A DNA stretch of 64,000 nt. Origin: an uncultured Granulosicoccaceae bacterium (lineage in GTDB: Bacteria; Pseudomonadota; Gammaproteobacteria; Granulosicoccales; Granulosicoccaceae). This document shows positions 1-64,000 of this stretch, piece by piece. The notes beneath the pieces were generated by a model. It ran no database searches and was not told the DNA's origin. It saw only the letters and a program-made list of their open reading frames with translations. Location of the stretch: the NCBI GenBank assembly GCA_938005265.1, contig CALLOA010000094.1, positions 1-64,000 of the forward strand. Reading direction: 5' to 3'. Position 1 is the stretch's first letter. Every line of letters begins with the position of its first letter. A program made the position numbers and the translations under genes.

Positions 1-456
1 ATATTTACTTCTGTGCCAGCAGCCAGTGCGGCCGAGTCGGATTTTACACAACCGATCGATGTTTCAGCTGATCGCTCGGAATACAACCAGAGAACCGGTA
101 AACAGGTGCTCAGCGGCAACGTGGAGATCCGCCAAGGATCCATGCTTATTACAGCCGACACCATCAATGTCATACTGAAAGACGACAAACTCAGCGTCAT
201 TGAAGGGCAAGGCTCGCCCATTAACTTCCAACAACTGAACGAGCTGGGCGAACTGGTTACTGGTTCCTGTGATGCAATAAACTATGACGCTGTTAATGGC
301 ATTTTGACCATGACAGGCAATGCCGAACTGAAACAACCAAAACAACAACTGAAAAGCGACAGCATAGTTTTCAACTCAATAAATCAAAGTGTCGTGGCAC
401 AGGGTGGCGAATCCGGCAGGGTTTCGATCACGATTCAGCCACCGGACCGCAACTAG
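1..456 (+). CDS. lptA: LptA, periplasmic LPS transport protein (5' end outside window)
   Basis: LptA forms the periplasmic bridge that carries lipopolysaccharide from the inner-membrane LptBFGC complex to LptDE. The frame is open from base 1. The visible residues upstream of the GTG at 13 (IFTSVPAASAAESDF) look like the end of a signal peptide with cleavage after an A-x-A, so the true start lies before the window. The mature part matches the OstA/LptA beta-jellyroll family: repeated beta-strand segments such as QVLSGNVEIRQGSMLITAD and GILTMTGNAELKQPKQQLKS. It is followed after 104 bp by lptB, the usual order. Identification rests on fold-type sequence pattern plus the lptB neighbour. Confidence 0.88.
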   Translation: MFTSVPAASAAESDFTQPIDVSADRSEYNQRTGKQVLSGNVEIRQGSMLITADTINVILKDDKLSVIEGQGSPINFQQLNELGELVTGSCDAINYDAVNGILTMTGNAELKQPKQQLKSDSIVFNSINQSVVAQGGESGRVSITIQPPDRN

Positions 457-560
457 ACAGGTTAAAAAGTACATTGCCTGGCCCCAAGCCTGAGCCCGAC
501 CCACCTGAATTTTCATCACCTGCAAGAAACCGTGTATCTTAAAGCGCGGTACCCTGTCAC

Positions 561-1310
561 TTGAGAGCCGTGAACGAAACCAAAACACAAACCTTGCGAA
601 CTGACGGATTGCACAAGGCCTACAAGAAACGGCCGGTGCTTGAAGGGGTCAGTATCAACGTCAAGCGTGGTGAAGTCGTAGGATTGCTCGGCCCGAATGG
701 CGCTGGTAAAACAACCTGCTTTTACATGGTGGTCGGTCTTGTTAAACCGGACAGTGGACGCATTCTGCTCGATGATAGCGAGATCACCGAGTACCCCATG
801 CATGCCAGAGCAAGGATGGGGGTCGGTTACCTGCCGCAGGAAGCATCGGTATTCAGGCAGTTATCTGTCGAGCGTAATATTCTCGCCATTCTTGAAACCA
901 GAAAAGACCTGGACCGAACGCAACGCACAGACCGGCTTGAAGCTCTGCTGGAAGAGCTGCAAATCGGCCATATTCGCCGCAGTCTTGGTATCAGCCTCTC
1001 CGGCGGAGAAAGACGCCGTGTGGAAATTGCCCGTGCGCTGGCAGCCGAACCCGGATTCATGTTGCTGGACGAACCATTCGCCGGAGTCGACCCGATTTCC
1101 ATCATCGAGATACAGCGAATTGTTACGCACTTGAAGGAGCGTAATATTGGCGTACTGATCACCGACCACAATGTCCGCGAAACCCTGGGTATATGCGATC
1201 GCGCCTACATCCTCGGCCACGGCAATGTAATCGCTGAGGGAAAACCGGAGTCGGTGCTGGATAATGAACAGGTACGCAAGGTTTATCTGGGCGACGATTT
1301 CAAGATCTGA
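561..1310 (+). CDS. lptB: LptB, ATPase of the LPS export ABC transporter
   Basis: Cytoplasmic ATPase that powers extraction of LPS by LptFG. Walker [10 protein letters not shown] lies at about residues 44-52. The ABC signature [15 protein letters not shown], Walker [14 protein letters not shown] and an H-loop TDHNVRETL follow in order. The 249-residue length is close to the usual about 241. The called start is TTG at 561; an in-frame GTG at 570 is an equally good candidate and neither has a strong Shine-Dalgarno. Downstream are rpoN and ptsN, the classic gammaproteobacterial lptAB-rpoN neighbourhood. The motifs are unambiguous for an LptB-type ATPase. Confidence 0.95.
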
Positions 1311-1474
1311 ACATCAGCTTATAGCCCGCAAGCGGTGAGAGCGCTGCATCCGTCGCAACAGGCCGAGGTGACAAAAAACTGCTGCAGGTTCAAAAATCCG
1401 GCGCTTTTTTCTTTAATTTCAGCTAGTTATTTCAACTAATCCAACCTATATATCTTTCCGCGGGGCAGGCGATT

Positions 1475-1483
1475 TTATCCACA
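1475..1483 (+). promoter_or_regulatory. Consensus DnaA box upstream of rpoN
   Basis: TTATCCACA is an exact match to the strong DnaA-box consensus. It stands alone in the lptB-rpoN spacer, about 90 bp before the rpoN start. A single 9-mer can occur by chance, so a regulatory role is only a possibility. Confidence 0.3.
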
Positions 1484-1514
1484 GGAGAAAATTTCCTGCA
1501 ATAAAAGGTATAGT

Positions 1515-1533
1515 TGGCACAATTCTTGTGCCA
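1515..1533 (+). promoter_or_regulatory. Palindrome with sigma-54-like -24/-12 element before rpoN
   Basis: TGGCACAA-TTC-TTGTGCCA is a perfect 8-bp inverted repeat. Read on the plus strand, TGGCAC followed ten bases after the GG by GT in TTGTG resembles the sigma-54 promoter consensus (TGGCAC-N5-TTGCW), with T replacing the C of the -12 GC. It ends 37 bp before the rpoN ATG. It could be an autoregulatory sigma-54 binding site, or an operator for another dimeric regulator. Confidence 0.4.
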
Positions 1534-1570
1534 CTTTAACGGTCGATAACAAAATCAATAGAAACGTGCC

Positions 1571-3133
1571 ATGAAACAGACGCTGAACATAAAGATGGGG
1601 CAAACGCTGGCGATGACGCCGCAGTTGCAACAGGCCATCAAACTACTGCAACTTTCGACCCTGGAATTGCAAACCGAGATCCAGTCAGCTTTGGAAAACA
1701 ATCCAATGCTGGAAATGCAGGAAGAAGAAGCCGGCGAAAGTCGCAAGACCGAGATCTCCAGCGACCAGAGTGTAGAAAGCAAGGATCAGGTGCGACTGGA
1801 TGAACGCGAGCAGGCACGTGCTGAAGCTGGCAAGGAAACCGAAGTCAGCGACATAGACGTCGAGCAGGCCAGTATGGAGATGAGTGCAGAGGCGACAGAG
1901 GTCATGCCGGAAGAACTGCCAGTCGACAGTGCCTGGGAAGATATCTACGAAACCGCAACGGCTACCAGCGCCTATAGCGGCGGGGAATCCGATAATCGCG
2001 ACTTCACCGAATTCCACAACTCGGCAATCTCCAGCATTCAGGACCACCTGATGGAGCAGATTCGCTTGAGCCCGCTGTCGGAAAGGGATCAGTTCATCGC
2101 TGAAACACTGATAGACGCGATTGATGATCGTGGCTACCTGACTGAAGAGATGGACACCCTGCTAGGTGGACTGAATCGCGACATTGATGAAGAACATGCT
2201 GATTCGCGTGTCGAGGACGATGAAGTCGAAGCAGTCCTGAAGATGATTCAGCACCTTGAACCGCCCGGTTGTGGTGCACGAAATGCCAGCGAATGCATGC
2301 AGATTCAACTTTCACAGCTGCCGAGCTCTGAAGTTAACGAAAATGCCAAACGTCTGGTCGCCAATCACCTTGACCTGCTGGCATTACATGACTTTCCAAA
2401 ACTGCGCCGCCTGTTGAAAGTCAATGACGATCACCTGCGTGAAGTCATCGCGCTGATTCGCGCACTTAATCCGCGTCCAGGGCGCCAGCTGGTTCAGGAT
2501 CACGACCAATACATCATTCCTGATGTGTTTGTACAGAAGGTGAAAGGCGTCTGGCGGGTAGAACTGAATCCGGACATTGCACCAAAATTGGGAATCAATG
2601 CCCTATATGCGAAGGAAGTCAAACGTGCTGATAAAAGCGATGACAACACATTCCTGCGCAACCATCTGCAAGAAGCCCGTTGGTTTATCAAAAGTCTGCA
2701 AAGTCGCAACGAGACACTGCTGAAAGTAGCCACTGCCATCGTTGAACGTCAGCGCGGTTTTCTTGAGTATGGCGAAGAAGCGATGAAACCGCTGGTGCTT
2801 CGCGACATAGCCGAACAGCTGGATTTGCATGAATCAACTATTTCGCGCGTCACTACACAGAAATTCATTCATACGCCGCGTGGCATTTTTGAATTCAAGT
2901 ACTTTTTCTCCAGCCATGTGTCAACAGCCAATGGCGGTGAGTGCTCGGCCACAGCAATTCGTGCCCGTATTCGCAAATTCATCAAGGCAGAAGACGCCAC
3001 CAAACCACTTAGCGACAGCAAAATTGCCAGTCGTTTGGTCGCAGAGGGTATCCAGGTGGCACGCCGTACGGTTGCCAAGTATCGCGAATCAATGAGCATA
3101 CCACCCAGTAACGAGCGCAAACGCCTGCACTAA
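1571..3133 (+). CDS. rpoN: RNA polymerase sigma-54 factor
   Basis: Sigma-54 directs transcription from -24/-12 promoters and needs AAA+ activator proteins. Region I at the N-terminus is intact (QTLAMTPQLQQAIKLLQLS, ALENNPMLE). An acidic region II of about 100 residues follows, then the core-binding and DNA-binding domains. The C-terminal RpoN box ARRTVAKYR lies near residue 497 of 520. E. coli RpoN is 477 residues; the extra length is mostly in the acidic region II. The ATG at 1571 starts exactly where family members start. Upstream is a palindromic -24/-12-like site, and downstream is ptsN rather than the usual hpf. Confidence 0.97.
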   Translation: MKQTLNIKMGQTLAMTPQLQQAIKLLQLSTLELQTEIQSALENNPMLEMQEEEAGESRKTEISSDQSVESKDQVRLDEREQARAEAGKETEVSDIDVEQASMEMSAEATEVMPEELPVDSAWEDIYETATATSAYSGGESDNRDFTEFHNSAISSIQDHLMEQIRLSPLSERDQFIAETLIDAIDDRGYLTEEMDTLLGGLNRDIDEEHADSRVEDDEVEAVLKMIQHLEPPGCGARNASECMQIQLSQLPSSEVNENAKRLVANHLDLLALHDFPKLRRLLKVNDDHLREVIALIRALNPRPGRQLVQDHDQYIIPDVFVQKVKGVWRVELNPDIAPKLGINALYAKEVKRADKSDDNTFLRNHLQEARWFIKSLQSRNETLLKVATAIVERQRGFLEYGEEAMKPLVLRDIAEQLDLHESTISRVTTQKFIHTPRGIFEFKYFFSSHVSTANGGECSATAIRARIRKFIKAEDATKPLSDSKIASRLVAEGIQVARRTVAKYRESMSIPPSNERKRLH

Positions 3134-3186
3134 CGCTTTTGCTGCAGCCCTGCTCTCACAGCTGGACACTGCAGTGACAAAGCCAA

Positions 3187-3213
3187 GTACATCCTGCGCA
3201 CCGCAGGATGTAC
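3187..3213 (+). terminator. 12-bp perfect stem-loop after rpoN
   Basis: GTACATCCTGCG and CGCAGGATGTAC pair perfectly around a three-base loop, followed by GGTTTACGTTTTA. The stem is very stable but the following T-rich stretch is interrupted, so it may be a transcription terminator or an RNA-stabilising/processing hairpin. It sits in the rpoN-ptsN spacer, where hpf is encoded in many relatives. Confidence 0.5.
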
Positions 3214-3370
3214 GGTTTACGTTTTATCGATAGGCGGCTACCCGGCCCTGATGTTTCTACTCCCTACTGCGTGCCTTTACGGTATCATTCGTCCAGAACC
3301 CAAACCCCAAACCCAGTTCAGCCCGGGCGGCAGCTGGGGTCACTCCAAATATCTAATCCCGGCTTTATAA

Positions 3371-3943
3371 ATGGTTGAATTGTCAAACATTATTGACAGC
3401 AGCAACATAGCTTGCAGGGTCGATGTAGCAAGCAAGAAAAAGGCTCTGCACCAACTGGCGCTGATATTAAGCAGCGCGGTAAACACCCCCGTTGAAGGCT
3501 ACAGTGGCGAACATGAAAACGACGCCACCAAAAAGGCTGGTAACGGTAGCAGCAACGAGGCTGAATCAGCTGATAACCCTGATTCAGTTGAGGAGCAGTT
3601 CAGTGAAATGGACATTCTCGACGCCCTGATCGGCCGGGAAAGGCTTGGCAGCACTGCCTTAGGGCACGGCATTGCGCTACCACATGGCCGCATTGCCGGC
3701 CTTGAACAACCTGTGGCCGCAATGATAACGCTGGCGCATGGAATCGAATTTGACGCACCGGATGAGGAACCTGTTGATATCGTTGTTGCGTTACTGGTGC
3801 CCGAAGATTCCGCAGATGAGCACCTGGAAATTCTCAGCCTTATGGCGGAAAAGTTCAGCGATGAAAGCATCACCGGTAAACTGCGAGACTGCCACGCCGA
3901 CGATGAATTGAAAGCGCATCAACTCATCTGCGACACGGCATAA
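3371..3943 (+). CDS. ptsN: PtsN, EIIA-Ntr phosphocarrier with extra linker
   Basis: Terminal phospho-acceptor of the regulatory nitrogen PTS, receiving phosphate from NPr on a histidine. The phosphorylation-site region reads GHGIALPHGRI, with the conserved His before GR. The C-terminal half (PVDIVVALLVP, LEILSLMAEKFSD) is typical. At 190 residues it is longer than E. coli PtsN (163). The excess is a hydrophilic Asn/Ser/Glu-rich insert of roughly 35 residues (about residues 40-76) between helix 1 and the catalytic core. The insert DNA holds a 9-bp inverted repeat, 3561-3569 with 3579-3587. It heads the cluster hprK, rapZ, npr, ptsI. Confidence 0.93.
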   Translation: MVELSNIIDSSNIACRVDVASKKKALHQLALILSSAVNTPVEGYSGEHENDATKKAGNGSSNEAESADNPDSVEEQFSEMDILDALIGRERLGSTALGHGIALPHGRIAGLEQPVAAMITLAHGIEFDAPDEEPVDIVVALLVPEDSADEHLEILSLMAEKFSDESITGKLRDCHADDELKAHQLICDTA

Positions 3944-4097
3944 CCTTTTGCCGGTAGCGTTTGAGGTACACGGATAGCAGCAGGCAACCGGGCAGCGTGT
4001 TGGCCAGGGGCCAGCCGCTCAAACAAAGTTTGGCATGGTATTCGCGCATCCAGACCACTGACCGGGAACACACCTTACCCGGCCACCAGGAGCTTAC

Positions 4098-5123
4098 TTG
4101 CGGCAAGACCTGACAGTCCAGCTGGTGTTCGACACCATGTGTTCCAACCTGGAAGCCAGTTGGTTTACCAAGGGTGTGGGAGCATCACGTGTGCTGTCGC
4201 GTGAAACCGGTGCAGACCCGCGTCCCAATCTGATTGGCCCCCTGAATTTCAGCTCCCCGAATCGTGTGCAAATGCTGGGTAAAGCCGAATGTGCTCAGCT
4301 GGAGGCAACCATCAACGGTGAAAATGAGCTGGAGCGATTACTGCCGGATACCTGCGATCTGATTGTAATCACGGATAACCGAAAACCACCTGAGACCTTG
4401 CAGCAAGTGGCAGCACACCACGACATCGCTATTTTCTGTGTAACAAGCTCCTACAATGATTGTCTTAACCTGCTGCGTTATCGACTGACCCAGTATCTGG
4501 CTGAAACAAGAGTGCTTCACGGTGTGTTAATGGACGTACTGGGCACAGGCGTGTTGATCACCGGTGGCAGCGGTGTTGGTAAAAGTGAGCTGGCACTGGA
4601 ACTCGTCAGCCGTGGTCATATTCTGGTTGCAGACGATGCTCCTGAATTTCGCCGCATTGCTCCCGACACGCTAGAGGGTCGATGCCCGGAATTGCTGCGT
4701 GATTTTCTGGAAGTTCGCGGACTCGGCATTCTAAATATCGCGCGCATGTATGGCAATGCACACACCCGAAAACGCAAGATTCTAAAATTCATTATCCGCC
4801 TTGAACTCATGCAAGCTGACGAATTGAATGAGCAGATAGACCGCTCAACAGACGAGATCGCAACACGGGATATACTGGGCATCTATATACCCGAGCAGGT
4901 AATTCCGGTTGCCCCGGGGCGCAATCTGGCGGTACTGGTGGAAGCTGCAGTGCGCAATCATATATTGGTCAACACCGGCTACAATGCGGCTTCGGATTTT
5001 ATTGCAAGACAGGCTGATGCATTGCAAAGGGATCAAGCCGCCACGAAAACAAATAACAACGCAACCGCAAAGGACACAACAGTTTTAAAAACCAACAGCG
5101 GAACAATCGAACACGGCACATGA
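4098..5123 (+). CDS. hprK: HPr kinase/phosphorylase
   Basis: Bifunctional ATP-dependent kinase and phosphorylase acting on Ser46 of HPr-type proteins. The P-loop GGSGVGKS is at about residues 156-163, followed by ADDAPEF and the HprK signature EVRGLGILNIARMYG. The TTG start at 4098 is preceded by CAGGAG at 4087-4092, good spacing that decides the start. The C-terminus carries about 30 extra polar residues. The stop overlaps the rapZ start (ATGA at 5120). Its target is probably the NPr encoded just downstream, which keeps a serine at position 46. HprK is patchy in Gammaproteobacteria and absent from enterics. Confidence 0.94.
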   Translation: MRQDLTVQLVFDTMCSNLEASWFTKGVGASRVLSRETGADPRPNLIGPLNFSSPNRVQMLGKAECAQLEATINGENELERLLPDTCDLIVITDNRKPPETLQQVAAHHDIAIFCVTSSYNDCLNLLRYRLTQYLAETRVLHGVLMDVLGTGVLITGGSGVGKSELALELVSRGHILVADDAPEFRRIAPDTLEGRCPELLRDFLEVRGLGILNIARMYGNAHTRKRKILKFIIRLELMQADELNEQIDRSTDEIATRDILGIYIPEQVIPVAPGRNLAVLVEAAVRNHILVNTGYNAASDFIARQADALQRDQAATKTNNNATAKDTTVLKTNSGTIEHGT

Positions 5124-5980
5124 GAATTATTATTGTCAGTGGCATGTCGGGCTCTGGTAAAACCGTCGCACTACACACTCTGGAAGATGAGGGTTTTTAC
5201 TGTGTGGATAATTTGCCGGGTTCTTTGCTGCCCGATCTTATTGCAAAACTCACTAACCCCGATTCGCCACGCTATGACGCAATCGCAGTCGGTGTCGATG
5301 CGCGTAGCGATGAAGATTCGATCAAGGATTTTGTCGACGCACTGGAGCGATTATCCAAAGACAAGGATCTCGCGATTGAAATTCTATTTCTTGAAACCAA
5401 TCGCGAAATGTTGCTGCAGCGCTTTAGCGAAACCAGACGCAAACACCCCTTGAGCGGAAAAGGCACTCCACTGGTCAGCGCCATAAGAAAAGAGGCCGAT
5501 TTTCTTATGCAGATGAAAGAACATGCCGATCTGGTGATCGATACATCCAACCTCAATTTGCACCAGCTACGTGAAGTCATCCTGTCGCGCATGATTGGCC
5601 GCAAATCGGAAAATCTGTCACTGCTGTTCCAGTCTTTTGGCTTCAAGTATGGTTCGCCACAAAGCAGCGACTTTGTTTTCGATGTGCGCTGTTTACCTAA
5701 TCCGTACTGGGATCCGGCCATTCGCTCATTTACAGGCCTTGACGAGCCTGTGCGTGAATTTCTGCAATCACATCAGCCGGTCGAAGAAATGTTCGAAAGC
5801 ATCAGCACCTTTGTTGAAAAATGGTTGCCGGTATTTGAAGCTGAAAACCGTGCTTACCTGACAATTTCCATAGGCTGTACCGGTGGCAGGCATCGCTCCG
5901 TTTACCTGGCTTCACGTCTGGCCGAGCACTTCTCCAAACTGACTGAAAACGTTTCAACGCGGCACCGCGAATTCAACTAA
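5120..5980 (+). CDS. rapZ: RapZ, RNase adapter / nucleotide-binding protein
   Basis: In E. coli RapZ binds GlmZ/GlmY small RNAs and guides RNase E to GlmZ, tuning glucosamine-6-phosphate synthesis. Here the P-loop GMSGSGKT is at residues 8-15, and the C-terminal domain contains FGFKYG, DVRCLPNPYW and IGCTGGRHRSVYLA, all family signatures. Length 286 against 284 in E. coli. It overlaps hprK by 4 bp and npr by 1 bp, so it is clearly translated within the PTS operon. Whether the small-RNA partners exist in this organism cannot be judged from the window. Confidence 0.95.
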   Translation: MRIIIVSGMSGSGKTVALHTLEDEGFYCVDNLPGSLLPDLIAKLTNPDSPRYDAIAVGVDARSDEDSIKDFVDALERLSKDKDLAIEILFLETNREMLLQRFSETRRKHPLSGKGTPLVSAIRKEADFLMQMKEHADLVIDTSNLNLHQLREVILSRMIGRKSENLSLLFQSFGFKYGSPQSSDFVFDVRCLPNPYWDPAIRSFTGLDEPVREFLQSHQPVEEMFESISTFVEKWLPVFEAENRAYLTISIGCTGGRHRSVYLASRLAEHFSKLTENVSTRHREFN

Positions 5981-6249
5981 TGCTTGAGCAACAACTCGAC
6001 ATCATCAACAAATTGGGTCTGCATGCACGGGCAGCAGCGAAGCTGGTCAAACTAAGTGCCAGGTTCGAGTCAGATATCGAAATAGAAAAAGACGATAAGC
6101 GGGTAAACTGCAAGAGCATTATGGGTGTCATGATGCTGGCCGCCAGTCGTGGCTCACACGTAACATTATATGTCCAAGGCATTGACGAAAACGCAGCAAT
6201 GCAAGCCGTCTGTGAGCTGATTAACGAGCGTTTCGGTGAAGATGAATAA
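5980..6249 (+). CDS. ptsO: NPr, HPr-like phosphocarrier of the nitrogen PTS
   Basis: Small phosphocarrier that passes phosphate from enzyme I to PtsN. His15 lies in NKLGLHARAAAK, the PTS HPr active-site signature, and Ser46 lies in CKSIMGVMMLA, the HprK target site. Both fall at exactly the canonical positions. Length 89 residues. The start codon shares its A with the rapZ stop. Retention of Ser46 beside a resident hprK suggests that both His and Ser phosphorylation operate. Confidence 0.95.
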   Translation: MLEQQLDIINKLGLHARAAAKLVKLSARFESDIEIEKDDKRVNCKSIMGVMMLAASRGSHVTLYVQGIDENAAMQAVCELINERFGEDE

Positions 6250-6306
6250 GCAGAACCACGAAACTGCGGCCCTGACGAGCCACACCACAAGCGCGAAGTT
6301 CTCACC

Positions 6307-8064
6307 ATGAGCCTCATGTTCTCAGGCATCGGTGTGTCGCGCGGCATAGTTATAGGCGAGGCCTATATATTGCGCCGCAACCAACCCGAAATCAGTGCGC
6401 AAACGCTCAAACGCAGTGAAGTACCACGCGAAGTCAGGCGCTATAAAAAAGCTCTTGCCGAGGCTAAAAACCAGCTGGAGCAAGTACGAAAGTCCATTCC
6501 CAAAAACGCCCCCAGCGATGTCTCAGCGTTCATTGAAACGCACTTGCTGATGATTGACGACAGCGTACTGGCGGATGGCCCTCTGGAGATACTGAAATCA
6601 AGGGCTTGCAAAGCAGAAGCAGCACTTGAGCATCAACGTCAGGAGCTGCAGAAAATTTTCGACGAGATGGAAGACCCGTACATCGCAACACGCATGGACG
6701 ATGTGAACCATGTTATCAATCAGATCATGCGCGTGCTGGTTGCACAACCTGACAAAAGCCAATCCGGGACCAGCGAGACTGACTGGAAGGGACTGATCGT
6801 CATTGCCGATGACCTGACCCCTGCTGACACGATCGTGATGCAAAACCAGGGAGTTGCAGGATTTGTGACCGAAACGGGCGGGCAGCTATCACATACGGCA
6901 ATCCTCGCCCGTAGCCTTGGCATACCGGCCATTGTCGGCATTCATAATCTGCGTGACTACATCAAACCCGGTGAGCAACTAATCCTTCACGGCGAAAGCG
7001 GCATGGTGCTGGCTGAACCTGAACAGCTCATGATCGACAGTTACCGCAAACAGCAGCGGCTGTTTCGCGAACAGCAACGCGAACTGCGGAAACTGGTTGA
7101 TACTCCGGCAATTACCGAAGATGGTATCGAACTATCGCTAATGGCCAATATAGAGATTGATGAAGACATCAAGGCCTTGAAGCGCGTTAATGCTGATGGT
7201 GTCGGCCTCTATCGCACAGAATTTCTGTACATGAATCGCGATGATCTGCCTGACGAAAATGAACATTTCCAGGTCTATTCCAAAGTTGCCCGTGCGCTTA
7301 AAGGCGCCCCACTGACCATTCGGCTGGCCGACCTCGGAGCGGACAAGGAAGCGGGTGCCGAGATCACCGGACCGCTGGCACACAATCCTGCCATGGGTTT
7401 GCGAGGGGTTCGATTGGCTTTAAGTGATACCACGCTGATCATTCCACAGATCGCAGCGATATTACGTGTCTCGGCAAAATCACCTGTCAGTATCATGATT
7501 CCCATGTTGACCAATCTGCATGAGGTCGAACAATGTCTGGAGCTGATAGAACAGGCAAAAACACAATTGACCGAACGGCGCATCAAGTTCGATAAGGACA
7601 TTGCTGTTGGAGGCATGATCGAAGTACCGGCAGCCGCTATCGCGGCTGACCAGTTTGCCAGCTCGCTCGACTTCCTATCAATTGGTACCAATGATCTGAT
7701 CCAGTACACGCTGGCAATTGATCGCATCGACGATCGGGTCAACTACCTCTACGACCCCTTGCACCCTGCGGTACTACAACTGATAAAAATGACCATAGAA
7801 GCTGGCAAACGGGCGGATATTCCGGTTGCCATGTGTGGAGAAATGGCTGGTGATCCACGCTATGTACGTTTACTGCTCGGGCTGGGACTGACCGAATTCA
7901 GCATGCCTCCAAATTCATTACTGGAAGTCAAACGCGCGCTACTTGGCAGCAATCGCCAACGATTGCAAAAAGCCAGCAATGCTTTGCTGAAATGCTCATC
8001 ACGTGATTCACAACAACAATTACTCACTAAAATTAACAAAACAGATTCAGCCACCATTCACTAA
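6307..8064 (+). CDS. ptsI: PEP-protein phosphotransferase (enzyme I), no GAF domain
   Basis: Autophosphorylates from PEP and donates to NPr. The catalytic His is His196 in GGQLSHTAILARS. The PEP-binding domain shows NPAMGLRGVRLAL, MIEVPAAA, FLSIGTNDLIQYTLA and the conserved cysteine in AMCGEMAGDP. Length 585. It lacks the N-terminal GAF domain of PtsP (enzyme I-Ntr), so it is a plain enzyme I serving a regulatory PTS; no EIIB/EIIC sugar permease is nearby. The usual D-x-GGDK segment reads RLADLGADKE, with Gly to Ala, a mild deviation. It is 57 bp after npr. Confidence 0.95.
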   Translation: MSLMFSGIGVSRGIVIGEAYILRRNQPEISAQTLKRSEVPREVRRYKKALAEAKNQLEQVRKSIPKNAPSDVSAFIETHLLMIDDSVLADGPLEILKSRACKAEAALEHQRQELQKIFDEMEDPYIATRMDDVNHVINQIMRVLVAQPDKSQSGTSETDWKGLIVIADDLTPADTIVMQNQGVAGFVTETGGQLSHTAILARSLGIPAIVGIHNLRDYIKPGEQLILHGESGMVLAEPEQLMIDSYRKQQRLFREQQRELRKLVDTPAITEDGIELSLMANIEIDEDIKALKRVNADGVGLYRTEFLYMNRDDLPDENEHFQVYSKVARALKGAPLTIRLADLGADKEAGAEITGPLAHNPAMGLRGVRLALSDTTLIIPQIAAILRVSAKSPVSIMIPMLTNLHEVEQCLELIEQAKTQLTERRIKFDKDIAVGGMIEVPAAAIAADQFASSLDFLSIGTNDLIQYTLAIDRIDDRVNYLYDPLHPAVLQLIKMTIEAGKRADIPVAMCGEMAGDPRYVRLLLGLGLTEFSMPPNSLLEVKRALLGSNRQRLQKASNALLKCSSRDSQQQLLTKINKTDSATIH

Positions 8065-8099
8065 CAAATCAATTCTCAGCAACAGCAACCTTGTCACGC

Positions 8100-9458
8100 A
8101 TGACTGAATTACGCAGAGAGGAAACCCAGGACGAGCAACTGGCGCGACTGACCAGTATCGTCGAAAGCGGCTCCTTCAGTAGCGCCAAAGCCTTGCTCGG
8201 CGCTTTGCATCCTGCAGAAATTGCCGACTTGCTTGAATCATTGCCGCAACAAGAGCGCATTGTTTTGTGGGATATGGTTGATTCTTCTCTGGAAGGTGAC
8301 GTACTCCTTGAAACTCACGAAGAGGTGCGCACAACACTGTTGCGACAAATGGACTCTCGGGAAATCGTTGAAGTTTCGCAACACCTCGATCTCGACGATC
8401 TGGCTGACTTTATCCAGTCGCTACCGGAGAAGCTGACCCGGGAGGTGCTTGCCGGGATGACGGATCAGCATCGGCGACGTCTCGACCAGGTTTTGTCCTA
8501 CCCTGAAGATAGTGCGGGTGGCCTGATGAACCTCGATACTGTGACTGTCAGGGAAGATGTGACCCTGGATGTCGTGCTTCGCTATCTACGGCGACGTGAC
8601 TCATTGCCACGTCACACGGACAGACTGATAGTCGTGGATACGTCAGACCGCTATGTTGGCGACCTGCCGATACGCCGACTGCTAACCAACAAAACGACGG
8701 AACGTGTGTCCTCGGTTATGCGACGTGACAGCCAGACAGTGCCAGTCACCATGAGTCAGCGCGATGTAGCTCGCGTATTTGAAGACTATGACCTTATTTC
8801 AGCCGCCGTGCTGGATGAAAACGATCGCCTGCTAGGCAGAATAACCGTTGATGATGTAGTTGATGTTATCCGCGAAGAAGCTGAGCAGTCTGTACTTAGC
8901 ATGGCAGGCCTGAATCAGGAGGATGACATATTCGCATCCGTTATCAACAGTGCGCGTAAACGCGCACTGTGGCTGGGTGTCAACTTGCTTACTGCGGTTC
9001 TGGCATCCTGGGTCATATCCAGGTTTCAGCTGACTCTGGACAAGATCGTGGTACTGGCCGTTCTCATGACTATTGTGCCGAGCATGGGGGGAATTGCCGG
9101 CAGTCAGACCTTAACCCTGGTGATCCGCGGCCAGGCTCTGGGCCAGGTAAACCCGGCCAACTCACGCGCGTTGCTTTTCAAGGAGCTTGCCGTGGCACTA
9201 CTCAATGGCTTGTTGTGGGCCAGCGTGGTGTGCGTCTTTACTTATTTTTGGTTTGGGGAGTTGTCTATTGGAGTCATTCTGGGCATGGCGCTGCTGACCA
9301 ACCTGATTTTTGCAGCATTTGCCGGCCTGATTATCCCCATCAGCTTAAAGAAAATGGGTGTCGACCCCGCCCTCGCAGGCGGCGTTCTGCTGACTACCGT
9401 AACCGATGTAGTGGGAATCGCGGTTTTTCTGGGTTTGGCAACGAAAGTTCTGCTCTAA
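8100..9458 (+). CDS. mgtE: MgtE-family magnesium transporter
   Basis: Mg2+-gated cation channel. The order is canonical: an N-terminal helical domain rich in EIADLLESLP-type repeats (residues about 20-130), a CBS pair (about 135-260, SAGGLMNLD, ITVDDVVDVI), then five membrane helices. Pore segments include PSMGGIAGSQTLTL and the final DVVGIAVFLGLA. The ATG at 8100 is preferred over a TTG at 8091; neither has a clear Shine-Dalgarno. It lies 35 bp after ptsI in the same direction, so it is likely the last gene of the PTS operon, coupling PTS state to Mg2+ supply. Confidence 0.95.
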   Translation: MTELRREETQDEQLARLTSIVESGSFSSAKALLGALHPAEIADLLESLPQQERIVLWDMVDSSLEGDVLLETHEEVRTTLLRQMDSREIVEVSQHLDLDDLADFIQSLPEKLTREVLAGMTDQHRRRLDQVLSYPEDSAGGLMNLDTVTVREDVTLDVVLRYLRRRDSLPRHTDRLIVVDTSDRYVGDLPIRRLLTNKTTERVSSVMRRDSQTVPVTMSQRDVARVFEDYDLISAAVLDENDRLLGRITVDDVVDVIREEAEQSVLSMAGLNQEDDIFASVINSARKRALWLGVNLLTAVLASWVISRFQLTLDKIVVLAVLMTIVPSMGGIAGSQTLTLVIRGQALGQVNPANSRALLFKELAVALLNGLLWASVVCVFTYFWFGELSIGVILGMALLTNLIFAAFAGLIIPISLKKMGVDPALAGGVLLTTVTDVVGIAVFLGLATKVLL

Positions 9459-9466
9459 AAAGTAAA

Positions 9467-9485
9467 GGCCTCGTTTTATGAGGCC
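9467..9485 (-). terminator. Intrinsic terminator of the DUF3391 gene
   Basis: The stem GGCCTC/GAGGCC encloses a 7-base loop. On the minus strand it is followed by TTTACTTTTT. It lies 8 bp past the stop of the minus-strand gene, between two convergent genes, so it may also slow readthrough from mgtE, although the plus side lacks a T-run. Confidence 0.7.
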
Positions 9486-9493
9486 CATACCGT

Positions 9494-9793
9494 TTAGCGT
9501 GCAGATTTTGACCAGAAGGAAGCTTTGCTGTGACCACCACACAATCGTGATGGTGATTGCCTGCTAACCAGAGTGTTTTTCTGTTCCTGCACCAATACAT
9601 ACTGTGATTCCCGGCGCACATCCTCAATGAGCTCATGCTTGTCGAGAAAGAATCCCTGAAACAGGAAATCTGTTTGCTCCCAGGGCTTATCGAGTTCAAC
9701 CACGTACATACCAAGTTTTAGCTCGTTACAGTGTACCCAACGCTCGTGGTTTACATTGATTGCTTTAGTTTTACCGGAAAGTTTGTAGTTCAT
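9494..9793 (-). CDS. Stand-alone DUF3391 domain protein
   Basis: Protein of 99 residues. Residues about 17-68 (WVHCNELKLGMYVVELDKPW, FLFQGFFLDKHELIEDV) match the DUF3391 domain that normally precedes an HD-GYP cyclic-di-GMP phosphodiesterase. No HD-GYP domain follows: after about residue 70 the sequence becomes a basic, serine-rich tail and stops. A Shine-Dalgarno GGAG sits 7 bp before the ATG and a good terminator follows, so it looks like an expressed small gene rather than debris. It could be a free-standing regulator or a decayed HD-GYP gene. It is convergent with mgtE. Confidence 0.65.
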   Translation of the reverse strand: MNYKLSGKTKAINVNHERWVHCNELKLGMYVVELDKPWEQTDFLFQGFFLDKHELIEDVRRESQYVLVQEQKNTLVSRQSPSRLCGGHSKASFWSKSAR

Positions 9794-10006
9794 GCTGTAT
9801 CTCCGCCAGGTTTGACCTGATCTTGTTTTTTGCGGCTTGTTGTCAGCCCTTGGGAGCAGATTAAGCAGCTATTAAACGATGGGCAACCTCAATCATGCAG
9901 AATTGCCAACGATTACCCGCACCCGGGCCGATCGCCTGCTTAATGTGCAGAGCCCGTCACAATCCACAAGTCATCAACAGGTTATTCACCGGTAGATGCA
10001 GTAAAA

Positions 10007-10052
10007 CACTGCATGTAGTGGTCTGCATTATAAAAAACCACATTTTATTGTG
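10007..10052 (+). promoter_or_regulatory. Distal pair of NrdR-like boxes
   Basis: CACTGCATGTAGTG (10007-10020) and CACATTTTATTGTG (10039-10052) match the NrdR-box core caCwAtATaTwGtg at 11 and 12 of 14 positions. Their centres are 32 bp apart, the spacing known for cooperative NrdR binding. The site lies about 610 bp before nrdJa and 214 bp from the DUF3391 start, so its target promoter is uncertain. Confidence 0.55.
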
Positions 10053-10140
10053 TTTTTCAATTGACCTGACAGCTACTCAGGCATACCATTATGTGGCTTG
10101 GTTCACAGGCGTCACTGCATTGCCGTATTCCTTCGGATTT

Positions 10141-10234
10141 CTGTGACACACAAAATTCTGTGACACGCAAAAGAGAAAAATTCCGGGACACGCAAAACTG
10201 GTGGGACACGCAAAATTGGTGGGACACGCAAAAG
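10141..10234 (+). repeat. Array of five GACACgCAAAA repeats
   Basis: Five copies of a unit centred on GACACGCAAAA begin near 10141, 10158, 10183, 10201 and 10219, with spacings of 17, 25, 18 and 18 bp. The last three copies share the form GGGACACGCAAAA flanked by TGG. The copies are contiguous, without unique spacers. No transposase is nearby. It may be a degenerate REP-like cluster. Confidence 0.7.
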
Positions 10235-10470
10235 AATCGCGTGCAAAAGCAATTTTTGTTGAATCACTTTATTTGTTTATTGAAAACCTTTAACTGCGGC
10301 CTCCATCAAGAGTCGCTTTAGCTGGTTACTTTACCCCTGTTATTAACCTTCTGGTTTTAACTACCAGTGTTATTCAGCGCTGGCTGAATCCATGGTTGTT
10401 GAGTTATCCACCTGACAAAATAATAAAATTCGTACAAAAGTGCCAAACACAACCATAAAGTGCAAAAAAG

Positions 10471-10516
10471 CACTACATGTAGTGGATGCACATGCGTCTA
10501 TGCACTATATACAAAT
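10471..10516 (+). promoter_or_regulatory. Proximal pair of NrdR-like boxes before nrdJa
   Basis: CACTACATGTAGTG (10471-10484) is a perfect palindrome matching the NrdR core at 12 of 14 positions. CACTATATACAAAT (10503-10516) has a perfect left half and a decayed right half. Their centres are 32 bp apart. The pair is 147-192 bp upstream of the nrdJa ATG, a normal place for NrdR repression of a ribonucleotide reductase. Confidence 0.7.
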
Positions 10517-10662
10517 ATGAGAAGGTAGAAAAAACGGTGTAATCAGGCTGTTTTTAATACCTCGGGCTCGAATAGAAACAAGCGCCGGCCAAAACGCATA
10601 GCGGTAAGCAACTGATTAATAAAATATTAAAAACGAGAATAACTGGAGTCGACGAGAAAAAC

Positions 10663-13038
10663 ATGGGAAACCCCAACCTGCAAGCGGTAAAAAACAAGAA
10701 ATCAGCAGAAAATAAAGGCACTGGCCAGAACAGACAGCAAAAACAGAAAAACCGGCACAAAGGCGACCAGGCCCAAGGAGCAGTGGTAAGCAAGGCAGAC
10801 ACAAAAGACAGTATCGAGATGACAGAGAATACAGACACAATCGAAGCAGCAGTCCTGTTTCCATCCATAGAGGGTGAAACGGATGGTGTTGCTGTTGTGG
10901 ACGCTGTTGTGGACGCTGTTGTGGATATACCGTTACAAGCCGCATCACTCGATATCTGGGACAAGAAATATCGCCTGAAAACACGCGACGGCGAGAACGT
11001 CGACGAGACTATCGACGATACTTACCAGCGGGTAGCAACAGCCCTTGCCAATGTAGAAAAACCCTCTTCCCGTGAATACTGGTTAAGGCAGTTCGTCTGG
11101 GCACTTCAACAAGGCGCAATACCGGCAGGCAGGATCACCTCCAACGCAGGCGCTCAACAGCACAAACCGGCAACGTCCACCATCAACTGTACTGTTTCAG
11201 GCACTGTTCATGATTCCATGGACGATATTCTTGGAAAAGTGCATGAAGCAGGCCTGACACTCAAGGCAGGTTGCGGCATTGGCTACGATTTTTCAACACT
11301 GCGGCCGCATGGTGCCTACGTGTCCGGCGCTGGAGCCCACACATCCGGGCCGCTGTCGTTCATGGATATATTCGATAAAATGTGTTTCACCGTGTCATCA
11401 GCCGGTGGCAGGCGAGGCGCACAGATGGGTACATTCGATGTGCGTCACCCGGATGTCCTGGAATTTATCAAAGCCAAGCGCGAAGACGGCCGGTTACGCC
11501 AGTTTAATTTATCGCTATTGATCACGGATGATTTTGTGCAAGCCGTGCGCAACGACGCACCCTGGCAGCTGGTATTCCCGATAAGGGCAAAAGAGCTGGA
11601 TGACAGCGACATTAACCTGAGCCTGAACAATACCGAGGAAGTTATCTGGCTGGAATGGCCGACACGCACAGACTTGATAGCCAATGATGAAGGCCTGGTC
11701 GCCTGTCGAATCTATCGCACTCTGCCTGCACGACGTCTGTGGGATCAGATCATGTCCTCAACCTACGACTTTGCCGAACCCGGGTTCATCCTGATTGATA
11801 AGGTCAACGAGATGAATAACAACTGGTTTGACGAAAGTATTCGTGCAACCAACCCCTGTGGTGAACAACCACTACCGCCCTACGGCGCCTGCCTGCTCGG
11901 TTCAATTAATCTTACCCGCTTTGTGGAGAAGCCCTTTACCCAGGAAGCTCACTTTAACTGGGAGCGCTTCAGGAAAACCGTAGAAATATTCACGCGAATG
12001 CTCGACAACGTAGTTGAGGTCAATGGCCTGCCACTGCCACAGCAACAACGCGAGATTTTGCGCAAACGGCGCCATGGCATGGGTTATCTTGGTCTGGGAT
12101 CAACGCTGGCATTGCTCGGTGTAGCCTATGGCTCGGATGAGTCGCTGGAATTTACTGAAGAAGTTACCCGCGAATTGGCAGTGACGGGTTGGCGTTCAGC
12201 ATTATCACTCTCGCAGGAGAAGGGTGCAGCACCGATCATGAATGAAGATTTTACGGTGTCCGGTGAAATGCTCAGACAACGTCCGGAGATGAAAACCGAC
12301 GGCTACAAAGTTGGTGACAAGGTTAAAGGTAAAGTGTTGCACGCACGATACAGCCGCTACATGCAAAAGATCGCTGCAGTCGAGCCGGAACTGGTCGAGC
12401 AATTAGCCGAACAGGGAGCCCGCTTTACACATCACAGTTCGATTGCACCAACTGGCACAATTTCATTATCACTGGCCAACAATGCAAGTAATGGTATTGA
12501 ACCGAGCTTTGCCCACCTTTACTCACGCAATGTGATTCGTGAAGGCAAGAAGAGCAAAGAGAAAATGGACGTTCACTCATTTGAACTTCTGGCCTACAGG
12601 ACATTGGTGAATGAGAATGCTTCTCCGCAAGCGCAAAGCCCGGAAGACGCCCTGCCCGACTATTTTGTCTCTGCCAATGAAATTACACCACGTCAGCATG
12701 TGGCAGTTCAGGCAGCAGCACAACGCTGGATTGATTCATCCATTTCGAAAACAGCCAATGTTCCTACTGACTTCCCTTTTGAGGAATTCAAGGATATCTA
12801 TATGTATGCCTACGAAGAAGGCTTGAAAGGCTGCACCACATTCCGCTTTAACCCGGAAGCTTTTCAGGGCGTATTGGTACAAGAAGAGGATCTTGAGAAT
12901 ACCGAATACAATTTTACGCTGGAAGACGGCTCTATTGTCAGTTGCAAGGGCAATGAGGAGATCGAATATGACGGCGAAATGCACACCGCCGCCAACCTGT
13001 ATGACGCACTCAAAGAAGGTTATTACGGAAAGTTCTGA
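10663..13038 (+). CDS. nrdJa: Class II (B12-dependent) ribonucleotide reductase, catalytic subunit
   Basis: Reduces ribonucleotides to deoxyribonucleotides using adenosylcobalamin. The redox cysteine pair is Cys176 (INCTVSG) and Cys410 (YGACLLGS). The radical-site motif is NPCGE at 397-401, with Cys399 the thiyl candidate. The final domain ends near CTTFRF and lacks the usual C-terminal CxxC arm, which is encoded separately by nrdJb, as in Pseudomonas aeruginosa NrdJab. The first about 100 residues form an unusual Lys/Gln-rich, low-complexity extension including VDAVVDAVVD, coded by a 12-bp tandem repeat near 10893-10925. The start is therefore uncertain, and an ATG at 10819 is possible. Confidence 0.93.
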   Translation: MGNPNLQAVKNKKSAENKGTGQNRQQKQKNRHKGDQAQGAVVSKADTKDSIEMTENTDTIEAAVLFPSIEGETDGVAVVDAVVDAVVDIPLQAASLDIWDKKYRLKTRDGENVDETIDDTYQRVATALANVEKPSSREYWLRQFVWALQQGAIPAGRITSNAGAQQHKPATSTINCTVSGTVHDSMDDILGKVHEAGLTLKAGCGIGYDFSTLRPHGAYVSGAGAHTSGPLSFMDIFDKMCFTVSSAGGRRGAQMGTFDVRHPDVLEFIKAKREDGRLRQFNLSLLITDDFVQAVRNDAPWQLVFPIRAKELDDSDINLSLNNTEEVIWLEWPTRTDLIANDEGLVACRIYRTLPARRLWDQIMSSTYDFAEPGFILIDKVNEMNNNWFDESIRATNPCGEQPLPPYGACLLGSINLTRFVEKPFTQEAHFNWERFRKTVEIFTRMLDNVVEVNGLPLPQQQREILRKRRHGMGYLGLGSTLALLGVAYGSDESLEFTEEVTRELAVTGWRSALSLSQEKGAAPIMNEDFTVSGEMLRQRPEMKTDGYKVGDKVKGKVLHARYSRYMQKIAAVEPELVEQLAEQGARFTHHSSIAPTGTISLSLANNASNGIEPSFAHLYSRNVIREGKKSKEKMDVHSFELLAYRTLVNENASPQAQSPEDALPDYFVSANEITPRQHVAVQAAAQRWIDSSISKTANVPTDFPFEEFKDIYMYAYEEGLKGCTTFRFNPEAFQGVLVQEEDLENTEYNFTLEDGSIVSCKGNEEIEYDGEMHTAANLYDALKEGYYGKF

Positions 13039-13074
13039 TCACTAAGTAACCCAATCGGCAGACCGGCGTCTGCC

Positions 13075-13110
13075 ATTGAGTTGAATCTGACGATTGAGTT
13101 GAATCTGAAG
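13075..13110 (+). repeat. 18-bp tandem duplication between nrdJa and nrdJb
   Basis: ATTGAGTTGAATCTGACG is followed directly by the same 18-mer with one base changed, and then by a partial third copy (ATTGGGCTGA). It occupies the 131-bp spacer between the two reductase genes. Confidence 0.8.
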
Positions 13111-13169
13111 ATTGGGCTGATTGAGAAACCCGTACAGGAATCTGACGACAGAATTAGGCACTATCACAA

Positions 13170-13985
13170 ATGACTATCAAAATAGACAGAAAAATAGTTG
13201 GCTACAAAGTCACCGACACGAATACCCAGGCTGCGGCTACTGAAAACAGCCCGACTTCTGTATCCACAGAAGAAAAGCGTAGTAGCGCCAGCGTAATACA
13301 GATGCATGAGACTCTGCAGAGACCTGAAGTACTCATAGGCTCCACCTATAAGATCAAGGTGCCAGAGCATGTGTCACCGCATGCCATGTACATCACGATC
13401 AATGATATCGTGCTCAACGAGGGCACGGAGTTCGAATCGCGCCGACCTTTCGAAGTGTTTATCAATACGAAAAACCTTGACCACTTTCAGTGGATTGTCG
13501 CCCTGACTGTCATCATGTCGGCCGTCTTCCGTAAAGGAGGTGATATCACGTTTCTGGTTGATGAATTACGATCGGTGTTTGATCCACGAGGTGGCTACTG
13601 GGTCAAGGGCGCATACAAGCAATCGATCATCGCTGAAATCGGTGATGTAATCGAACGCCACCTGATCAAGATTGGCATGTTGCAACCCCGTGAGATGGAT
13701 GAATCACAGAAAGAACTGATCAGACAAAAGCGGGAAGCACTGGAAAAACGCGAAGCACAAACCCAGGCGACACGTGGAACTCTGGACAGTGACAGTGATG
13801 ATGTGAATGTCAAGAGTGGCGCGGCCACAAATTTTGAAAACGCGCCGGGTACTGCCACGAACACCACAGCTGATGATGGTTTTCCGGCAGACGCCACGTT
13901 GTGTAGTAAATGTAGCCACCGTTCATGTATTGTCATGGACGGATGCATGACTTGCCTGAACTGCGGTGATTCAAAGTGCAGTTAA
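13170..13985 (+). CDS. nrdJb: Class II ribonucleotide reductase, C-terminal subunit (TSCPD domain)
   Basis: Supplies the C-terminal part of the split class II reductase. Residues about 65-170 form the TSCPD-type region (HAMYITINDIVLNEGTEFE, FEVFINTKNLDHFQWIVAL, VFDPRGGYW, EIGDVIERHL). After a polar coiled-coil and linker segment, the last about 30 residues carry the redox cysteine arm (CSKCSHRSC, GCMTCLNCGDSKC), the part that re-reduces the active site. The P. aeruginosa protein is about 229 residues; the excess here is a Thr/Ala/Asp-rich linker. It is separated from nrdJa by 131 bp with repeats. Confidence 0.92.
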   Translation: MTIKIDRKIVGYKVTDTNTQAAATENSPTSVSTEEKRSSASVIQMHETLQRPEVLIGSTYKIKVPEHVSPHAMYITINDIVLNEGTEFESRRPFEVFINTKNLDHFQWIVALTVIMSAVFRKGGDITFLVDELRSVFDPRGGYWVKGAYKQSIIAEIGDVIERHLIKIGMLQPREMDESQKELIRQKREALEKREAQTQATRGTLDSDSDDVNVKSGAATNFENAPGTATNTTADDGFPADATLCSKCSHRSCIVMDGCMTCLNCGDSKCS

Positions 13986-14156
13986 CATTGCCTTGTTTAA
14001 CCTTTGCCTTAACCTTTGTCGCATTGTTAAACCTTTGCGCGCTCCGGCTCCCAAGTGGTTATACTAATGGCCACGCGTAACACCGCAAACAACCGCAACA
14101 AATGCGCTAAAGAATCTGCACCATTGTAATAACTGTTCGACAATTAGTTTCAAGTT

Positions 14157-14585
14157 ATGAAATGTGATCAATGCGATAGCTCCATGCGCCTGAGCTCAAC
14201 GGTTTGCAACAGTTCATGCTGCAGTTTTTCATTCGAATGCAGCTTCTGCGGCCGCCAGCACCTGACCAGCAAACCTATCCCTCCGGGACAACGCACCGCC
14301 TCGTACTGGCCAGATAAATCCGGCTACAATCCTGGCAAAAGCATCACTCTCGACAATCAGTCCAGGCAAATACTGGATAACAACGAAGGCGGCCGCAGCT
14401 ACAGTTCAACAGCCGAACTACCGCTGGATGCTACCGCTGATATGACAGAAAACGAGGCTTTTGTTGTGCTCGACTCAGCAATAACCGATAGCAACAGTCT
14501 GGAAAGCGGTGAAGACCTGGCCCGCGCTTTCACCTATAACGACAGACCTGATCATTACCCTTACCAGATCGACGACAACGATTGA
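14157..14585 (+). CDS. Unknown protein with N-terminal Cys-rich (zinc-ribbon-like) segment
   Basis: A 142-residue protein that I do not recognise. The N-terminus has CxxC at residues 3-6, further cysteines at 17, 21 and 22, and CSFC at 28-31, suggesting one small zinc-binding ribbon. The rest (about 40-142) is acidic and polar, with no predicted membrane segment, so a soluble protein is likely. It lies 171 bp after nrdJb in the same direction, and 38 bp separate it from another small unknown. Position suggests co-expression with the reductase, but nothing shows a functional link. Confidence 0.6.
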   Translation: MKCDQCDSSMRLSSTVCNSSCCSFSFECSFCGRQHLTSKPIPPGQRTASYWPDKSGYNPGKSITLDNQSRQILDNNEGGRSYSSTAELPLDATADMTENEAFVVLDSAITDSNSLESGEDLARAFTYNDRPDHYPYQIDDND

Positions 14586-14623
14586 GCAGCACACAACCGT
14601 GAGCTTCTTGTATACTCCACGGC

Positions 14624-14923
14624 ATGAGTGAACTCAAACTATCCACCGAGCTGGTGGACAAACTTCGTCAAGTGCTTGTTGAACATGATTCAACTGCTCA
14701 GGATCCAGGTCTGGCCTCACAATACCTTTGTGCAGTGGTTGGTTTTTTACTGGGCCAACAGGATATGCCGGCAGCACAGAAAAGTCAGCTACAAGAGCAA
14801 CTATCGGCCTTTATGCTGCACGTCATGAATGACGTTGACTCGCAACGTCAACAAGCAGCACCGGTTGCAAGACCAGCAGCACCGACCGAAGCTTTCGGTA
14901 TCTGGAAACCCGGCATGTCCTGA
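14624..14923 (+). CDS. Small conserved-looking unknown protein
   Basis: A 99-residue protein of unknown function. Residues 1-75 look like a compact helical domain (ELVDKLRQVLVEHD, LASQYLCAVVGFLLGQ, QLQEQLSAFMLHVMND). A Gln/Ala/Pro-rich linker follows, then a short C-terminal tail EAFGIWKPG. Such an isolated aromatic tail motif after a flexible linker often serves as a binding peptide, but that is inference. It is 38 bp downstream of the Cys-rich unknown and probably in its operon. It has no signal peptide or cysteine motif. Confidence 0.65.
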   Translation: MSELKLSTELVDKLRQVLVEHDSTAQDPGLASQYLCAVVGFLLGQQDMPAAQKSQLQEQLSAFMLHVMNDVDSQRQQAAPVARPAAPTEAFGIWKPGMS

Positions 14924-15139
14924 CCCTCCTTTGGCGACCCTGAGTGCAAATACTCAATCCAGCCAAGGCAACAGGCTAAAGCCAATCAGATATTTGTAAT
15001 CTCACGCAACTTTTATTCAACTTTTCTATAAAATTTATACACTTGGTTGAATAATCTGCTATCTACTATTAAGTGTTGTAAAATTTTAATCTTCTAGAGG
15101 ATGCAAATCCTTCGCTTCATCTCTGCCTGAATCCTTATA

Positions 15140-16999
15140 GTGGACTCTGAACTCCCTGGCATACTGGCTGACAACGGACCTGGCATCGCTAAGATACTTG
15201 CCAGCTGGATCAGTTCTCCCTGGCAAATGTACGTAGCAGTCGCTGCTACAACATTGGCGTTGTTACTACTCGCATTACTGTTGCTCGGTCGCAACCGGCA
15301 GCGTACTCAAGAACGACGCGTCGAGCCTGCACCTGTCATTGAGGGTGTCCATGACGGCTTCCTGCTCCTGGACCCGCAGCGCCGTGTTACTCAATACAAC
15401 TCGCGCTTGCAAAATCTAATGCCAAACCAGGCTTCCGGTCCACAAAGTGGCATGGCTGTGCGTTCAGTGTATGAGCAATTGTGCGCAGACAGTACGCATG
15501 CCATTCGCAAGCTTGACGATTGGCTTGGCAATTTACCGGCAGACAGCACCGCACAGCTGGAATTGACAACAAACAATGACCAGCTGCTGCTGATCAGCGA
15601 AAAATCGTTACCTGACGGCATAATCGCCAGTAGCGTCCGGGATATCAGCGATCGGCGGATCAGCGAGCAAGCGCTGGCACGCGCGCGCGATTTCGATGCT
15701 CTGACCGGGTTGCTGAACCGTGTTTCGCTAATGCAACAGTTGCGAGACGCCTTGCGCCACCCGCAACGACCCTTCGCTCTGATTATTTGTGACCTGCGGG
15801 ACTTTCGCCAGATTAACGATTCCTACGGCCAGTACTTTGCTGACCAGCTGCTGGTCGAAGTTGCTGACCGCCTGGTGAGCGCCATGCCTTCGGATGCCGT
15901 CATTGCACGCGCCGCAGGGGATGAGTTCGCAATCATCGCACCGCTAAACCAGGGACGTGAAGATCTCCTGCAACATGCTCAACGATTTCTGGATGAGATT
16001 GGTAAAGGTATTACTGTAGCAGCACGTACACTGCCATTACGCGCCAGCATGGGCATATCCATCTCACCGCAGGATGGCCGCACAGTAGGCGAATTGAAAA
16101 GCGCTGCTGACAGCGCTGTTGCGATTTCCAAGGCTGCCGGCACAAACAATATTTCAACCTATGATCGCCAGCAACAACAGGCAGCAGATCGTGCCCACCA
16201 GCTTGATATTGGCCTGGAACGAGCGCTGGCACGAGATGAGTTCCATCTGCAGTACCAGCCTCAGATTGATTGCCAGAGCCACCTGACAACCGGTATGGAA
16301 GCATTGTTGCGCTGGAACAGTGATTCATTGGGCGCTGTTTCACCTGCTGAATTCATTCCACGTGCTGAACGTTCAGACCTCATCAGTGACATCGGCGAAT
16401 GGGTAATGCGGCGCGCAGTCAGCGATTACCAGACTCTGGCACGCTACGGCACATCACCTGCAACCCTGTCTGTTAATCTCTCGCGCAGGCAATTTGCCGA
16501 CCCGCAGGCGATAAAAAATCTCGTCAGCATTATTGACGAGAGTGGCATGGAGCCGGCATTGCTAACCCTTGAAATTACTGAAACTGCCCTGCTTTCTGAC
16601 AGACATCAGGCCAGCGAACTATTAAGAGTGTTGCGGGACAAGGGAGTGAATCTTTCCATTGATGATTTCGGTGTCGGCTACTCTTCGTTTCAGGAATTGC
16701 GCGATTTTCCAGTCAACGAAGTTAAAATTGACCGTACATTTATCAACGATATGCAAACATGCGATAAAAGCTTGCAAATCGTCAAGGCTACCATCGATGT
16801 TGCACATTCAATGAATGCAGAAGTTGTTGCCGAAGGGATTGAAACCGCAGAACAGTTTGAGATGGTCAGGCAGCTCGGCTGCAAGCGAGCCCAGGGATTT
16901 TTCCTCTGCGAGCCGGTTCAGGCAACGGTGTTCCCGGACGTAGTGCTTGGCAGCATGCATGACCCGTCATCCCTCGATGCCACCCTGTTGATTGACTAA
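15140..16999 (+). CDS. Membrane GGDEF/EAL protein, probable cyclic-di-GMP phosphodiesterase
   Basis: Protein of 619 residues. One membrane helix lies at about 30-50 (VAVAATTLALLLLALLLL). A PAS-like domain (about 65-175), a GGDEF domain (about 180-345) and an EAL domain (about 355-600) follow. The GGDEF signature reads AAGDEF at 258-263, so the first glycine is lost and cyclase activity is doubtful. The EAL domain keeps E387-A-L, DDFGVGYSS, the KIDR lysine and VVAEGIE, so c-di-GMP hydrolysis is expected. The GTG start at 15140 has no clear Shine-Dalgarno. It is a single gene, followed by a hairpin and minC. Confidence 0.9.
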   Translation: MDSELPGILADNGPGIAKILASWISSPWQMYVAVAATTLALLLLALLLLGRNRQRTQERRVEPAPVIEGVHDGFLLLDPQRRVTQYNSRLQNLMPNQASGPQSGMAVRSVYEQLCADSTHAIRKLDDWLGNLPADSTAQLELTTNNDQLLLISEKSLPDGIIASSVRDISDRRISEQALARARDFDALTGLLNRVSLMQQLRDALRHPQRPFALIICDLRDFRQINDSYGQYFADQLLVEVADRLVSAMPSDAVIARAAGDEFAIIAPLNQGREDLLQHAQRFLDEIGKGITVAARTLPLRASMGISISPQDGRTVGELKSAADSAVAISKAAGTNNISTYDRQQQQAADRAHQLDIGLERALARDEFHLQYQPQIDCQSHLTTGMEALLRWNSDSLGAVSPAEFIPRAERSDLISDIGEWVMRRAVSDYQTLARYGTSPATLSVNLSRRQFADPQAIKNLVSIIDESGMEPALLTLEITETALLSDRHQASELLRVLRDKGVNLSIDDFGVGYSSFQELRDFPVNEVKIDRTFINDMQTCDKSLQIVKATIDVAHSMNAEVVAEGIETAEQFEMVRQLGCKRAQGFFLCEPVQATVFPDVVLGSMHDPSSLDATLLID

Positions 17000-17015
17000 T
17001 CCCGCTTGATCCGCC

Positions 17016-17041
17016 GCGCCGGGAAAGCTCAGCTTTCGCGC
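17016..17041 (+). terminator. Stem-loop after the GGDEF/EAL gene
   Basis: GAAAGC-TCA-GCTTTC is extended by outer GCGC/GCGC pairing with a small bulge, 17 bp past the stop. No T-run follows, so it is at best a weak or Rho-assisted terminator. Confidence 0.3.
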
Positions 17042-17243
17042 AAAACGCCATCGCATTGCACGTCTGGCTAATCCCGAAACTTACCGCCTTTTTGAAATCC
17101 CGATCCTCAGGTTAAAAAAGACGCGTTAAATTGCATGAAACGATGCGATAAGGAACTTTCGCTAACAGACAGTTAAGGAAAACGGCTTTTACGCGTGATC
17201 TTTAACACCTGTTCAGTTCTACTCTAACCCTGAATGATTTACA

Positions 17244-18197
17244 ATGAGGTGTGTGCCAGCTAATTGGCATCTGTTGACCAACCTTACCCGGATCAGGCCG
17301 TTGCCAACTAACAACGTTGTTGAACTCAAGGGTGGCATGTACACGCTGCTCTCGCTGCGGCTGCACTCAAGCGACCTTGATGCTATTGACGCAGGCCTGT
17401 CAGACAAAGTCCAGCAAGCACCTGGTTTTTTCAGCAATACGCCGGTTGTAGTCGATATAACGCGCATAGAAGACGATGAGAATATTGACGCAGAGCGCCT
17501 GATCAGTCGCGTCAGGGAACACAAGCTGATTCCGGTGCTGGTCAGCGTCATTGATTCCGAATCCCCGGTTGCAAAAAAACTGTCACTGCCGATAGTCGAG
17601 ACCACATCCCGTAGTGTCGCTCTGTCCGGCAAAATAGCAGGTACGCAAAAATCCACCAGCAAACGTGACAAGACCAACAGCGAAGCTACAAAATCGCTGT
17701 CAACCGAACCAAAACTGACGCCTGCGCTGGCAGACGGTGATGACAGCCTGGACAACAGTGCCGCAAGCGACCCAGACAACGGTGAAACGGACAACGGTGA
17801 AACAGAAACATCTGACAATAGCGATGTCGAGTTCACCAACAAGTTATCCAGCCATATGGATTACGAGCCGGTTACACCAAAGCTGATCACACGACCGGTG
17901 CGTTCAGGCCAACAGCTCTATGCTCGAGCGACCGATCTCATTATCATGGCGCATGTGGGCCCCGGTGCAGAAATCGTTGCCGACAACAATATTCATGTGT
18001 ATGGGCCGCTTCGCGGGCGGGCTCTATGCGGGGTTACCGGCAATACTGAAAGCCGTATATTTTGCCAATCCCTGGAAGCGGAGCTGGTGTCGGTTGCTGG
18101 CATCTACAAGGTACTGGAAGATATTCCAGAAGATTTACGCGGCAAGCCTGCGCAAATCTGGTTACAGGATGGGCGCATAAATATTGACCCTTTATAA
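17244..18197 (+). CDS. minC: MinC, septum-site inhibitor with long acidic linker
   Basis: Inhibits FtsZ polymerisation away from midcell as part of the Min system. The N-terminal domain begins near VVELKGGMYTLLSLRL. The C-terminal beta-helix domain is clear (AHVGPGAEIVADNNIHVYG, GRALCGVTGNTESRIFCQ, ELVSVAGIY). At 317 residues it is longer than E. coli MinC (231). The excess is a linker of about 75 residues (about 125-205), rich in Ser/Asp/Glu and containing the tandem DNGETDNGETE. The first about 20 residues are unlike the family, so translation may start at the TTG at 17301. It heads minCDE. Confidence 0.93.
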   Translation: MRCVPANWHLLTNLTRIRPLPTNNVVELKGGMYTLLSLRLHSSDLDAIDAGLSDKVQQAPGFFSNTPVVVDITRIEDDENIDAERLISRVREHKLIPVLVSVIDSESPVAKKLSLPIVETTSRSVALSGKIAGTQKSTSKRDKTNSEATKSLSTEPKLTPALADGDDSLDNSAASDPDNGETDNGETETSDNSDVEFTNKLSSHMDYEPVTPKLITRPVRSGQQLYARATDLIIMAHVGPGAEIVADNNIHVYGPLRGRALCGVTGNTESRIFCQSLEAELVSVAGIYKVLEDIPEDLRGKPAQIWLQDGRINIDPL

Positions 18198-18385
18198 AAC
18201 TAAAAGAACAAACGCGCAGAAGCAGCGCATTGGCGGGATTGCAAACAAGCAACGCTGATGCGTCTGATTGAATCATCACTGGATATACTGGTACACACAA
18301 TACCATTACATCGACGAATTGAATTTTAGATACTGTTGAGCCAGCCTCAGAACGTTGGCCAATGTTGAATATTGGGAGTGACAGC

Positions 18386-19195
18386 TTGACTAAGACTATT
18401 GTGGTGACCTCCGGCAAGGGAGGTGTTGGCAAAACAACGACCAGCGCATCCGTAGCAACCGGATTGGCACTTAAAGGCTTCAAGACCGTAGTGATCGACT
18501 TTGACGTCGGCCTGCGTAATCTCGACCTCATCATGGGATGCGAAAGGCGCGTTGTCTATGACCTGGTCAACCTTGTGAACCAGGAATCAAGCCTGCATCA
18601 GACGTTGATCAAAGATAAACGGGTTGAAAACCTGTATATCCTGCCAGCCTCGCAAACCCGCGATAAAGATGCACTGACCATCGAAGGTATCGCGCGGGTG
18701 ATGCACAAACTCAAAAAGAGCCAGTTTGACTATATTGTGTGTGATTCACCGGCCGGTATCGAAAAAGGTGCCAAGATGGCCCTGTATTTTGCTGATGAGG
18801 CGATTATCACCACCAACCCGGAAGTTTCTTCTGTTCGGGATTCCGACCGAATTCTTGGCATTCTGCAAAGTGAGTCAAAGCGTGCCAAGATGAATGAAGA
18901 GCCGGTAAAAGAACACTTGTTAATTACCCGCTACAACCCGGGTAGGGTCAGGGAAGGCCAGATGCTAAGCGTTGACGATATTGTTGACCTGCTGGCAATA
19001 CCGTTGCTCGGTATCATACCGGAATCATCATCAGTGCTGGATTCATCAAATGCGGGTAAACCCGTAATACTGGTGCCTGAGAGCGAAGCTGGCCAAGCCT
19101 ATAGCGATGCGATTGACCGCCTGATGGGCGAAGATCGCCCTCACAGATTTATGGAGACCCGTAAAAAGGGACTTCTGGCGCGACTATTCGGATAA
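18386..19195 (+). CDS. minD: MinD, septum-site ATPase
   Basis: Membrane-cycling ATPase that recruits MinC and oscillates with MinE. The deviant Walker A KGGVGKTT is at residues 11-18. DVGLRNLDL and the C-terminal amphipathic membrane-targeting helix (METRKKGLLARLFG) are present. The TTG at 18386 is chosen over the upstream ATG at 18362 because GGGAG at 18373-18377 gives ideal spacing and the protein then starts MTKTIVVTSGKGG, exactly like other MinD proteins (269 residues against 270 in E. coli). minE follows after 4 bp. Confidence 0.96.
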   Translation: MTKTIVVTSGKGGVGKTTTSASVATGLALKGFKTVVIDFDVGLRNLDLIMGCERRVVYDLVNLVNQESSLHQTLIKDKRVENLYILPASQTRDKDALTIEGIARVMHKLKKSQFDYIVCDSPAGIEKGAKMALYFADEAIITTNPEVSSVRDSDRILGILQSESKRAKMNEEPVKEHLLITRYNPGRVREGQMLSVDDIVDLLAIPLLGIIPESSSVLDSSNAGKPVILVPESEAGQAYSDAIDRLMGEDRPHRFMETRKKGLLARLFG

Positions 19196-19199
19196 CAAC

Positions 19200-19610
19200 A
19201 TGGGTATATTCAGTTTTTTCCGGTCCAAACCAAAAGGCAGCGCTGCGACAGCCAAGGAACGCCTGCAGGTGCTTATTGCCCACCAACATGCCGATAGCGA
19301 CGGGCCAGATTATCTGCCATTGTTGAAGCAGGATATTCTAAACGTGATCAAGAAGTACGTGGATATCGGCGAGGAACAAGTCCTTGTGCAACTAGACTCA
19401 CAGGATGACTGCGATGTGCTTGAACTGAACATCACATTGCCAGAAGATGGCGAACGAAGCAGTGCCGTGGACGCCAAGGCCCTCAGGGACAACGATGATG
19501 ACGGGCCGCAGTCGTCAAAAAACCGTCAGAGTCGCGCTGAGAGAACCCGTTCGCGGCAAACCAGAAAATCACAGGCATCCGCTCGATCGCAAGCAAAACA
19601 GAAAGCCTGA
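19200..19610 (+). CDS. minE: MinE with basic C-terminal tail
   Basis: Topological specificity factor that drives MinD off the membrane. Residues 1-88 are a normal MinE: the membrane-binding start MGIFSFFRSK, the MinD-contacting stretch AKERLQVLIAH and the dimer domain DILNVIKKYV, VLELNITLP. E. coli MinE is 88 residues. This protein continues for about 48 more residues of Arg/Lys/Ser/Gln-rich, disordered-looking sequence (RQSRAERTRSRQTRKSQ). The tail could bind nucleic acid or lipid, but no motif supports a specific role. It directly follows minD. Confidence 0.94.
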   Translation: MGIFSFFRSKPKGSAATAKERLQVLIAHQHADSDGPDYLPLLKQDILNVIKKYVDIGEEQVLVQLDSQDDCDVLELNITLPEDGERSSAVDAKALRDNDDDGPQSSKNRQSRAERTRSRQTRKSQASARSQAKQKA

Positions 19611-19617
19611 CCCCATA

Positions 19618-19690
19618 AAGCTCGGGTAGAGGTTACAGCGGTTGGTTCTGTAATATTGCCGATCTGTAACCTTTTCTACCGACCCAGCTT
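19618..19690. repeat. Long imperfect inverted repeat after minE
   Basis: The arms 19618-19638 and 19664-19690 pair over about 20 bp (AAGCT, GGGT, AGA, GGTTACAG blocks, with small bulges) around a 25-base loop. No T-run follows. It may be an RNA hairpin at the end of the minCDE transcript or a palindromic repeat element. Confidence 0.55.
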
Positions 19691-19957
19691 ACAACTGACT
19701 AATCACACCGGCGAACAAGTGTTTGTCGCAAAAAAACCACAATCCCAACAAGATTTAGCTATCTTGCTTTAAGACAGCAAGAATTTGCTGGCAATTTGAT
19801 GCAGATTTACTAAACTTCTAGCGTACAACGATCTGACAGAATAGCCAGTCTTGCAAAAATGTTATATTCTGTTGCATTATTCAGACACGGCGATTACAGT
19901 CCTTTTATGAACTAGCCTGCAATCTGGTCCGGCTGTTTTAACAGTTTGAGGGTAATA

Positions 19958-20029
19958 GTCTGAGGAAACAGACAGGTCTGATTACGGAAACCTGACTACT
20001 GAACATGGAAATGCAATCTGGTGTTCAGT
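19958..20029 (+). ncRNA. Candidate structured RNA: three successive stem-loops
   Basis: GTCTG/CAGAC (19958-19973), CAGGT/ACCTG (19973-19994) and ACTGAACA/TGTTCAGT (19998-20029) form three adjacent hairpins. This could be part of a small RNA or a long porin leader. No promoter, terminator or known family was recognised, so this is a weak candidate. Confidence 0.25.
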
Positions 20030-20145
20030 GTTTACGCTAGTGATTCTCAACAGCTCTGAGCAAGGTGTTTAGAGAGTATATAGAGAAGAGTAGAAAAGAC
20101 AGTATCAGGTGAGAGTATCAGGTTGGATACGTCAGGTCGGTTTTT

Positions 20146-20180
20146 GTAGATCTGGTAAATTCGGTAGATCTGGTAAATTC
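20146..20180 (+). repeat. Tandem 18-bp repeat in the porin upstream region
   Basis: GTAGATCTGGTAAATTC occurs at 20146-20162 and again at 20164-20180, identical and with a period of 18 bp. GTATCAGGT is also duplicated just upstream (20102-20110 and 20116-20124). Confidence 0.8.
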
Positions 20181-20388
20181 TGATACCTAAATCGTCAGAA
20201 GTTACTATATATACATAACTTAGTATCAACAAACAAACAGTTTTATGAGTCTTATTAGTTAACGTTCTTGATATAAATGCTCTTAGAAGCACAAGAACTA
20301 AATAAAAAGTGAAGTAGTACTGGTACCGGCCTTTTTGCCGGAGCGGCCTACTAACGCTCTTACAGCAAGTCCTGATTGGAGAATCTTA

Positions 20389-21282
20389 ATGAAATTCAAA
20401 AAAACCGCACTGGCGGTAGCCTTGGCTGGTATGGCTGCTACACCTTTCGCACAAGCTGACGTTACATTATCCGGCTACATCGGCATCATTCTCGGTGGCA
20501 GCGATGCTGAGATCGTTGACGAGGATACTGGTGAAGTTGATGATTCGGTTGGTGACCCTGCATTTTCTTCAGACGATTCAACAATCAATGCGTCTGCAAC
20601 GCACACCATGAACAATGGTCTGACTGCCTACGGTAACTACCGACTGGACAGTGGACTGACAGGCAGCACACCTGCAGGTGATAACGTCTGGGTCGGCATC
20701 AGAGGCGGATTCGGTGACATTCGTTTGGGTGAAGTGCCAGACGCGCTTGAATACGGTCAGGTAGCTAACGATGCTTTGTTCGACATCGGTGGTGAAAATG
20801 CCGGTATCTCCTACACTGGCGGCTTCGGTCCTGTCACTTTGGGTGTTAACTGGTCTCCACAGAATGATTCTGATAAGACATCTGCCGGTGTCAAGTTCGC
20901 ACTTGGCGGCTTCAACATCGGTGTTGGTGTTTCGGATATCGACGGTGAGACTCGCTCCAGTGTCGGTGCAGGCTTCAGCTTTGCAGGTGCTTCAGTTGCA
21001 GTTGCACTGAAAGACGTTGCAGACAATCCTGCCGGTGCTGCTGATTTCAGCACAGTTGGTTTCCAGGTCGGTTACGGTATTGCCGGCGTATCAATCGGTG
21101 TTACCTATGAAGCTTTCGAAGACGGCGCAAGGGACGGTGACAACCTGCTGCGACTCGACCTCGGATATGACCTCGGTGGTGGCATGAACATCAGCACACG
21201 ATTCAACGTACTCTCAGCCGGTGACAACAGCGGCACTGACGAAGTAACTGACTACCGTGTGTTGCTCGCCAAGAGCTTCTAA
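20389..21282 (+). CDS. Outer-membrane porin (Gram-negative porin family)
   Basis: A 297-residue beta-barrel protein. The ATG at 20389 is chosen because GGAGAA precedes it at ideal distance and the product then begins with a clean signal peptide, MKFKKTALAVALAGMAATPF, cleaved after AQA before DVTLSGYIG. Repeated amphipathic strands rich in Gly, Val and aromatic residues follow (LTAYGNYRLDSG, VWVGIRGGFGDIRLGEVP, VGFQVGYGIAGVSIGVTYE). It ends in the C-terminal phenylalanine required for barrel assembly (LLAKSF). It probably forms a general diffusion pore; substrate preference cannot be read. It has its own strong terminator and a long upstream region. Confidence 0.92.
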   Translation: MKFKKTALAVALAGMAATPFAQADVTLSGYIGIILGGSDAEIVDEDTGEVDDSVGDPAFSSDDSTINASATHTMNNGLTAYGNYRLDSGLTGSTPAGDNVWVGIRGGFGDIRLGEVPDALEYGQVANDALFDIGGENAGISYTGGFGPVTLGVNWSPQNDSDKTSAGVKFALGGFNIGVGVSDIDGETRSSVGAGFSFAGASVAVALKDVADNPAGAADFSTVGFQVGYGIAGVSIGVTYEAFEDGARDGDNLLRLDLGYDLGGGMNISTRFNVLSAGDNSGTDEVTDYRVLLAKSF

Positions 21283-21333
21283 TCGAGCTGGTTAACAGGA
21301 GACAATATCTTCTGATAACACATAAAGATGTAC

Positions 21334-21364
21334 AAAAAAGCCCCTTCCTGTAAGGGGCTTTTTT
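21334..21364 (+). terminator. Strong intrinsic terminator of the porin gene
   Basis: AAGCCCCTT and AAGGGGCTT pair around a five-base loop, with a run of six A before and a T-run (TTTTTT) after. It is a textbook Rho-independent terminator, about 50 bp past the porin stop, and can act on both strands. Confidence 0.93.
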
Positions 21365-21492
21365 GATCCTGTACCCTCAGCCTTTCATCTCTGAAGCCAG
21401 GCTCCACCCCGATAGCTCATGCCAAGTCCGAATCCGCCACTATCCTTCCTGTAGTGGAACAAGGGCTCGGGAGTACGCTACACTCGACACTT

Positions 21493-21837
21493 ATGTCTAC
21501 CCAATTGATCATTGAAAAAAAGCTAGGTGAGTCGCTTTCACCCCTGCACCTCGATGTAAGTAACGAAAGTCACAAGCATAATGTGCCTGCCAACTCTGAA
21601 ACTCACTTTAAAGTGATAGTGGTGAGCAACGAATTTGACGGCCAGTCACTGGTTAATCGCCACCGCACAGTAAACCGCTTGCTTGCTGAACAGCTGCAAA
21701 CAGGGGTTCATGCGCTATCTCTGCATACTTTGACCGAATCAGAGTGGGAGGCCCGTAACAATGTTGTTCAGGACTCACCGGATTGCAAAGGCGGCGACGG
21801 CACGGCAGGCAACAAGCGTAGTAGTCCCGACATTTGA
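21493..21837 (+). CDS. bolA: BolA-family protein
   Basis: BolA proteins partner with monothiol glutaredoxins in iron-sulfur handling, and E. coli BolA also affects morphology and stationary-phase transcription. The conserved core is visible: SPLHLDVSNESHKHNVPANSE, ETHFKVIVVS, LVNRHRTVNRLL and a C-terminal ALSLHTLTESEW, with the invariant His of the family. The ATG at 21493 (114 residues) is preferred over an upstream GTG at 21454 because it matches the family start and length. It overlaps the upstream frame of the following lipoprotein and may be co-transcribed with it. Confidence 0.9.
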   Translation: MSTQLIIEKKLGESLSPLHLDVSNESHKHNVPANSETHFKVIVVSNEFDGQSLVNRHRTVNRLLAEQLQTGVHALSLHTLTESEWEARNNVVQDSPDCKGGDGTAGNKRSSPDI

Positions 21838-21908
21838 AGGTTTTTGGAAGGGTATTCAGTCTTATTGCTGCCATAAAAAGCTACAGACTGATTCTTCGGC
21901 GATTCCGA

Positions 21909-22433
21909 ATGGTTCAAAATCAAAAAAAATTTCTGTTATTTCGACTTGTTGTTATTCCACTGTTGCTCATAGCCCTGACAGGCTGTTCGCAACAGGTGAG
22001 ATTCGCCGTCCCGGATCAATTTCGTGACCAGGCCAATACCTATGACGGGCACTGGACTGCCTACACCATGGAAACGGTATTCAATCAAAAAGTGGGCAGT
22101 TGGAAACTCTCCTGCAAATCACTGTTTGAACAGATTCCTCTCAATGTGCGTGACGGCATTCTGGCGGTCAATCTGAACGAAAACGAGTATGCGACCAACA
22201 TCAGTGCGAATGGACGTTTCCGCCTCGAAATACCCACCAGTTTGAAACCTGATGCCAGCCCTGCCTCGGTTGATAATCTGACAAACGCCTTCATTACACT
22301 GGTGCTACAGGGCACGCTCAAGGGCACCGACCCCGAGGGTCGTTTTATCGTTGGTATTTCAACCTTTGAAAACCGGGGCTGTACTTCGCGTATCCGCTAT
22401 CTCAAGAGCATTGACGGAAACAGTGCGGCCTAA
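21909..22433 (+). CDS. Lipoprotein of unknown function
   Basis: Starting at the ATG at 21909 the product is 174 residues with a classic lipoprotein signal: basic start MVQNQKKFLLFR, a hydrophobic stretch and a lipobox LTGC, giving a lipidated cysteine about residue 24. The mature part is mixed alpha/beta with no recognised domain (SWKLSCKSLFEQIPLNVRDG, FITLVLQGTLKG). An upstream TTG at 21834 overlaps the bolA stop but would bury the signal peptide. It is probably membrane-anchored in the envelope. It is convergent with slt, with only 12 bp between stops. Confidence 0.75.
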   Translation: MVQNQKKFLLFRLVVIPLLLIALTGCSQQVRFAVPDQFRDQANTYDGHWTAYTMETVFNQKVGSWKLSCKSLFEQIPLNVRDGILAVNLNENEYATNISANGRFRLEIPTSLKPDASPASVDNLTNAFITLVLQGTLKGTDPEGRFIVGISTFENRGCTSRIRYLKSIDGNSAA

Positions 22434-22445
22434 GGCCATCGGCAG

Positions 22446-24662
22446 TTATTTACCCAATTCGTCACCCACGGCTTCTGCAACAGATCGGCTTTCCTGACGA
22501 GCGGTTACCGGCGTCAACCAGTCCGAGATTCGCCGGACTCGCGGAACCTCTTCACCACGCGCCCGACCCAATTCATGATTGCGCCATTCGAAGATAGTCA
22601 TGTAAGCCAGGATTGCCCTGACATAGCGCCGCGTCTCACTGAATACTATGGTATCGATCCATTGCTCAGCCGGCACGCTGCCTGACTCTGGTAACCACTT
22701 TAAAGTACGATGCGGCCCCGCATTATAAGAAGATGCTGTCAATGCAAGGTGTTCATCAAAACGGTCCATAATATTACGCAGATACGTACTGGCAAGGCTG
22801 ATATTGTCCGCAGGATCAATCAGCTTTAGCCAACGGCTGCTACGATGTCCGGCGCTGTTGGGGGCTCGACCCTGAAACCGCACTGCATCTTTGGCTGTAG
22901 CGGGCATCAACTGCATCAAGCCCAATGCACCTGCTGAGGACCGGATATCAACCATATAAGCACTTTCACGGCGGATGATGGCATAGATAAAGAACGGGTC
23001 CAGGGAATTGTGCTCAGCCGCTGCTTCCACCAGGCCCTCATAGGCAAACGGAAAACGCAGTGACAGGGCTTTCTTTTCCCCGGCAGAATTGGCACTGGCA
23101 ATAGCTCGATCCGGTAAACGCCAACGCTCGGCCAATACCGCAGTATTGATTCGTGCGGCTGAATCTGCTGGCAGCTGATTCAGGAACGCGTTCCATTCTC
23201 GACGGCCATGGGACGGCAGCCCGGCATGCAGATACTCCCTGGCGCGCACCAGAGTGGGTTCCCGGGCCAGATCTTTCAACAACTGCTCGTCAACTTCCGT
23301 ATCGAGTGTATCGACAATGTTGTATTCGAGATTCAGATGATCGGCTGCGAGGAATCCGTAATACGTTGGCAGCGATGCCACTTCACGCATGATCCGCTCA
23401 GCCTGCTTCTGCTTGCCGGCTTGCTGCAAGGCGCGTGCATGCCAGTAAGCCCAATGGTCTTCCTTTAACTCTGATTCCGGCAGAAGCTCAAGACTGAGCA
23501 AGACGGCTTGCCAGTCAGAAGCGTACAGTGCCGCCCGGATGCGCCACTCCATAACTTCCAGATCGTCGTCGCGAACCTCTACCCGGCTTAACCAGTCATA
23601 AGCCTCATCACGGCGCAACCAGGCACCCCGTAATGCCAGCTCACGGTCCATCTCGTAGCGTTGGTCGGATGTGAACTGGTAGTTCTCTCGCAGGGTTTGC
23701 CAGGCTTCAACAGCAGCTGGCGGATCCTGCCTTGACCAGCGGCGTATCAGATCAAGCACCGTACGTCGGTTTAGCAGGTCATCCTGCACAAGAGCGCCGC
23801 TCTGTAACAGCTCAGCAGGCTGATCAAGTGCTGCCACCCAGTCAAGCACACGTTTGCGATCACGACTGGCAAGATATTCTGACAATGAGCGGACATGGCC
23901 GAGCTTGCCATCGTTTATGGAGTCATATATTTTTTCCCAGAGCGGCGCAATACCAGGAAGCTTTTTCGCTTCCAGCTTTTCCATCACATCCCTGCACAAT
24001 TGCGGAAAGCTGCGGTTGTTTACCCAGTAATCACTGAGTTCGTCATCCCAGGTTACCGTGCCTTGCGTTTCAGCGCGCGCACGCGCTGTAGCGCAGGGCA
24101 TACGGGCCGATAATCCGGATTTGGAGACGCCCAGAAACAGAGACCAGTCTTCAGCTTTGACTAACTGGTTTTGCAGGTGTCGGGTCAGCACACGTGTCAG
24201 GTGGGTTTCCTGATACTGTTTTTCAAAATCATTCAGTGCAGCAACCGCCGCCTTGTCAGGCGATTCAGTCATTCGAGCGCGCAGTTTCAGATAGCTGAGG
24301 TAACGCTCCAGAGGGTAGTGCTGTAGCTGCTGGTGCAGCTCCTCAAAGACTTCTGTTTGCCGATTCTCCATCGCCTGGACAGCAGCTTGAAACTGGGCCC
24401 GCTCCAGCGCATACCGGTCATCAGGATGATCGTAGACGAAGGCCGCGCGCGCTCGAAAGGATAAATCCGTGAGCGAAGTTTCCGGCAGCCGGGTCTTATT
24501 GGCAGGTTCACGCCACCAGTGTTGCTGTGAACCTGGTTGCGTGTGCTCGGGAGCAGTTGTTAGCGTAGCTTGTGTAACTGCCGCAGATGACAATGCTGGC
24601 AGCGACAAAACCACCAGTAACACTGCGGTTCTGGTAGTAACTTGAAAAATGGTCTCACCCAA
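22446..24662 (-). CDS. slt: Soluble lytic murein transglycosylase
   Basis: Periplasmic enzyme that cleaves the MurNAc-GlcNAc bond of peptidoglycan to give 1,6-anhydro ends. The 738-residue protein has a signal peptide (hydrophobic TAVLLVVLSLPALSSA), a long superhelical alpha domain (about 45-540) and a C-terminal SLT domain. The catalytic glutamate is Glu566 in RRESAYM, followed by SSAGALGLMQLMPATA, ASSYNAGPHRTLKW and SETRRYVRAIL, all canonical. The start is TTG at 24662. E. coli Slt70 is 645 residues. It is divergent from trhO across a 198-bp promoter region. Confidence 0.95.
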   Translation of the reverse strand: MGETIFQVTTRTAVLLVVLSLPALSSAAVTQATLTTAPEHTQPGSQQHWWREPANKTRLPETSLTDLSFRARAAFVYDHPDDRYALERAQFQAAVQAMENRQTEVFEELHQQLQHYPLERYLSYLKLRARMTESPDKAAVAALNDFEKQYQETHLTRVLTRHLQNQLVKAEDWSLFLGVSKSGLSARMPCATARARAETQGTVTWDDELSDYWVNNRSFPQLCRDVMEKLEAKKLPGIAPLWEKIYDSINDGKLGHVRSLSEYLASRDRKRVLDWVAALDQPAELLQSGALVQDDLLNRRTVLDLIRRWSRQDPPAAVEAWQTLRENYQFTSDQRYEMDRELALRGAWLRRDEAYDWLSRVEVRDDDLEVMEWRIRAALYASDWQAVLLSLELLPESELKEDHWAYWHARALQQAGKQKQAERIMREVASLPTYYGFLAADHLNLEYNIVDTLDTEVDEQLLKDLAREPTLVRAREYLHAGLPSHGRREWNAFLNQLPADSAARINTAVLAERWRLPDRAIASANSAGEKKALSLRFPFAYEGLVEAAAEHNSLDPFFIYAIIRRESAYMVDIRSSAGALGLMQLMPATAKDAVRFQGRAPNSAGHRSSRWLKLIDPADNISLASTYLRNIMDRFDEHLALTASSYNAGPHRTLKWLPESGSVPAEQWIDTIVFSETRRYVRAILAYMTIFEWRNHELGRARGEEVPRVRRISDWLTPVTARQESRSVAEAVGDELGK

Positions 24663-24860
24663 ACCGGCAATAACGCCGAATGTTGTTTATTATTGGAATT
24701 CCATAGCCGCTTGCCTACGCATTCTTTTTTATACGGAATGCCATTTGTTAACAGCTGACTTCATAACACTTCATAACAAAGTCATGCATTACACGCGTAG
24801 TACGGCTTATAGTTTTAATTGTAGAAGGTTGTTGCACGTTTTCAACTTTGATTTTTCCTG

Positions 24861-25730
24861 ATGAACAGTTTTTGTAATATTTCCGGTTATCGCTTCGTCC
24901 AGCTGGACGATCTGCAGGTACTGCGTGAGCGTATGCACGGCGCCCTGCTATCTCACGGTGTGCTTGGAACTATCCTGCTTGCCGAGGAAGGCATAAACGT
25001 GGCACTGGTGGGTGATCAGGCTGCCATTGATCAAAGTTGTGCCTGGTTCGACGACGATCCCCGCTTTGCCGACATGGATTTGAAGCTGAGCCTGTCAAGC
25101 TTCAGCCCCTTTTCAAAACTCAAGGTCAAAGTTCGCCCGGAAATTATTACCTTCGCTCAAACCGGCATTGATCCAGAGAACAATCCTGGTAAACGACTTT
25201 CTGTTTCAACATTGAAGCAGTGGCTGGATGAAGGCCGTGACTTTTGCCTGTTGGATTCACGTAACAACTACGAAATTGAATCAGGTACCTTCGAAAAGGC
25301 AGAATCTCTGAACATTGATAACTTTCGCGACCTACCTGCCGCTGTGGATCAGGCAATACAGGCGGGCCAGCTGGACCCGGACAAGCCGCTGGTTACTTTT
25401 TGTACCGGCGGCGTGCGTTGCGAAAAGACGGCCCCCTGGCTGGAGGCACAAGGATTCAACGAGGTTTATCAGCTGGACGGCGGTATTCTGAGATACTTCG
25501 AAGAGTGCGAGGGTGAACACTGGCGTGGCGACTGTTTCGTATTTGATGACCGTGTCGAAATCACGCCACAGCTCAAGGAAACCGGCTCGGTCATCTGCAG
25601 GCGTTGCCACAAGGCTGTGAGCCATCGATACCAGCAGCCGCCTTACTATCTGGAGAATGAGTATTGCCCGGCCTGCAAGGATGGTAAAAATGGCTATCGC
25701 CCCGTCCGCGGTAGAAAAACAGCGGATTAA
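24861..25730 (+). CDS. trhO: TrhO, tRNA U34 hydroxylase (rhodanese domain)
   Basis: Oxygen-dependent hydroxylation of uridine 34 in tRNA to ho5U, the precursor of cmo5U/mcmo5U. The N-terminal acylphosphatase-like domain (GTILLAEEGINVALVG) precedes a rhodanese domain whose catalytic loop is FCTGGVRCEK, with Cys181 as active-site residue. The C-terminal segment has paired cysteines (CRRCHKAVS, YCPACKDG). Length 289, slightly short of E. coli YceA (350), which has a longer tail. The 3' end overlaps the stop of the convergent methyltransferase gene by 4 bp. Confidence 0.94.
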   Translation: MNSFCNISGYRFVQLDDLQVLRERMHGALLSHGVLGTILLAEEGINVALVGDQAAIDQSCAWFDDDPRFADMDLKLSLSSFSPFSKLKVKVRPEIITFAQTGIDPENNPGKRLSVSTLKQWLDEGRDFCLLDSRNNYEIESGTFEKAESLNIDNFRDLPAAVDQAIQAGQLDPDKPLVTFCTGGVRCEKTAPWLEAQGFNEVYQLDGGILRYFEECEGEHWRGDCFVFDDRVEITPQLKETGSVICRRCHKAVSHRYQQPPYYLENEYCPACKDGKNGYRPVRGRKTAD

Positions 25731-26350
25731 CGGCCAGCGAATACGCCCGCATTCGGGTCCAGTTCCGCCATGGATATCGTGTAGTCCTTACCCTGCTTCA
25801 GCTTGGTGTAGTTACCAAAAACCTCAGTAAATGACCGCTTGATAAACTGACGTAAACCATTAATGGTGACTACATAAAACCGACCACCAGGCTTTAGCCG
25901 CTCTCTGGCATCGTAAAAATAGAGGTAAAACAGCTCTTTGCCGGCTTTGGCCGGCAAGTTTGAAACCACTGTATCGAATCTGGCTGTGGTTGGCACAGCA
26001 CTGAAACCGTTGCTCAGATAAACCTCGACATTGGCAAGGGAATTGATCTCGGCATTTTTACGGCTGAAGTCGACTGCCACAAAATCCTTGTCAATAAGAT
26101 GTGTGGTGCCCTGGTTTGCCTCTGCCGCCATCGCCAGCCCTAGAGGCCCATAACCACAGCCCAAATCCAGGCAATCGTGATCACGATTGATTTCAATGTG
26201 ATCAAGAAGCAAAATAGTGCCTTTATCCACTTCGCGCGGAGAAAACACCCCCCAGGTACTGTGAAACGTCAAAGGGTGGCCCAGAAGCGAAGTCTTGAAT
26301 ACAATATCGTCTCTGAGAGATGAAATTTCTGTTTCTGTCAGTAAGGCCAA
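25727..26350 (-). CDS. RsmC/YbxB-like SAM-dependent methyltransferase
   Basis: A 207-residue class I methyltransferase. SAM motif I is DLGCGYGPLG (about residues 62-71). The fold and flanking sequence (HSTWGVFSPREVDKGTILLL, LKPGGRFYVVT) match the RsmC/YbxB group that N-methylates guanine. The usual catalytic NPP[FY] motif is replaced by SNLPAKAGK, so the target may differ from 16S rRNA G1207. The TTG start has GGAG 8 bp upstream. It is half the length of E. coli RsmC and has only the catalytic domain. Confidence 0.82.
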   Translation of the reverse strand: MALLTETEISSLRDDIVFKTSLLGHPLTFHSTWGVFSPREVDKGTILLLDHIEINRDHDCLDLGCGYGPLGLAMAAEANQGTTHLIDKDFVAVDFSRKNAEINSLANVEVYLSNGFSAVPTTARFDTVVSNLPAKAGKELFYLYFYDARERLKPGGRFYVVTINGLRQFIKRSFTEVFGNYTKLKQGKDYTISMAELDPNAGVFAGR

Positions 26351-26505
26351 CTATTTGCTCCAACATACCCTAACGGATGCAACAACCAGCACCACCGAGG
26401 CTCCCGTATTATCCGCTTGTACCGATATATGTCCCATGATGAGGATAGACGGTGCGGTTGAGACAGTAGTCGGGGTACTTTTGTGATGTGGAAGTATAGT
26501 AACTC

Positions 26506-27201
26506 ATGCGATTGATCCTTTTAGGAGCGCCGGGCGCCGGCAAAGGCACCCAGTCCAAATACCTGTCTGAGCGATACGGGATACCCCAGATCGCCACTGG
26601 CGATATGTTGCGTGCAGCAATTGCTGAGGACTCGCCGCTTGGTCGCGAGGCTAAAAAACTCATGGACCAGGGCATGTTGGTACCTGACGACACGATTGTA
26701 GGTCTGGTGAAGGAGAGAATCGCCCAGCCTGATTGTACTGCCGGCTTCCTGTTCGATGGCTTTCCCCGCACCCTCGCACAAGCAAATGCCATGAAAGATG
26801 CCCAGGTGTTTTTTGATGCAGTCATCGAAATTGCCGTCGACCACGAGGAGATCGTAAAACGCATCAGTGGAAGGCGCGTACATGAAGCCTCCGGCCGCAG
26901 TTACCATCTGACTTTCAAACCACCGAAAAACGAAGGGCTGGATGATGAAACAGGTGAGCCTCTGATACAACGTGAGGATGATACAGAAGAGACTGTGCGT
27001 CGCAGACTTGAGATCTACGAGACTCAGACTGCCCCATTGAAAAAATATTATGGTGACTGGTCCGCCAGTGGCGAGCGAGGCGCACCACTTTACATAAAGA
27101 TTGATGGTATTGGTAGTGTCGCAGATATCTGCAAAAGCATAGCGACACAGCTGGAAGAAAATTCCTCCAAAGACCCAGCGGTACTTAAAAAATCCAGTTA
27201 A
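26506..27201 (+). CDS. adk: Adenylate kinase
   Basis: Interconverts AMP + ATP and two ADP. The P-loop GAPGAGKGT is at residues 7-15. ATGDMLRAA, the AMP-binding GFPRTLAQA, the LID domain ([14 protein letters not shown]) and [15 protein letters not shown] follow in the usual order. It is a long-form enzyme whose LID lacks zinc cysteines. Length 231 against 214 in E. coli, with a short extra C-terminal tail ([15 protein letters not shown]). It is a single gene, convergent with the hydrolase gene. Confidence 0.97.
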
Positions 27202-27308
27202 TCCATCGAGCTGCAGTCAACACTGTTGAAACACATTTGCCTGCTGCGCTGACCATTGCGATCGCCAGCAAGATCGCCAGCAGGTATCGAAAGGCGTTCC
27301 AGTGTGTT

Positions 27309-28127
27309 CTAGTGTTGTGCGGCCAGAGCTCGCAACATGGCCTGCAAGGTCTCTTCGGGACGCTCGGCCAGCATCATGTGACCACAGTCTGGCAACAGGA
27401 TTTTTTCAGCACCGAGTAGCTGTTGTAACTGCGAAGCCCCTCGTGGCGGCGTCATCATATCCTCGTCACCCAATATCAAGGTGGTTTTTGCACTGACAGT
27501 GGCGGCGGCATCAAGGCCGGCCTTGTAGTTGTTGCAAGCTGCCAGGCCGAGGTGCATGACGCCAGCTGGTGCACTTGACAGCAATGCCATGGCCGTTTGC
27601 AGCACATTGATACCGGCAACCGGATTACCACCAAGTCGCGACTGGTAGGAATGGCCATAGATCGACACCATATCAACCGCCGCCTGGTGGTTATCTTTTG
27701 CAGCATTCAACAATGCGTCACCCACCGGCATAGGCACCGAAGTGCCCAGCATCAACAAATGACTGAAGCTGGCCGGACGCGTTGCAGCTGCTTGCAATGC
27801 AACCAAAGATCCCATGCTGTGGCCCGCTAATCTGATTTCTGTGTTACCGGATTCGGGTACAGTTGCTATGGCGACATCCAGCAATTCCAGCAGCCACTCA
27901 GCCATGCCTTCGATGCTGGACGGTACTTCACCGGCAGAATGACCATGGCCCGGCAGGTCGGGCGCTATGACGTTGTAACCCTGTCTGGCGAAGTACCGTG
28001 TAAACAGTACCCACACGGAATGATCGAGGGCTGCGCCGTGTACCAGACAGAGCCAGGGTTTCTCGCTTTGCCAGGGCACCCCACCGGCGTTAATGTAAAC
28101 CGCATTGTCCTGAACCGTTAATTGCAT
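27309..28127 (-). CDS. Alpha/beta-hydrolase fold esterase-like protein
   Basis: A 272-residue hydrolase of unknown substrate. The oxyanion region CLVHGAALDHSVW (about 27-39), the nucleophile elbow GHSMGS (Ser104), the acid residue in ILGDEDMMTP and the catalytic His in DCGHMM form a complete triad. No signal peptide is seen, so it is cytoplasmic. It is too short and lacks the motifs for MetX, despite lying 79 bp downstream of a methionine-pathway gene in the same direction. Carboxylesterase or acyl hydrolase activity is the safest prediction. Confidence 0.88.
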   Translation of the reverse strand: MQLTVQDNAVYINAGGVPWQSEKPWLCLVHGAALDHSVWVLFTRYFARQGYNVIAPDLPGHGHSAGEVPSSIEGMAEWLLELLDVAIATVPESGNTEIRLAGHSMGSLVALQAAATRPASFSHLLMLGTSVPMPVGDALLNAAKDNHQAAVDMVSIYGHSYQSRLGGNPVAGINVLQTAMALLSSAPAGVMHLGLAACNNYKAGLDAAATVSAKTTLILGDEDMMTPPRGASQLQQLLGAEKILLPDCGHMMLAERPEETLQAMLRALAAQH

Positions 28128-28206
28128 AATGGGCCCTGAATACCTGGCAGTAGAATTAGTAAATTAAACAAGAAAAACAAATGAACAATGAGATTGTCAG
28201 CAATCC

Positions 28207-29595
28207 TCAGGCACTGGCAGTAACTTTGCCTGCAGCCCGCAACCCCAGTTTCAGGTCCGCCAGCAGATCACCAATATCTTCAATACCGATGGAAAGCCTC
28301 ACCAGACCTTCAGAAATACCGGCATCAAGCAGTGATTGCGTATCCATGCGTGAATGTGTCGTGCTGGCGGGGTGAATAACCAGCGATTTCGCATCACCAA
28401 CATTGGCCAGATGCGAAAACAACTGTAAGGCATCAATAAAACGACGACCCGCGTCACGCCCACCTTTCAGCTCAAAGCTGAAAACAGCACCACAGCCATC
28501 GGGTAATAAACGATTGGCCAACTCATGATCCGGATGGTCGGGCAATAGCGGGTGCAAAACACGTTCAACGACTTCATGGTTCGACAGAAAATCAACCACA
28601 GCCGTAGTATTCGCGACGTGCTTTTGCATACGAATGGGCAGGGTTTCAAGACCTTGCAGCAACTGAAACGCATTGCCCGGAGACAGGCTGGCGCCAAAGT
28701 CACGCAAACCTTCCTTGCGTGCACGCATGATGTAGGCAAACGGGCCGAATTCTTCGACGAAGTCCATGCCGTGAAATCCTGCATAGGGCTCACTTAATTC
28801 CGGGAAACGCCCGGAACCTTCCCAATCGAATTTTCCGGAATCAATCAGTGCGCCACCGATAGCAACACCATGACCGCCCATAAACTTTGTTAGGGAATGC
28901 ATAACGATATCAGCACCCAATTCGAAGGGTTTCATAAGACAAGGTGTAGTCAATGTGGCATCCACCAGCAGAGGCAGACCATTTTCATGAGCGATCGCTG
29001 ACACAGCAGGTATGTCCAGCACTTCCATTCGGGGATTGGAAACAGTCTCGCCAAAAAACATGCGCGTTTCCGGACGAATAGCTGCTCTGAACTCTTCAGG
29101 CCGGGTGGGATCGACAAAGGTGGTTTCAACACCAAATCGCGGCAGTGTGTAGGACAGTAGATTATGTGTACCTCCATACAGTGAACGCGACGCGACAATG
29201 TGACTGCCGGTACCGGCAAGCGTTGAGATACCCAGATGAATCGCTGCCATGCCGCTGGCCGTACAGACAGCCCCTACGCCGCCTTCCAGTGCTGCTACCC
29301 GCTCTTCCAGCACGCCCACTGTCGGGTTGGAGATGCGCGAATAAACATGACCGGACCGCCCCACATCAAACAACGAAGCCGCATGGGTGGCATCTCGAAA
29401 TACAAAAGAAGTCGATTGGTAAATGGGCGCTGCTCGCGCACCGGTTTCAGCATCGGGGCGTTGCCCGGCATGCAGGCTGAGCGTATCAAAGCCGATATGC
29501 GCAGGTGCGCGATGTGCAGCAGGCGCTGTAGCGCTATCAGATTGCTTGCCCGACCCTGCAGGGCGCTTACCGGAAGGTTGTTTCTTGTCAGTCAT
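28207..29595 (-). CDS. metY: O-acetylhomoserine sulfhydrylase (Cys/Met metabolism PLP enzyme)
   Basis: Makes homocysteine from O-acetylhomoserine and sulfide, or acts on the succinyl ester. It is a PLP enzyme of the Cys/Met metabolism family: FDTLSLHAGQRPD, YSRISNPTVGVLEERVAALEGG, the PLP lysine in HSLTKFMGGHG, and SLVIHPASTTH. The family-typical FGAFGxxxx region appears as EFGPFAYIMRAR, a departure that could affect specificity. Length 462, with an N-terminal polar extension of about 30 residues not seen in most relatives. It is divergent from the dehydrogenase gene, with 77 bp between starts. Confidence 0.9.
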   Translation of the reverse strand: MTDKKQPSGKRPAGSGKQSDSATAPAAHRAPAHIGFDTLSLHAGQRPDAETGARAAPIYQSTSFVFRDATHAASLFDVGRSGHVYSRISNPTVGVLEERVAALEGGVGAVCTASGMAAIHLGISTLAGTGSHIVASRSLYGGTHNLLSYTLPRFGVETTFVDPTRPEEFRAAIRPETRMFFGETVSNPRMEVLDIPAVSAIAHENGLPLLVDATLTTPCLMKPFELGADIVMHSLTKFMGGHGVAIGGALIDSGKFDWEGSGRFPELSEPYAGFHGMDFVEEFGPFAYIMRARKEGLRDFGASLSPGNAFQLLQGLETLPIRMQKHVANTTAVVDFLSNHEVVERVLHPLLPDHPDHELANRLLPDGCGAVFSFELKGGRDAGRRFIDALQLFSHLANVGDAKSLVIHPASTTHSRMDTQSLLDAGISEGLVRLSIGIEDIGDLLADLKLGLRAAGKVTASA

Positions 29596-29672
29596 GGAGT
29601 TGAGAGCGATTGAAGCCGATGCAGCATGCTTCTATACTGCCATGCTTTGCGAATTAACAAAACACTATCAAT

Positions 29673-30983
29673 ATGAGTAAAACGATCGAGCAGGTTGCAG
29701 TCATTGGGTCAGGCACCATGGGTGCCGGGATTGCCGGGCTTTGTGCAGCTGCCGGCACAGCGGTATTACTACTGGATATCGAAAAAGCTACGGCAGAAGC
29801 CGCGATAAGCAGACTCACCGGTGGTCGTAAACCGGTGCTAACGGAGGACCAGGCCGCCCTGATCACAGCGGGCAGCCTGGATGCAGATATCGCCGGTCTG
29901 GCAAATTGTGACTGGATTTGCGAAGTCATTATCGAAGACCTGCAGGCCAAGCGCGATCTCTTCACACGCATAGAACCGCATCGCAAGGCAGGTTCAATAG
30001 TCACCAGTAATACATCAGGCATACCGCTGCGTGATATCTACAGGGATATGCCTGATGCATTTCGCAAAAATGTCGCTGTCACCCATTTTTTCAACCCTGT
30101 ACATATCATGCGCTTGCTGGAGCTTGTGCCCGGCGATGAAACCGAACAGCAGGTGATGGATACACTGGTAGCCTATCTGGGTGGTGAACTCGGTAAAGGA
30201 GTGGTTTATGCCAAGGATACGGTCAACTTTATTGGCAACCGTATCGGCTGTTACTGGATGTTATGCGGGCTGCATCTCGGTATGGAAGCACAGCAGAAGG
30301 GACTGAGTATGGAAACCATTGACGCATTGCTCTCCAAACCAGTGGGCCTGCCTCCCACAGGTCTGTATGGGTTGGTCGACCTGATAGGTCTCGACATCAT
30401 GGATCATGTCGCGAAAAACCTGCGCGCCAATTTGCCAGCTGACGATGACTGTGTTCGCTTTCTGGACTTGCCTGCCGCGGAACAAGCCATGCTTGATGCC
30501 GGCCAGCTGGGGCGCAAAACCGGCGGAGGCTATTACAAAATGCTCAAAGATGCCGATGGCAACAAAAGCATGGAGGTATTCAATCTTCAAGAAAGAAGCT
30601 GGCGTGCCATGCAAGCCGCTGGCGAACTGGACGAAGAACATGCAGTTGCGACCAAACTACTATTTGCAGACTCTGCCGAAGGTCATTTTACCTGGCAGGT
30701 GATGAGCAACACGCTTGCGTATGCCGCGGATCTGGTACCTGAAATTGCCGATGATATTGTCAATATCGATCGGGCCATGCGCTGGGGGTTTAACTGGCAA
30801 CAGGGCCCGTTTGAGATGATTGATGAGATAGGCGCTGACAGGTTTGCCGAGAAACTCGCCGCTGATGGCCGTGCTCTTCCACGCATGCTGCAAGTGCTGA
30901 AAGACTCCGGTAATTCGTCGTTCTATAACGGCGAACAGTATCTGGATAGCAATGGCAACTACCAGCCGATGCCAGCGGAATAG
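29673..30983 (+). CDS. 3-hydroxyacyl-CoA dehydrogenase without hydratase domain
   Basis: Oxidises 3-hydroxyacyl-CoA with NAD+. The Rossmann motif GSGTMGAG is at residues 12-19, then CEVIIEDLQAKRDLF, SNTSGIPL, the catalytic THFFNPVHIMRLLELV, and a duplicated C-terminal helical domain (about 190-420). The arrangement matches the dehydrogenase half of large FadB/FadJ-like proteins in which an enoyl-CoA hydratase follows. Here the frame stops at QYLDSNGNYQPMPAE, just where the hydratase would begin, and the next gene converges 15 bp later. It may work with a separate hydratase. Confidence 0.88.
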   Translation: MSKTIEQVAVIGSGTMGAGIAGLCAAAGTAVLLLDIEKATAEAAISRLTGGRKPVLTEDQAALITAGSLDADIAGLANCDWICEVIIEDLQAKRDLFTRIEPHRKAGSIVTSNTSGIPLRDIYRDMPDAFRKNVAVTHFFNPVHIMRLLELVPGDETEQQVMDTLVAYLGGELGKGVVYAKDTVNFIGNRIGCYWMLCGLHLGMEAQQKGLSMETIDALLSKPVGLPPTGLYGLVDLIGLDIMDHVAKNLRANLPADDDCVRFLDLPAAEQAMLDAGQLGRKTGGGYYKMLKDADGNKSMEVFNLQERSWRAMQAAGELDEEHAVATKLLFADSAEGHFTWQVMSNTLAYAADLVPEIADDIVNIDRAMRWGFNWQQGPFEMIDEIGADRFAEKLAADGRALPRMLQVLKDSGNSSFYNGEQYLDSNGNYQPMPAE

Positions 30984-30998
30984 CGCTGGCGTTTGCAT

Positions 30999-32849
30999 TT
31001 AGTTCACACCAAATTCTTCATCACGAGCCCGTCTGAGCACTGAATAGTGCTCAGCCAACACATCGGCTTTAAAAACCACGCCGAGAAAACGCCTGGCGGC
31101 GCCCTCTCGCTCATTTAACACCGGCAGAAAATCTATTTCATTATCAGCCATAATCTGCAGAGCCGTCACCAGGTTGGTTGACGGAGTTGCACTGACAGAT
31201 TCATCGCGCACAATCTGTCCGACGTTTTCAACTACCTCGGCATCTGCTGAACCGGGCAGCGCATTGCCCTGCGACTCAAGCTCCGCAGCCTGATCAGCCA
31301 ACTCCTGTCGACGCCTTGTCACATCAGTGGCACGAGCAATAATTTCTTTCAGTTCAACACTGCCCACAAAGACATCTTCATCACTGACTACCACAGCAAC
31401 TCTTTTTCTCGAAACGCCAAGCTTGACTTCAACCTCTCGCAGACTGTCTGTGGGCGCCACGCGTACATAGATATCGGTCAACAACTTTTCCACCGTGTGA
31501 GTCCTTAGCAGGCTCAAATCCCGTCCGGCAGAAATGTTGATATTGCGCGTTGACAACTGCCAGCGAAAAAATGAACTGTGCTTGCTGACTTGCATCACGG
31601 TGCTGGCAAAGGCAGCCGATGTCATCACCGCGGCAGTCACACCATAGTCTCGGGTAATTTCAAAGACAATCAGAATCGTCGAGATTGGAGCACCCAGCAT
31701 GGCCGACGACACAGCAGCCATACCAGCAATCGAATACAGCGATTGGTTACCCTGAATAAAGGGCATTGCCGGCAAAGCCAAAATAAACACCCCACCCAGC
31801 ATGGCGCCCAAAAAAACCGAAGGGCTGAAAACTCCTCCTGCAAAGCCGCTGGACAGGGCCAGAGCGGTACCGAAAATTTTGAGGATCAGCAATGCCAGCA
31901 GATCATTGAACAGCAATAACTCCTGCAATGCCGCTTTAGTGGGTTCGTAACCGATACTGAGTATCATCGGGTACTTCAGGGCTATAAATCCGATAAGCAA
32001 CCCAGCCAATGCCGGGCGCGCCCACACCGGCAATCCAGACAGCTCCCAAACATAACGCAAGTGTTTGACCAGCTGTATGAATAACGTGACAACGAGCCCG
32101 GCAAGCACCCCCAGTATTGCGAACAGGGGGAATTCAGCGATGGAGTGACCTGCCTCAAGGTTGTCAAGTTCGAACAGGGGAGCCGAACCATAGACGTAAC
32201 CATGCACGATAACGGCGGCCAGAGAAGCAATAACAACCGGTGCAAATACGCGCAGGGTGTAATAGCCAACGATCACCTCCAGCGCAAAGATTACACCGGC
32301 GATGGGAGCGTTAAAGGATGTAGTCACGGCGGCCGCTGCACCACAACCCAAAAGCGCCAGTGACTGACTCCGATCAAGCCCGAGATGCTCCGCAAACCAG
32401 GCGCTGATTGATGCTCCGATATGAACTGCCGGCCCTTCACGTCCCAGTGGTGCACCAGCTCCCAGAGAGACAGCTGCTGCAATGGCGGCACTGATACCCG
32501 ATCGCACTCCCATGCGTCCGCTGTTAAAAGCACAGGCCTCCATTACATCGGCAATACCGTGATAGCGTTGGCCCGGCAGGGTATTAACAATGACGCCAAC
32601 CAGCAGGCCTGCAAACAGAGGTACCAGTAACAGTCGCCACCACGGCTGCGCTGCCGCAATGCTGGCATATTGCGCTTCGGAGCGCTCGCCATAACCAATC
32701 CACTGCACCAGCGAAATGGCCTCGATCAGCACAACCGTGGCCAGAGATACCAAAACCCCGATCAGTGCCGCCAGCAAAAAAAACACCAGACGCTTTTTCA
32801 GTAGCGACGCCTGCGGTGAGGACAAACTGGATATCAAACGGGAAGCCAA
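30999..32849 (-). CDS. ClC-family chloride channel/antiporter with CBS domains
   Basis: A 616-residue membrane protein with about ten hydrophobic segments and a C-terminal CBS pair (about 440-600). The gating glutamate is Glu138 in the selectivity motif GREGPAVHIG, and the next motif GFAGGVFSPSVFLGAMLGG is intact. The first motif, usually GSGIP, is altered to YHGIADVM. The gating glutamate is kept, so H+/Cl- exchange is possible, but the altered first motif leaves ion selectivity open. The start is TTG at 32849. It lies 13 bp after pepP on the same strand, probably in one operon. Confidence 0.93.
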   Translation of the reverse strand: MASRLISSLSSPQASLLKKRLVFFLLAALIGVLVSLATVVLIEAISLVQWIGYGERSEAQYASIAAAQPWWRLLLVPLFAGLLVGVIVNTLPGQRYHGIADVMEACAFNSGRMGVRSGISAAIAAAVSLGAGAPLGREGPAVHIGASISAWFAEHLGLDRSQSLALLGCGAAAAVTTSFNAPIAGVIFALEVIVGYYTLRVFAPVVIASLAAVIVHGYVYGSAPLFELDNLEAGHSIAEFPLFAILGVLAGLVVTLFIQLVKHLRYVWELSGLPVWARPALAGLLIGFIALKYPMILSIGYEPTKAALQELLLFNDLLALLILKIFGTALALSSGFAGGVFSPSVFLGAMLGGVFILALPAMPFIQGNQSLYSIAGMAAVSSAMLGAPISTILIVFEITRDYGVTAAVMTSAAFASTVMQVSKHSSFFRWQLSTRNINISAGRDLSLLRTHTVEKLLTDIYVRVAPTDSLREVEVKLGVSRKRVAVVVSDEDVFVGSVELKEIIARATDVTRRRQELADQAAELESQGNALPGSADAEVVENVGQIVRDESVSATPSTNLVTALQIMADNEIDFLPVLNEREGAARRFLGVVFKADVLAEHYSVLRRARDEEFGVN

Positions 32850-32862
32850 GCCGAAGCCCCGT

Positions 32863-34200
32863 TCAGCTGGCGGTTTCTTTAGCCATTAACGCCTCTATTT
32901 CATCAATACTTTTGGGAACCTGGCGAGTTATGACTTCGTGACCGCTGCGAGTCACAACAACATCGTCTTCAATTCGAACACCAATGCCGCCATAGCGGCG
33001 CGGGATGCCTCGACCTGGCGTGATGTAAAGACCGGGCTCAATAGTGATAACCATACCCGGCTCCAACTCGCGCCAATCATTGTCTACCTTGTATTCACCC
33101 ACATCATGCACATCCAGCCCCAACCAGTGACTCGTTCGGTGCATGTAAAACTTCGCATAGCCTTGCTCTTTTAATTCCTTCGCGGGAGTACCTTTTAATA
33201 AACCCAGCGACACCAGCCCACGATTCAGCACCTGCACAGCTGCTTCATGCGGATCGTTCCACGAAGCACCGGGTTTGACTGCATCAATGGCTGCAAGCTG
33301 AGCTTCAAGCACCAGCGAATAGATATCACGCTGGGCATCGCTGAAGACCCCATTGACGGGATAAGTGCGCGTGATGTCACCTGCATACCCCAGATACTCG
33401 GCACCCGAATCGACCAGCACCAGTTCACCATCGGTCAGTTCCCTGTTATTTTCTGTGTAGTGAAGTATGCAACCGTTTTCGCCACCACCGACGATGGGCA
33501 GAAAAGCATGGCGCGCGCCAGCACGGCGGTAAGTCGCGATGAGTTCAGCTTCCAGCTCGTGCTCCATCATGCCGGGGCGACAGGCTTGCATGGCAGCGCG
33601 ATGGCCATTAGCGCTGATTTTTGCCGCCTGTTTCATAATACTCAGTTCACTGCGGCTTTTCTGCACTCGCATTTCATGCAGGTGATAATCCAGCGCGATA
33701 AAAGCACTGGGTACCAGCGCCGAGCTTCGATTGGTAGTTTTGACCTGATTGAGCCATTCCAGCAACTGCTGGTCAAACTCTGTAGCTTTTCCCAACGAGT
33801 GGTAGATTCTTTCACGCCCTTCAAGCAACCCCGGTAATATCTCATCAACATCGCTTATCGGAAAGGCATCGTCAGCATCAAGTATTTCAGGCGCCCGTTC
33901 AACCCCTACGCGGCGACCGTGCCATGTTTCTTTCAGAGCATCGCGTTCACGACAGAAAACAATGTACTCACCAGCGCTACGCCCCGGCAATAAAACTATC
34001 AGCGATTCCGGCTCTTCAAATCCGCTCAGGTAATAAAAATCACTATCCTGACGGTAGCTGTATTCAGTGTCGCGACTGCGAGTTTGCACTGGTGCTGACT
34101 GCAGAATCGCAATACTGTTATCACCGATGATCTTCATCAGCTGCCGTCGTCGTCGCGCCCGCTCCTTTCTGTGAGTGGGATTCTGTAAAGTTGTGCTCAT
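32863..34200 (-). CDS. pepP: Xaa-Pro aminopeptidase
   Basis: Metalloenzyme that removes an N-terminal residue preceding proline. The N-terminal domain includes YSYRQDSDFYYLSGF. The pita-bread domain carries the metal ligands in VDSGAEYLGYAGDITRTYP, HRTSHWLGLDVHDVG, TIEPGLY and RIEDDVVVT. Length 445 against 441 in E. coli. As in E. coli it lies just downstream of the ygfB homologue. The ubiH genes that usually follow are replaced here by a ClC channel gene. Confidence 0.96.
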   Translation of the reverse strand: MSTTLQNPTHRKERARRRRQLMKIIGDNSIAILQSAPVQTRSRDTEYSYRQDSDFYYLSGFEEPESLIVLLPGRSAGEYIVFCRERDALKETWHGRRVGVERAPEILDADDAFPISDVDEILPGLLEGRERIYHSLGKATEFDQQLLEWLNQVKTTNRSSALVPSAFIALDYHLHEMRVQKSRSELSIMKQAAKISANGHRAAMQACRPGMMEHELEAELIATYRRAGARHAFLPIVGGGENGCILHYTENNRELTDGELVLVDSGAEYLGYAGDITRTYPVNGVFSDAQRDIYSLVLEAQLAAIDAVKPGASWNDPHEAAVQVLNRGLVSLGLLKGTPAKELKEQGYAKFYMHRTSHWLGLDVHDVGEYKVDNDWRELEPGMVITIEPGLYITPGRGIPRRYGGIGVRIEDDVVVTRSGHEVITRQVPKSIDEIEALMAKETAS

Positions 34201-34265
34201 GTTATTTCAGAATCAGGTCTGTAGGGCCAGGCATTAATCGTTATTGCACTGACGTTTCGAGTACA

Positions 34266-34889
34266 CTAATGAAGCGTGCGTTTATCGGGGGGCGGCATGA
34301 TTGGCTCCTTGCCCTTCACGGTATCGGCGGCTCGCATTTCCTCGTTAATCAGCATGACACCCACCTTGATGAACTCTTCGATTTCAACAATATCCGAATC
34401 TTCACCATTACTCTCTTCTACCTCTGAATTAGAAGAATCCTGCATACTTTCGTTGTTTTCATAGGCGGCTATCGATTGGAAATCGGCAAGCAGCTCCGCG
34501 GTATCGGTCGGCAGTGGCTGATCTGATCTGGCCCTTTCACCCATGCCAAAGCCAAGACCAAAACCACTGCACCAACTGGATAATTGCAACAGGTATTTGT
34601 GTGCTGGAGAGATATTCTCTTCAACTATCAGACCGAAACCCAATTCCTCATCATTCAAATTGTCAACCGACTGATGGAAAAACCGCTCGAGCTCTTTCAG
34701 GGATTCCCCATTTGATCTCAGTTTTTCAGGATTCGCTCCATAATCCTGCAGTACAGTGCTAAACCATAGGGATTTGGCTTTCTCGACAGGTGAAGTACAT
34801 AGCAAACCACAGAGCAATCCATGCACTTCGGAGGGTGAACGATCGATATCAAGCGCTTCAAGCGATGAAAACAACAGGTTGTAGTTCAT
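34266..34889 (-). CDS. ygfB: UPF0149 family protein (YgfB-like)
   Basis: Conserved gammaproteobacterial protein; the P. aeruginosa homologue is reported to modulate AmpDh3 expression, but the general role is unclear. Family signatures SPSEVHGLLCGLLC, LSSWCSGFGLGFGM and the C-terminal EEFIKVGVMLINEE are present. An acidic stretch (about 145-175, ENNESMQDSSNSEVEESNGE) makes it longer than E. coli YgfB (about 192 residues). It is upstream of pepP on the same strand and divergent from the TIGR02449-zapA pair, the same layout as in E. coli. Confidence 0.92.
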   Translation of the reverse strand: MNYNLLFSSLEALDIDRSPSEVHGLLCGLLCTSPVEKAKSLWFSTVLQDYGANPEKLRSNGESLKELERFFHQSVDNLNDEELGFGLIVEENISPAHKYLLQLSSWCSGFGLGFGMGERARSDQPLPTDTAELLADFQSIAAYENNESMQDSSNSEVEESNGEDSDIVEIEEFIKVGVMLINEEMRAADTVKGKEPIMPPPDKRTLH

Positions 34890-35403
34890 TAGTTAATCGC
34901 CGGCAAAGAGGCAGAAAAGCATCAATGGAAACAGCATCGCCCGGTAATTCAAGCAGTTAGCATGGCGCTAGCAATGTTACCGACACTATCGTGAAACAGA
35001 CTACGGCGAGTGCCAGGTCAGTCTTCAGGTTGCGCACAGAAAGCAACACAAACAGTTCTACTCGCCTGTATCACCACCGCATAATTACCACCGCATAATA
35101 ATTACCACCGCATATTTTTTGCAGCACAAGCTGTCACAGTGTTGAAACACTTGCTGCTGCTAAATGCTGTTCAATCTGCGCCAATGCATCACAATGTTCC
35201 CAGCCAGACCCGCACAGCAGTACATGGCACTTTTCACCGTTCTGGATCGCAGTATACAATACCACTATGACAAGCAACACAAACTACGCCAGTGACGAGC
35301 GCCATAGCTATCGAACAAGCAAAAGCCGTGGCACCAGTTATCTAACAAACGATAGCGCGCGAACCACACGCCAGAGACAAGCCGGGAACAACTGGATATC
35401 GAT
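34890..35403. other. 514-bp divergent spacer ygfB / TIGR02449
   Basis: No gene is seen. It holds three copies of ACCACCGCATA (35073-35114) separated by A/T-rich bases, and must contain promoters for both divergent units. I could not assign -10 or -35 elements with confidence. Confidence 0.5.
35073..35114 (+). repeat. Three tandem ACCACCGCATA repeats
   Basis: ACCACCGCATA occurs at 35073-35083, 35087-35097 and 35104-35114, with periods of 14 and 17 bp and A/T-only joints. Confidence 0.8.
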
Positions 35404-35625
35404 ATGATCGATCAACATGTTGCAGTACAGATCGAAGAACTGGATACCAAACTGGGCACACTAGCTGAACAGTGCGAGCAGCTCAGGCTCGAAAATCGCT
35501 CCTTGAGGGAGCAGCAACAAAATCTTGTTGAAGAGCGCGCCCGCCTGATCGAAAAAAATGAAATGGCCCGTACCAAAGTCGAGTCAATGATCACCCGGCT
35601 CAAGTCACTGGAGGCCAGTACATGA
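35404..35625 (+). CDS. TIGR02449 family coiled-coil protein (ZapB-like)
   Basis: A 73-residue protein that is almost entirely coiled coil (QIEELDTKLGTLAEQCEQLR, LREQQQNLVEERARLIEKN). It matches the short TIGR02449 family found immediately upstream of zapA in many Gammaproteobacteria and resembles the FtsZ-ring factor ZapB. The stop overlaps the zapA ATG by 4 bp (ATGA), so the two are translationally coupled. A role at the division ring with ZapA is likely but inferred from context. Confidence 0.85.
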   Translation: MIDQHVAVQIEELDTKLGTLAEQCEQLRLENRSLREQQQNLVEERARLIEKNEMARTKVESMITRLKSLEAST

Positions 35626-36059
35626 GTAGCGATGCATCGGCACCGGAACAACCGCTGTTAACCGGCCGGAGTATACGCTCGGGCAAGAACGGCGCTAAAA
35701 CTGTCAAAGTCAGTATTCTTGGAAAAGAAATACAAATTGGTTGTACGGCTGCAGATGAACAGAACCTGGAAAAAGCGGCCAGGTATGTCGATACGAGCAT
35801 GCAGGAATCCAGAGCTCGCAATAAAGCACTTCCGGTTGAAAAAATCGCCATCTTTACTGCGATTAATATTGCCAATGAACTGCTTAAAATTCATGCGGAA
35901 ACAGAACCGGACACAGCGTTACAAGAAAAACTGGAAAATCTGAACAGAAAGCTGGACAAACTCATCGAACCGGCGAAACCGGCAACTGCAACAACTGCAA
36001 CAACTGCAACAAAGTCGGCTTCAAGCGAATCGAAGTTCGAAACAACTACGGATTCCTGA
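35622..36059 (+). CDS. zapA: ZapA, FtsZ-ring associated protein
   Basis: Bundles FtsZ filaments at midcell. The core KTVKVSILGKEIQIGC, YVDTSMQESRARNKALPVEKIAIFTAINIANELL and the following coiled coil match ZapA. Two parts are extended relative to the E. coli protein (109 residues): an N-terminal polar stretch of about 25 residues, and a C-terminal Thr/Ala tail built on a 9-bp repeat (ATTATTATK). It lies directly upstream of 6S RNA, as in E. coli. Confidence 0.94.
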   Translation: MSSDASAPEQPLLTGRSIRSGKNGAKTVKVSILGKEIQIGCTAADEQNLEKAARYVDTSMQESRARNKALPVEKIAIFTAINIANELLKIHAETEPDTALQEKLENLNRKLDKLIEPAKPATATTATTATKSASSESKFETTTDS

Positions 36060-36142
36060 CTCCTGATTGCGCGCCCAAGCGCAGTCTGGTGCAAACATCC
36101 TTTGCAAACATGAAATTCCGGATTGATCGTGCTACAGTTTTG

Positions 36143-36338
36143 CCTGTATCTTCTGCGCGGTTTGTTATCCGGATGGGTATATCCCTTGAGCCTAATTCAA
36201 CACCCCGGGGATGTGTTGGTGGCTGTTGTTGTGCACGTCCGCTACGTGCGGAAAGCCTGAAGCAGTTCCAATGATCCCCACCTGAACCGATTGGTTCAAG
36301 GTAGCACACCAGAGACGGCCGTCGTGGTTGATACACTC
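36143..36338 (+). ncRNA. ssrS: 6S RNA
   Basis: 6S RNA binds sigma-70 RNA polymerase and represses transcription in stationary phase. The region between zapA and fau matches its position in E. coli. Two conserved blocks are visible: CCCTTGAGCC near 36183 and CACCTGAACC-to-GGTTCAAGG near 36277-36301, in the right order and spacing for a roughly 185-nt RNA. TGTATC (36145) and GATACA (36330) can close the terminal stem. The ends are approximate to within about 10 nt. Confidence 0.82.
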
Positions 36339-36426
36339 CTCTTAAAATATTCGTTTGTGTTTGGGGCAGACAGCCGGCACAGTCACATGAGTTTGCAAGC
36401 AGTGTCAGCTTGAAAAAAATTGAAGC

Positions 36427-37152
36427 TTGGACAGAAAAGACTCCAAACCGACAGGAACACTATCCACCGAGCAACTGCGCCAACATCTGCGTGGCACACT
36501 GCGCGAACAGCGTAGTGGTTTGAGCGTGCAACAACAACAGCTGGCAGAAGCAGGATTACTAATGCAGCTGCAATCCTGTTGGTGTTCTCTACAAGCCACC
36601 AGGCAGGACACAAGCGTAGCCAAAAACCTGAAGGTTGCAGGTTACCTGGCAAATGGTGGAGAAATATCATTGGCAAGCTGCCTGGAATGGTTGCGCGAGC
36701 AAGGCCATACAACCTATTTGCCCGTTATCAAGCACCAATATTTAATGTTCGCAAAGTTGGACAGCGATACACAGTTCACAAACGGAAAGTACAATATCAA
36801 TGTGCCTGTCTTTGATGACGACACTCTGCTACCAGCGACTCAACTGGATGTCGTACTTTTACCCCTTGTAGCTTTCGACTTGCATGGCGCACGCCTGGGT
36901 ATGGGTGGAGGATATTACGACCGTACATTCTCCTTCCTGCTGGATACACAACGGGAGTCGAGCAGGAAAGCAATCAGGAAAACGAGCAGGGATGGGGAAC
37001 AACGAGGCGGTTCACAAGCATCAGGCATGACAAAGCCACTCATGCTTGGCATTGCACACGAATTTCAGCTGCAGGAAAAGGTGCCTGTCGAACATTGGGA
37101 CGTACCTCTAGCAGGAGCCATTACCGATCAGGCAAACTACACCATGTCCTGA
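36427..37152 (+). CDS. fau: 5-formyltetrahydrofolate cyclo-ligase
   Basis: Converts 5-formyl-THF to 5,10-methenyl-THF with ATP. Family motifs are RGTLREQRSGLS near the N-terminus, LDVVLLPLVAFDLHGARLGMGGGYYDRTFSF (about 140-170) and PLMLGIAHEFQL. Between the last two there is a roughly 25-residue basic insert (QRESSRKAIRKTSRDGEQRG) coded by near-repeats of an AGCAGGAAA-like unit, making it 241 residues against about 180-200 normally. The TTG start at 36427 is the first in-frame option. It follows 6S RNA, as in E. coli. Confidence 0.92.
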   Translation: MDRKDSKPTGTLSTEQLRQHLRGTLREQRSGLSVQQQQLAEAGLLMQLQSCWCSLQATRQDTSVAKNLKVAGYLANGGEISLASCLEWLREQGHTTYLPVIKHQYLMFAKLDSDTQFTNGKYNINVPVFDDDTLLPATQLDVVLLPLVAFDLHGARLGMGGGYYDRTFSFLLDTQRESSRKAIRKTSRDGEQRGGSQASGMTKPLMLGIAHEFQLQEKVPVEHWDVPLAGAITDQANYTMS

Positions 37153-37180
37153 GCCCCAAGAATGGAGCCCGAAGAATCAA

Positions 37181-37642
37181 ATGAACTACTGGCTATTCAA
37201 ATCAGAGCCCAGCGCTTTCAGCATCGATGATCTTGCCACCTTGCCGGGCAAACGGGATCACTGGGATGGAATCCGTAATTACCAGGCGCGCAACATGATG
37301 CGCGATGACATGAAAAAAGGTGATCTCGGTTTTTTTTATCATTCAAGTTGTGCTGTTCCCGGTATTGTCGGGATCATTTCTATCGTTAAACCAAGCTACC
37401 CCGACCATACGGCTTTTGACCAGAATGAAAAATATTATGATGCAAAATCAGACCCGGCCAATCCCCGCTGGTTCATGGTGGATGTGAAGCTGAAGAAAAA
37501 ATTCAGGGACATTGTCAGCCTCGAACTGCTTAAAACCCGTAAACCTCTGCAGGACATGCAACTGCTAAAGCGTGGCAATCGCCTTTCCATCATGCCAGTC
37601 AGCAAAAAGGAGTGGGATTACATCACTAAACTGGCAGAGTAA
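37181..37642 (+). CDS. EVE domain protein
   Basis: A 153-residue single EVE (PUA-like) domain, of the thymocyte nuclear protein 1 type. MNYWLFKSEPSAFSIDDL, WDGIRNYQARNMMRDDMKKG, LGFFYHSS and PRWFMVDVKL are signatures. EVE domains bind modified bases in DNA or RNA; the cellular target in most bacteria is unknown. It is 28 bp after fau in the same direction, probably one transcript. It is convergent with ilvA. Confidence 0.92.
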   Translation: MNYWLFKSEPSAFSIDDLATLPGKRDHWDGIRNYQARNMMRDDMKKGDLGFFYHSSCAVPGIVGIISIVKPSYPDHTAFDQNEKYYDAKSDPANPRWFMVDVKLKKKFRDIVSLELLKTRKPLQDMQLLKRGNRLSIMPVSKKEWDYITKLAE

Positions 37643-37701
37643 AAAACCAAACCACCAGGCCAGACTGCTTAACTTATAACGCCGAGCCAACTACAGGCCA
37701 A

Positions 37702-39231
37702 CTAAGCCAGAAACCGTTTGTAAGCGCTATTGTCACTCTCGTCCTCATAGGCGAAACCAAGGTTGTCGAGAAACTGCTGGAAGCGCGGCTCAGCGGACTC
37801 GGGAATCTGTATGCCAACCAGTACCCGCCCGTATGCCGCTCCCTGATTCCGGTAATGAAACAGTGTAATGTTCCACTCATCATCCATGGCGGACAGAAAC
37901 CCCAATAAGGCACCCGGGCGTTCAGGAAAACGAAAACGATAGAGCCGCTCGGGCAAATCGCGGAGTTGCTCGCCGGCATGGCCACCAATCATATGGCGAA
38001 TATGCAATTTCGCAGTGTCATTGTTACTCATATGAAGCACAGAATAGCCGAGCTGCTCCATCTCGGTCTGCAAGCGCTCGCGCTCACTCTCGCCACCACT
38101 TAGCTCCACACCCACAAAAATCTGGGCAACATTGCCAGAGTTATGGCGGTAGTTAAACTCGGTAATACTGCGTTTACCCAAAGAAGCACAGAAACTCATG
38201 AAACTGCCGGGTATCTCAGGAATCGACACGGCATACAAGGCCTCGCGGCTGTCACCAATTTCAGCTCGTTCGGCAACGTGGCGCAAACGATCAAAATTAA
38301 TGTTGGCACCGCTGTTAATGGCAACAATATTTTTATCTTTCAGTTGATGTTGGCTGACGTACTTCTTGACACCGGCAACCGCCAATGCTCCAGCTGGCTC
38401 GGTCAGGGTACGGGTTTCGCTGAAGATGTCCTTGATTGCTGTTGACATTTCATCAACCGTAATGAGGATCACCTCATCCAGTGTCTCACGACAGACTTTA
38501 AACGTCTCAGCACCGGCCCTGCGAACGGCAACACCATCAGCAAACAAGCCAACTTGATCCAGATCTACAAGTTTGCCGGCAGCCAGGGCGGCATGCATGC
38601 AAGCGGCATCAACCGGCTCGACCCCGATCACTTTGACCTGCGGACGCACATACTTGATGTAAGCAGAAACTCCTGCTGCCAGACCACCACCCCCGATCGG
38701 CACAAATACATAATCAAGAGGCTCCGGGTGCTGCTGGCAAATCTCGACACCAACAGTACCCTGCCCGGCAATAGTATCCGGATCATCAAAAGGATGAATA
38801 AAAGGAAACCCTCGTTCGGTGGCGACAAGCTGGGCGTGCTCGAATGCCGCATTGAAATCATCCCCATGAAGTATTGCTTCCGCACCCAGGGCCTGCACGG
38901 CCTCCACCTTTATTTGAGGCGTTGTCACCGGCATGACAATAACCGCGTCCAGATCAAGCTCGCGCGCCGTCAGCGCAACACCCTGAGCATGATTGCCGGC
39001 CGAAGCGGCAATCACACCAGCTAGCGGCTCGCGCTGCTTCAGCTTATAGATGCGGTTGAAGGCACCGCGGCACTTAAACGAGAAAATCGACTGTTCGTCT
39101 TCACGCTTGAGCATGATGTTGTTGCCCAGGCGCTGCGACAACTGCCTGGCCTGATGCAGGCGGGTTTGGCTGGAAACATCGTAAACCCGCGCACTGAGGA
39201 TACGTTTGATATATTGTTCGCTTATTGTCAT
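37702..39231 (-). CDS. ilvA: Threonine ammonia-lyase (biosynthetic)
   Basis: Deaminates threonine to 2-oxobutyrate, the first step to isoleucine. The PLP domain contains the lysine motif SIFSFKCRGAFNRI, the SAGNHAQGVA loop and the glycine-rich PIGGGGLAAG. The C-terminal half has two ACT-like regulatory domains (about 325-505), indicating allosteric control by isoleucine and valine. Length 509 against 514 in E. coli. It is divergent from rpiA, a common gammaproteobacterial arrangement. Confidence 0.96.
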   Translation of the reverse strand: MTISEQYIKRILSARVYDVSSQTRLHQARQLSQRLGNNIMLKREDEQSIFSFKCRGAFNRIYKLKQREPLAGVIAASAGNHAQGVALTARELDLDAVIVMPVTTPQIKVEAVQALGAEAILHGDDFNAAFEHAQLVATERGFPFIHPFDDPDTIAGQGTVGVEICQQHPEPLDYVFVPIGGGGLAAGVSAYIKYVRPQVKVIGVEPVDAACMHAALAAGKLVDLDQVGLFADGVAVRRAGAETFKVCRETLDEVILITVDEMSTAIKDIFSETRTLTEPAGALAVAGVKKYVSQHQLKDKNIVAINSGANINFDRLRHVAERAEIGDSREALYAVSIPEIPGSFMSFCASLGKRSITEFNYRHNSGNVAQIFVGVELSGGESERERLQTEMEQLGYSVLHMSNNDTAKLHIRHMIGGHAGEQLRDLPERLYRFRFPERPGALLGFLSAMDDEWNITLFHYRNQGAAYGRVLVGIQIPESAEPRFQQFLDNLGFAYEDESDNSAYKRFLA

Positions 39232-39373
39232 TCTGATATTTGATCAAGCCATAGCCCGGGCTGCCCGAGCTAAGCATGCAATGTACAGAATTCGGGCCGC
39301 TGCGGCAATTTCGAAAGATAACTTTGCGACGGCGAAAGCGCTAGTGCCAGACTGGAACCAGAACTAATAAGCC

Positions 39374-40057
39374 ATGACCACCCCTGATACAGATAGTGAA
39401 CGACTAAAACAGGCAGCGGCAGCTGCCGCCCTCGAACTGATTCCACGGGACTGCGTGATCGGCGTGGGCACAGGCAGTACAACCAATTACTTTATTGATC
39501 TTCTGGGTGATATACGAAACCACATCGAGGGAGCCGTGGCTAGTTCCGAAGCGACAGCTGAGCGCCTTAAAAAAAACGGAATTGATCTTATGGACCTCAA
39601 CACGACTGGCGATTTACCAGTCTATGTTGATGGTGCAGACGAAACCAACACAAGGTTGCAATTGATAAAGGGAGGAGGTGGCGCACTGACACGAGAGAAG
39701 ATCATTGCAGCCGCCAGCCATGAATTTATCTGCCTGGTTGATGAGAGTAAATGTGTCGACACATTAGGGGAATTTCCACTGCCCATAGAAGTACTGCCAA
39801 TGGCGCGAAGTTACGTTGCACGCGAACTTGTCAAGATGGGAGGTGACCCTGAGTTGCGCGAAGCATTCAAAACAGACAATGACAATTACATACTCGATAT
39901 TTACAGTCTCGACATCACTGAACCACTCGAACTGGAAACTCGCATCAACCAGCTTCCCGGCGTTGTCAGCGTGGGACTCTTTGCACACAGACCCGCTGAT
40001 CGGCTGGTCGTAGCTCGCGCCAACGGCACCATAGACGTAATGAAAGCAACTGCTTAA
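39374..40057 (+). CDS. rpiA: Ribose-5-phosphate isomerase A
   Basis: Interconverts ribose-5-phosphate and ribulose-5-phosphate in the pentose phosphate pathway. The motifs [31 protein letters not shown] and [12 protein letters not shown] are all present, including the active-site acid and lysine. Length 227 (E. coli 219). It begins with an ATG after a short polar stretch. The lipoprotein gene follows 37 bp downstream. Confidence 0.97.
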
Positions 40058-40094
40058 CAATTCATCCTGATTTCACAAACTGAAGGAGAAAATC

Positions 40095-40862
40095 ATGCCT
40101 AAGCTAATCATAATCGCTGGCATTCTGCCTTTTTTAATCAGCTGTAACACGATTACAAAACTACAGTGCGACAACAAGGACTGGCAAAGCGTTGGTCTGA
40201 CTGATGGAAAAAAAGGTCTGATGCCAGACCAGGCCTTCAGCGCCCACAATGATGAATGCTTACAATCCGGCACCCAGGCGAATGAACCAGCCTATCTTGC
40301 GGGCCACACAGAAGGGCTTACCACTTTCTGCACCTATGACTCAGGCTTTTCACAGGCAAACGATGGTTTTGCAAATCAACCAGTATGCCCCGACTCGATT
40401 TCCGAAGCTTTCACCAGAGGCTTTGACGCGGGCATCAGTGAATTTTGCACAGCAGACAGTGGCCAGGCATTCGGTGAACGCCCTGGGCGCTACCAGGGAA
40501 CATGTCCGGCACAGACCGAAGCGCAATTTATACGAAGCTATCTGTCTGGCCTGGGTCTGATGGCTACAAAGGCACGCAGGGATGAAGCAGATGCATTAGC
40601 TAAAATCACTTCACTCGACAGTTCAATCGGGACAGTGCAAGCACAAGTAAGACAATATGATTCCGAGATATCGAAAGCAAGAAAAGCCGAAAACCATGAC
40701 CTTAAAAATTATTTGAAAGATCTGAAAGACCCGCTTGATGCGGAGCTGTCATCACTGCGAATTAAACGCAACACAGCCGACAGAAACCTTTCAAAGGCGA
40801 GAAGCAAACTCGATATTGAATCTGAAATGCGACTCAAGTGGCAGCCTGTATTGGGCTCATAA
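40095..40862 (+). CDS. DUF2799 lipoprotein
   Basis: A 255-residue predicted lipoprotein: a short hydrophobic signal followed by lipobox LISC, placing the lipidated cysteine at residue 17. The mature N-terminal region contains three related Gly/Asp/Cys units (DWQSVGLTDGKKG, YLAGHTEGLTTFCTYDSGF, FTRGFDAGISEFCTADSG), the DUF2799 pattern. The final about 85 residues are a charged coiled coil (DEADALAKITSLDSSIG, IKRNTADRNLSKARSKLD). AAGGAG precedes the ATG at good spacing. The function of the family is unknown; the location is envelope, facing the periplasm. Confidence 0.85.
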   Translation: MPKLIIIAGILPFLISCNTITKLQCDNKDWQSVGLTDGKKGLMPDQAFSAHNDECLQSGTQANEPAYLAGHTEGLTTFCTYDSGFSQANDGFANQPVCPDSISEAFTRGFDAGISEFCTADSGQAFGERPGRYQGTCPAQTEAQFIRSYLSGLGLMATKARRDEADALAKITSLDSSIGTVQAQVRQYDSEISKARKAENHDLKNYLKDLKDPLDAELSSLRIKRNTADRNLSKARSKLDIESEMRLKWQPVLGS

Positions 40863-40873
40863 CCACAACAAGC

Positions 40874-40896
40874 TGCGCCACCCGGTGTGGGGCGCA
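40874..40896. terminator. Hairpin between convergent DUF2799 and CHASE2-kinase genes
   Basis: TGCGCCAC pairs with GTGGGGCGCA (two extra G bulged) around CCGGT. It sits 12 bp from each of the two convergent stop codons and likely terminates both transcripts, although neither side has a long T-run. Confidence 0.45.
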
Positions 40897-40907
40897 CCCT
40901 GTTGGTA

Positions 40908-43535
40908 TCAGCCTGTTTCCTCTACGTACTCACCGATGAAAGCATAAGGAATTTCGGCTGATATCAACGTTCCTTTTCCGGGACTGGAGGCCCAGACCCT
41001 GCCACCATGCTGGGAAATAACCCTGGAAACCAACGCCAGGCCCAGACCTATTCCCTTGAACTGCTTCGATACTTTGGCATCGCGTTTGAAGCGCTTGAAC
41101 AGATTGTCCATCATTTCCGGAGCAATACCGATGCCCTGGTCTTGCACTTCGAGCAGAATGTACTCGCCGTTGAGACGAATACTGACGGTTACCCGGGTCC
41201 CATCTGGAGAGTACTTGACGGCATTGCTCACAATATTAACCACAGCTCTTTCGAGTAGCGAGGCATCCGCATTGACCCAGATCTCCTCATCGTGTTCTTC
41301 AACATCAATGGCAATATTGCGAATCCGTGCCTGTGGGATCATCTGTGCAACAGCATTGTCAATGACACTGTCAAACAGAGCCATACTAAACTGTTCGGTA
41401 GTCAGATTATCCGCGCGTGCGATGGTTAAAAGATCATCCATCATGGTGAGACTGAGATTGATGTTGGTTTCTATACGTTCTATTTTTTCATCATTTTCCG
41501 CATCGGAAACCTGCAAGTCATCCGTCAGCATATACAGAGATGAAATTAACGGAGACCGCAAATCGTGCGACAGGAAGTCAATCAGCTCGGCTCTTGAGCG
41601 TTCACTGCGACGAATCTCTGTTACATCAACAATACTGGCAGACACCAGTCGCTCTGCCAAACTGGCCCCATGTGCACTGAAACTAATGACAAGCTCACTA
41701 TCATCCTGAATACGGTTAACCTGCCAGGGCTCAGCGTTCATTAAAAGATTCTGCATACGTTGCTTATCCTGGTTTTCAGGATCACGACCAATAGCTGCGA
41801 CAAACTCTTTTAAACTGGTATTTTCAACATCTATTTCCGCCAGACTCGTTTCAGCCAACTCATTGGCACGCACTACCTCACCTGCAGCACTCCAAACTAT
41901 GTGCCCGGCAGAACTACCCTCAAAAATACTTTCACTCAACACATTCAACTGTCGTAATCTTTCAACCTGAAAACTAAGCCGCTGCGTATCCAGCTGTATA
42001 CGTTCTATGGAGCCTGCCAGGCGGACTGGAGTCTGCCTTTCACGAACCCGAGACAAGCTGTCAACATAGCCGACAAATTCATTGCCGAACTGATGATTAT
42101 CTGTTGAAAAAGCGATTCTGAGATTACCTGGCGTGGAGTATTTGCGCGAGAAAGTATTTCCTATCTGCGTCCAACTATCCGATGATACGTCGCTCGGCAA
42201 TGATTCTTTGGCACCACCAGCAAATTCTTCGCCGCCAACGCTAAATCGCCAGCTGGATAATGGCAGATGCTTTGCGGCACTTTGAAAAAATTGCGCCAGC
42301 AAAACATTATTTGTGTTGTCGATGTTACCAATCTCATCACTGAGTTTGTCAGCTTCACCACGCAGGAATTGCGATAAAAAGTCCAGACGGTGCCAACTCC
42401 AAAGAAAGTAGCTAATCAACAAAGGCACGCTTGCAACCAGTGGCGGGTACCAGATATTGTGGAACCGGTACAAAACAAAACTGAGTGCGATCGGCACAAG
42501 TGCACCTGCGCCAGCTCCCAATAGCCCCCAGATCGGAGAAAGACGCGAGTAGAGCAAAAGGATTAATAACAGCAAAAAACCGCAAACAAGAAAATTCACC
42601 CTTTGATCAACAGAAGTAACCAGACTACCGTCACGCAGTGCGGCAAATATGTTGGCGTGTATTTCCACGCCGGGCATCAGCGTATCTCTTGATGTCACGG
42701 CGGTTGGCAGCATGTCCAGCAACCCCGTTGAGGTTGCACCCACAAACACAATTTTGTCTTTCAGCCGGGCGGGGTCGAACGCATTATCGAGGATTTCATC
42801 GATACCAATATTCGTAAACGTTTTTGCCGGGCCATAAAAAGGGATCAGCGCTTGATGATCCTCAACCCAGTTCCATGCGTTCGAATTTTCACCCTCGCTC
42901 TGATCAAGCCTGTCTCCGGGCACAGCATCCCCATGCAGATCACCGCCCAATAAATTGTAAGCAGCCAGGCTTAGAATTTCCCAGTGTGGTGTTTTGAAGC
43001 CAGCCTTCAGATTGGTGCGCCGCACAATGCCATCCGGGTCAACCGGCAGGAATATATGGCCTAGAGCCGTTGAAACTGATGAAATTTGCGGGATGGGTAA
43101 TTTTTCACCGCGTTCGGTATACGAACCGACACCCTCGGTGTGAACGGGTAGAACGGCAATCGGCAACCCCGCAATAGCAGCAGCAAGATCTTTGTCGGCG
43201 GCCGGCTGATTGTCAGGCTCAGCGTATAGAATATCGATGACTGCGGCTTTTACACCCAAACTCGTGAGCTTGCGGTAAAACGCAGAGTGTATATCGCGGG
43301 GCCATGGCCAGCGGCCAAACTTCTCAAGACTGCCGTTATCGATACCAACAATGACAATATCTTGAGGCGCTTCTCGTTGATGAATTCTGACCCAGCTATC
43401 ATGAATCAGGCGGTCAACATTGATGGTGATGCCACCCCAATGCAAGCCATAGGAAATAGCCAACAGCAACATGAAAAAGCCGGCCAGCGACAGATAGCTT
43501 ATATCGCTGCGACGTGATTGCGGGTCAGAAGCCAC
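40908..43535 (-). CDS. CHASE2-domain sensor histidine kinase
   Basis: An 875-residue membrane kinase. An N-terminal helix (about 15-33) precedes a CHASE2 extracytoplasmic domain (about 40-305, IVIVGIDNGSLEKFGRWPWPR, VIDILYAEPDNQP, KDKIVFVGATSTGL). Three membrane helices (about 310-395), a PAS-like domain (about 545-645), HisKA with the phospho-acceptor His in FLSHDLRSPL, and an HATPase domain (NIVSNAVKYSPDG, DQGIGIAPEMMDNLFKRF, GIGLGLALV) follow. The GTG start has AGAGG 5 bp upstream. It is the third gene after the response regulator and the FecR protein, so it is probably that regulator's kinase. Confidence 0.93.
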   Translation of the reverse strand: MASDPQSRRSDISYLSLAGFFMLLLAISYGLHWGGITINVDRLIHDSWVRIHQREAPQDIVIVGIDNGSLEKFGRWPWPRDIHSAFYRKLTSLGVKAAVIDILYAEPDNQPAADKDLAAAIAGLPIAVLPVHTEGVGSYTERGEKLPIPQISSVSTALGHIFLPVDPDGIVRRTNLKAGFKTPHWEILSLAAYNLLGGDLHGDAVPGDRLDQSEGENSNAWNWVEDHQALIPFYGPAKTFTNIGIDEILDNAFDPARLKDKIVFVGATSTGLLDMLPTAVTSRDTLMPGVEIHANIFAALRDGSLVTSVDQRVNFLVCGFLLLLILLLYSRLSPIWGLLGAGAGALVPIALSFVLYRFHNIWYPPLVASVPLLISYFLWSWHRLDFLSQFLRGEADKLSDEIGNIDNTNNVLLAQFFQSAAKHLPLSSWRFSVGGEEFAGGAKESLPSDVSSDSWTQIGNTFSRKYSTPGNLRIAFSTDNHQFGNEFVGYVDSLSRVRERQTPVRLAGSIERIQLDTQRLSFQVERLRQLNVLSESIFEGSSAGHIVWSAAGEVVRANELAETSLAEIDVENTSLKEFVAAIGRDPENQDKQRMQNLLMNAEPWQVNRIQDDSELVISFSAHGASLAERLVSASIVDVTEIRRSERSRAELIDFLSHDLRSPLISSLYMLTDDLQVSDAENDEKIERIETNINLSLTMMDDLLTIARADNLTTEQFSMALFDSVIDNAVAQMIPQARIRNIAIDVEEHDEEIWVNADASLLERAVVNIVSNAVKYSPDGTRVTVSIRLNGEYILLEVQDQGIGIAPEMMDNLFKRFKRDAKVSKQFKGIGLGLALVSRVISQHGGRVWASSPGKGTLISAEIPYAFIGEYVEETG

Positions 43536-43610
43536 TAACCTCTGCCCATGATTTTATAAAACACTACCCGTTCGAATCCAGCGCATCAGTAGGCTATTCG
43601 CATTACGCCA

Positions 43611-45059
43611 TCAGTTACGCGCAGGAATTTCCAGGACATCTCCGTAGCCGCCAACAACAGAGCCATTTGTAACCACACGTGCTCGGGCATAATAGTTTGT
43701 GTCGCCACTAAGGCTATGCTTGGCACCCCCATTAGCGGGAATATCTACTGACACGAGTTGAGCGAATTCAGGTGTTTCCGAAAATTGCACTTCCAGCGGC
43801 AGTTCATCTGTCGCAGCATTGCCTGAAAAAACAAAAACAGAATCAGATGCATCTTCATTTTCAAACAACAGTACAGGTTTCGGTAGCTCGGCATCCAACT
43901 CCACGATATTAAGCCTCTGCCTGCCATGAAAGCCTTTGAGATTTTGCCTATCCACTGGACGAATGGTCACGTAAGCGTCACCTGGTGGCAAGGGGTTAAC
44001 CGGATGTATCAATTCGGAAACCGACTGTCTGTAGATCTCCTGTTGGCCTGAAGCGTCAGCAGAAACACTAATCTGATAGGACGCCGCACCATTGACTTCA
44101 TTCCAGGCCACAATGTCTTCGCTGGTAAATCGCTGCGGAGCGGCATTCAGGGTTGGTGCTTTCAGTAACTCAACCGCCTCACCCGGTGCCTCTCCGTTGG
44201 CAGTACGAGCGCCAAATCCGGCAGGCAAGGAGGCAGCTGACTGCCCCGCTGCAACCTCGACCTCGCCATGGGTCACACCCACCAGCAATTCATCAGTGCT
44301 TGCACCAAAATCAAATTTGGTGCCACGCACTGCAGCTGAGGCATACGGTGTTGAAATCAAAAAACGATTCTGCTGGTCGGTACGCTTTTTAACATCGGCA
44401 TCAACAGAACCTGAGGATGAACCGAGTTCTACGTTGCAGGCTGGATTATCAGGCAGACACTGCAGTATTTTCAGTGACAGAGTAGATGATGGCTGAATAT
44501 TGAGAACGGAACCATTGGATAACAACAAGCTGACGAATCCGTCTTCTGCTGTGACGATCTCATCAGTTGAATAAACACGAAAATCTGCAGCAAGCTCACG
44601 TATCGTATTGCGACTGCCCGCGACATGCAGCGTCGCCCCACCCTTAACATAAGCAACAGTGGCGAAATTCTTTTTGGGCTCGAGATGAGTCGGTATGATA
44701 ATTTCGGTACCAGCGGCGAGATCGGCATCAGGAGCCAATTGATTATATTCGGCTAACAACCTCGCCATACCCACAGTGCCGAATTCCTCTAAGGCAATGC
44801 TATTAAAACTGCGCTCGTTCTCTACTCTTACGATTTTCTCTATGCGCGAGTCGACTTCCTGAGCGTGTACAGCTTCCGATGTAAGGGGGACTGCAGAAAT
44901 CCCGAGCAGGATCGCCAAGGCGCTAAAGGAGGAGATTATTGAGCTTCGCACAAAAACCCGAATCTGGGACACATCGCCAGGCAGCAGGTTCGACCGCACT
45001 GCGGTGCGAACTGAATTGCAGCCGGACACTATAGGGTTACATCTATTTTTTTCATTCAA
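43611..45059 (-). CDS. LysM-FecR domain periplasmic protein
   Basis: A 482-residue exported protein. After a long N-region comes a hydrophobic signal (about 40-66) with cleavage near AVHA. A LysM-like segment (VRVENERSFNSIALEEFG to EIIIPTHL) is followed by a FecR domain (about 120-270; VYSTDEIVTAEDGFVSLLLS, YASAAVRGTKFDFG, VGVTHGEVEVA). The C-terminal part (about 300-480) has two fibronectin-like repeats. The TTG start is doubtful, and shorter starts would give a more normal signal peptide. It lies between the response regulator and the CHASE2 kinase and could present a cell-wall or envelope signal to that kinase. Confidence 0.85.
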   Translation of the reverse strand: MNEKNRCNPIVSGCNSVRTAVRSNLLPGDVSQIRVFVRSSIISSFSALAILLGISAVPLTSEAVHAQEVDSRIEKIVRVENERSFNSIALEEFGTVGMARLLAEYNQLAPDADLAAGTEIIIPTHLEPKKNFATVAYVKGGATLHVAGSRNTIRELAADFRVYSTDEIVTAEDGFVSLLLSNGSVLNIQPSSTLSLKILQCLPDNPACNVELGSSSGSVDADVKKRTDQQNRFLISTPYASAAVRGTKFDFGASTDELLVGVTHGEVEVAAGQSAASLPAGFGARTANGEAPGEAVELLKAPTLNAAPQRFTSEDIVAWNEVNGAASYQISVSADASGQQEIYRQSVSELIHPVNPLPPGDAYVTIRPVDRQNLKGFHGRQRLNIVELDAELPKPVLLFENEDASDSVFVFSGNAATDELPLEVQFSETPEFAQLVSVDIPANGGAKHSLSGDTNYYARARVVTNGSVVGGYGDVLEIPARN

Positions 45060-45450
45060 CCTGAAGATCTCCCGCCCTGTATCGTGTAGGCCCCGCTAAA
45101 AATGGACAATACACGACATCAAAGATGGTGGCTCCCCGCATTCGCGAGTATGACGCTTTAAGCAATACAGCCAACAGCAATACAGCCAACGCACTGCCTC
45201 AGATGCAGCTTACGGCAGATAACGCCCATTGTTTATAGCAATTGACTTTAGTTTGCAAATGCACGCTTGTTCTAGCAAGCAATCAGCAAAAACCTTGAAA
45301 GTCACCGGAACTAAACACCTGGCTTACCCGAGTTGCACTATAGTTCGCCAAGCCACCATAAATTTACTACCCTTGCATCTAGCAAGATCCAAGCAATAGT
45401 AGTCTATGCGGCCGAAATTGCTTTAGGGAACCTAAATTGCTGTAGGGAAC
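45060..45450. other. 391-bp spacer between FecR and response-regulator genes
   Basis: No gene is seen. It contains a 15-16-bp tandem AGCAATACAGCCAAC pair (45162-45191), and the 19-bp duplication at 45415-45452 begins inside it. The length suggests that the FecR-kinase pair has its own promoter, but none could be assigned. Confidence 0.5.
45162..45191 (+). repeat. Tandem AGCAATACAGCCAAC pair
   Basis: Two adjacent copies of AGCAATACAGCCAAC lie in the FecR upstream region, identical over 15 bases. Confidence 0.8.
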
Positions 45451-45452
45451 CT
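45415..45452 (+). repeat. 19-bp tandem duplication at the 3' end of the response-regulator gene
   Basis: AAATTGCTTTAGGGAACCT is followed immediately by AAATTGCTGTAGGGAACCT, 18 of 19 bases identical. The second copy overlaps the minus-strand stop codon (45451-45453). Confidence 0.85.
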
Positions 45453-46152
45453 AGCTAGTATGCTCTTCCAGGCGATAACCATGCTGATAGATGGATGTCA
45501 GTTTCCAACGCTCGGACGCTAGCAGTTTAAGCTTCTTGCGCAGGCGGCTAGCATGGGTATCGACAGTGCGCGTGTTAAGGTCGGCAGAGGTCCCCCACAC
45601 CGATGTCAGCAGATGTTGTCTTGATAATACACGGCCGCGATTACGGAACAGAAATACAGCCAGTTCATATTCCTTCTCAGTAAGACGCACCGGCTCGCCA
45701 TCATGCAGTACCTGCCTGTTGGAAGTATCGAATGTGTAAGGCGGGCACTCCAGAGTTTCAGTTTCGGGCTGCGCACGTCGCGCCAATGCCTGCAAACGCG
45801 CAAGCAATTCATGCTGACGCACCGGCTTGCCGAGAAAGTCGTCAGCACCGGCTTGCAAGGCCGTGACGATATCTGCCTCAGCTTGTCGCGCCGTGACAAA
45901 GATGATGGGGATATCGCTGGCTAGTGTTTTTCGAACCCAATGCAATACCTCAAGGCCTGAACTTCCAGTTTCGAGGGTCCAATCGAGCACAACTACATCG
46001 AAGCTGGTTTTGCGGAACGCCCGCTGAAATTCGTCGGCTGCATCAAAGACACTGCATTGATAGCCTTTGTCATCGATCCACGATGAAACTCTGGCCGCTT
46101 GCTCAGCATCATCTTCCAGTAGAGCAATCCTGAGTGTTTGAAATTCAGCCAT
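45451..46152 (-). CDS. OmpR/PhoB-family response regulator
   Basis: A 233-residue two-component regulator. The receiver domain (about 8-120) has the acidic pocket LLEDD, the phospho-acceptor Asp in VVLDWTLE, the switch Thr in IIFVTARQ and the Lys in LGKPVRQHE. The C-terminal winged helix (about 140-230) includes RLTEKEYELAVFLFRNRG and TVDTHASRLRKKL, the DNA-recognition helix. GGGGAA precedes the ATG. It is the first gene of the regulator-FecR-CHASE2 kinase set, so it is the likely output of that kinase. Target promoters are unknown. Confidence 0.94.
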   Translation of the reverse strand: MAEFQTLRIALLEDDAEQAARVSSWIDDKGYQCSVFDAADEFQRAFRKTSFDVVVLDWTLETGSSGLEVLHWVRKTLASDIPIIFVTARQAEADIVTALQAGADDFLGKPVRQHELLARLQALARRAQPETETLECPPYTFDTSNRQVLHDGEPVRLTEKEYELAVFLFRNRGRVLSRQHLLTSVWGTSADLNTRTVDTHASRLRKKLKLLASERWKLTSIYQHGYRLEEHTS

Positions 46153-46421
46153 TGAAAAATTCCCCTGTAAAAAAATCCGGTTTTGCGCCCTGTAAGCTGC
46201 CGTGTAAGCCGCTTTGTAAGCAATAGCGCATTAGTTGAATCGCCATTATTGGTTTTATTCAGGCGACCAATGGGCCAAAAAAAGCCCGTTCTGTACTAGT
46301 GAACCCAGCAGTTTAACAAACCTATATGCCTATACCCCTTGTTTAGCGGTTTTTTTTCCAAAGATTTTGCCGGGATCCTGCTTATTACCCATAAATTTCA
46401 ATAAGTTAGGGCAGAATGTAT

Positions 46422-47069
46422 TTAAAGCGTTGCTGCTATGGGATTGAGATAATGTCGACCGGGCCCAATTTCTGCGATATTTTGCAACAAATTCTGATAA
46501 TCAACCTGATTCTCAGCGATGTTTATCTCGGCAGCATTAACAACCAGAAGCGGTGTCTGGTCATATTGATGAAAGTAGTTTTCGTAGCTATCCACCAGCT
46601 TTTGAAGATAACTGCTATTGAGGTTCTGTTCGAATTTCAAGCCACGTTTACTGATGCGATTCAACAACACCGAGACAGGTGCTTGCAGGTAAATGACCAG
46701 ATCGGGCTTTGGCAGATCAATCACCAGCGAGGACTGCAGCCGCTCGTACATCAAAAACTCGGTATCATCCAGAGTGTTGGCGGCAAAAAGACAGTCTTTG
46801 TCCATGCAGAAATCGGTCACAACACCTGATGCCTGGCGCTCTGTATGGGGGTGTTGAAGCTGACTCAGAGTTTCAACCCGCGACTGTAAAAAATACACTT
46901 GCGCATGAAATGCAAATTGCGCCGGATGTTTGTAGAACTTTTCCAGGTACGGATTATTTAATGCGGATTCACCAACAAATGAAAATCCGAATGATTCGGC
47001 CAGGCGCGAGGCCAATGTTGATTTGCCGACACCAATCGGCCCTTCTACAGCAATATACCTGTGCTTCAT
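46422..47069 (-). CDS. Deoxynucleoside kinase (dNK/dGK-like)
   Basis: Phosphorylates deoxynucleosides for salvage. Starting at 47069 the 215-residue product begins MKHRYIAVEGPIGVGKST with the P-loop at once, as in the dNK family; GGAATAAG precedes this ATG. The upstream in-frame ATG at 47237 would overlap folK heavily and is rejected. Further signatures are the ERxxxS-like segment YERLQSSLVIDLPKPDLVIYL and the lid KRGLKFEQNL. It follows folK by 28 bp, where panB sits in many relatives. Substrate choice (dA, dG or dC) cannot be read. Confidence 0.88.
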   Translation of the reverse strand: MKHRYIAVEGPIGVGKSTLASRLAESFGFSFVGESALNNPYLEKFYKHPAQFAFHAQVYFLQSRVETLSQLQHPHTERQASGVVTDFCMDKDCLFAANTLDDTEFLMYERLQSSLVIDLPKPDLVIYLQAPVSVLLNRISKRGLKFEQNLNSSYLQKLVDSYENYFHQYDQTPLLVVNAAEINIAENQVDYQNLLQNIAEIGPGRHYLNPIAATL

Positions 47070-47097
47070 CAACTTATTCCGCGACAAACGTAAAGAA

Positions 47098-47658
47098 TCA
47101 TGCGCGAGGTTCCGGTAGAGCTGATTCCGGGACTCGCTGTAATTGGTGGGCCGGCAACATGCCAAGATAGTCACGCGCATAGCCTCTGCCGGGTATCTGG
47201 ATGTCAGGTTCAACTTCCAGCAGAGGAAGCAATACAAATGGGCGCTCCAGAATACCGGGGTGCGGTACGCTCAGGCGTGCCGTACTGACCTGCTGCTGGC
47301 CAAAAAGCAACATATCCAGATCAAGCTGGCGCGGGCCCCAACGACCGTGTGCGTTAACACCATCGGCATCTCTTTGTCGACCAGCCTCACTCTCGACAGC
47401 CTGTAAATGATCCAGCAACTCAAGTGGCTCCATGCCGCTGCAATCCAGCTTGCAAACTGCATTCGTATAGTCCGGCTGATCCTGCGGCCCCATAGGAGGG
47501 CTGACATAAAGAGACGAGCACCCGGTAACGGTAATGCCGGGTAGCAGCTCCATTGCATCTACAGCCGCCATGACTTGTTGAACAGGATTGCCCAGATTCG
47601 CCCCTATGGCTATATAGACCGGAGTTGCTGCAGCTTCCCCTGGGATCAATACCGTCAC
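47098..47658 (-). CDS. folK: HPPK, 6-hydroxymethyl-7,8-dihydropterin pyrophosphokinase
   Basis: Transfers pyrophosphate from ATP to hydroxymethyl-dihydropterin in folate synthesis. YIAIGANLGNPVQQV near the N-terminus, LYVSPPMGPQDQPDYTNAVC, and the ATP/Mg2+ motif RWGPRQLDLDMLLFG with LSVPHPGILERPFVLLPLLE are diagnostic. Length 186. The GTG start overlaps the pcnB stop (GTGA), so translation is coupled. The unit pcnB-folK-dNK reads right to left. Confidence 0.95.
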   Translation of the reverse strand: MTVLIPGEAAATPVYIAIGANLGNPVQQVMAAVDAMELLPGITVTGCSSLYVSPPMGPQDQPDYTNAVCKLDCSGMEPLELLDHLQAVESEAGRQRDADGVNAHGRWGPRQLDLDMLLFGQQQVSTARLSVPHPGILERPFVLLPLLEVEPDIQIPGRGYARDYLGMLPAHQLQRVPESALPEPRA

Positions 47659-49019
47659 TGCTTACCACTGCCTGAACCGGGTGACTTGCGGTCCCGGCCA
47701 GCGCGGCCGCGGCGTGCTCGGCGCTTGCGTTTCGGGCCCTTGCCCGGCTCGCCCCAGTGACTGGTCACAACAGGTTTGTCCTTGCACATCTGTTCCTGCT
47801 CGGTGGCATCAACTTCCTGTACCCGGGTCCACCACTCGGCTGCATCCTTCAGAGTGTCATCAAAGCGGGCACGCAAGCAGAGAAAATCATACGCCGCCCT
47901 GAAACGACGATTCTCGAGGAGTGCCAGACACCGATTACCGGGAAGTTGCTCAAGCCGCGGTTGCAAGGACCAGATTTCCCGCATCGGCGCCGAAAACCTT
48001 TTCGGAATTGACGTGACTCTGAGTTGTAATGGCAACACGACATCGCCCGCATGCCATATAGCATCAGATGGTGTTAAGCCTTTTTGCATGAGCTTGCGCG
48101 CACATTCGTAAACCGCACCCCATTGCATAAATGCCAGCAAGTAAGCGGGTGTCACTGGCAGATCCTGTAAAATACGTGAATCAGTATTCGCAAGTGCAGC
48201 TTCAATCAATTGTTTTTCATACCCCGGCTGGTCGCTCTCAACCATCTCGTCACGCAGTCTCGCATTGGTTTGAGGAAACAGGTAACCGAACAGGTCAAGT
48301 TCCAGCAAACGATGAAAACTTCTGACTGCATAACCACCATGAAACATTTTCAGGGCTTCTTCAAACAATCGCGCAGGAGGCATGTTTTCCAGCATATGAG
48401 CTGTATCAAACATAGCGTCCAGGGTGTCCTGCTCTATATCGAATTGAAGTTTCGCTGCCAATCGGGCAGCGCGTAACACACGCACCGGGTCTTCCTCACA
48501 GCGCTGTACAGGATTACCGATGAGACGGAACACACCGTCCTCAATATCGTCCAGACCACCAACAAAATCGACCACCGTGTTATCTTCAATATTGAAATAC
48601 AGAGCGTTTACGGTGAAATCGCGGCGTAAGGCATCTTCTTCAATACTGCCATAGACATTGTCACGCAGAATCCGGCCATCACTGCCAGTCTCCCCACCCT
48701 TGCCACTGGCATGATCAGCACGGAAGGTTGCAACTTCAATAATGTCGCGCCCGAAAACCACATGAACCAGGCGAAATCTACGGCCAATAATGCGTGAGTT
48801 ACGGAACAGTGAGCGCACTTCTTCCGGGCTGGCATCAGTCGCTATATCGAAGTCTTTTGGTTGCAATTCGAGCAAAGCATCACGTACACCACCCCCGACC
48901 AGATAGCTGGAATAGCCACCAGCATGCAGGCGCTCCAGCACTTTCAGCGCATTGTTACTGATAGTCTTTCGCGATACGGCATGCTGGGATGCCGGTATTA
49001 TTTCAGGCGATTGGTTCAA
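47655..49019 (-). CDS. pcnB: Poly(A) polymerase I
   Basis: Adds 3' poly(A) tails that promote RNA decay. The nucleotidyltransferase core SYLVGGGVRDALLELQPKDFDIATDA has the catalytic DxD, followed by NSRIIGRRFRLVHVVFG, RRDFTVNALYFN and EDPVRVLRAARLAAKLQF. That block, together with the neighbour folK, fits PcnB rather than a CCA-adding enzyme. Length 454, with a very basic C-terminal tail (GPKRKRRARRGRAGRDRK) typical of PcnB and likely RNA-binding. It is followed by folK with overlapping codons. Confidence 0.94.
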   Translation of the reverse strand: MNQSPEIIPASQHAVSRKTISNNALKVLERLHAGGYSSYLVGGGVRDALLELQPKDFDIATDASPEEVRSLFRNSRIIGRRFRLVHVVFGRDIIEVATFRADHASGKGGETGSDGRILRDNVYGSIEEDALRRDFTVNALYFNIEDNTVVDFVGGLDDIEDGVFRLIGNPVQRCEEDPVRVLRAARLAAKLQFDIEQDTLDAMFDTAHMLENMPPARLFEEALKMFHGGYAVRSFHRLLELDLFGYLFPQTNARLRDEMVESDQPGYEKQLIEAALANTDSRILQDLPVTPAYLLAFMQWGAVYECARKLMQKGLTPSDAIWHAGDVVLPLQLRVTSIPKRFSAPMREIWSLQPRLEQLPGNRCLALLENRRFRAAYDFLCLRARFDDTLKDAAEWWTRVQEVDATEQEQMCKDKPVVTSHWGEPGKGPKRKRRARRGRAGRDRKSPGSGSGKQ

Positions 49020-49175
49020 TCTGCTTGATCAGGTCTGGAACTGGAAATGATGTCGCTGCATTCCAATGTTAGTTGATGGGAATCTGTGTAAAAACAGATT
49101 GCATGCATTTCTTTCAAGGTACTGGCGCTAAATGTTCTGTTACATGATTCGCAATTGATACTCCATGATCGCGAA

Positions 49176-49598
49176 TCACTCTACCGGGTCTTCACCGGAC
49201 CCGTCTTGTTGGTTTCGAAAGCGTACAATCTGACGTCTCTGACGTTTACTGGGCCGGCCTTCGCCACGCATACCATGACTCACCACCCGGTCTATTTTCT
49301 GTAATGCCGAAACCTCGGCACGTCGCTGGGCACTTCGCTCTGATTCTTTGTATAGCATACTGGCCTCGGCGGCCGGCCGCCGCTCCTCACGCAGACCTGT
49401 CACCTCCACCTCGAACTCATAGGGGTGTTTTTTGATAGCAATAACATCACCCAGAATTATCGGTCTGGACGGTTTGGCGCGTTGCCCATTGACACTGACA
49501 CGCCCCTTCAAAACCTGCTGTGTTGCAAGACTGCGTGTTTTAAAAAAGCGTGCGGCCCACAGCCATTTATCCAGCCTCTGTCGCTCAGTGTCGTTCAT
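49176..49598 (-). CDS. hslR: Hsp15, S4-domain RNA-binding protein
   Basis: Hsp15 binds 50S subunits carrying nascent chains and recycles stalled ribosomes. The S4 domain is clear at residues 5-65: RLDKWLWAARFFKTRSLATQ, LKGRVSVNGQRAKPSRPI, GDVIAI. A basic C-terminal tail (GRPSKRQRRQIVRF) follows. Length 140 against 133 in E. coli. It lies alone on the minus strand, upstream of pcnB by position and divergent from ycgL. Confidence 0.92.
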   Translation of the reverse strand: MNDTERQRLDKWLWAARFFKTRSLATQQVLKGRVSVNGQRAKPSRPIILGDVIAIKKHPYEFEVEVTGLREERRPAAEASMLYKESERSAQRRAEVSALQKIDRVVSHGMRGEGRPSKRQRRQIVRFRNQQDGSGEDPVE

Positions 49599-49774
49599 TC
49601 TGCGCTACGGTTTGAACATACGCTAACGTCGATTTTACCGCTTCAGAAATCGAATATTGCACAATTAACAGCTTTGGAACACTCATGAATCAATCAGATT
49701 GTGCTTAAATAGCCGGTAGCATGAGGTATTCGTCATGTAATGTTCAGCTTCGGTGAATCACTTTCAGGCAGCAG

Positions 49775-50044
49775 ATGCGAGTATACATCTATAGAAGTTC
49801 AAAAAAAGAAGGCTTGTATGTCTACCTGCGCGATCAAGCTCAGCTGGAGAATCTACCCGAACCCGTCGTGAATCAGCTCGGTGTAGCCGAATTTGCCATG
49901 GAAATTGAACTTACAGCTGATCGAAAACTCGGCCAGGAAGATGCCCGGAAGGTTCTGGCAAATCTGGACTCACAGGGCTTTCACCTGCAGATGCCCCGCG
50001 ATATTGAGTTACAGATCGAAAACGAAATAATCGATAAAAATTGA
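49775..50044 (+). CDS. ycgL: YcgL domain protein
   Basis: An 89-residue protein of the YcgL (UPF0745-like) family, essentially confined to Gammaproteobacteria. It starts MRVYIYRSSKKEGLYVYL, followed by LPEPVVNQLGVAEFAMEIEL and a terminal GFHLQMPRD, all conserved. The fold is known in E. coli but the function is not. It stands alone between divergent hslR and convergent cytochrome c. A strong taxonomic marker for the window. Confidence 0.93.
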   Translation: MRVYIYRSSKKEGLYVYLRDQAQLENLPEPVVNQLGVAEFAMEIELTADRKLGQEDARKVLANLDSQGFHLQMPRDIELQIENEIIDKN

Positions 50045-50177
50045 TCCCGCAGCGCGAGGCAACCGTTAATTGCCCGCCTGTGCACTTGCCCTCCCAATGG
50101 ACACCCACCAATGGAAACCTGGCCAGGGAAAACAAGGCCAATCGAAGACAAGGCCCAAGGTGCAAGAACCGCTGAAT

Positions 50178-50846
50178 CTATCGATCAGCAGTAGCGATAG
50201 TGCCTTTCTGGCTGGAAAAATATTTCGCCAGTTTCTTGATATCAGCATCACTCAGCTGTGAAGCGAATCCGCCCATAATGGCATTCTGCCGTTCACCTGA
50301 GCGATATGCAGTCAGTGCGTGCCTGATGTAACTCTCATACTGACCCGCAAGTTTCGGGTTGGCTGGCTGGTTGGAGTTTCCATTCGTGCCATGGCAGGCA
50401 GCACAGGTCTTTGCTTCATCAATGCCGGCTTCAGCTGGAATTTTTTTTGGCTCTTTACCTGCCTGGGCGGCAAAGTAGGCTGCGATGTCTTCAATATCCG
50501 TATCCGTCAACAAGCCGGCATTGGCCTGCATGGATGGGTGTGCCCTGGACTTATTACGGTAGGATTGCAGAGCCGCGATTATATAGACTTCGTGCTGCCC
50601 GGCTATCTTGGGTACGTGGTAGGTCGGATAGGTATTCACGTAGTGTTTAACACCGTGGCATCCCAGACAGGTATACGCTTTCTGGGCACCCGCTTCCGGG
50701 TCACCCGCGTAGGCTGTAGTTCCAAGAAGAAGGCAAATCGCCATCAGCGCCAATACGCCAGATTTTTTCAGCACCAGTTTAGATAAATTGAATATCAATT
50801 TGTTACCCTTCAATTTGTTCAGCATTGCCTTCAGATTGTTCAGCAT
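50178..50846 (-). CDS. Dihaem cytochrome c4-like protein
   Basis: A 222-residue periplasmic electron carrier, probably membrane-tethered or exported by its N-terminal hydrophobic segment (SGVLALMAICLLLGTTAYA). Two haem c sites, CLGCH and CAACH, lie in two similar domains (about 52-135 and 145-215), each with a downstream Met-containing helix typical of cytochrome c4. The first about 30 residues are unusual and repeat LNNLKAMLNKLKG from a tandem duplication in the DNA, so the real start may be a later Met. Likely donor to a terminal oxidase. Confidence 0.9.
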   Translation of the reverse strand: MLNNLKAMLNKLKGNKLIFNLSKLVLKKSGVLALMAICLLLGTTAYAGDPEAGAQKAYTCLGCHGVKHYVNTYPTYHVPKIAGQHEVYIIAALQSYRNKSRAHPSMQANAGLLTDTDIEDIAAYFAAQAGKEPKKIPAEAGIDEAKTCAACHGTNGNSNQPANPKLAGQYESYIRHALTAYRSGERQNAIMGGFASQLSDADIKKLAKYFSSQKGTIATADR

Positions 50847-50906
50847 GGAATCCGGATCGCGGGTGGGTTAAACACGCCGCAGCGGCCATTCTACACCTGC
50901 ATACAA

Positions 50907-50930
50907 GTTTAGTCGTTTGCGAGACTAAAC
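50907..50930 (-). terminator. Hairpin downstream of htpG
   Basis: GTTTAGTC and GACTAAAC pair around an 8-base loop, 20 bp past the htpG stop. An overlapping alternative pairing GTCGTTT/AAACGAC is also perfect. Only a short TTGT follows on the minus strand, so termination would be weak. Confidence 0.4.
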
Positions 50931-50950
50931 GACAGCCCCGCAGATGAACT

Positions 50951-52879
50951 TCAGGAATCCTCATGCAGAGCAAGAAACATTTCGTTCATACGTTTGACGA
51001 AACCGGCACCATCATCGAGCTGCCCTCCATCTGCCAGCATAGCCTGATCGAGCAGCAATTCGGACCAGTTTCCAAATTTTTCGTCATCCGGCTCTTTATC
51101 CAGCAAACGCAATATAGGGTGCCCGGGATTGATTTCCAGCACCGGCTTGGTGCTGGGCATTTCCTGCCCCATCTGCTTCATCAGCTGCTGCATATGCAGG
51201 GCCATTTCCTGTTCTCCCAGAACGACACAGGCAGGCGAGGTTGTCAGACGCTTGGAAACCCTGACTTCACTGGTTTTGTCACCCAATGATTCCTTGAGCC
51301 GTTTGACCAGACTCTCATTTTCCTCATCTGTGGGTTTGTCGGCCTCATTTTTATCGTCATCTGCTTTTGCCGTGCCTACGCCGTCAAGATCCAGCTCTCC
51401 TTTGGCGATCGATACAAAGCTTTTACCGTCGTATTCCGCCAAGTATGACATCATCCACTCATCAACCCGATCATGCATTAGCAGCACCTCAAGTGACTTG
51501 TCGCGAAAAATTTCGAGATGCGGACTGTTGCTGGCTGCCTGGAACGAATCAGCAGTAATATAGTAAATTTTGTCCTGGCCGGGCTTCATGCGCGAGATAT
51601 ATTGATCAAGACTGACCATATCACCCAACTTGCCGGTTTCGGTTGATTCAAAACGATAAAGCTTTGCAACCTGCTCCTTATTCGCAAAATCCTCACCCGG
51701 TGCTTCTTTCAGGCAGCGACCGAATTCGGTCCAGAATTCAGCGTATTTCTCGGGCTCTTTCTCGGCAATACCCTCCAGCATCGACAGAATTTTCTTCACA
51801 GAACCTGCGCGAATCGTGTCGATTATCTTGTTATCCTGCAATATTTCGCGAGATACGTTCAATGGCAGATCGCTGGAGTCAACAATGCCTTTAACGAAAC
51901 GCAGATAACGGGGCATCAGCTTCTCTGCCTCGTCCATAATGAAAACACGTTGCACGAACAGCTTTACACCTTGCCTCTGTTGCTGCGCGTCATAAAGATC
52001 AAACGGGGCCTTTTTTGGCAAATACAGTAAGGTTGTGTACTCCTGCGTGCCTTCTACACGATTGTGCGTCCAGGCTAGCGGGTCCTCATAGTCATGACAG
52101 ACCTGCTTGTAAAACTCCTTGTATTCATCGTCAGTGACTTCACTTTTGGAGCGTGCCCACAACGCTGACGCGGCATTAACCTGTTCCAGCTCAGCGGATT
52201 TTTGCTCTTCACCCTCTTCAGCTGGAGGCGCTTCCCCCATCATCATGATCGGAAAAGTAATGTGGTCAGAGTATTTCTTGATGATGCTGCGCAACTTCCA
52301 GCTACTGAGAAATTCCTTGCAGTCATCCTTGATACTCAAGATGACGTCGGTGCCAGGTTCGCTTTTCTCGATTGCCTCCAGTGTGTATCCACTAGCGCCA
52401 TCCGACTCCCAATGCACACCATCGGCGGCCGCATCACCGGCACGCCGGGTTCGCAGACTGACTTTGTCAGCGACCACAAAAGCTGAATAGAAGCCCACAC
52501 CGAACTGCCCGATCATCTGGGCGTCAGTCTTCTGGTCACCGGTCAGGGACTCCAGAAAGTTACGTGTTCCGGATTTGGCTATCGTACCGATATTGGCAAC
52601 GACTTCTTCACGGCTCATACCGATGCCATTGTCTGACACCGTAATTGTTCCGGCCTCCTCGTCACTCGATATGGTGATCCGCAATGCCGCTTGCTGAGAT
52701 TGTAAATCGCCATTCGACAATGCTTCAAAACGAAGCTTGTCACAGGCATCGGACGCATTACTGATCAACTCACGCAGGAAAATCTCCTGATTCGAGTAAA
52801 GTGAGTGAATCATCAATTGCAGAAGCTGATTAACTTCTGCCTCGAAAGTCATAGACTGGGGTTCGGTAGCGGCTGTCAT
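50951..52879 (-). CDS. htpG: HtpG, bacterial Hsp90 chaperone
   Basis: ATP-dependent chaperone. The GHKL ATPase domain shows LRELISNASDACDKLRFEAL, TVSDNGIGMSREEV, IGQFGVGFYSAFVVAD and the middle-domain catalytic SSDLPLNVSREILQ. The C-terminal dimerisation domain ends MNEMFLALHED. Length 642 (E. coli 624). The ATG at 52879 is well placed. A heat-shock-like promoter motif lies about 80-105 bp upstream. It is transcribed alone towards the cytochrome gene. Confidence 0.97.
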   Translation of the reverse strand: MTAATEPQSMTFEAEVNQLLQLMIHSLYSNQEIFLRELISNASDACDKLRFEALSNGDLQSQQAALRITISSDEEAGTITVSDNGIGMSREEVVANIGTIAKSGTRNFLESLTGDQKTDAQMIGQFGVGFYSAFVVADKVSLRTRRAGDAAADGVHWESDGASGYTLEAIEKSEPGTDVILSIKDDCKEFLSSWKLRSIIKKYSDHITFPIMMMGEAPPAEEGEEQKSAELEQVNAASALWARSKSEVTDDEYKEFYKQVCHDYEDPLAWTHNRVEGTQEYTTLLYLPKKAPFDLYDAQQQRQGVKLFVQRVFIMDEAEKLMPRYLRFVKGIVDSSDLPLNVSREILQDNKIIDTIRAGSVKKILSMLEGIAEKEPEKYAEFWTEFGRCLKEAPGEDFANKEQVAKLYRFESTETGKLGDMVSLDQYISRMKPGQDKIYYITADSFQAASNSPHLEIFRDKSLEVLLMHDRVDEWMMSYLAEYDGKSFVSIAKGELDLDGVGTAKADDDKNEADKPTDEENESLVKRLKESLGDKTSEVRVSKRLTTSPACVVLGEQEMALHMQQLMKQMGQEMPSTKPVLEINPGHPILRLLDKEPDDEKFGNWSELLLDQAMLADGGQLDDGAGFVKRMNEMFLALHEDS

Positions 52880-53237
52880 TGCTCTCTCTCAGATACGGCT
52901 TTGCATGAGGGTAGTCGCCAACATCGAATTTTGCGGGGCGACCACAACAACTAGTGTAATTAAGGGCTTTTGGAGTAAATACAAGACCCGAGCGACAAAC
53001 CGGATGATCACCCTGCCTGCATCATCAAGATTGCCGGGTAAGCACCGCTGGATATCCGACCGGGATGAATAGCAGGGCTACACGTGCAGGCAGCGCCCGT
53101 ATTCGTTATTAATTAATACGTTTCTGACCAAGCCGGCGTAGCCGGCACTGGTATGTAACTGGTTATAACAGGATGTTGCTCTTTAAAATTGCCTGACGAA
53201 CGACAATTGGCAGTTGTTGCAACCTGACCAGCTTTGA
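52880..53237. other. 358-bp spacer between rplS and htpG
   Basis: No gene is seen. It carries a possible sigma-32 promoter for htpG (52959-52985), a 12-bp perfect palindrome TATTAATTAATA (53107-53118) and a GCCGGC direct/palindromic pair near 53133-53147. Confidence 0.5.
52959..52985 (-). promoter_or_regulatory. Possible heat-shock (sigma-32) promoter for htpG
   Basis: On the minus strand CTTGTAT (52985-52979) and CCCTTAAT (52966-52959), separated by 12 bp, resemble the sigma-32 elements CTTGAAA and CCCCATnT, each with mismatches. Its position about 80 bp before the htpG ATG fits a heat-shock gene. Confidence 0.35.
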
Positions 53238-53585
53238 TCAGGACAACTTTTCCTTGATTCGAGCAGAACGTCCAGTCCGGCCACGCAAGTAATAAAGCTT
53301 TGCGCGACGCACATCACCACGTCGCTTAACCTCGATTGATGACACTGACGGGCTATACGTCTGGAACACTCTCTCAACACCTTCACCGTGGGAAATCTTT
53401 CTGACGGTAAACGCTGAGTTCAAGCCTCGATTGCGCTTGGCGATGACGATACCTTCAAACGCCTGCAAGCGTTCGCGACTACCCTCTGTGACCCTCACCT
53501 GAACAACAACGGAATCACCCGGATTGAATTCCGGAATTTCCTTGTTCATCTGTTCAGCATTAATCTGTTCTATCAACTTGCTCAT
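53238..53585 (-). CDS. rplS: 50S ribosomal protein L19
   Basis: L19 sits at the 30S-50S interface. The 115-residue sequence is standard throughout: [58 protein letters not shown], and the basic end [19 protein letters not shown]. It is last in rpsP-rimM-trmD-rplS. A terminator after trmD and a perfect TATAAT in the spacer suggest it is also transcribed on its own. Confidence 0.98.
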
Positions 53586-53629
53586 GGGACTCAGCCGGGT
53601 TGTCTGTTCGAAATAACTTTGTTAAGTAA

Positions 53630-53635
53630 ATTATA
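53630..53635 (-). promoter_or_regulatory. Perfect -10 element in front of rplS
   Basis: TATAAT on the minus strand, 45 bp before the rplS ATG and downstream of the trmD terminator. No good -35 hexamer is seen 17 bp upstream, so the promoter is tentative. Confidence 0.4.
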
Positions 53636-53685
53636 AGGTGTCAGAACTCTATTTGTAGCTAGCCTGCACACATGTTTTCCTATTT

Positions 53686-53710
53686 AAAAAAATCTGGAAT
53701 CAACCAGATT
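53686..53710 (-). terminator. Intrinsic terminator overlapping the trmD stop
   Basis: On the minus strand AATCTGG-TTGATT-CCAGATT forms a 7-bp stem that includes the trmD stop codon, followed at once by a T-run. It separates trmD from rplS. Confidence 0.75.
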
Positions 53711-54560
53711 CAAGTCTCCGCAAATCAAAACCCAGCTCGCGAAGCAAATCCAGGTCATGGTTGTTCAGTGCTGCGTTTTGCAGAGCCACTTTAATCATAT
53801 CCGGGCGCCGCAGAGCTGTTCGTTGCAATGCCTTTCTACGTCGCCACCTGGCAATCGCCGCATGGTCACCGCTTAACAACACAGCCGGTACCGCCTCGCC
53901 ATCTAACTCTTCTGGCCTGGTGTAGTGTGGAAAATCCAGCAAGCCATCCTCACCAAACGAGTCGTTATCAGCAGACTCGCTATTGCCCAACACACCAGGC
54001 AATAATCTGGCAATACTGTCCACCACAGAAAAAGCCGCCAGTTCGCCGCCACTGAGAATAAAATCCCCGACCGACCATTCACAATCGACATCGCTCACGA
54101 TAAGGCGTTCGTCAATGCCTTCGTAGCGACCGGCAACCAGCACCAGAGCGTCAGTTGCGCTTAAATCTTGCTGTCGTTTTTGCTGCTGTTTTTGCTGTAA
54201 ACCTTGCTGCAAATTTACAGCGCCAACTACAGTGTCAACTGCTGCCCGACCTGCCAACTGTCGCGCCATCAATTGTGTATAAACCGTTCCTTGAGGACTG
54301 AGGTACACCGTCAGTGCGCTACCACCAACCCATTCGTGCGCCGCTGCAATCGCTCGACGCAATGGCTCAACTCTCATCACCATACCGGGACCACCACCAT
54401 ATGGCCTGTCATCAACGGTTCGATGAAGGTCATCGGTGTAATCCCTGGGATTGACCGCACAAAGCGACAGTGCACACTGCTGAACCGCCTTTCGGGGTAT
54501 TCCGTGCGCCGCAAAAGAATCTAGCAGCTCCGGAAACAGTGTCACTACCGCAATTTTCAA
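53700..54560 (-). CDS. trmD: tRNA (guanine37-N1)-methyltransferase with Gln-rich insert
   Basis: Methylates G37 next to the anticodon to prevent frameshifting. SPOUT knot motifs are intact: VDDRPYGGGPGMVMRVEPLR, TVYLSPQGTVY, GRYEGIDERLI, WSVGDFILSGGELA and LDFPHYTRPEELDG. Length 286 against 255 in E. coli. The difference is about 30 residues between the knot strands (about 115-145), containing LQQGLQQKQQQKRQQ, a glutamine-rich low-complexity run. The TTG start lies 2 bp after the rimM stop. Confidence 0.95.
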   Translation of the reverse strand: MKIAVVTLFPELLDSFAAHGIPRKAVQQCALSLCAVNPRDYTDDLHRTVDDRPYGGGPGMVMRVEPLRRAIAAAHEWVGGSALTVYLSPQGTVYTQLMARQLAGRAAVDTVVGAVNLQQGLQQKQQQKRQQDLSATDALVLVAGRYEGIDERLIVSDVDCEWSVGDFILSGGELAAFSVVDSIARLLPGVLGNSESADNDSFGEDGLLDFPHYTRPEELDGEAVPAVLLSGDHAAIARWRRRKALQRTALRRPDMIKVALQNAALNNHDLDLLRELGFDLRRLESG

Positions 54561-54561
54561 T

Positions 54562-55371
54562 TCAGTAGTCTTCTTGCCAATCTACAATAATTCGCCGCCC
54601 CACCTTATCCACCTCAAGCACAAAGTGATCGAGTACCCAAGGTATCAGGATCTCCGCAGCAGCCACTGACGATTTGCCCGGCGGCCTCTCATCCGGATTT
54701 TCTGCCGCTGTTTCCGAGACAGAATTATCGTCCTCCAAGCTACCCTGGCCAGCTACAACCAGTACATCATTAGCCCCGGTTTCGAACAATCGCTTAACCG
54801 TGCCCAATACCCGACCTTCTGTATTGGCCACTTCAAGCCCGATCAAATCGGACCAGTAATACTCACCCTGTGGAAGTTTTGGCAACTGCTGCCGTTCTAC
54901 AGCGACCTGATAGCCCACCAGAACTTCCGCCTGCTCACGACTATCGATTCCCTCAAGCCGCACAATCACGTTCTTGCCGTGTCGTTTGCCTTCCAGCAAC
55001 CGAACTTCCTTCCATTCAACGTCGTCCGTGACCCCGGTTGACCCAGCCCCGCTATTTTGCCGGGCAACCCCGCCATCTTTGCGGGCAACCCCGGCAACAC
55101 GACCAACACGGCGGGCAATTAACCATTTCTTGTATTGAACGATATTTTCTCGCGGTTCGGTGTCCGAGAAGACCTTGAGCCAGCCTCTAACGCCAAAAAC
55201 CCCATTGATTTGCCCGAGCAAAACCGGCTCTTCAGTCGATCCGCAATTACTTTGACCAGACACCAAACCGCTCGCTCCCACGACTTCTGCAACGGCTTGT
55301 TTTGTTCCCTCAAGCGCTTTCGCCGGCTTCCGTTCAGACACGGGTAAAAAGGCTATAAATCCGGGTTGCAA
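54562..55371 (-). CDS. rimM: RimM, 16S rRNA processing protein with expansions
   Basis: Assembly factor for the 30S head that binds S19. The N-terminal barrel begins at EEPVLLGQINGVFGVRGWLKVFSDTEP, and the PRC-barrel half shows GEYYWSDLIGLEV, LFETGANDVLVV and ILIPWVLDHFVLEVD. It is 269 residues against 182 in E. coli. The excess comes from an N-terminal extension of about 45 residues (the TTG start lacks a ribosome site and may be wrong), a Gly/Arg insert with a 7-residue tandem (GVARKDG, GVARQNS) near 95-125, and a polar loop near 205-235. Confidence 0.92.
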   Translation of the reverse strand: MQPGFIAFLPVSERKPAKALEGTKQAVAEVVGASGLVSGQSNCGSTEEPVLLGQINGVFGVRGWLKVFSDTEPRENIVQYKKWLIARRVGRVAGVARKDGGVARQNSGAGSTGVTDDVEWKEVRLLEGKRHGKNVIVRLEGIDSREQAEVLVGYQVAVERQQLPKLPQGEYYWSDLIGLEVANTEGRVLGTVKRLFETGANDVLVVAGQGSLEDDNSVSETAAENPDERPPGKSSVAAAEILIPWVLDHFVLEVDKVGRRIIVDWQEDY

Positions 55372-55416
55372 GCGCGCAGCAATCCAACATAAGCAGATTG
55401 CTGCAACTGAAAGTTG

Positions 55417-55818
55417 CTATTCTGAAGCGGCAGCTTCGTCGCCTGCGTCTGCGGCTTCTTCAGCAACTTCTTCCGTAGCAGCTTCTTCTGCCGGCGCGGC
55501 CTTGGCGGCTTTTTGTGCAGCCTTGCGAGCAAGTTTGCGTTTGGCACGAGCTTCAGCAGTCGGGTCTTCGGCACCATAGCGACGGTAGCTTTTGACGATG
55601 CTTTTTACCCGATCGCTCATCAGGGCACCGTTATTGACCCAATGATCAATGCGCTCAAGATCGAGACGAACCGGCTCGGCGCTGCTGCGGGCTACAGGAT
55701 TATAAAAACCAAGGCGCTCAATGTAACGACCGTCACGTCGGGCACGGCTGTCCGTGGCAACAATATGGTAGAACGGCTGTTTTTTTGCGCCGCCGCGAGA
55801 TAATCTGATTGTGACCAT
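55417..55818 (-). CDS. rpsP: 30S ribosomal protein S16
   Basis: S16 is an early assembly protein of the small subunit. The ATG at 55818 gives [20 protein letters not shown], the family start; an open frame continues upstream to 56001 but is unrelated to S16. Core residues [17 protein letters not shown] and [16 protein letters not shown] are conserved. Instead of about 82 residues it has 133, with an Ala/Glu/Lys-rich C-terminal tail (about 85-133). It is the first gene of the rpsP-rimM-trmD unit. Confidence 0.96.
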
Positions 55819-56130
55819 AAGAGTATCGAAAATCGAAAAAATCGAAAGTTGGGGCCCCGCAAAAGGCGAAGCATACCCACTAGTACCTGACCCTCCCATG
55901 ACGCATAGCCCGGGCAACGCATCGGCGCACACGGGACAGGCGAAACACTGGGCACCGGGATAAGGCTTGGATAATTTAAAAAAACCTTGGACCAACTTCA
56001 AAGCAGACTAACTCAGGACTTCTAGCCCACGGGTTAAGCATACCGACCAGCAAAAAAACCTGACTGCTTCAAGGTGAACCCACTATTGTACTCGATTCTG
56101 GAGCAAAATAAAGCCTGAAAAAGATATCTC
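55819..56130. other. 312-bp spacer between ffh and rpsP
   Basis: No separate gene is seen; the frame upstream of rpsP lacks any recognisable sequence. The ffh terminator (56052-56075) lies here, so the rpsP operon promoter must lie between about 55825 and 56050. I could not place it. Confidence 0.5.
56052..56075 (-). terminator. Intrinsic terminator of ffh
   Basis: On the minus strand ACCTTGA-AGCAG-TCAGGT forms a stem with one bulged T, followed by TTTTTT. It is about 55 bp past the ffh stop. Confidence 0.6.
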
Positions 56131-57489
56131 CTAGAATCCCATGCCCGGCGGCAGCTTGCCTTGCATACTGCGCATCATCTTCGCCATACCCATTTTTGAT
56201 ACTTTCTTCATCATTTTGCTCATTTGCGTGTGCTGCTTTAGCAATCGATTGACATCCTGAACTTGCAGCCCACTGCCCGCAGCGACTCGTTTCTTGCGAG
56301 AACCTTTTAGAATGGCCGGGAATTTCCGCTCCTGCGGGGTCATGGAATTGATAATCGCGATCATGCGTCGAACCTCCTTGTCGCCCATCTGTGACTTGGC
56401 GCCCGCCGGGATATTTGCCATGCCGGGCATTTTTTCCAGCATCGACTCCATACCACCCATATTCGACATCTGCTCCAGCTGATCGCGCAAATCGTTAAGA
56501 TCGAAGTTCTTGCCTTTCCGGATCTTGCGAGCGAGCTTTTCAGCCTTATTGTGATCAACTTTGGCCTGTACCTCTTCGACCAGGCTCACCACGTCTCCCA
56601 TACCGAGAATACGCGACGCCACGCGATCCGGGTGAAATGGCTCCAGCGCTTCGGTTTTCTCACCGGAACCCAGGAATTTGATGGGCTTGCCAGTAATCAT
56701 ACGCACTGAAAGCGCCGCACCCCCGCGTGCGTCACCATCGGTTTTGGTCAGCACAACTCCGCTCAGCGGCAACGCATCACCGAAGGCTTTGGCCGTTTTG
56801 GCGGCATCCTGGCCTGTCATGCTATCGACAACGAAGAGGGTCTCTGCCGGATCCAGCGCGGCGTGCAGGTCCTGTATCTCCGCCATCATTTCTTCATCAA
56901 TGGCTAGACGACCCGCGGTATCAACCAGCAAAACATCCATAAACTGCAGTTTTGCGGCGGCTACTGCCGAATGAGCGATATCTACAGGGCGCTGATCAAT
57001 CGCACTGTCATGAAATACCGCCCCTACAGTATCTGCAAGTGTCGCGAGCTGCTTGATTGCCGCCGGACGATAAACGTCGCAACTGACTACCATGACCTTC
57101 TTGTTGTGCTTTTCCTTTAGCAAACGAGCGAGTTTGGCTACCGTCGTCGTTTTACCAGCGCCTTGCAATCCCGCCATCAGCACTACCGCAGGAGGCTGCC
57201 GTGACAGATCAAGAGCGCTGTTCTCCTCGCCCATCAGAGCGACCAGCTCGTCATTCACCACCTTTACCAGCGCCTGGCCCGGTGACAGACTGCTGACAAC
57301 CTCCTGCCCTAATGCCTGCTCGCGGATGTTGTCGATGAACTGTTTGACCACGGGCAGCGCAACATCAGCCTCCAGCAACGCCAAGCGCACTTCACGCAAA
57401 GTGTCCTGGATGTTGGCTTCTGTCAGGCGCCCCTGACCGCTGAGATTTTTAATCGTGCGGCCGAGTCGCTCGGTCAGTGAGTCAAACAT
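56131..57489 (-). CDS. ffh: Ffh, signal recognition particle protein
   Basis: GTPase that with 4.5S RNA delivers nascent membrane proteins to FtsY. The N domain (RLTEANIQDTLREVRLALLEADVAL), the G1 motif GLQGAGKTTTVAKLA, VSCDVYRPAAIKQL, DTAGRLAIDEEMM, TKTDGDARGGAALS and a Met-rich M domain (MSNMGGMESMLEKMPGM, MMKKVSKMGMAKMMRSM) are all in order. Length 452 (E. coli 453). Monocistronic by its own terminator, divergent from the HlyC/CNNM gene. Confidence 0.98.
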   Translation of the reverse strand: MFDSLTERLGRTIKNLSGQGRLTEANIQDTLREVRLALLEADVALPVVKQFIDNIREQALGQEVVSSLSPGQALVKVVNDELVALMGEENSALDLSRQPPAVVLMAGLQGAGKTTTVAKLARLLKEKHNKKVMVVSCDVYRPAAIKQLATLADTVGAVFHDSAIDQRPVDIAHSAVAAAKLQFMDVLLVDTAGRLAIDEEMMAEIQDLHAALDPAETLFVVDSMTGQDAAKTAKAFGDALPLSGVVLTKTDGDARGGAALSVRMITGKPIKFLGSGEKTEALEPFHPDRVASRILGMGDVVSLVEEVQAKVDHNKAEKLARKIRKGKNFDLNDLRDQLEQMSNMGGMESMLEKMPGMANIPAGAKSQMGDKEVRRMIAIINSMTPQERKFPAILKGSRKKRVAAGSGLQVQDVNRLLKQHTQMSKMMKKVSKMGMAKMMRSMQGKLPPGMGF

Positions 57490-57755
57490 GCAAAAGCCTC
57501 CGGATCGGGGTAACCACGGGCTGCAAGTAAATAATGCCCGCCTTTACCGGAAAGTATAATGCGATAATCGCGCAGCGGATGAAAATTCACCGAAAAGTCA
57601 GTGTGCCGATGGCGGATGCCGGCTGCAATGAACAGTCGTTTACGCGTGCGATACCGCATCACTATTGCTGTTTTGGCGGGAATTTTGCCAAATCTGCCTG
57701 AAAGCTCTATATTCGACCTGTCACCCATCCAGCTCTAATGAGGTTGTAAACCTAC

Positions 57756-59213
57756 TTGAACACCATTCCACTCGGCGTGCTTTTCAGCTTGCTGGTCGTG
57801 CTGATTCTGTTATCCGGTTTTTTCTCGGGCTCAGAAACCGCACTCATGTCATTGAATCGCTACCGTCTGCGTCACCTTGCCAAAAGTGGTCACAAAGGAG
57901 CAATACGCACTGCGCGCCTGCTACAACAACCAGAGCGTTTAATCAGCCTCATTCTGTTAGGCAATAATTTTGTCAACATCCTGGCCTCGGCGATAGCCAC
58001 AGTCATTGCACTGCGAATATTGGGTGAACCGGGTATCGCCGTCGCAACCGGCGTCCTGACGCTGGTCATACTGGTTTTTGCAGAAGTCACTCCAAAGACT
58101 CTGGCTACACTGAAAACAGAGAAAATGGCCTTTTTCGCTTCAGCCATCTATGTGCCCATGATGGTGGTGGCGTGGCCTGTTGTGCGGGTCGTGAACTGGA
58201 TAGTGGAAAGAATCCTCAGACTACTGCGAGTCAATCCCGGCGATAACTTGCAGGAAGAATTGACCAGTGCCGAATTGGCCACGGTGGTCAACGAATCAGC
58301 CGGCTTGATCCCGCAACGTCATCGCGACATGCTGATTAACATTCTCGATCTTGAGGAAATCACGGTCGACGAAATCATGGTGCCCCGCAACGACATATCT
58401 GCCATTGATCTGGATGACAGCTGGGACGAGATCCTCACCCAGATCTCCAACAGCAAACACGGGCGGCTACTGGTTTTTCGCGAAAATATCGACAATCTGG
58501 TCGGCTTCATTTACTTGCGCAAGATGCTCGATACGATGCGTTCCGGTGACTTCAATAGAGAAGCATTGGAGGCGCGTATCAGAGATGCCTACTTTATTCC
58601 CGAAGGCACCTCACTAACGGTGCAGTTGCTTAATTTCCAGAAAGAAAATCGTCGCATTGGCCTGGTGGTTGACGAATATGGCGATATTCTCGGCTTGCTG
58701 ACGCTGGAAGATATCCTGGAAGAAATTGTCGGCGAATTCGCCAAAGACAAGAGTGACGGCATGGAAGATGTTCAGCTGCAACCCGACGGCACCTACCTGG
58801 TTGCCGGGGCGACCCAGGTCCGCACATTGAGCCGGACTCTGGGCTGGCCTTTGTCAGATCTCACAGCAAATGGACCCAAAACACTCAACGGGCTGATACT
58901 TGAGCACCTCGAGAGCTTTCCGGCGGCGGGCTCCGTTTGCAGACTACACGATCATCAGATTGAAATTCTCGAGATCGAAGAAAATCGTGTCACTCGAGTC
59001 AAAGTCACGCCTATCGATTCGGTTGATGAAACAGGTGAATACACGGAAATTAGCGAGCACGCGGCTCAGTCTGAAACAGCACCTTCTGACGAAGCCGGGC
59101 ACGACCTGACCAAGGCCAATATTTCCGCGGAACAAGCCACTGGCAGCGCTGCAGCAAAGGACGTCCCGACTGATGAACTATCAGCGCGACGCAAGCGCGC
59201 TGGCGGCAGTTGA
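57756..59213 (+). CDS. CNNM/HlyC-CorC family membrane protein
   Basis: A 485-residue protein with an N-terminal DUF21 (CNNM) membrane domain (about 1-190, LILLSGFFSGSETALMSLNRYRL, LLGNNFVNILASAIATV), a CBS pair (about 205-330, IMVPRNDISAID, VVDEYGDILGLLTLEDILEEIVGE) and a CorC/HlyC domain (about 345-425). A Thr/Ser/Ala-rich tail follows. The family is implicated in Mg2+/Co2+ efflux. The start is TTG at 57756. It is divergent from ffh; radA starts 25 bp after its stop. Confidence 0.93.
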   Translation: MNTIPLGVLFSLLVVLILLSGFFSGSETALMSLNRYRLRHLAKSGHKGAIRTARLLQQPERLISLILLGNNFVNILASAIATVIALRILGEPGIAVATGVLTLVILVFAEVTPKTLATLKTEKMAFFASAIYVPMMVVAWPVVRVVNWIVERILRLLRVNPGDNLQEELTSAELATVVNESAGLIPQRHRDMLINILDLEEITVDEIMVPRNDISAIDLDDSWDEILTQISNSKHGRLLVFRENIDNLVGFIYLRKMLDTMRSGDFNREALEARIRDAYFIPEGTSLTVQLLNFQKENRRIGLVVDEYGDILGLLTLEDILEEIVGEFAKDKSDGMEDVQLQPDGTYLVAGATQVRTLSRTLGWPLSDLTANGPKTLNGLILEHLESFPAAGSVCRLHDHQIEILEIEENRVTRVKVTPIDSVDETGEYTEISEHAAQSETAPSDEAGHDLTKANISAEQATGSAAAKDVPTDELSARRKRAGGS

Positions 59214-59238
59214 TCACCACAGTTGGCGGGGCAGCGGT

Positions 59239-60615
59239 ATGGCCAAGGTCAAAACGCGTTACCAGTGTACCGATTGTGGTGCAATTGCCAATCAATGGAA
59301 CGGCCAATGCTCGGAATGCAAAGCCTGGAACACGCTCGAAGAGGGCTTGGCTGGCGCACCAGCAGACGGCAGCCCCGGTAGCCGGTTCGAGGGGTATGCA
59401 GGCAATGCCGGCGTTACCGCTGCCAGCGATGTTGAACAGGAAGAAATTTCCCGCACCCTCACCGGCTTGAGCGAACTTGACCGCGTACTGGGTGGCGGGC
59501 TGGTCAGCGGTTCGGTAACTCTACTGGGAGGTGACCCCGGTATCGGCAAATCGACACTCCTGGTCCAGTCACTCGCCTTCCTGTCGCAAACGCTACCGGG
59601 TGATAGCGCAACACTCTATGTCACCGGCGAAGAGTCGCTCCAGCAAGTCAGTATGCGTGCCCGGCGAATCGGACTGCCAACCGAAAAACTCAAACTCTTC
59701 GCAGAGACTCGCATCGAACAGATTCTTGCCACGGTACAAAGCGAAAAGCCGCAAATCGTAGTGATAGATTCTGTGCAGACTGTATTCACCGAATCAGTCA
59801 ACTCCGCCCCCGGCTCAGTCTCGCAGGTTCGCGAAAGTGCTGCTCGACTGGTGAGGTACGCAAAACAAACTGGCACGTCTATTTTTCTGGTCGGGCATGT
59901 CACCAAGGAGGGGGCATTGGCAGGCCCAAGAGTGCTGGAGCATATGGTGGATACCGTGCTTTATTTTGAGGGCGACCCCGGCAACCGCTACCGCGTCATC
60001 CGTGCGGTCAAGAATCGTTTCGGGGCGGTCAACGAGATCGGTGTTTTCGCCATGAGTGATCGTGGCCTGAAGGTTGTTAAAAACCCCTCGGCAATTTTTT
60101 TGTCACGCCATGTTGAGCCCGTTAGCGGAAGCGTTATTATGGTCACGCGTGAAGGCACCCGCCCTATGCTGGTGGAGGCGCAAGCTCTGGTTGATGGTGG
60201 AAGCCAGGGCAATCCCCGGCGCATCACACTGGGTCTGGAGCACAATAGACTGGCCATGCTGCTGGCCGTATTGCATCGCCATGCCGGCATCGCCATGTTT
60301 GACCAGGATGTCTATGTGAATGTTGTCGGCGGCGTTCGTATCAGCGAGACAGCCGCTGATCTACCCGTGGTACTGGCGGCTATCTCGTCGTTCCGCAACC
60401 GGCCCCTGCCGACAGACCTTGTGGTTTTTGGTGAGCTTGGATTGTCTGGAGAAGTCAGGCCGGTGTCAAACGGCGAAGAGCGACTGACCGAAGCTGCCAA
60501 ACACGGGTTTAAACGTGCGATAGTGCCAATGCGCAACAAGCCCAAAAACGCTATCCCCGGACTGCTGGTTGAAGGCGTTGAACGTCTACCGCAGGCCATT
60601 GATTTGTTAGACTGA
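59239..60615 (+). CDS. radA: RadA/Sms DNA repair protein
   Basis: RecA-like branch-migration helicase in recombinational repair. From the ATG at 59239 the protein begins MAKVKTRYQCTDCG, the universal RadA start, and is 458 residues (E. coli 460); an upstream ATG at 59173 lies inside the previous gene and is rejected. The zinc finger CTDCG...CSECKAW, Walker A GDPGIGKSTL, the RadA-specific KNRFG and a Lon-protease-like C-terminal domain are all present. Confidence 0.97.
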   Translation: MAKVKTRYQCTDCGAIANQWNGQCSECKAWNTLEEGLAGAPADGSPGSRFEGYAGNAGVTAASDVEQEEISRTLTGLSELDRVLGGGLVSGSVTLLGGDPGIGKSTLLVQSLAFLSQTLPGDSATLYVTGEESLQQVSMRARRIGLPTEKLKLFAETRIEQILATVQSEKPQIVVIDSVQTVFTESVNSAPGSVSQVRESAARLVRYAKQTGTSIFLVGHVTKEGALAGPRVLEHMVDTVLYFEGDPGNRYRVIRAVKNRFGAVNEIGVFAMSDRGLKVVKNPSAIFLSRHVEPVSGSVIMVTREGTRPMLVEAQALVDGGSQGNPRRITLGLEHNRLAMLLAVLHRHAGIAMFDQDVYVNVVGGVRISETAADLPVVLAAISSFRNRPLPTDLVVFGELGLSGEVRPVSNGEERLTEAAKHGFKRAIVPMRNKPKNAIPGLLVEGVERLPQAIDLLD

Positions 60616-60804
60616 CAAGCGCTACAGATTGCGCTGCACCATCGCCAAAACAAAACTGAAGCAAACTGAAGCAAACTTAAGAAAACTGAACAAAACTGCA
60701 ACCGGAACTGGGCCACGGGCCGTGACAAACCAACAAAACACACGAAAATCTGCAGGCACTTGCTGGCAAAATGCCGCCAGCATATTGCAGGGATCCCGAA
60801 ACCT
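60616..60804. repeat. Short-period AAACTGAAGC repeats between radA and ispA
   Basis: From about 60653 to 60700 the motif AAACTGAAGC recurs with drift about every 11 bp (AAACTGAAGC, AAACTGAAGC, AAACTTAAG, AAACTGAAC, AAACTGCAACC). The xseB gene that often precedes ispA is not present. Confidence 0.6.
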
Positions 60805-61719
60805 GTGACTGATATCGAACAGTTTCTGATGCAGTGCCGAAGTCGCGCAGACTCGGTTGTGCAGAATGTACTGCCGTCTGTGGACATGGTGATAGCGTCA
60901 AATGGCAAGAGTGGTACGCGACTCTACGAAGCCATGCACTATGCCGTTACCAGTGGCGGCAAACGCATCCGTCCCTGCCTCACTTATGCCACCTGCAAAG
61001 CACTTGGCATCCCCTTCGAGCAAATGGATGTAGCAGCCGCGGCGATTGAAGTCGTGCATGCTTATTCCCTGGTCCACGACGATCTTCCAGCCATGGACGA
61101 TGACGACCTGCGCCGCGGCAAACCGACCTGCCACAGAAAATTTGACGAGGCTACCGCTATACTTGCCGGCGACGCCCTACAAGCGCTGGCATTCACGTTA
61201 TTGGCAGAAATTGAAGATCCTGCGATCTCTGCTCAGAATAAAATAGACATGCTGGTATTGCTGGGCAAAGCCAGTGGTGAGGCAGGCATGGCTGCCGGCC
61301 AGGCAATAGACCTTGAAGCCGTCGGTAAAGTACTATCGCTGCAGGAACTGGAAGCCATGCACAGGCTAAAAACCGGCCGGCTCATTCATGCCAGTATCCT
61401 GATGGCTACACACACGCGTGAAAGCTGCGATGATGAGCTAAAACAGCGGCTCTCGGAATTTGCCAACGAAATCGGTCTGTTGTTCCAGATCGTTGATGAT
61501 ATTCTGGACGTGGTTTCGGATACTGAAACGCTAGGCAAGACACAAGGTGCTGATGGGGCTCGCAACAAACCAACCTATCCGGCACTATTGGGCCTTGATG
61601 GAGCACGGGAACACGCGCGCCTGACGCACCACAAAGCACTGCAGCCTCTTAATGGACTGGGCCCGCAATTCGAGGAACTGAGGCAGATTTCCAATTTTAT
61701 CATCGAGCGCACTCACTAA
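60805..61719 (+). CDS. ispA: Farnesyl diphosphate synthase (geranyltranstransferase)
   Basis: Condenses DMAPP/GPP with IPP to FPP for ubiquinone, undecaprenyl and haem O synthesis. The two aspartate-rich motifs are HDDLPAMDDDDLRRG and QIVDDILDV, with SGGKRIRPCLTYA upstream. The GTG at 60805 (304 residues, beginning VTDIEQFLMQ) matches the usual start; a TTG at 60760 adds 15 unrelated residues. E. coli IspA is 299. It is upstream of dxs by 27 bp, the standard isoprenoid gene pair. Confidence 0.95.
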   Translation: MTDIEQFLMQCRSRADSVVQNVLPSVDMVIASNGKSGTRLYEAMHYAVTSGGKRIRPCLTYATCKALGIPFEQMDVAAAAIEVVHAYSLVHDDLPAMDDDDLRRGKPTCHRKFDEATAILAGDALQALAFTLLAEIEDPAISAQNKIDMLVLLGKASGEAGMAAGQAIDLEAVGKVLSLQELEAMHRLKTGRLIHASILMATHTRESCDDELKQRLSEFANEIGLLFQIVDDILDVVSDTETLGKTQGADGARNKPTYPALLGLDGAREHARLTHHKALQPLNGLGPQFEELRQISNFIIERTH

Positions 61720-61746
61720 GCTAAGCGCAGCTCCGAATCCGAAGCG

Positions 61747-63780
61747 ATGGCCAAAAACAAGACATATCCACACCTGGACAGGGTCGATTCGCCTGCCGAT
61801 CTCAAAAAGCTCGATCGTCAGGAAGTTCAGTCTTTGTGTCGTGAGCTACGCGAATTCCTGATCGAATCCGTCGCGGAAACGGGTGGCCACCTGGGTGCAA
61901 GCCTGGGCACCGTTGAACTCACCACAGCCTTGCATTATGTTTACAACACGCCCGATGACCTTCTGGTCTGGGATGTCGGACATCAGACCTACCCGCACAA
62001 AATTCTGACCGGACGAAAGGGTCGCATGAAAACCATGCGCAAACGCGACGGTCTGGCGGGCTTTCCGGCACGTAGTGAAAGTCCCTACGACAGCTTTGGT
62101 GTCGGGCACTCCAGCACATCGATCAGTGCAGCAACCGGCATGGCTCTGGGGCTGGGCAACTACTCACAAAGCGGTGGCGCCAGCGAAGCGTCATCCGGCT
62201 TAGCGGCGGCGCAACAGGCGACCAATGCCTTGCAAGCGACAGAATCCGGCAACACCATGGAGCTGGATTCACATACACCGGTCAATTCAGATGAGCGCCA
62301 CGTCGTCGCGATCATCGGTGATGGCGCGTTGACTGCCGGCCTTGCCTATGAAGCGCTGAATCACGCCGGTGGCTTGCGCAGCAATATGCTGGTGATACTT
62401 AACGACAACGACATGTCGATCTCACCCAACGTCGGCGCTATGAACAAGTACCTGGCCAGAATACTCACTGGCAAGTTCTATTCAACTGCGCGTGAAAGCG
62501 GCAAACTTGTACTCAGCAAATTGCCTTCCATGGTTGAGGAACTTGCACGCCGTACTGAAGAGCACCTCAAGGGTATGGTCGTTCCCTGTACTTTATTTGA
62601 AGAGCTCGGATTCAACTATTTCGGGCCGGTTGACGGGCACGATCTCGACAGCCTGATTGATGTGCTGGGCAATCTGCGCAAGCTCAACGGCCCCTTGTTC
62701 CTGCACGTGGTTACACGCAAGGGCAAAGGCTACCCCTTTGCCGAGGAAGATGCTTTGGCACTGCACGCAGTGACACCCTTTGATCCGGAAACCGGCAAAG
62801 CCCTCGCCAGTGGTTCCAGCAAATTGACTTACACAAAAGTGTTTGGTAACTGGCTTTGTGACATGGCCGAGCGGAATGAGGAATTGGTGGCCATCACGCC
62901 AGCTATGCGCGAAGGCTCGGGCCTGGTTGAATTCGAACAACGTTTTCCGGATCGATACTTCGATGTAGGCATTGCCGAGCAGCACGCTGTCACCCTGGCT
63001 GCGGGACTTGCCTGCGTTGGCAAAAAACCGATAGTTGCCATTTACTCAACTTTTTTACAACGCGCTTATGACCAACTCGTTCATGATGTTGCCATACAGA
63101 ATCTGCCTGTGATGTTTGCCATTGATCGTGCCGGGCTGGTGGGCCCTGATGGTGCAACTCACGCCGGCAGTTTCGACCTCACGTTCATGCGCTGCCTGCC
63201 CAACCTGCTGCTAATGGCACCCGCGGATGAAAACGAGTGCCGCCGCATGCTCAGTACCGGCTATGCATGGGACGGCCCATCAGCGGTTCGTTACCCGCGT
63301 GGCTCGGGCCCAGGAGTTGCAGTTGAACAAGAGTTGCAGCCGCTGGAAATCGGCAAGGCCGAGATAATACGCCGGGGAAATAGTGGCATTGCATTGCTGG
63401 CATTTGGCTCAATGGTAAGTGCCGCGCAGTCCGTAGCTGAGGATTTTGACGCCACCGTCGTGAACATGCGTTTCATCAAACCATTGGACGAATCCCTGAT
63501 TACCGAGATTGCTGGTTCTCATCAAGTATTGGTAACGCTGGAAGAAAATTCAATCTCCGGTGGCGCTGGAAGTGCGGTCATGGAGTATCTGGCAGCGACT
63601 GGAGTGCATACACCTGTACAATTGGTTGGCTTGCCGGACGAATTTGTGGAACACGGTTCACGTGAAGAGCTGCTGGCCTACTGTAAACTCGATAAAGCCG
63701 GGCTGAAAGAACGGCTTTCGCTGATTGCTACTCGCTACGAGGCCGGGCTGCCGAAAACTACTCAACGGCTGACTTCGTAA
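61747..63780 (+). CDS. dxs: 1-deoxy-D-xylulose-5-phosphate synthase with insert
   Basis: Thiamine-diphosphate enzyme making DXP from pyruvate and glyceraldehyde-3-phosphate, the first MEP-pathway step. [14 protein letters not shown], the ThDP motif IGDGALTAG...LNDNDMSIS, and [18 protein letters not shown] with [11 protein letters not shown] are intact. It is 677 residues against 620 in E. coli. About 45 extra polar residues (about 137-182, Ser/Ala/Gln-rich) sit immediately before the IGDGA strand, in a loop of the enzyme that is already variable among species. Confidence 0.97.
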
Positions 63781-63931
63781 CAAAGCAGTCGTTGCAAGTC
63801 TGTCGTAGAGACAAGGCAAGCCATAGGGCCACCAATCCGGCAACTGGCTGATAGCCGAACAACACAACAACTAATCACTAACGGTAAGCAGCTACCCATT
63901 CGCGCACAATGCGGGTAGCGACACAGGAATT

Positions 63932-64000
63932 TAATGTCCAGCAATAATCAAACACCGCAAGACACACCTGCAGCGGGTGCAATTCCGGATGTGCAATCTT
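63932..64000 (+). CDS. folE2: Probable GTP cyclohydrolase FolE2 (N-terminus only)
   Basis: An ATG at 63932 preceded by AGGAATTT opens a frame running off the window (SSNNQTPQDTPAAGAIPDVQ). The segment IPDVQS resembles the N-terminal lead-in of type IB GTP cyclohydrolases (FolE2), which often follow dxs in Gammaproteobacteria. Only 23 residues are visible, so the call depends mainly on this short match and context. Confidence 0.5.

Follow-up and report, generated by a model that had tools for sequence, protein, structure and literature searches.

Two NrdR-type operator pairs and a conserved predicted promoter upstream of nrdJ in Granulosicoccaceae

Results

The window (the whole 64,000-nucleotide stretch analysed here, on contig C94 of a 4.9-Mb draft genome in 212 contigs) contains a class II ribonucleotide reductase (RNR) gene, nrdJ, with a probable second cistron behind it and a short gene upstream that is read away from it:

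9494-9793, minus strand: stand-alone 99-aa protein with a partial DUF3391 match, between mgtE and nrdJ
10663-13038, plus strand: nrdJ(a), catalytic part of the class II ribonucleotide reductase, 791 aa (PF02867, E 1.1e-126; PF00317)
13170-13985, plus strand: nrdJb-like protein with a TSCPD domain, the probable second cistron (PF12637, E 1.4e-7)

The product of nrdJ is the single PF02867-type RNR in the genome, and no PF13597 protein was found; as the genome is 91% complete, the absence of other RNRs is likely rather than certain. As a repressor of dNTP synthesis NrdR is widespread, and it has been discussed as an antibiotic target. The genome encodes one NrdR (G000:C54:1779-2219), a full-length TIGR00244 match of 203 bits that lies on a different contig (C54) from nrdJ. 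Its translation retains D15, R17 and R26-R29, and thus the residues D15, R17 and RRRR named as contacting DNA (PMC9110341). With ATP and dATP bound, a tetramer of NrdR occupies a pair of boxes, introducing a kink of about 90 degrees into each (PMC9110341).

A typical NrdR operator has two palindromic boxes with a whole number of helix turns between their centres, most often three, which corresponds to a 15-16-bp linker (PMC12051234). Two predicted sites of this kind lie upstream of the nrdJ operon:

10006-10053, plus strand: distal NrdR operator (predicted), boxes 10006-10021 and 10038-10053, 16-bp linker; as 14-bp boxes, CACTGCATGTAGTG (10007-10020) and CACATTTTATTGTG (10039-10052)
10470-10517, plus strand: proximal NrdR operator (predicted), strong box 10470-10485 and weak box 10502-10517, 16-bp linker; as 14-bp boxes, CACTACATGTAGTG (10471-10484) and CACTATATACAAAT (10503-10516)

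Within each pair both the box starts and the box centres are 32 bp apart, and the two pairs start 464 bp from each other. Profile R1, built from 38 pairs from relatives with the window excluded from training, matched the distal pair at 29.5 bits (E 4.7e-8) and the proximal pair at 20.3 bits (E 4e-5), both on the plus strand in a search of the window, which bears out an earlier sequence-only reading of this DNA that had claimed two NrdR-type double operators 464 bp apart upstream of nrdJ. In a scan with a matrix learned from the family, the two sites scored 32.0 and 22.5, and pairs scoring at least 14 arise in first-order Markov sequence at about 0.0005 per kb. By this matrix, whose training included the window, the proximal pair's second box contributes only about 1.5 bits, versus 14-21 for the other three boxes; the description of both operators as complete therefore suits the distal pair but is generous for the proximal one. 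A genome scan, which the earlier reading had proposed, ranked the distal pair as the top R1 match in the 4.9 Mb (E 3.5e-6), with the proximal pair recovered just on the minus strand and at a lower score (14.8 bits, E 0.18), outranked by a marginal match at C8:19868 (E 0.045); these genome-wide statements come from a profile search that scores a limited number of candidates.

For comparison, nrdJ loci were collected from 40 relatives and 80 named GTDB contigs, oriented and de-duplicated, and the upstream DNA was scanned with the palindromic family matrix. Among 29 non-identical Granulosicoccaceae loci, which should not be taken as 29 independent lineages because some may come from near-identical species, the distal pair is present in all and the proximal pair in 27, each of which thus has both. 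The remaining two, L037 and L047, have the distal pair alone, which implies that the proximal pair is not indispensable. Direct scanning found 24 of the 27 two-pair loci; L034 was counted after an over-extended gene match had been corrected, and L033 and L038 were counted through distal pairs that have a 41-bp, four-turn period and were placed by eye. The period within pairs is otherwise 31-32 bp in nearly all relatives. These four-turn distal pairs, found here in gammaproteobacteria 412 bp (L033) and 520 bp (L038) before the nrdJ match, resemble the long spacers reported for S. pneumoniae. The sequence-only reading held that both sites matter and proposed looking for the distal pair in relatives, where its absence would have counted against this view; the pair is instead present throughout the family, and both the assignment of the sites to NrdR and the view that both matter are well supported.

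Outside the family, 69 loci from other gammaproteobacteria were scanned at a lower threshold: 34 had one pair, 35 had none and none had two, although the matrix and the profile were trained on the family and may miss weaker pairs elsewhere. In a class-wide sample of 143 genomes, no other genome carried two separate pairs less than 1 kb apart. In ten family genomes searched, the strong matches were the nrdJ pairs, except in G011, which has a further match (E 0.002) as well as a repeated sequence with many weak matches. The latter, about two dozen near-identical profile matches (E about 0.29), are spread over many contigs, several of them near contig ends, which suggests that a similar-looking sequence is carried by a repetitive or mobile element; a separate, stronger match to the NrdR-pair profile lies at C101:24733 of the same genome.

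Around the distal pair and between the two pairs lie the following features:

9960-9990, plus strand: three degenerate DnaA-box-like 9-mers, CAATCCACA, TCATCAACA and TTATTCACC, each 7/9
10061-10089, plus strand: predicted sigma-70 promoter P1, TTGACC, 17 bp, TACCAT
10139-10233, plus strand: short imperfect tandem repeats in the long inter-operator gap, unit 17-18 bp (GTGACACACAAAA / GGGACACGCAAAA; core GGGACACGCAAAA)
10404-10412, plus strand: a single DnaA-box-like 9-mer, TTATCCACC, 8/9, upstream of the proximal operator

The best-conserved predicted promoter adjoins the distal pair and is upstream of the proximal one. P1 begins 7 bp behind the distal pair in the window. Of the 29 family loci, 25 (two of them placed by eye) have a promoter of the form TTGACC-17/18-TANNNT with at least 9/12 matches at the same register, 5-10 bp past the end of the distal pair; a score this high is reached at 1.5% of random positions. 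The 11 aligned loci of genus g3 share TTGACC-18-TANNAT close behind the distal pair. L015 has no P1 at this register, and L037, L047 and L115 have weak versions. From the position of P1, transcription is predicted to start near 10095, placing the proximal pair about 375 bp into the leader; in g3 it would lie about 43 bp inside. Better copies of the DnaA-like boxes (TTATCCACA) are found at the same place in front of the distal pair in relatives, including the g3 alignment, and at least two matches at 7/9 or better occur upstream of most distal pairs, versus 13% of 110-bp background stretches. The DnaA-box-like 9-mer near the proximal operator is not conserved upstream of the relatives' proximal pairs.

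The earlier reading had suggested that a second operator might mark a second regulated promoter. A conserved predicted promoter does exist, but at the distal site, whereas none is conserved at the proximal site. This bears on the possibility of tandem promoters, in which each operator would repress a promoter of its own independently of the other, P1 in the case of the distal pair and, in that of the proximal pair, a weaker P2 that overlaps or follows it. Such an arrangement would fit the frequent overlap of NrdR boxes with the RNA polymerase site elsewhere (PMC9110341). At the P1 register, fair promoters do follow the proximal pair in three loci (L033, TTGATT-17-TATATT; L038, TTGAAT-18-TAAAAT; L115, TTGATC-16-TACATT), but a P1-type promoter follows only 2 of the 27 proximal pairs, the scores there are mostly 4-7/12, which is background, and no strong promoter was found at the window's proximal pair. 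Independent promoters would also not be expected to keep the fixed spacing of g3 described below, and we consider this explanation unlikely.

In all 11 g3 loci, 85-88 bp separate the two pairs, although the proximal pair lies 161-356 bp from the start codon and the intervening DNA has a mean pairwise identity of 64% (lowest 50%). A fixed length with divergent sequence points to a constraint on the arrangement, although part of this regularity reflects shared ancestry. Two short motifs are conserved in these same loci (L020-L023, L040-L042, L044, L052, L127 and L131): ATTACAAT within the distal pair's linker and ATTACCA immediately before the proximal pair. In the other genera the spacing is 147-481 bp with no preferred helical phase (Rayleigh p about 0.7), and a common phase across the family was rejected on this basis. 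DNA looping, as raised by the earlier reading, thus draws on mixed evidence. In such a model NrdR tetramers on the two operators would touch and close a loop around P1, as in GalR/LacI-type systems; the flanking of P1 by pairs across the family, the tightly kept length in g3 and the tetramer-tetramer contacts of NrdR in octamers and filaments (PMC9110341; PMC12176259) are all compatible with it, but the variable spacing and missing phase elsewhere are not what it predicts, and a loop through the known octamer is disfavored because DNA binding requires the octamer to come apart (PMC9110341). As a sole explanation we regard looping as improbable.

Two other readings of the distal pair are very hard to sustain. 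One is that it serves the divergent DUF3391 gene, which is found upstream and read away from nrdJ in the window and in about a dozen relatives and which, as the earlier reading noted, the distal site faces; the other, suggested by that reading, is that the pair remains from an nrd gene that was lost or moved. Conservation throughout the family excludes such a remnant, and the orientation of the conserved promoter next to the distal pair is towards nrdJ. The g3 loci, where mgtE is directly upstream and there is no DUF3391 match between mgtE and nrdJ, keep both pairs, so that this gene does not explain the distal one.

The tested 16-mer core of the repeats, GGTGGGACACGCAAAA, has two copies in the genome, both within the window's inter-operator gap, and a mobile repeat between the operators was rejected since the core was found nowhere else in the genome. 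An Rfam search of 9400-10800 gave no match and hence no catalogued riboswitch such as cobalamin, and the small ORFs between the operators in the window are unremarkable. A terminator scan between P1 and nrdJ gave one weak plus-strand candidate (10351-10367); counting both strands, the scanned stretch has four terminator-like sites, versus 1.2 +/- 1.2 in shuffles.

Discussion

We think it probable, from the arrangement of these sites, that NrdR regulates nrdJ in Granulosicoccaceae through a two-operator switch around P1. Feedback from the nucleotide pool would then rely on two operators rather than on the usual single one. In favor of such a switch are the two-pair layout in 27 of 29 family loci versus none of 69 outside, the constant register of P1, the DnaA-like boxes and the g3 geometry; further support comes from the intact NrdR, from nrdJ being the sole RNR found, from the location of the strong pairs at nrdJ in the searched relatives except G011 and from the in vitro binding of NrdR to both pairs at Listeria nrdAB (PMC12051234). 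Several observations count against it: the window's proximal pair includes one weak box, and its predicted position about 375 bp behind the start would be far for a simple promoter-level effect; L037 and L047 have no proximal pair; P1 is absent from L015 and weak in L037, L047 and L115; and a plausible promoter also follows the proximal pair in L033, L038 and L115.

In the mechanism we propose, high dATP would load NrdR-ATP/dATP tetramers onto both pairs. At the distal pair, NrdR would kink the DNA directly upstream of the -35 element, where alpha-CTD and DnaA could act, whereas at the proximal pair, in the predicted transcribed leader, it would hinder polymerase escape or elongation. With both operators at work, repression of the only RNR detected could be tighter or more graded. 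That the two tetramers flanking the nrdJ promoter would act jointly, either by looping or as an upstream block combined with a downstream roadblock, is a credible but tentative part of this proposal.

Additional NrdR boxes have been described at nrdAB of E. coli and nrdHEF of S. pneumoniae, and two NrdR pairs ahead of one operon have already been described for Listeria monocytogenes nrdAB (PMC12051234), the sole other case of two full operators in the literature searched. There, nrdABI-trxL has four NrdR boxes in two pairs with 15- and 16-bp linkers, and NrdR binds both pairs in vitro, the distal one 5-10 times more weakly and with a role that was called unclear (PMC12051234). The Listeria operon and the window are thus alike in having two NrdR pairs ahead of one RNR operon. 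They differ in that the Listeria proximal pair overlaps the RNA polymerase site (PMC12051234), whereas here the conserved predicted promoter directly follows the distal pair, with the proximal pair downstream of rather than overlapping it, and in that the Listeria target is a class I nrdAB in a different phylum, whereas ours is a class II nrdJ with an arrangement conserved across a family.

The Escherichia coli nrdAB promoter, with NrdR boxes 0, 1 and 2 and bound also by DnaA, resembles the predicted layout in its DnaA input and in having an NrdR pair (boxes 1 and 2) that reaches downstream of the promoter; it has, however, one functional pair, boxes 0 and 1 binding NrdR weakly, rather than two separated pairs flanking the promoter (PMC12176259). 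Streptomyces coelicolor nrdRJ shares the class II nrdJ target, the box type and the three-turn spacing, and its NrdR has the same DNA-contacting D15, R17 and RRRR as that of the window genome, but there a single pair precedes nrdR-nrdJ (PMC9110341), whereas here nrdR and nrdJ are on separate contigs. A promoter-flanking, family-wide two-pair layout was not found in the literature searched, a search with most subscription journals outside its scope, and joint two-operator nucleotide feedback by NrdR was not described there.

The family provides a comparative set for the role of a second operator, as it varies in spacing (133-481 bp) and in the number of helix turns within pairs (three or four), and as the proximal pair is missing from two loci. 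If our reading is correct, two-operator nucleotide feedback would have become fixed in one bacterial family, and in the window genome it would act on the single RNR detected.
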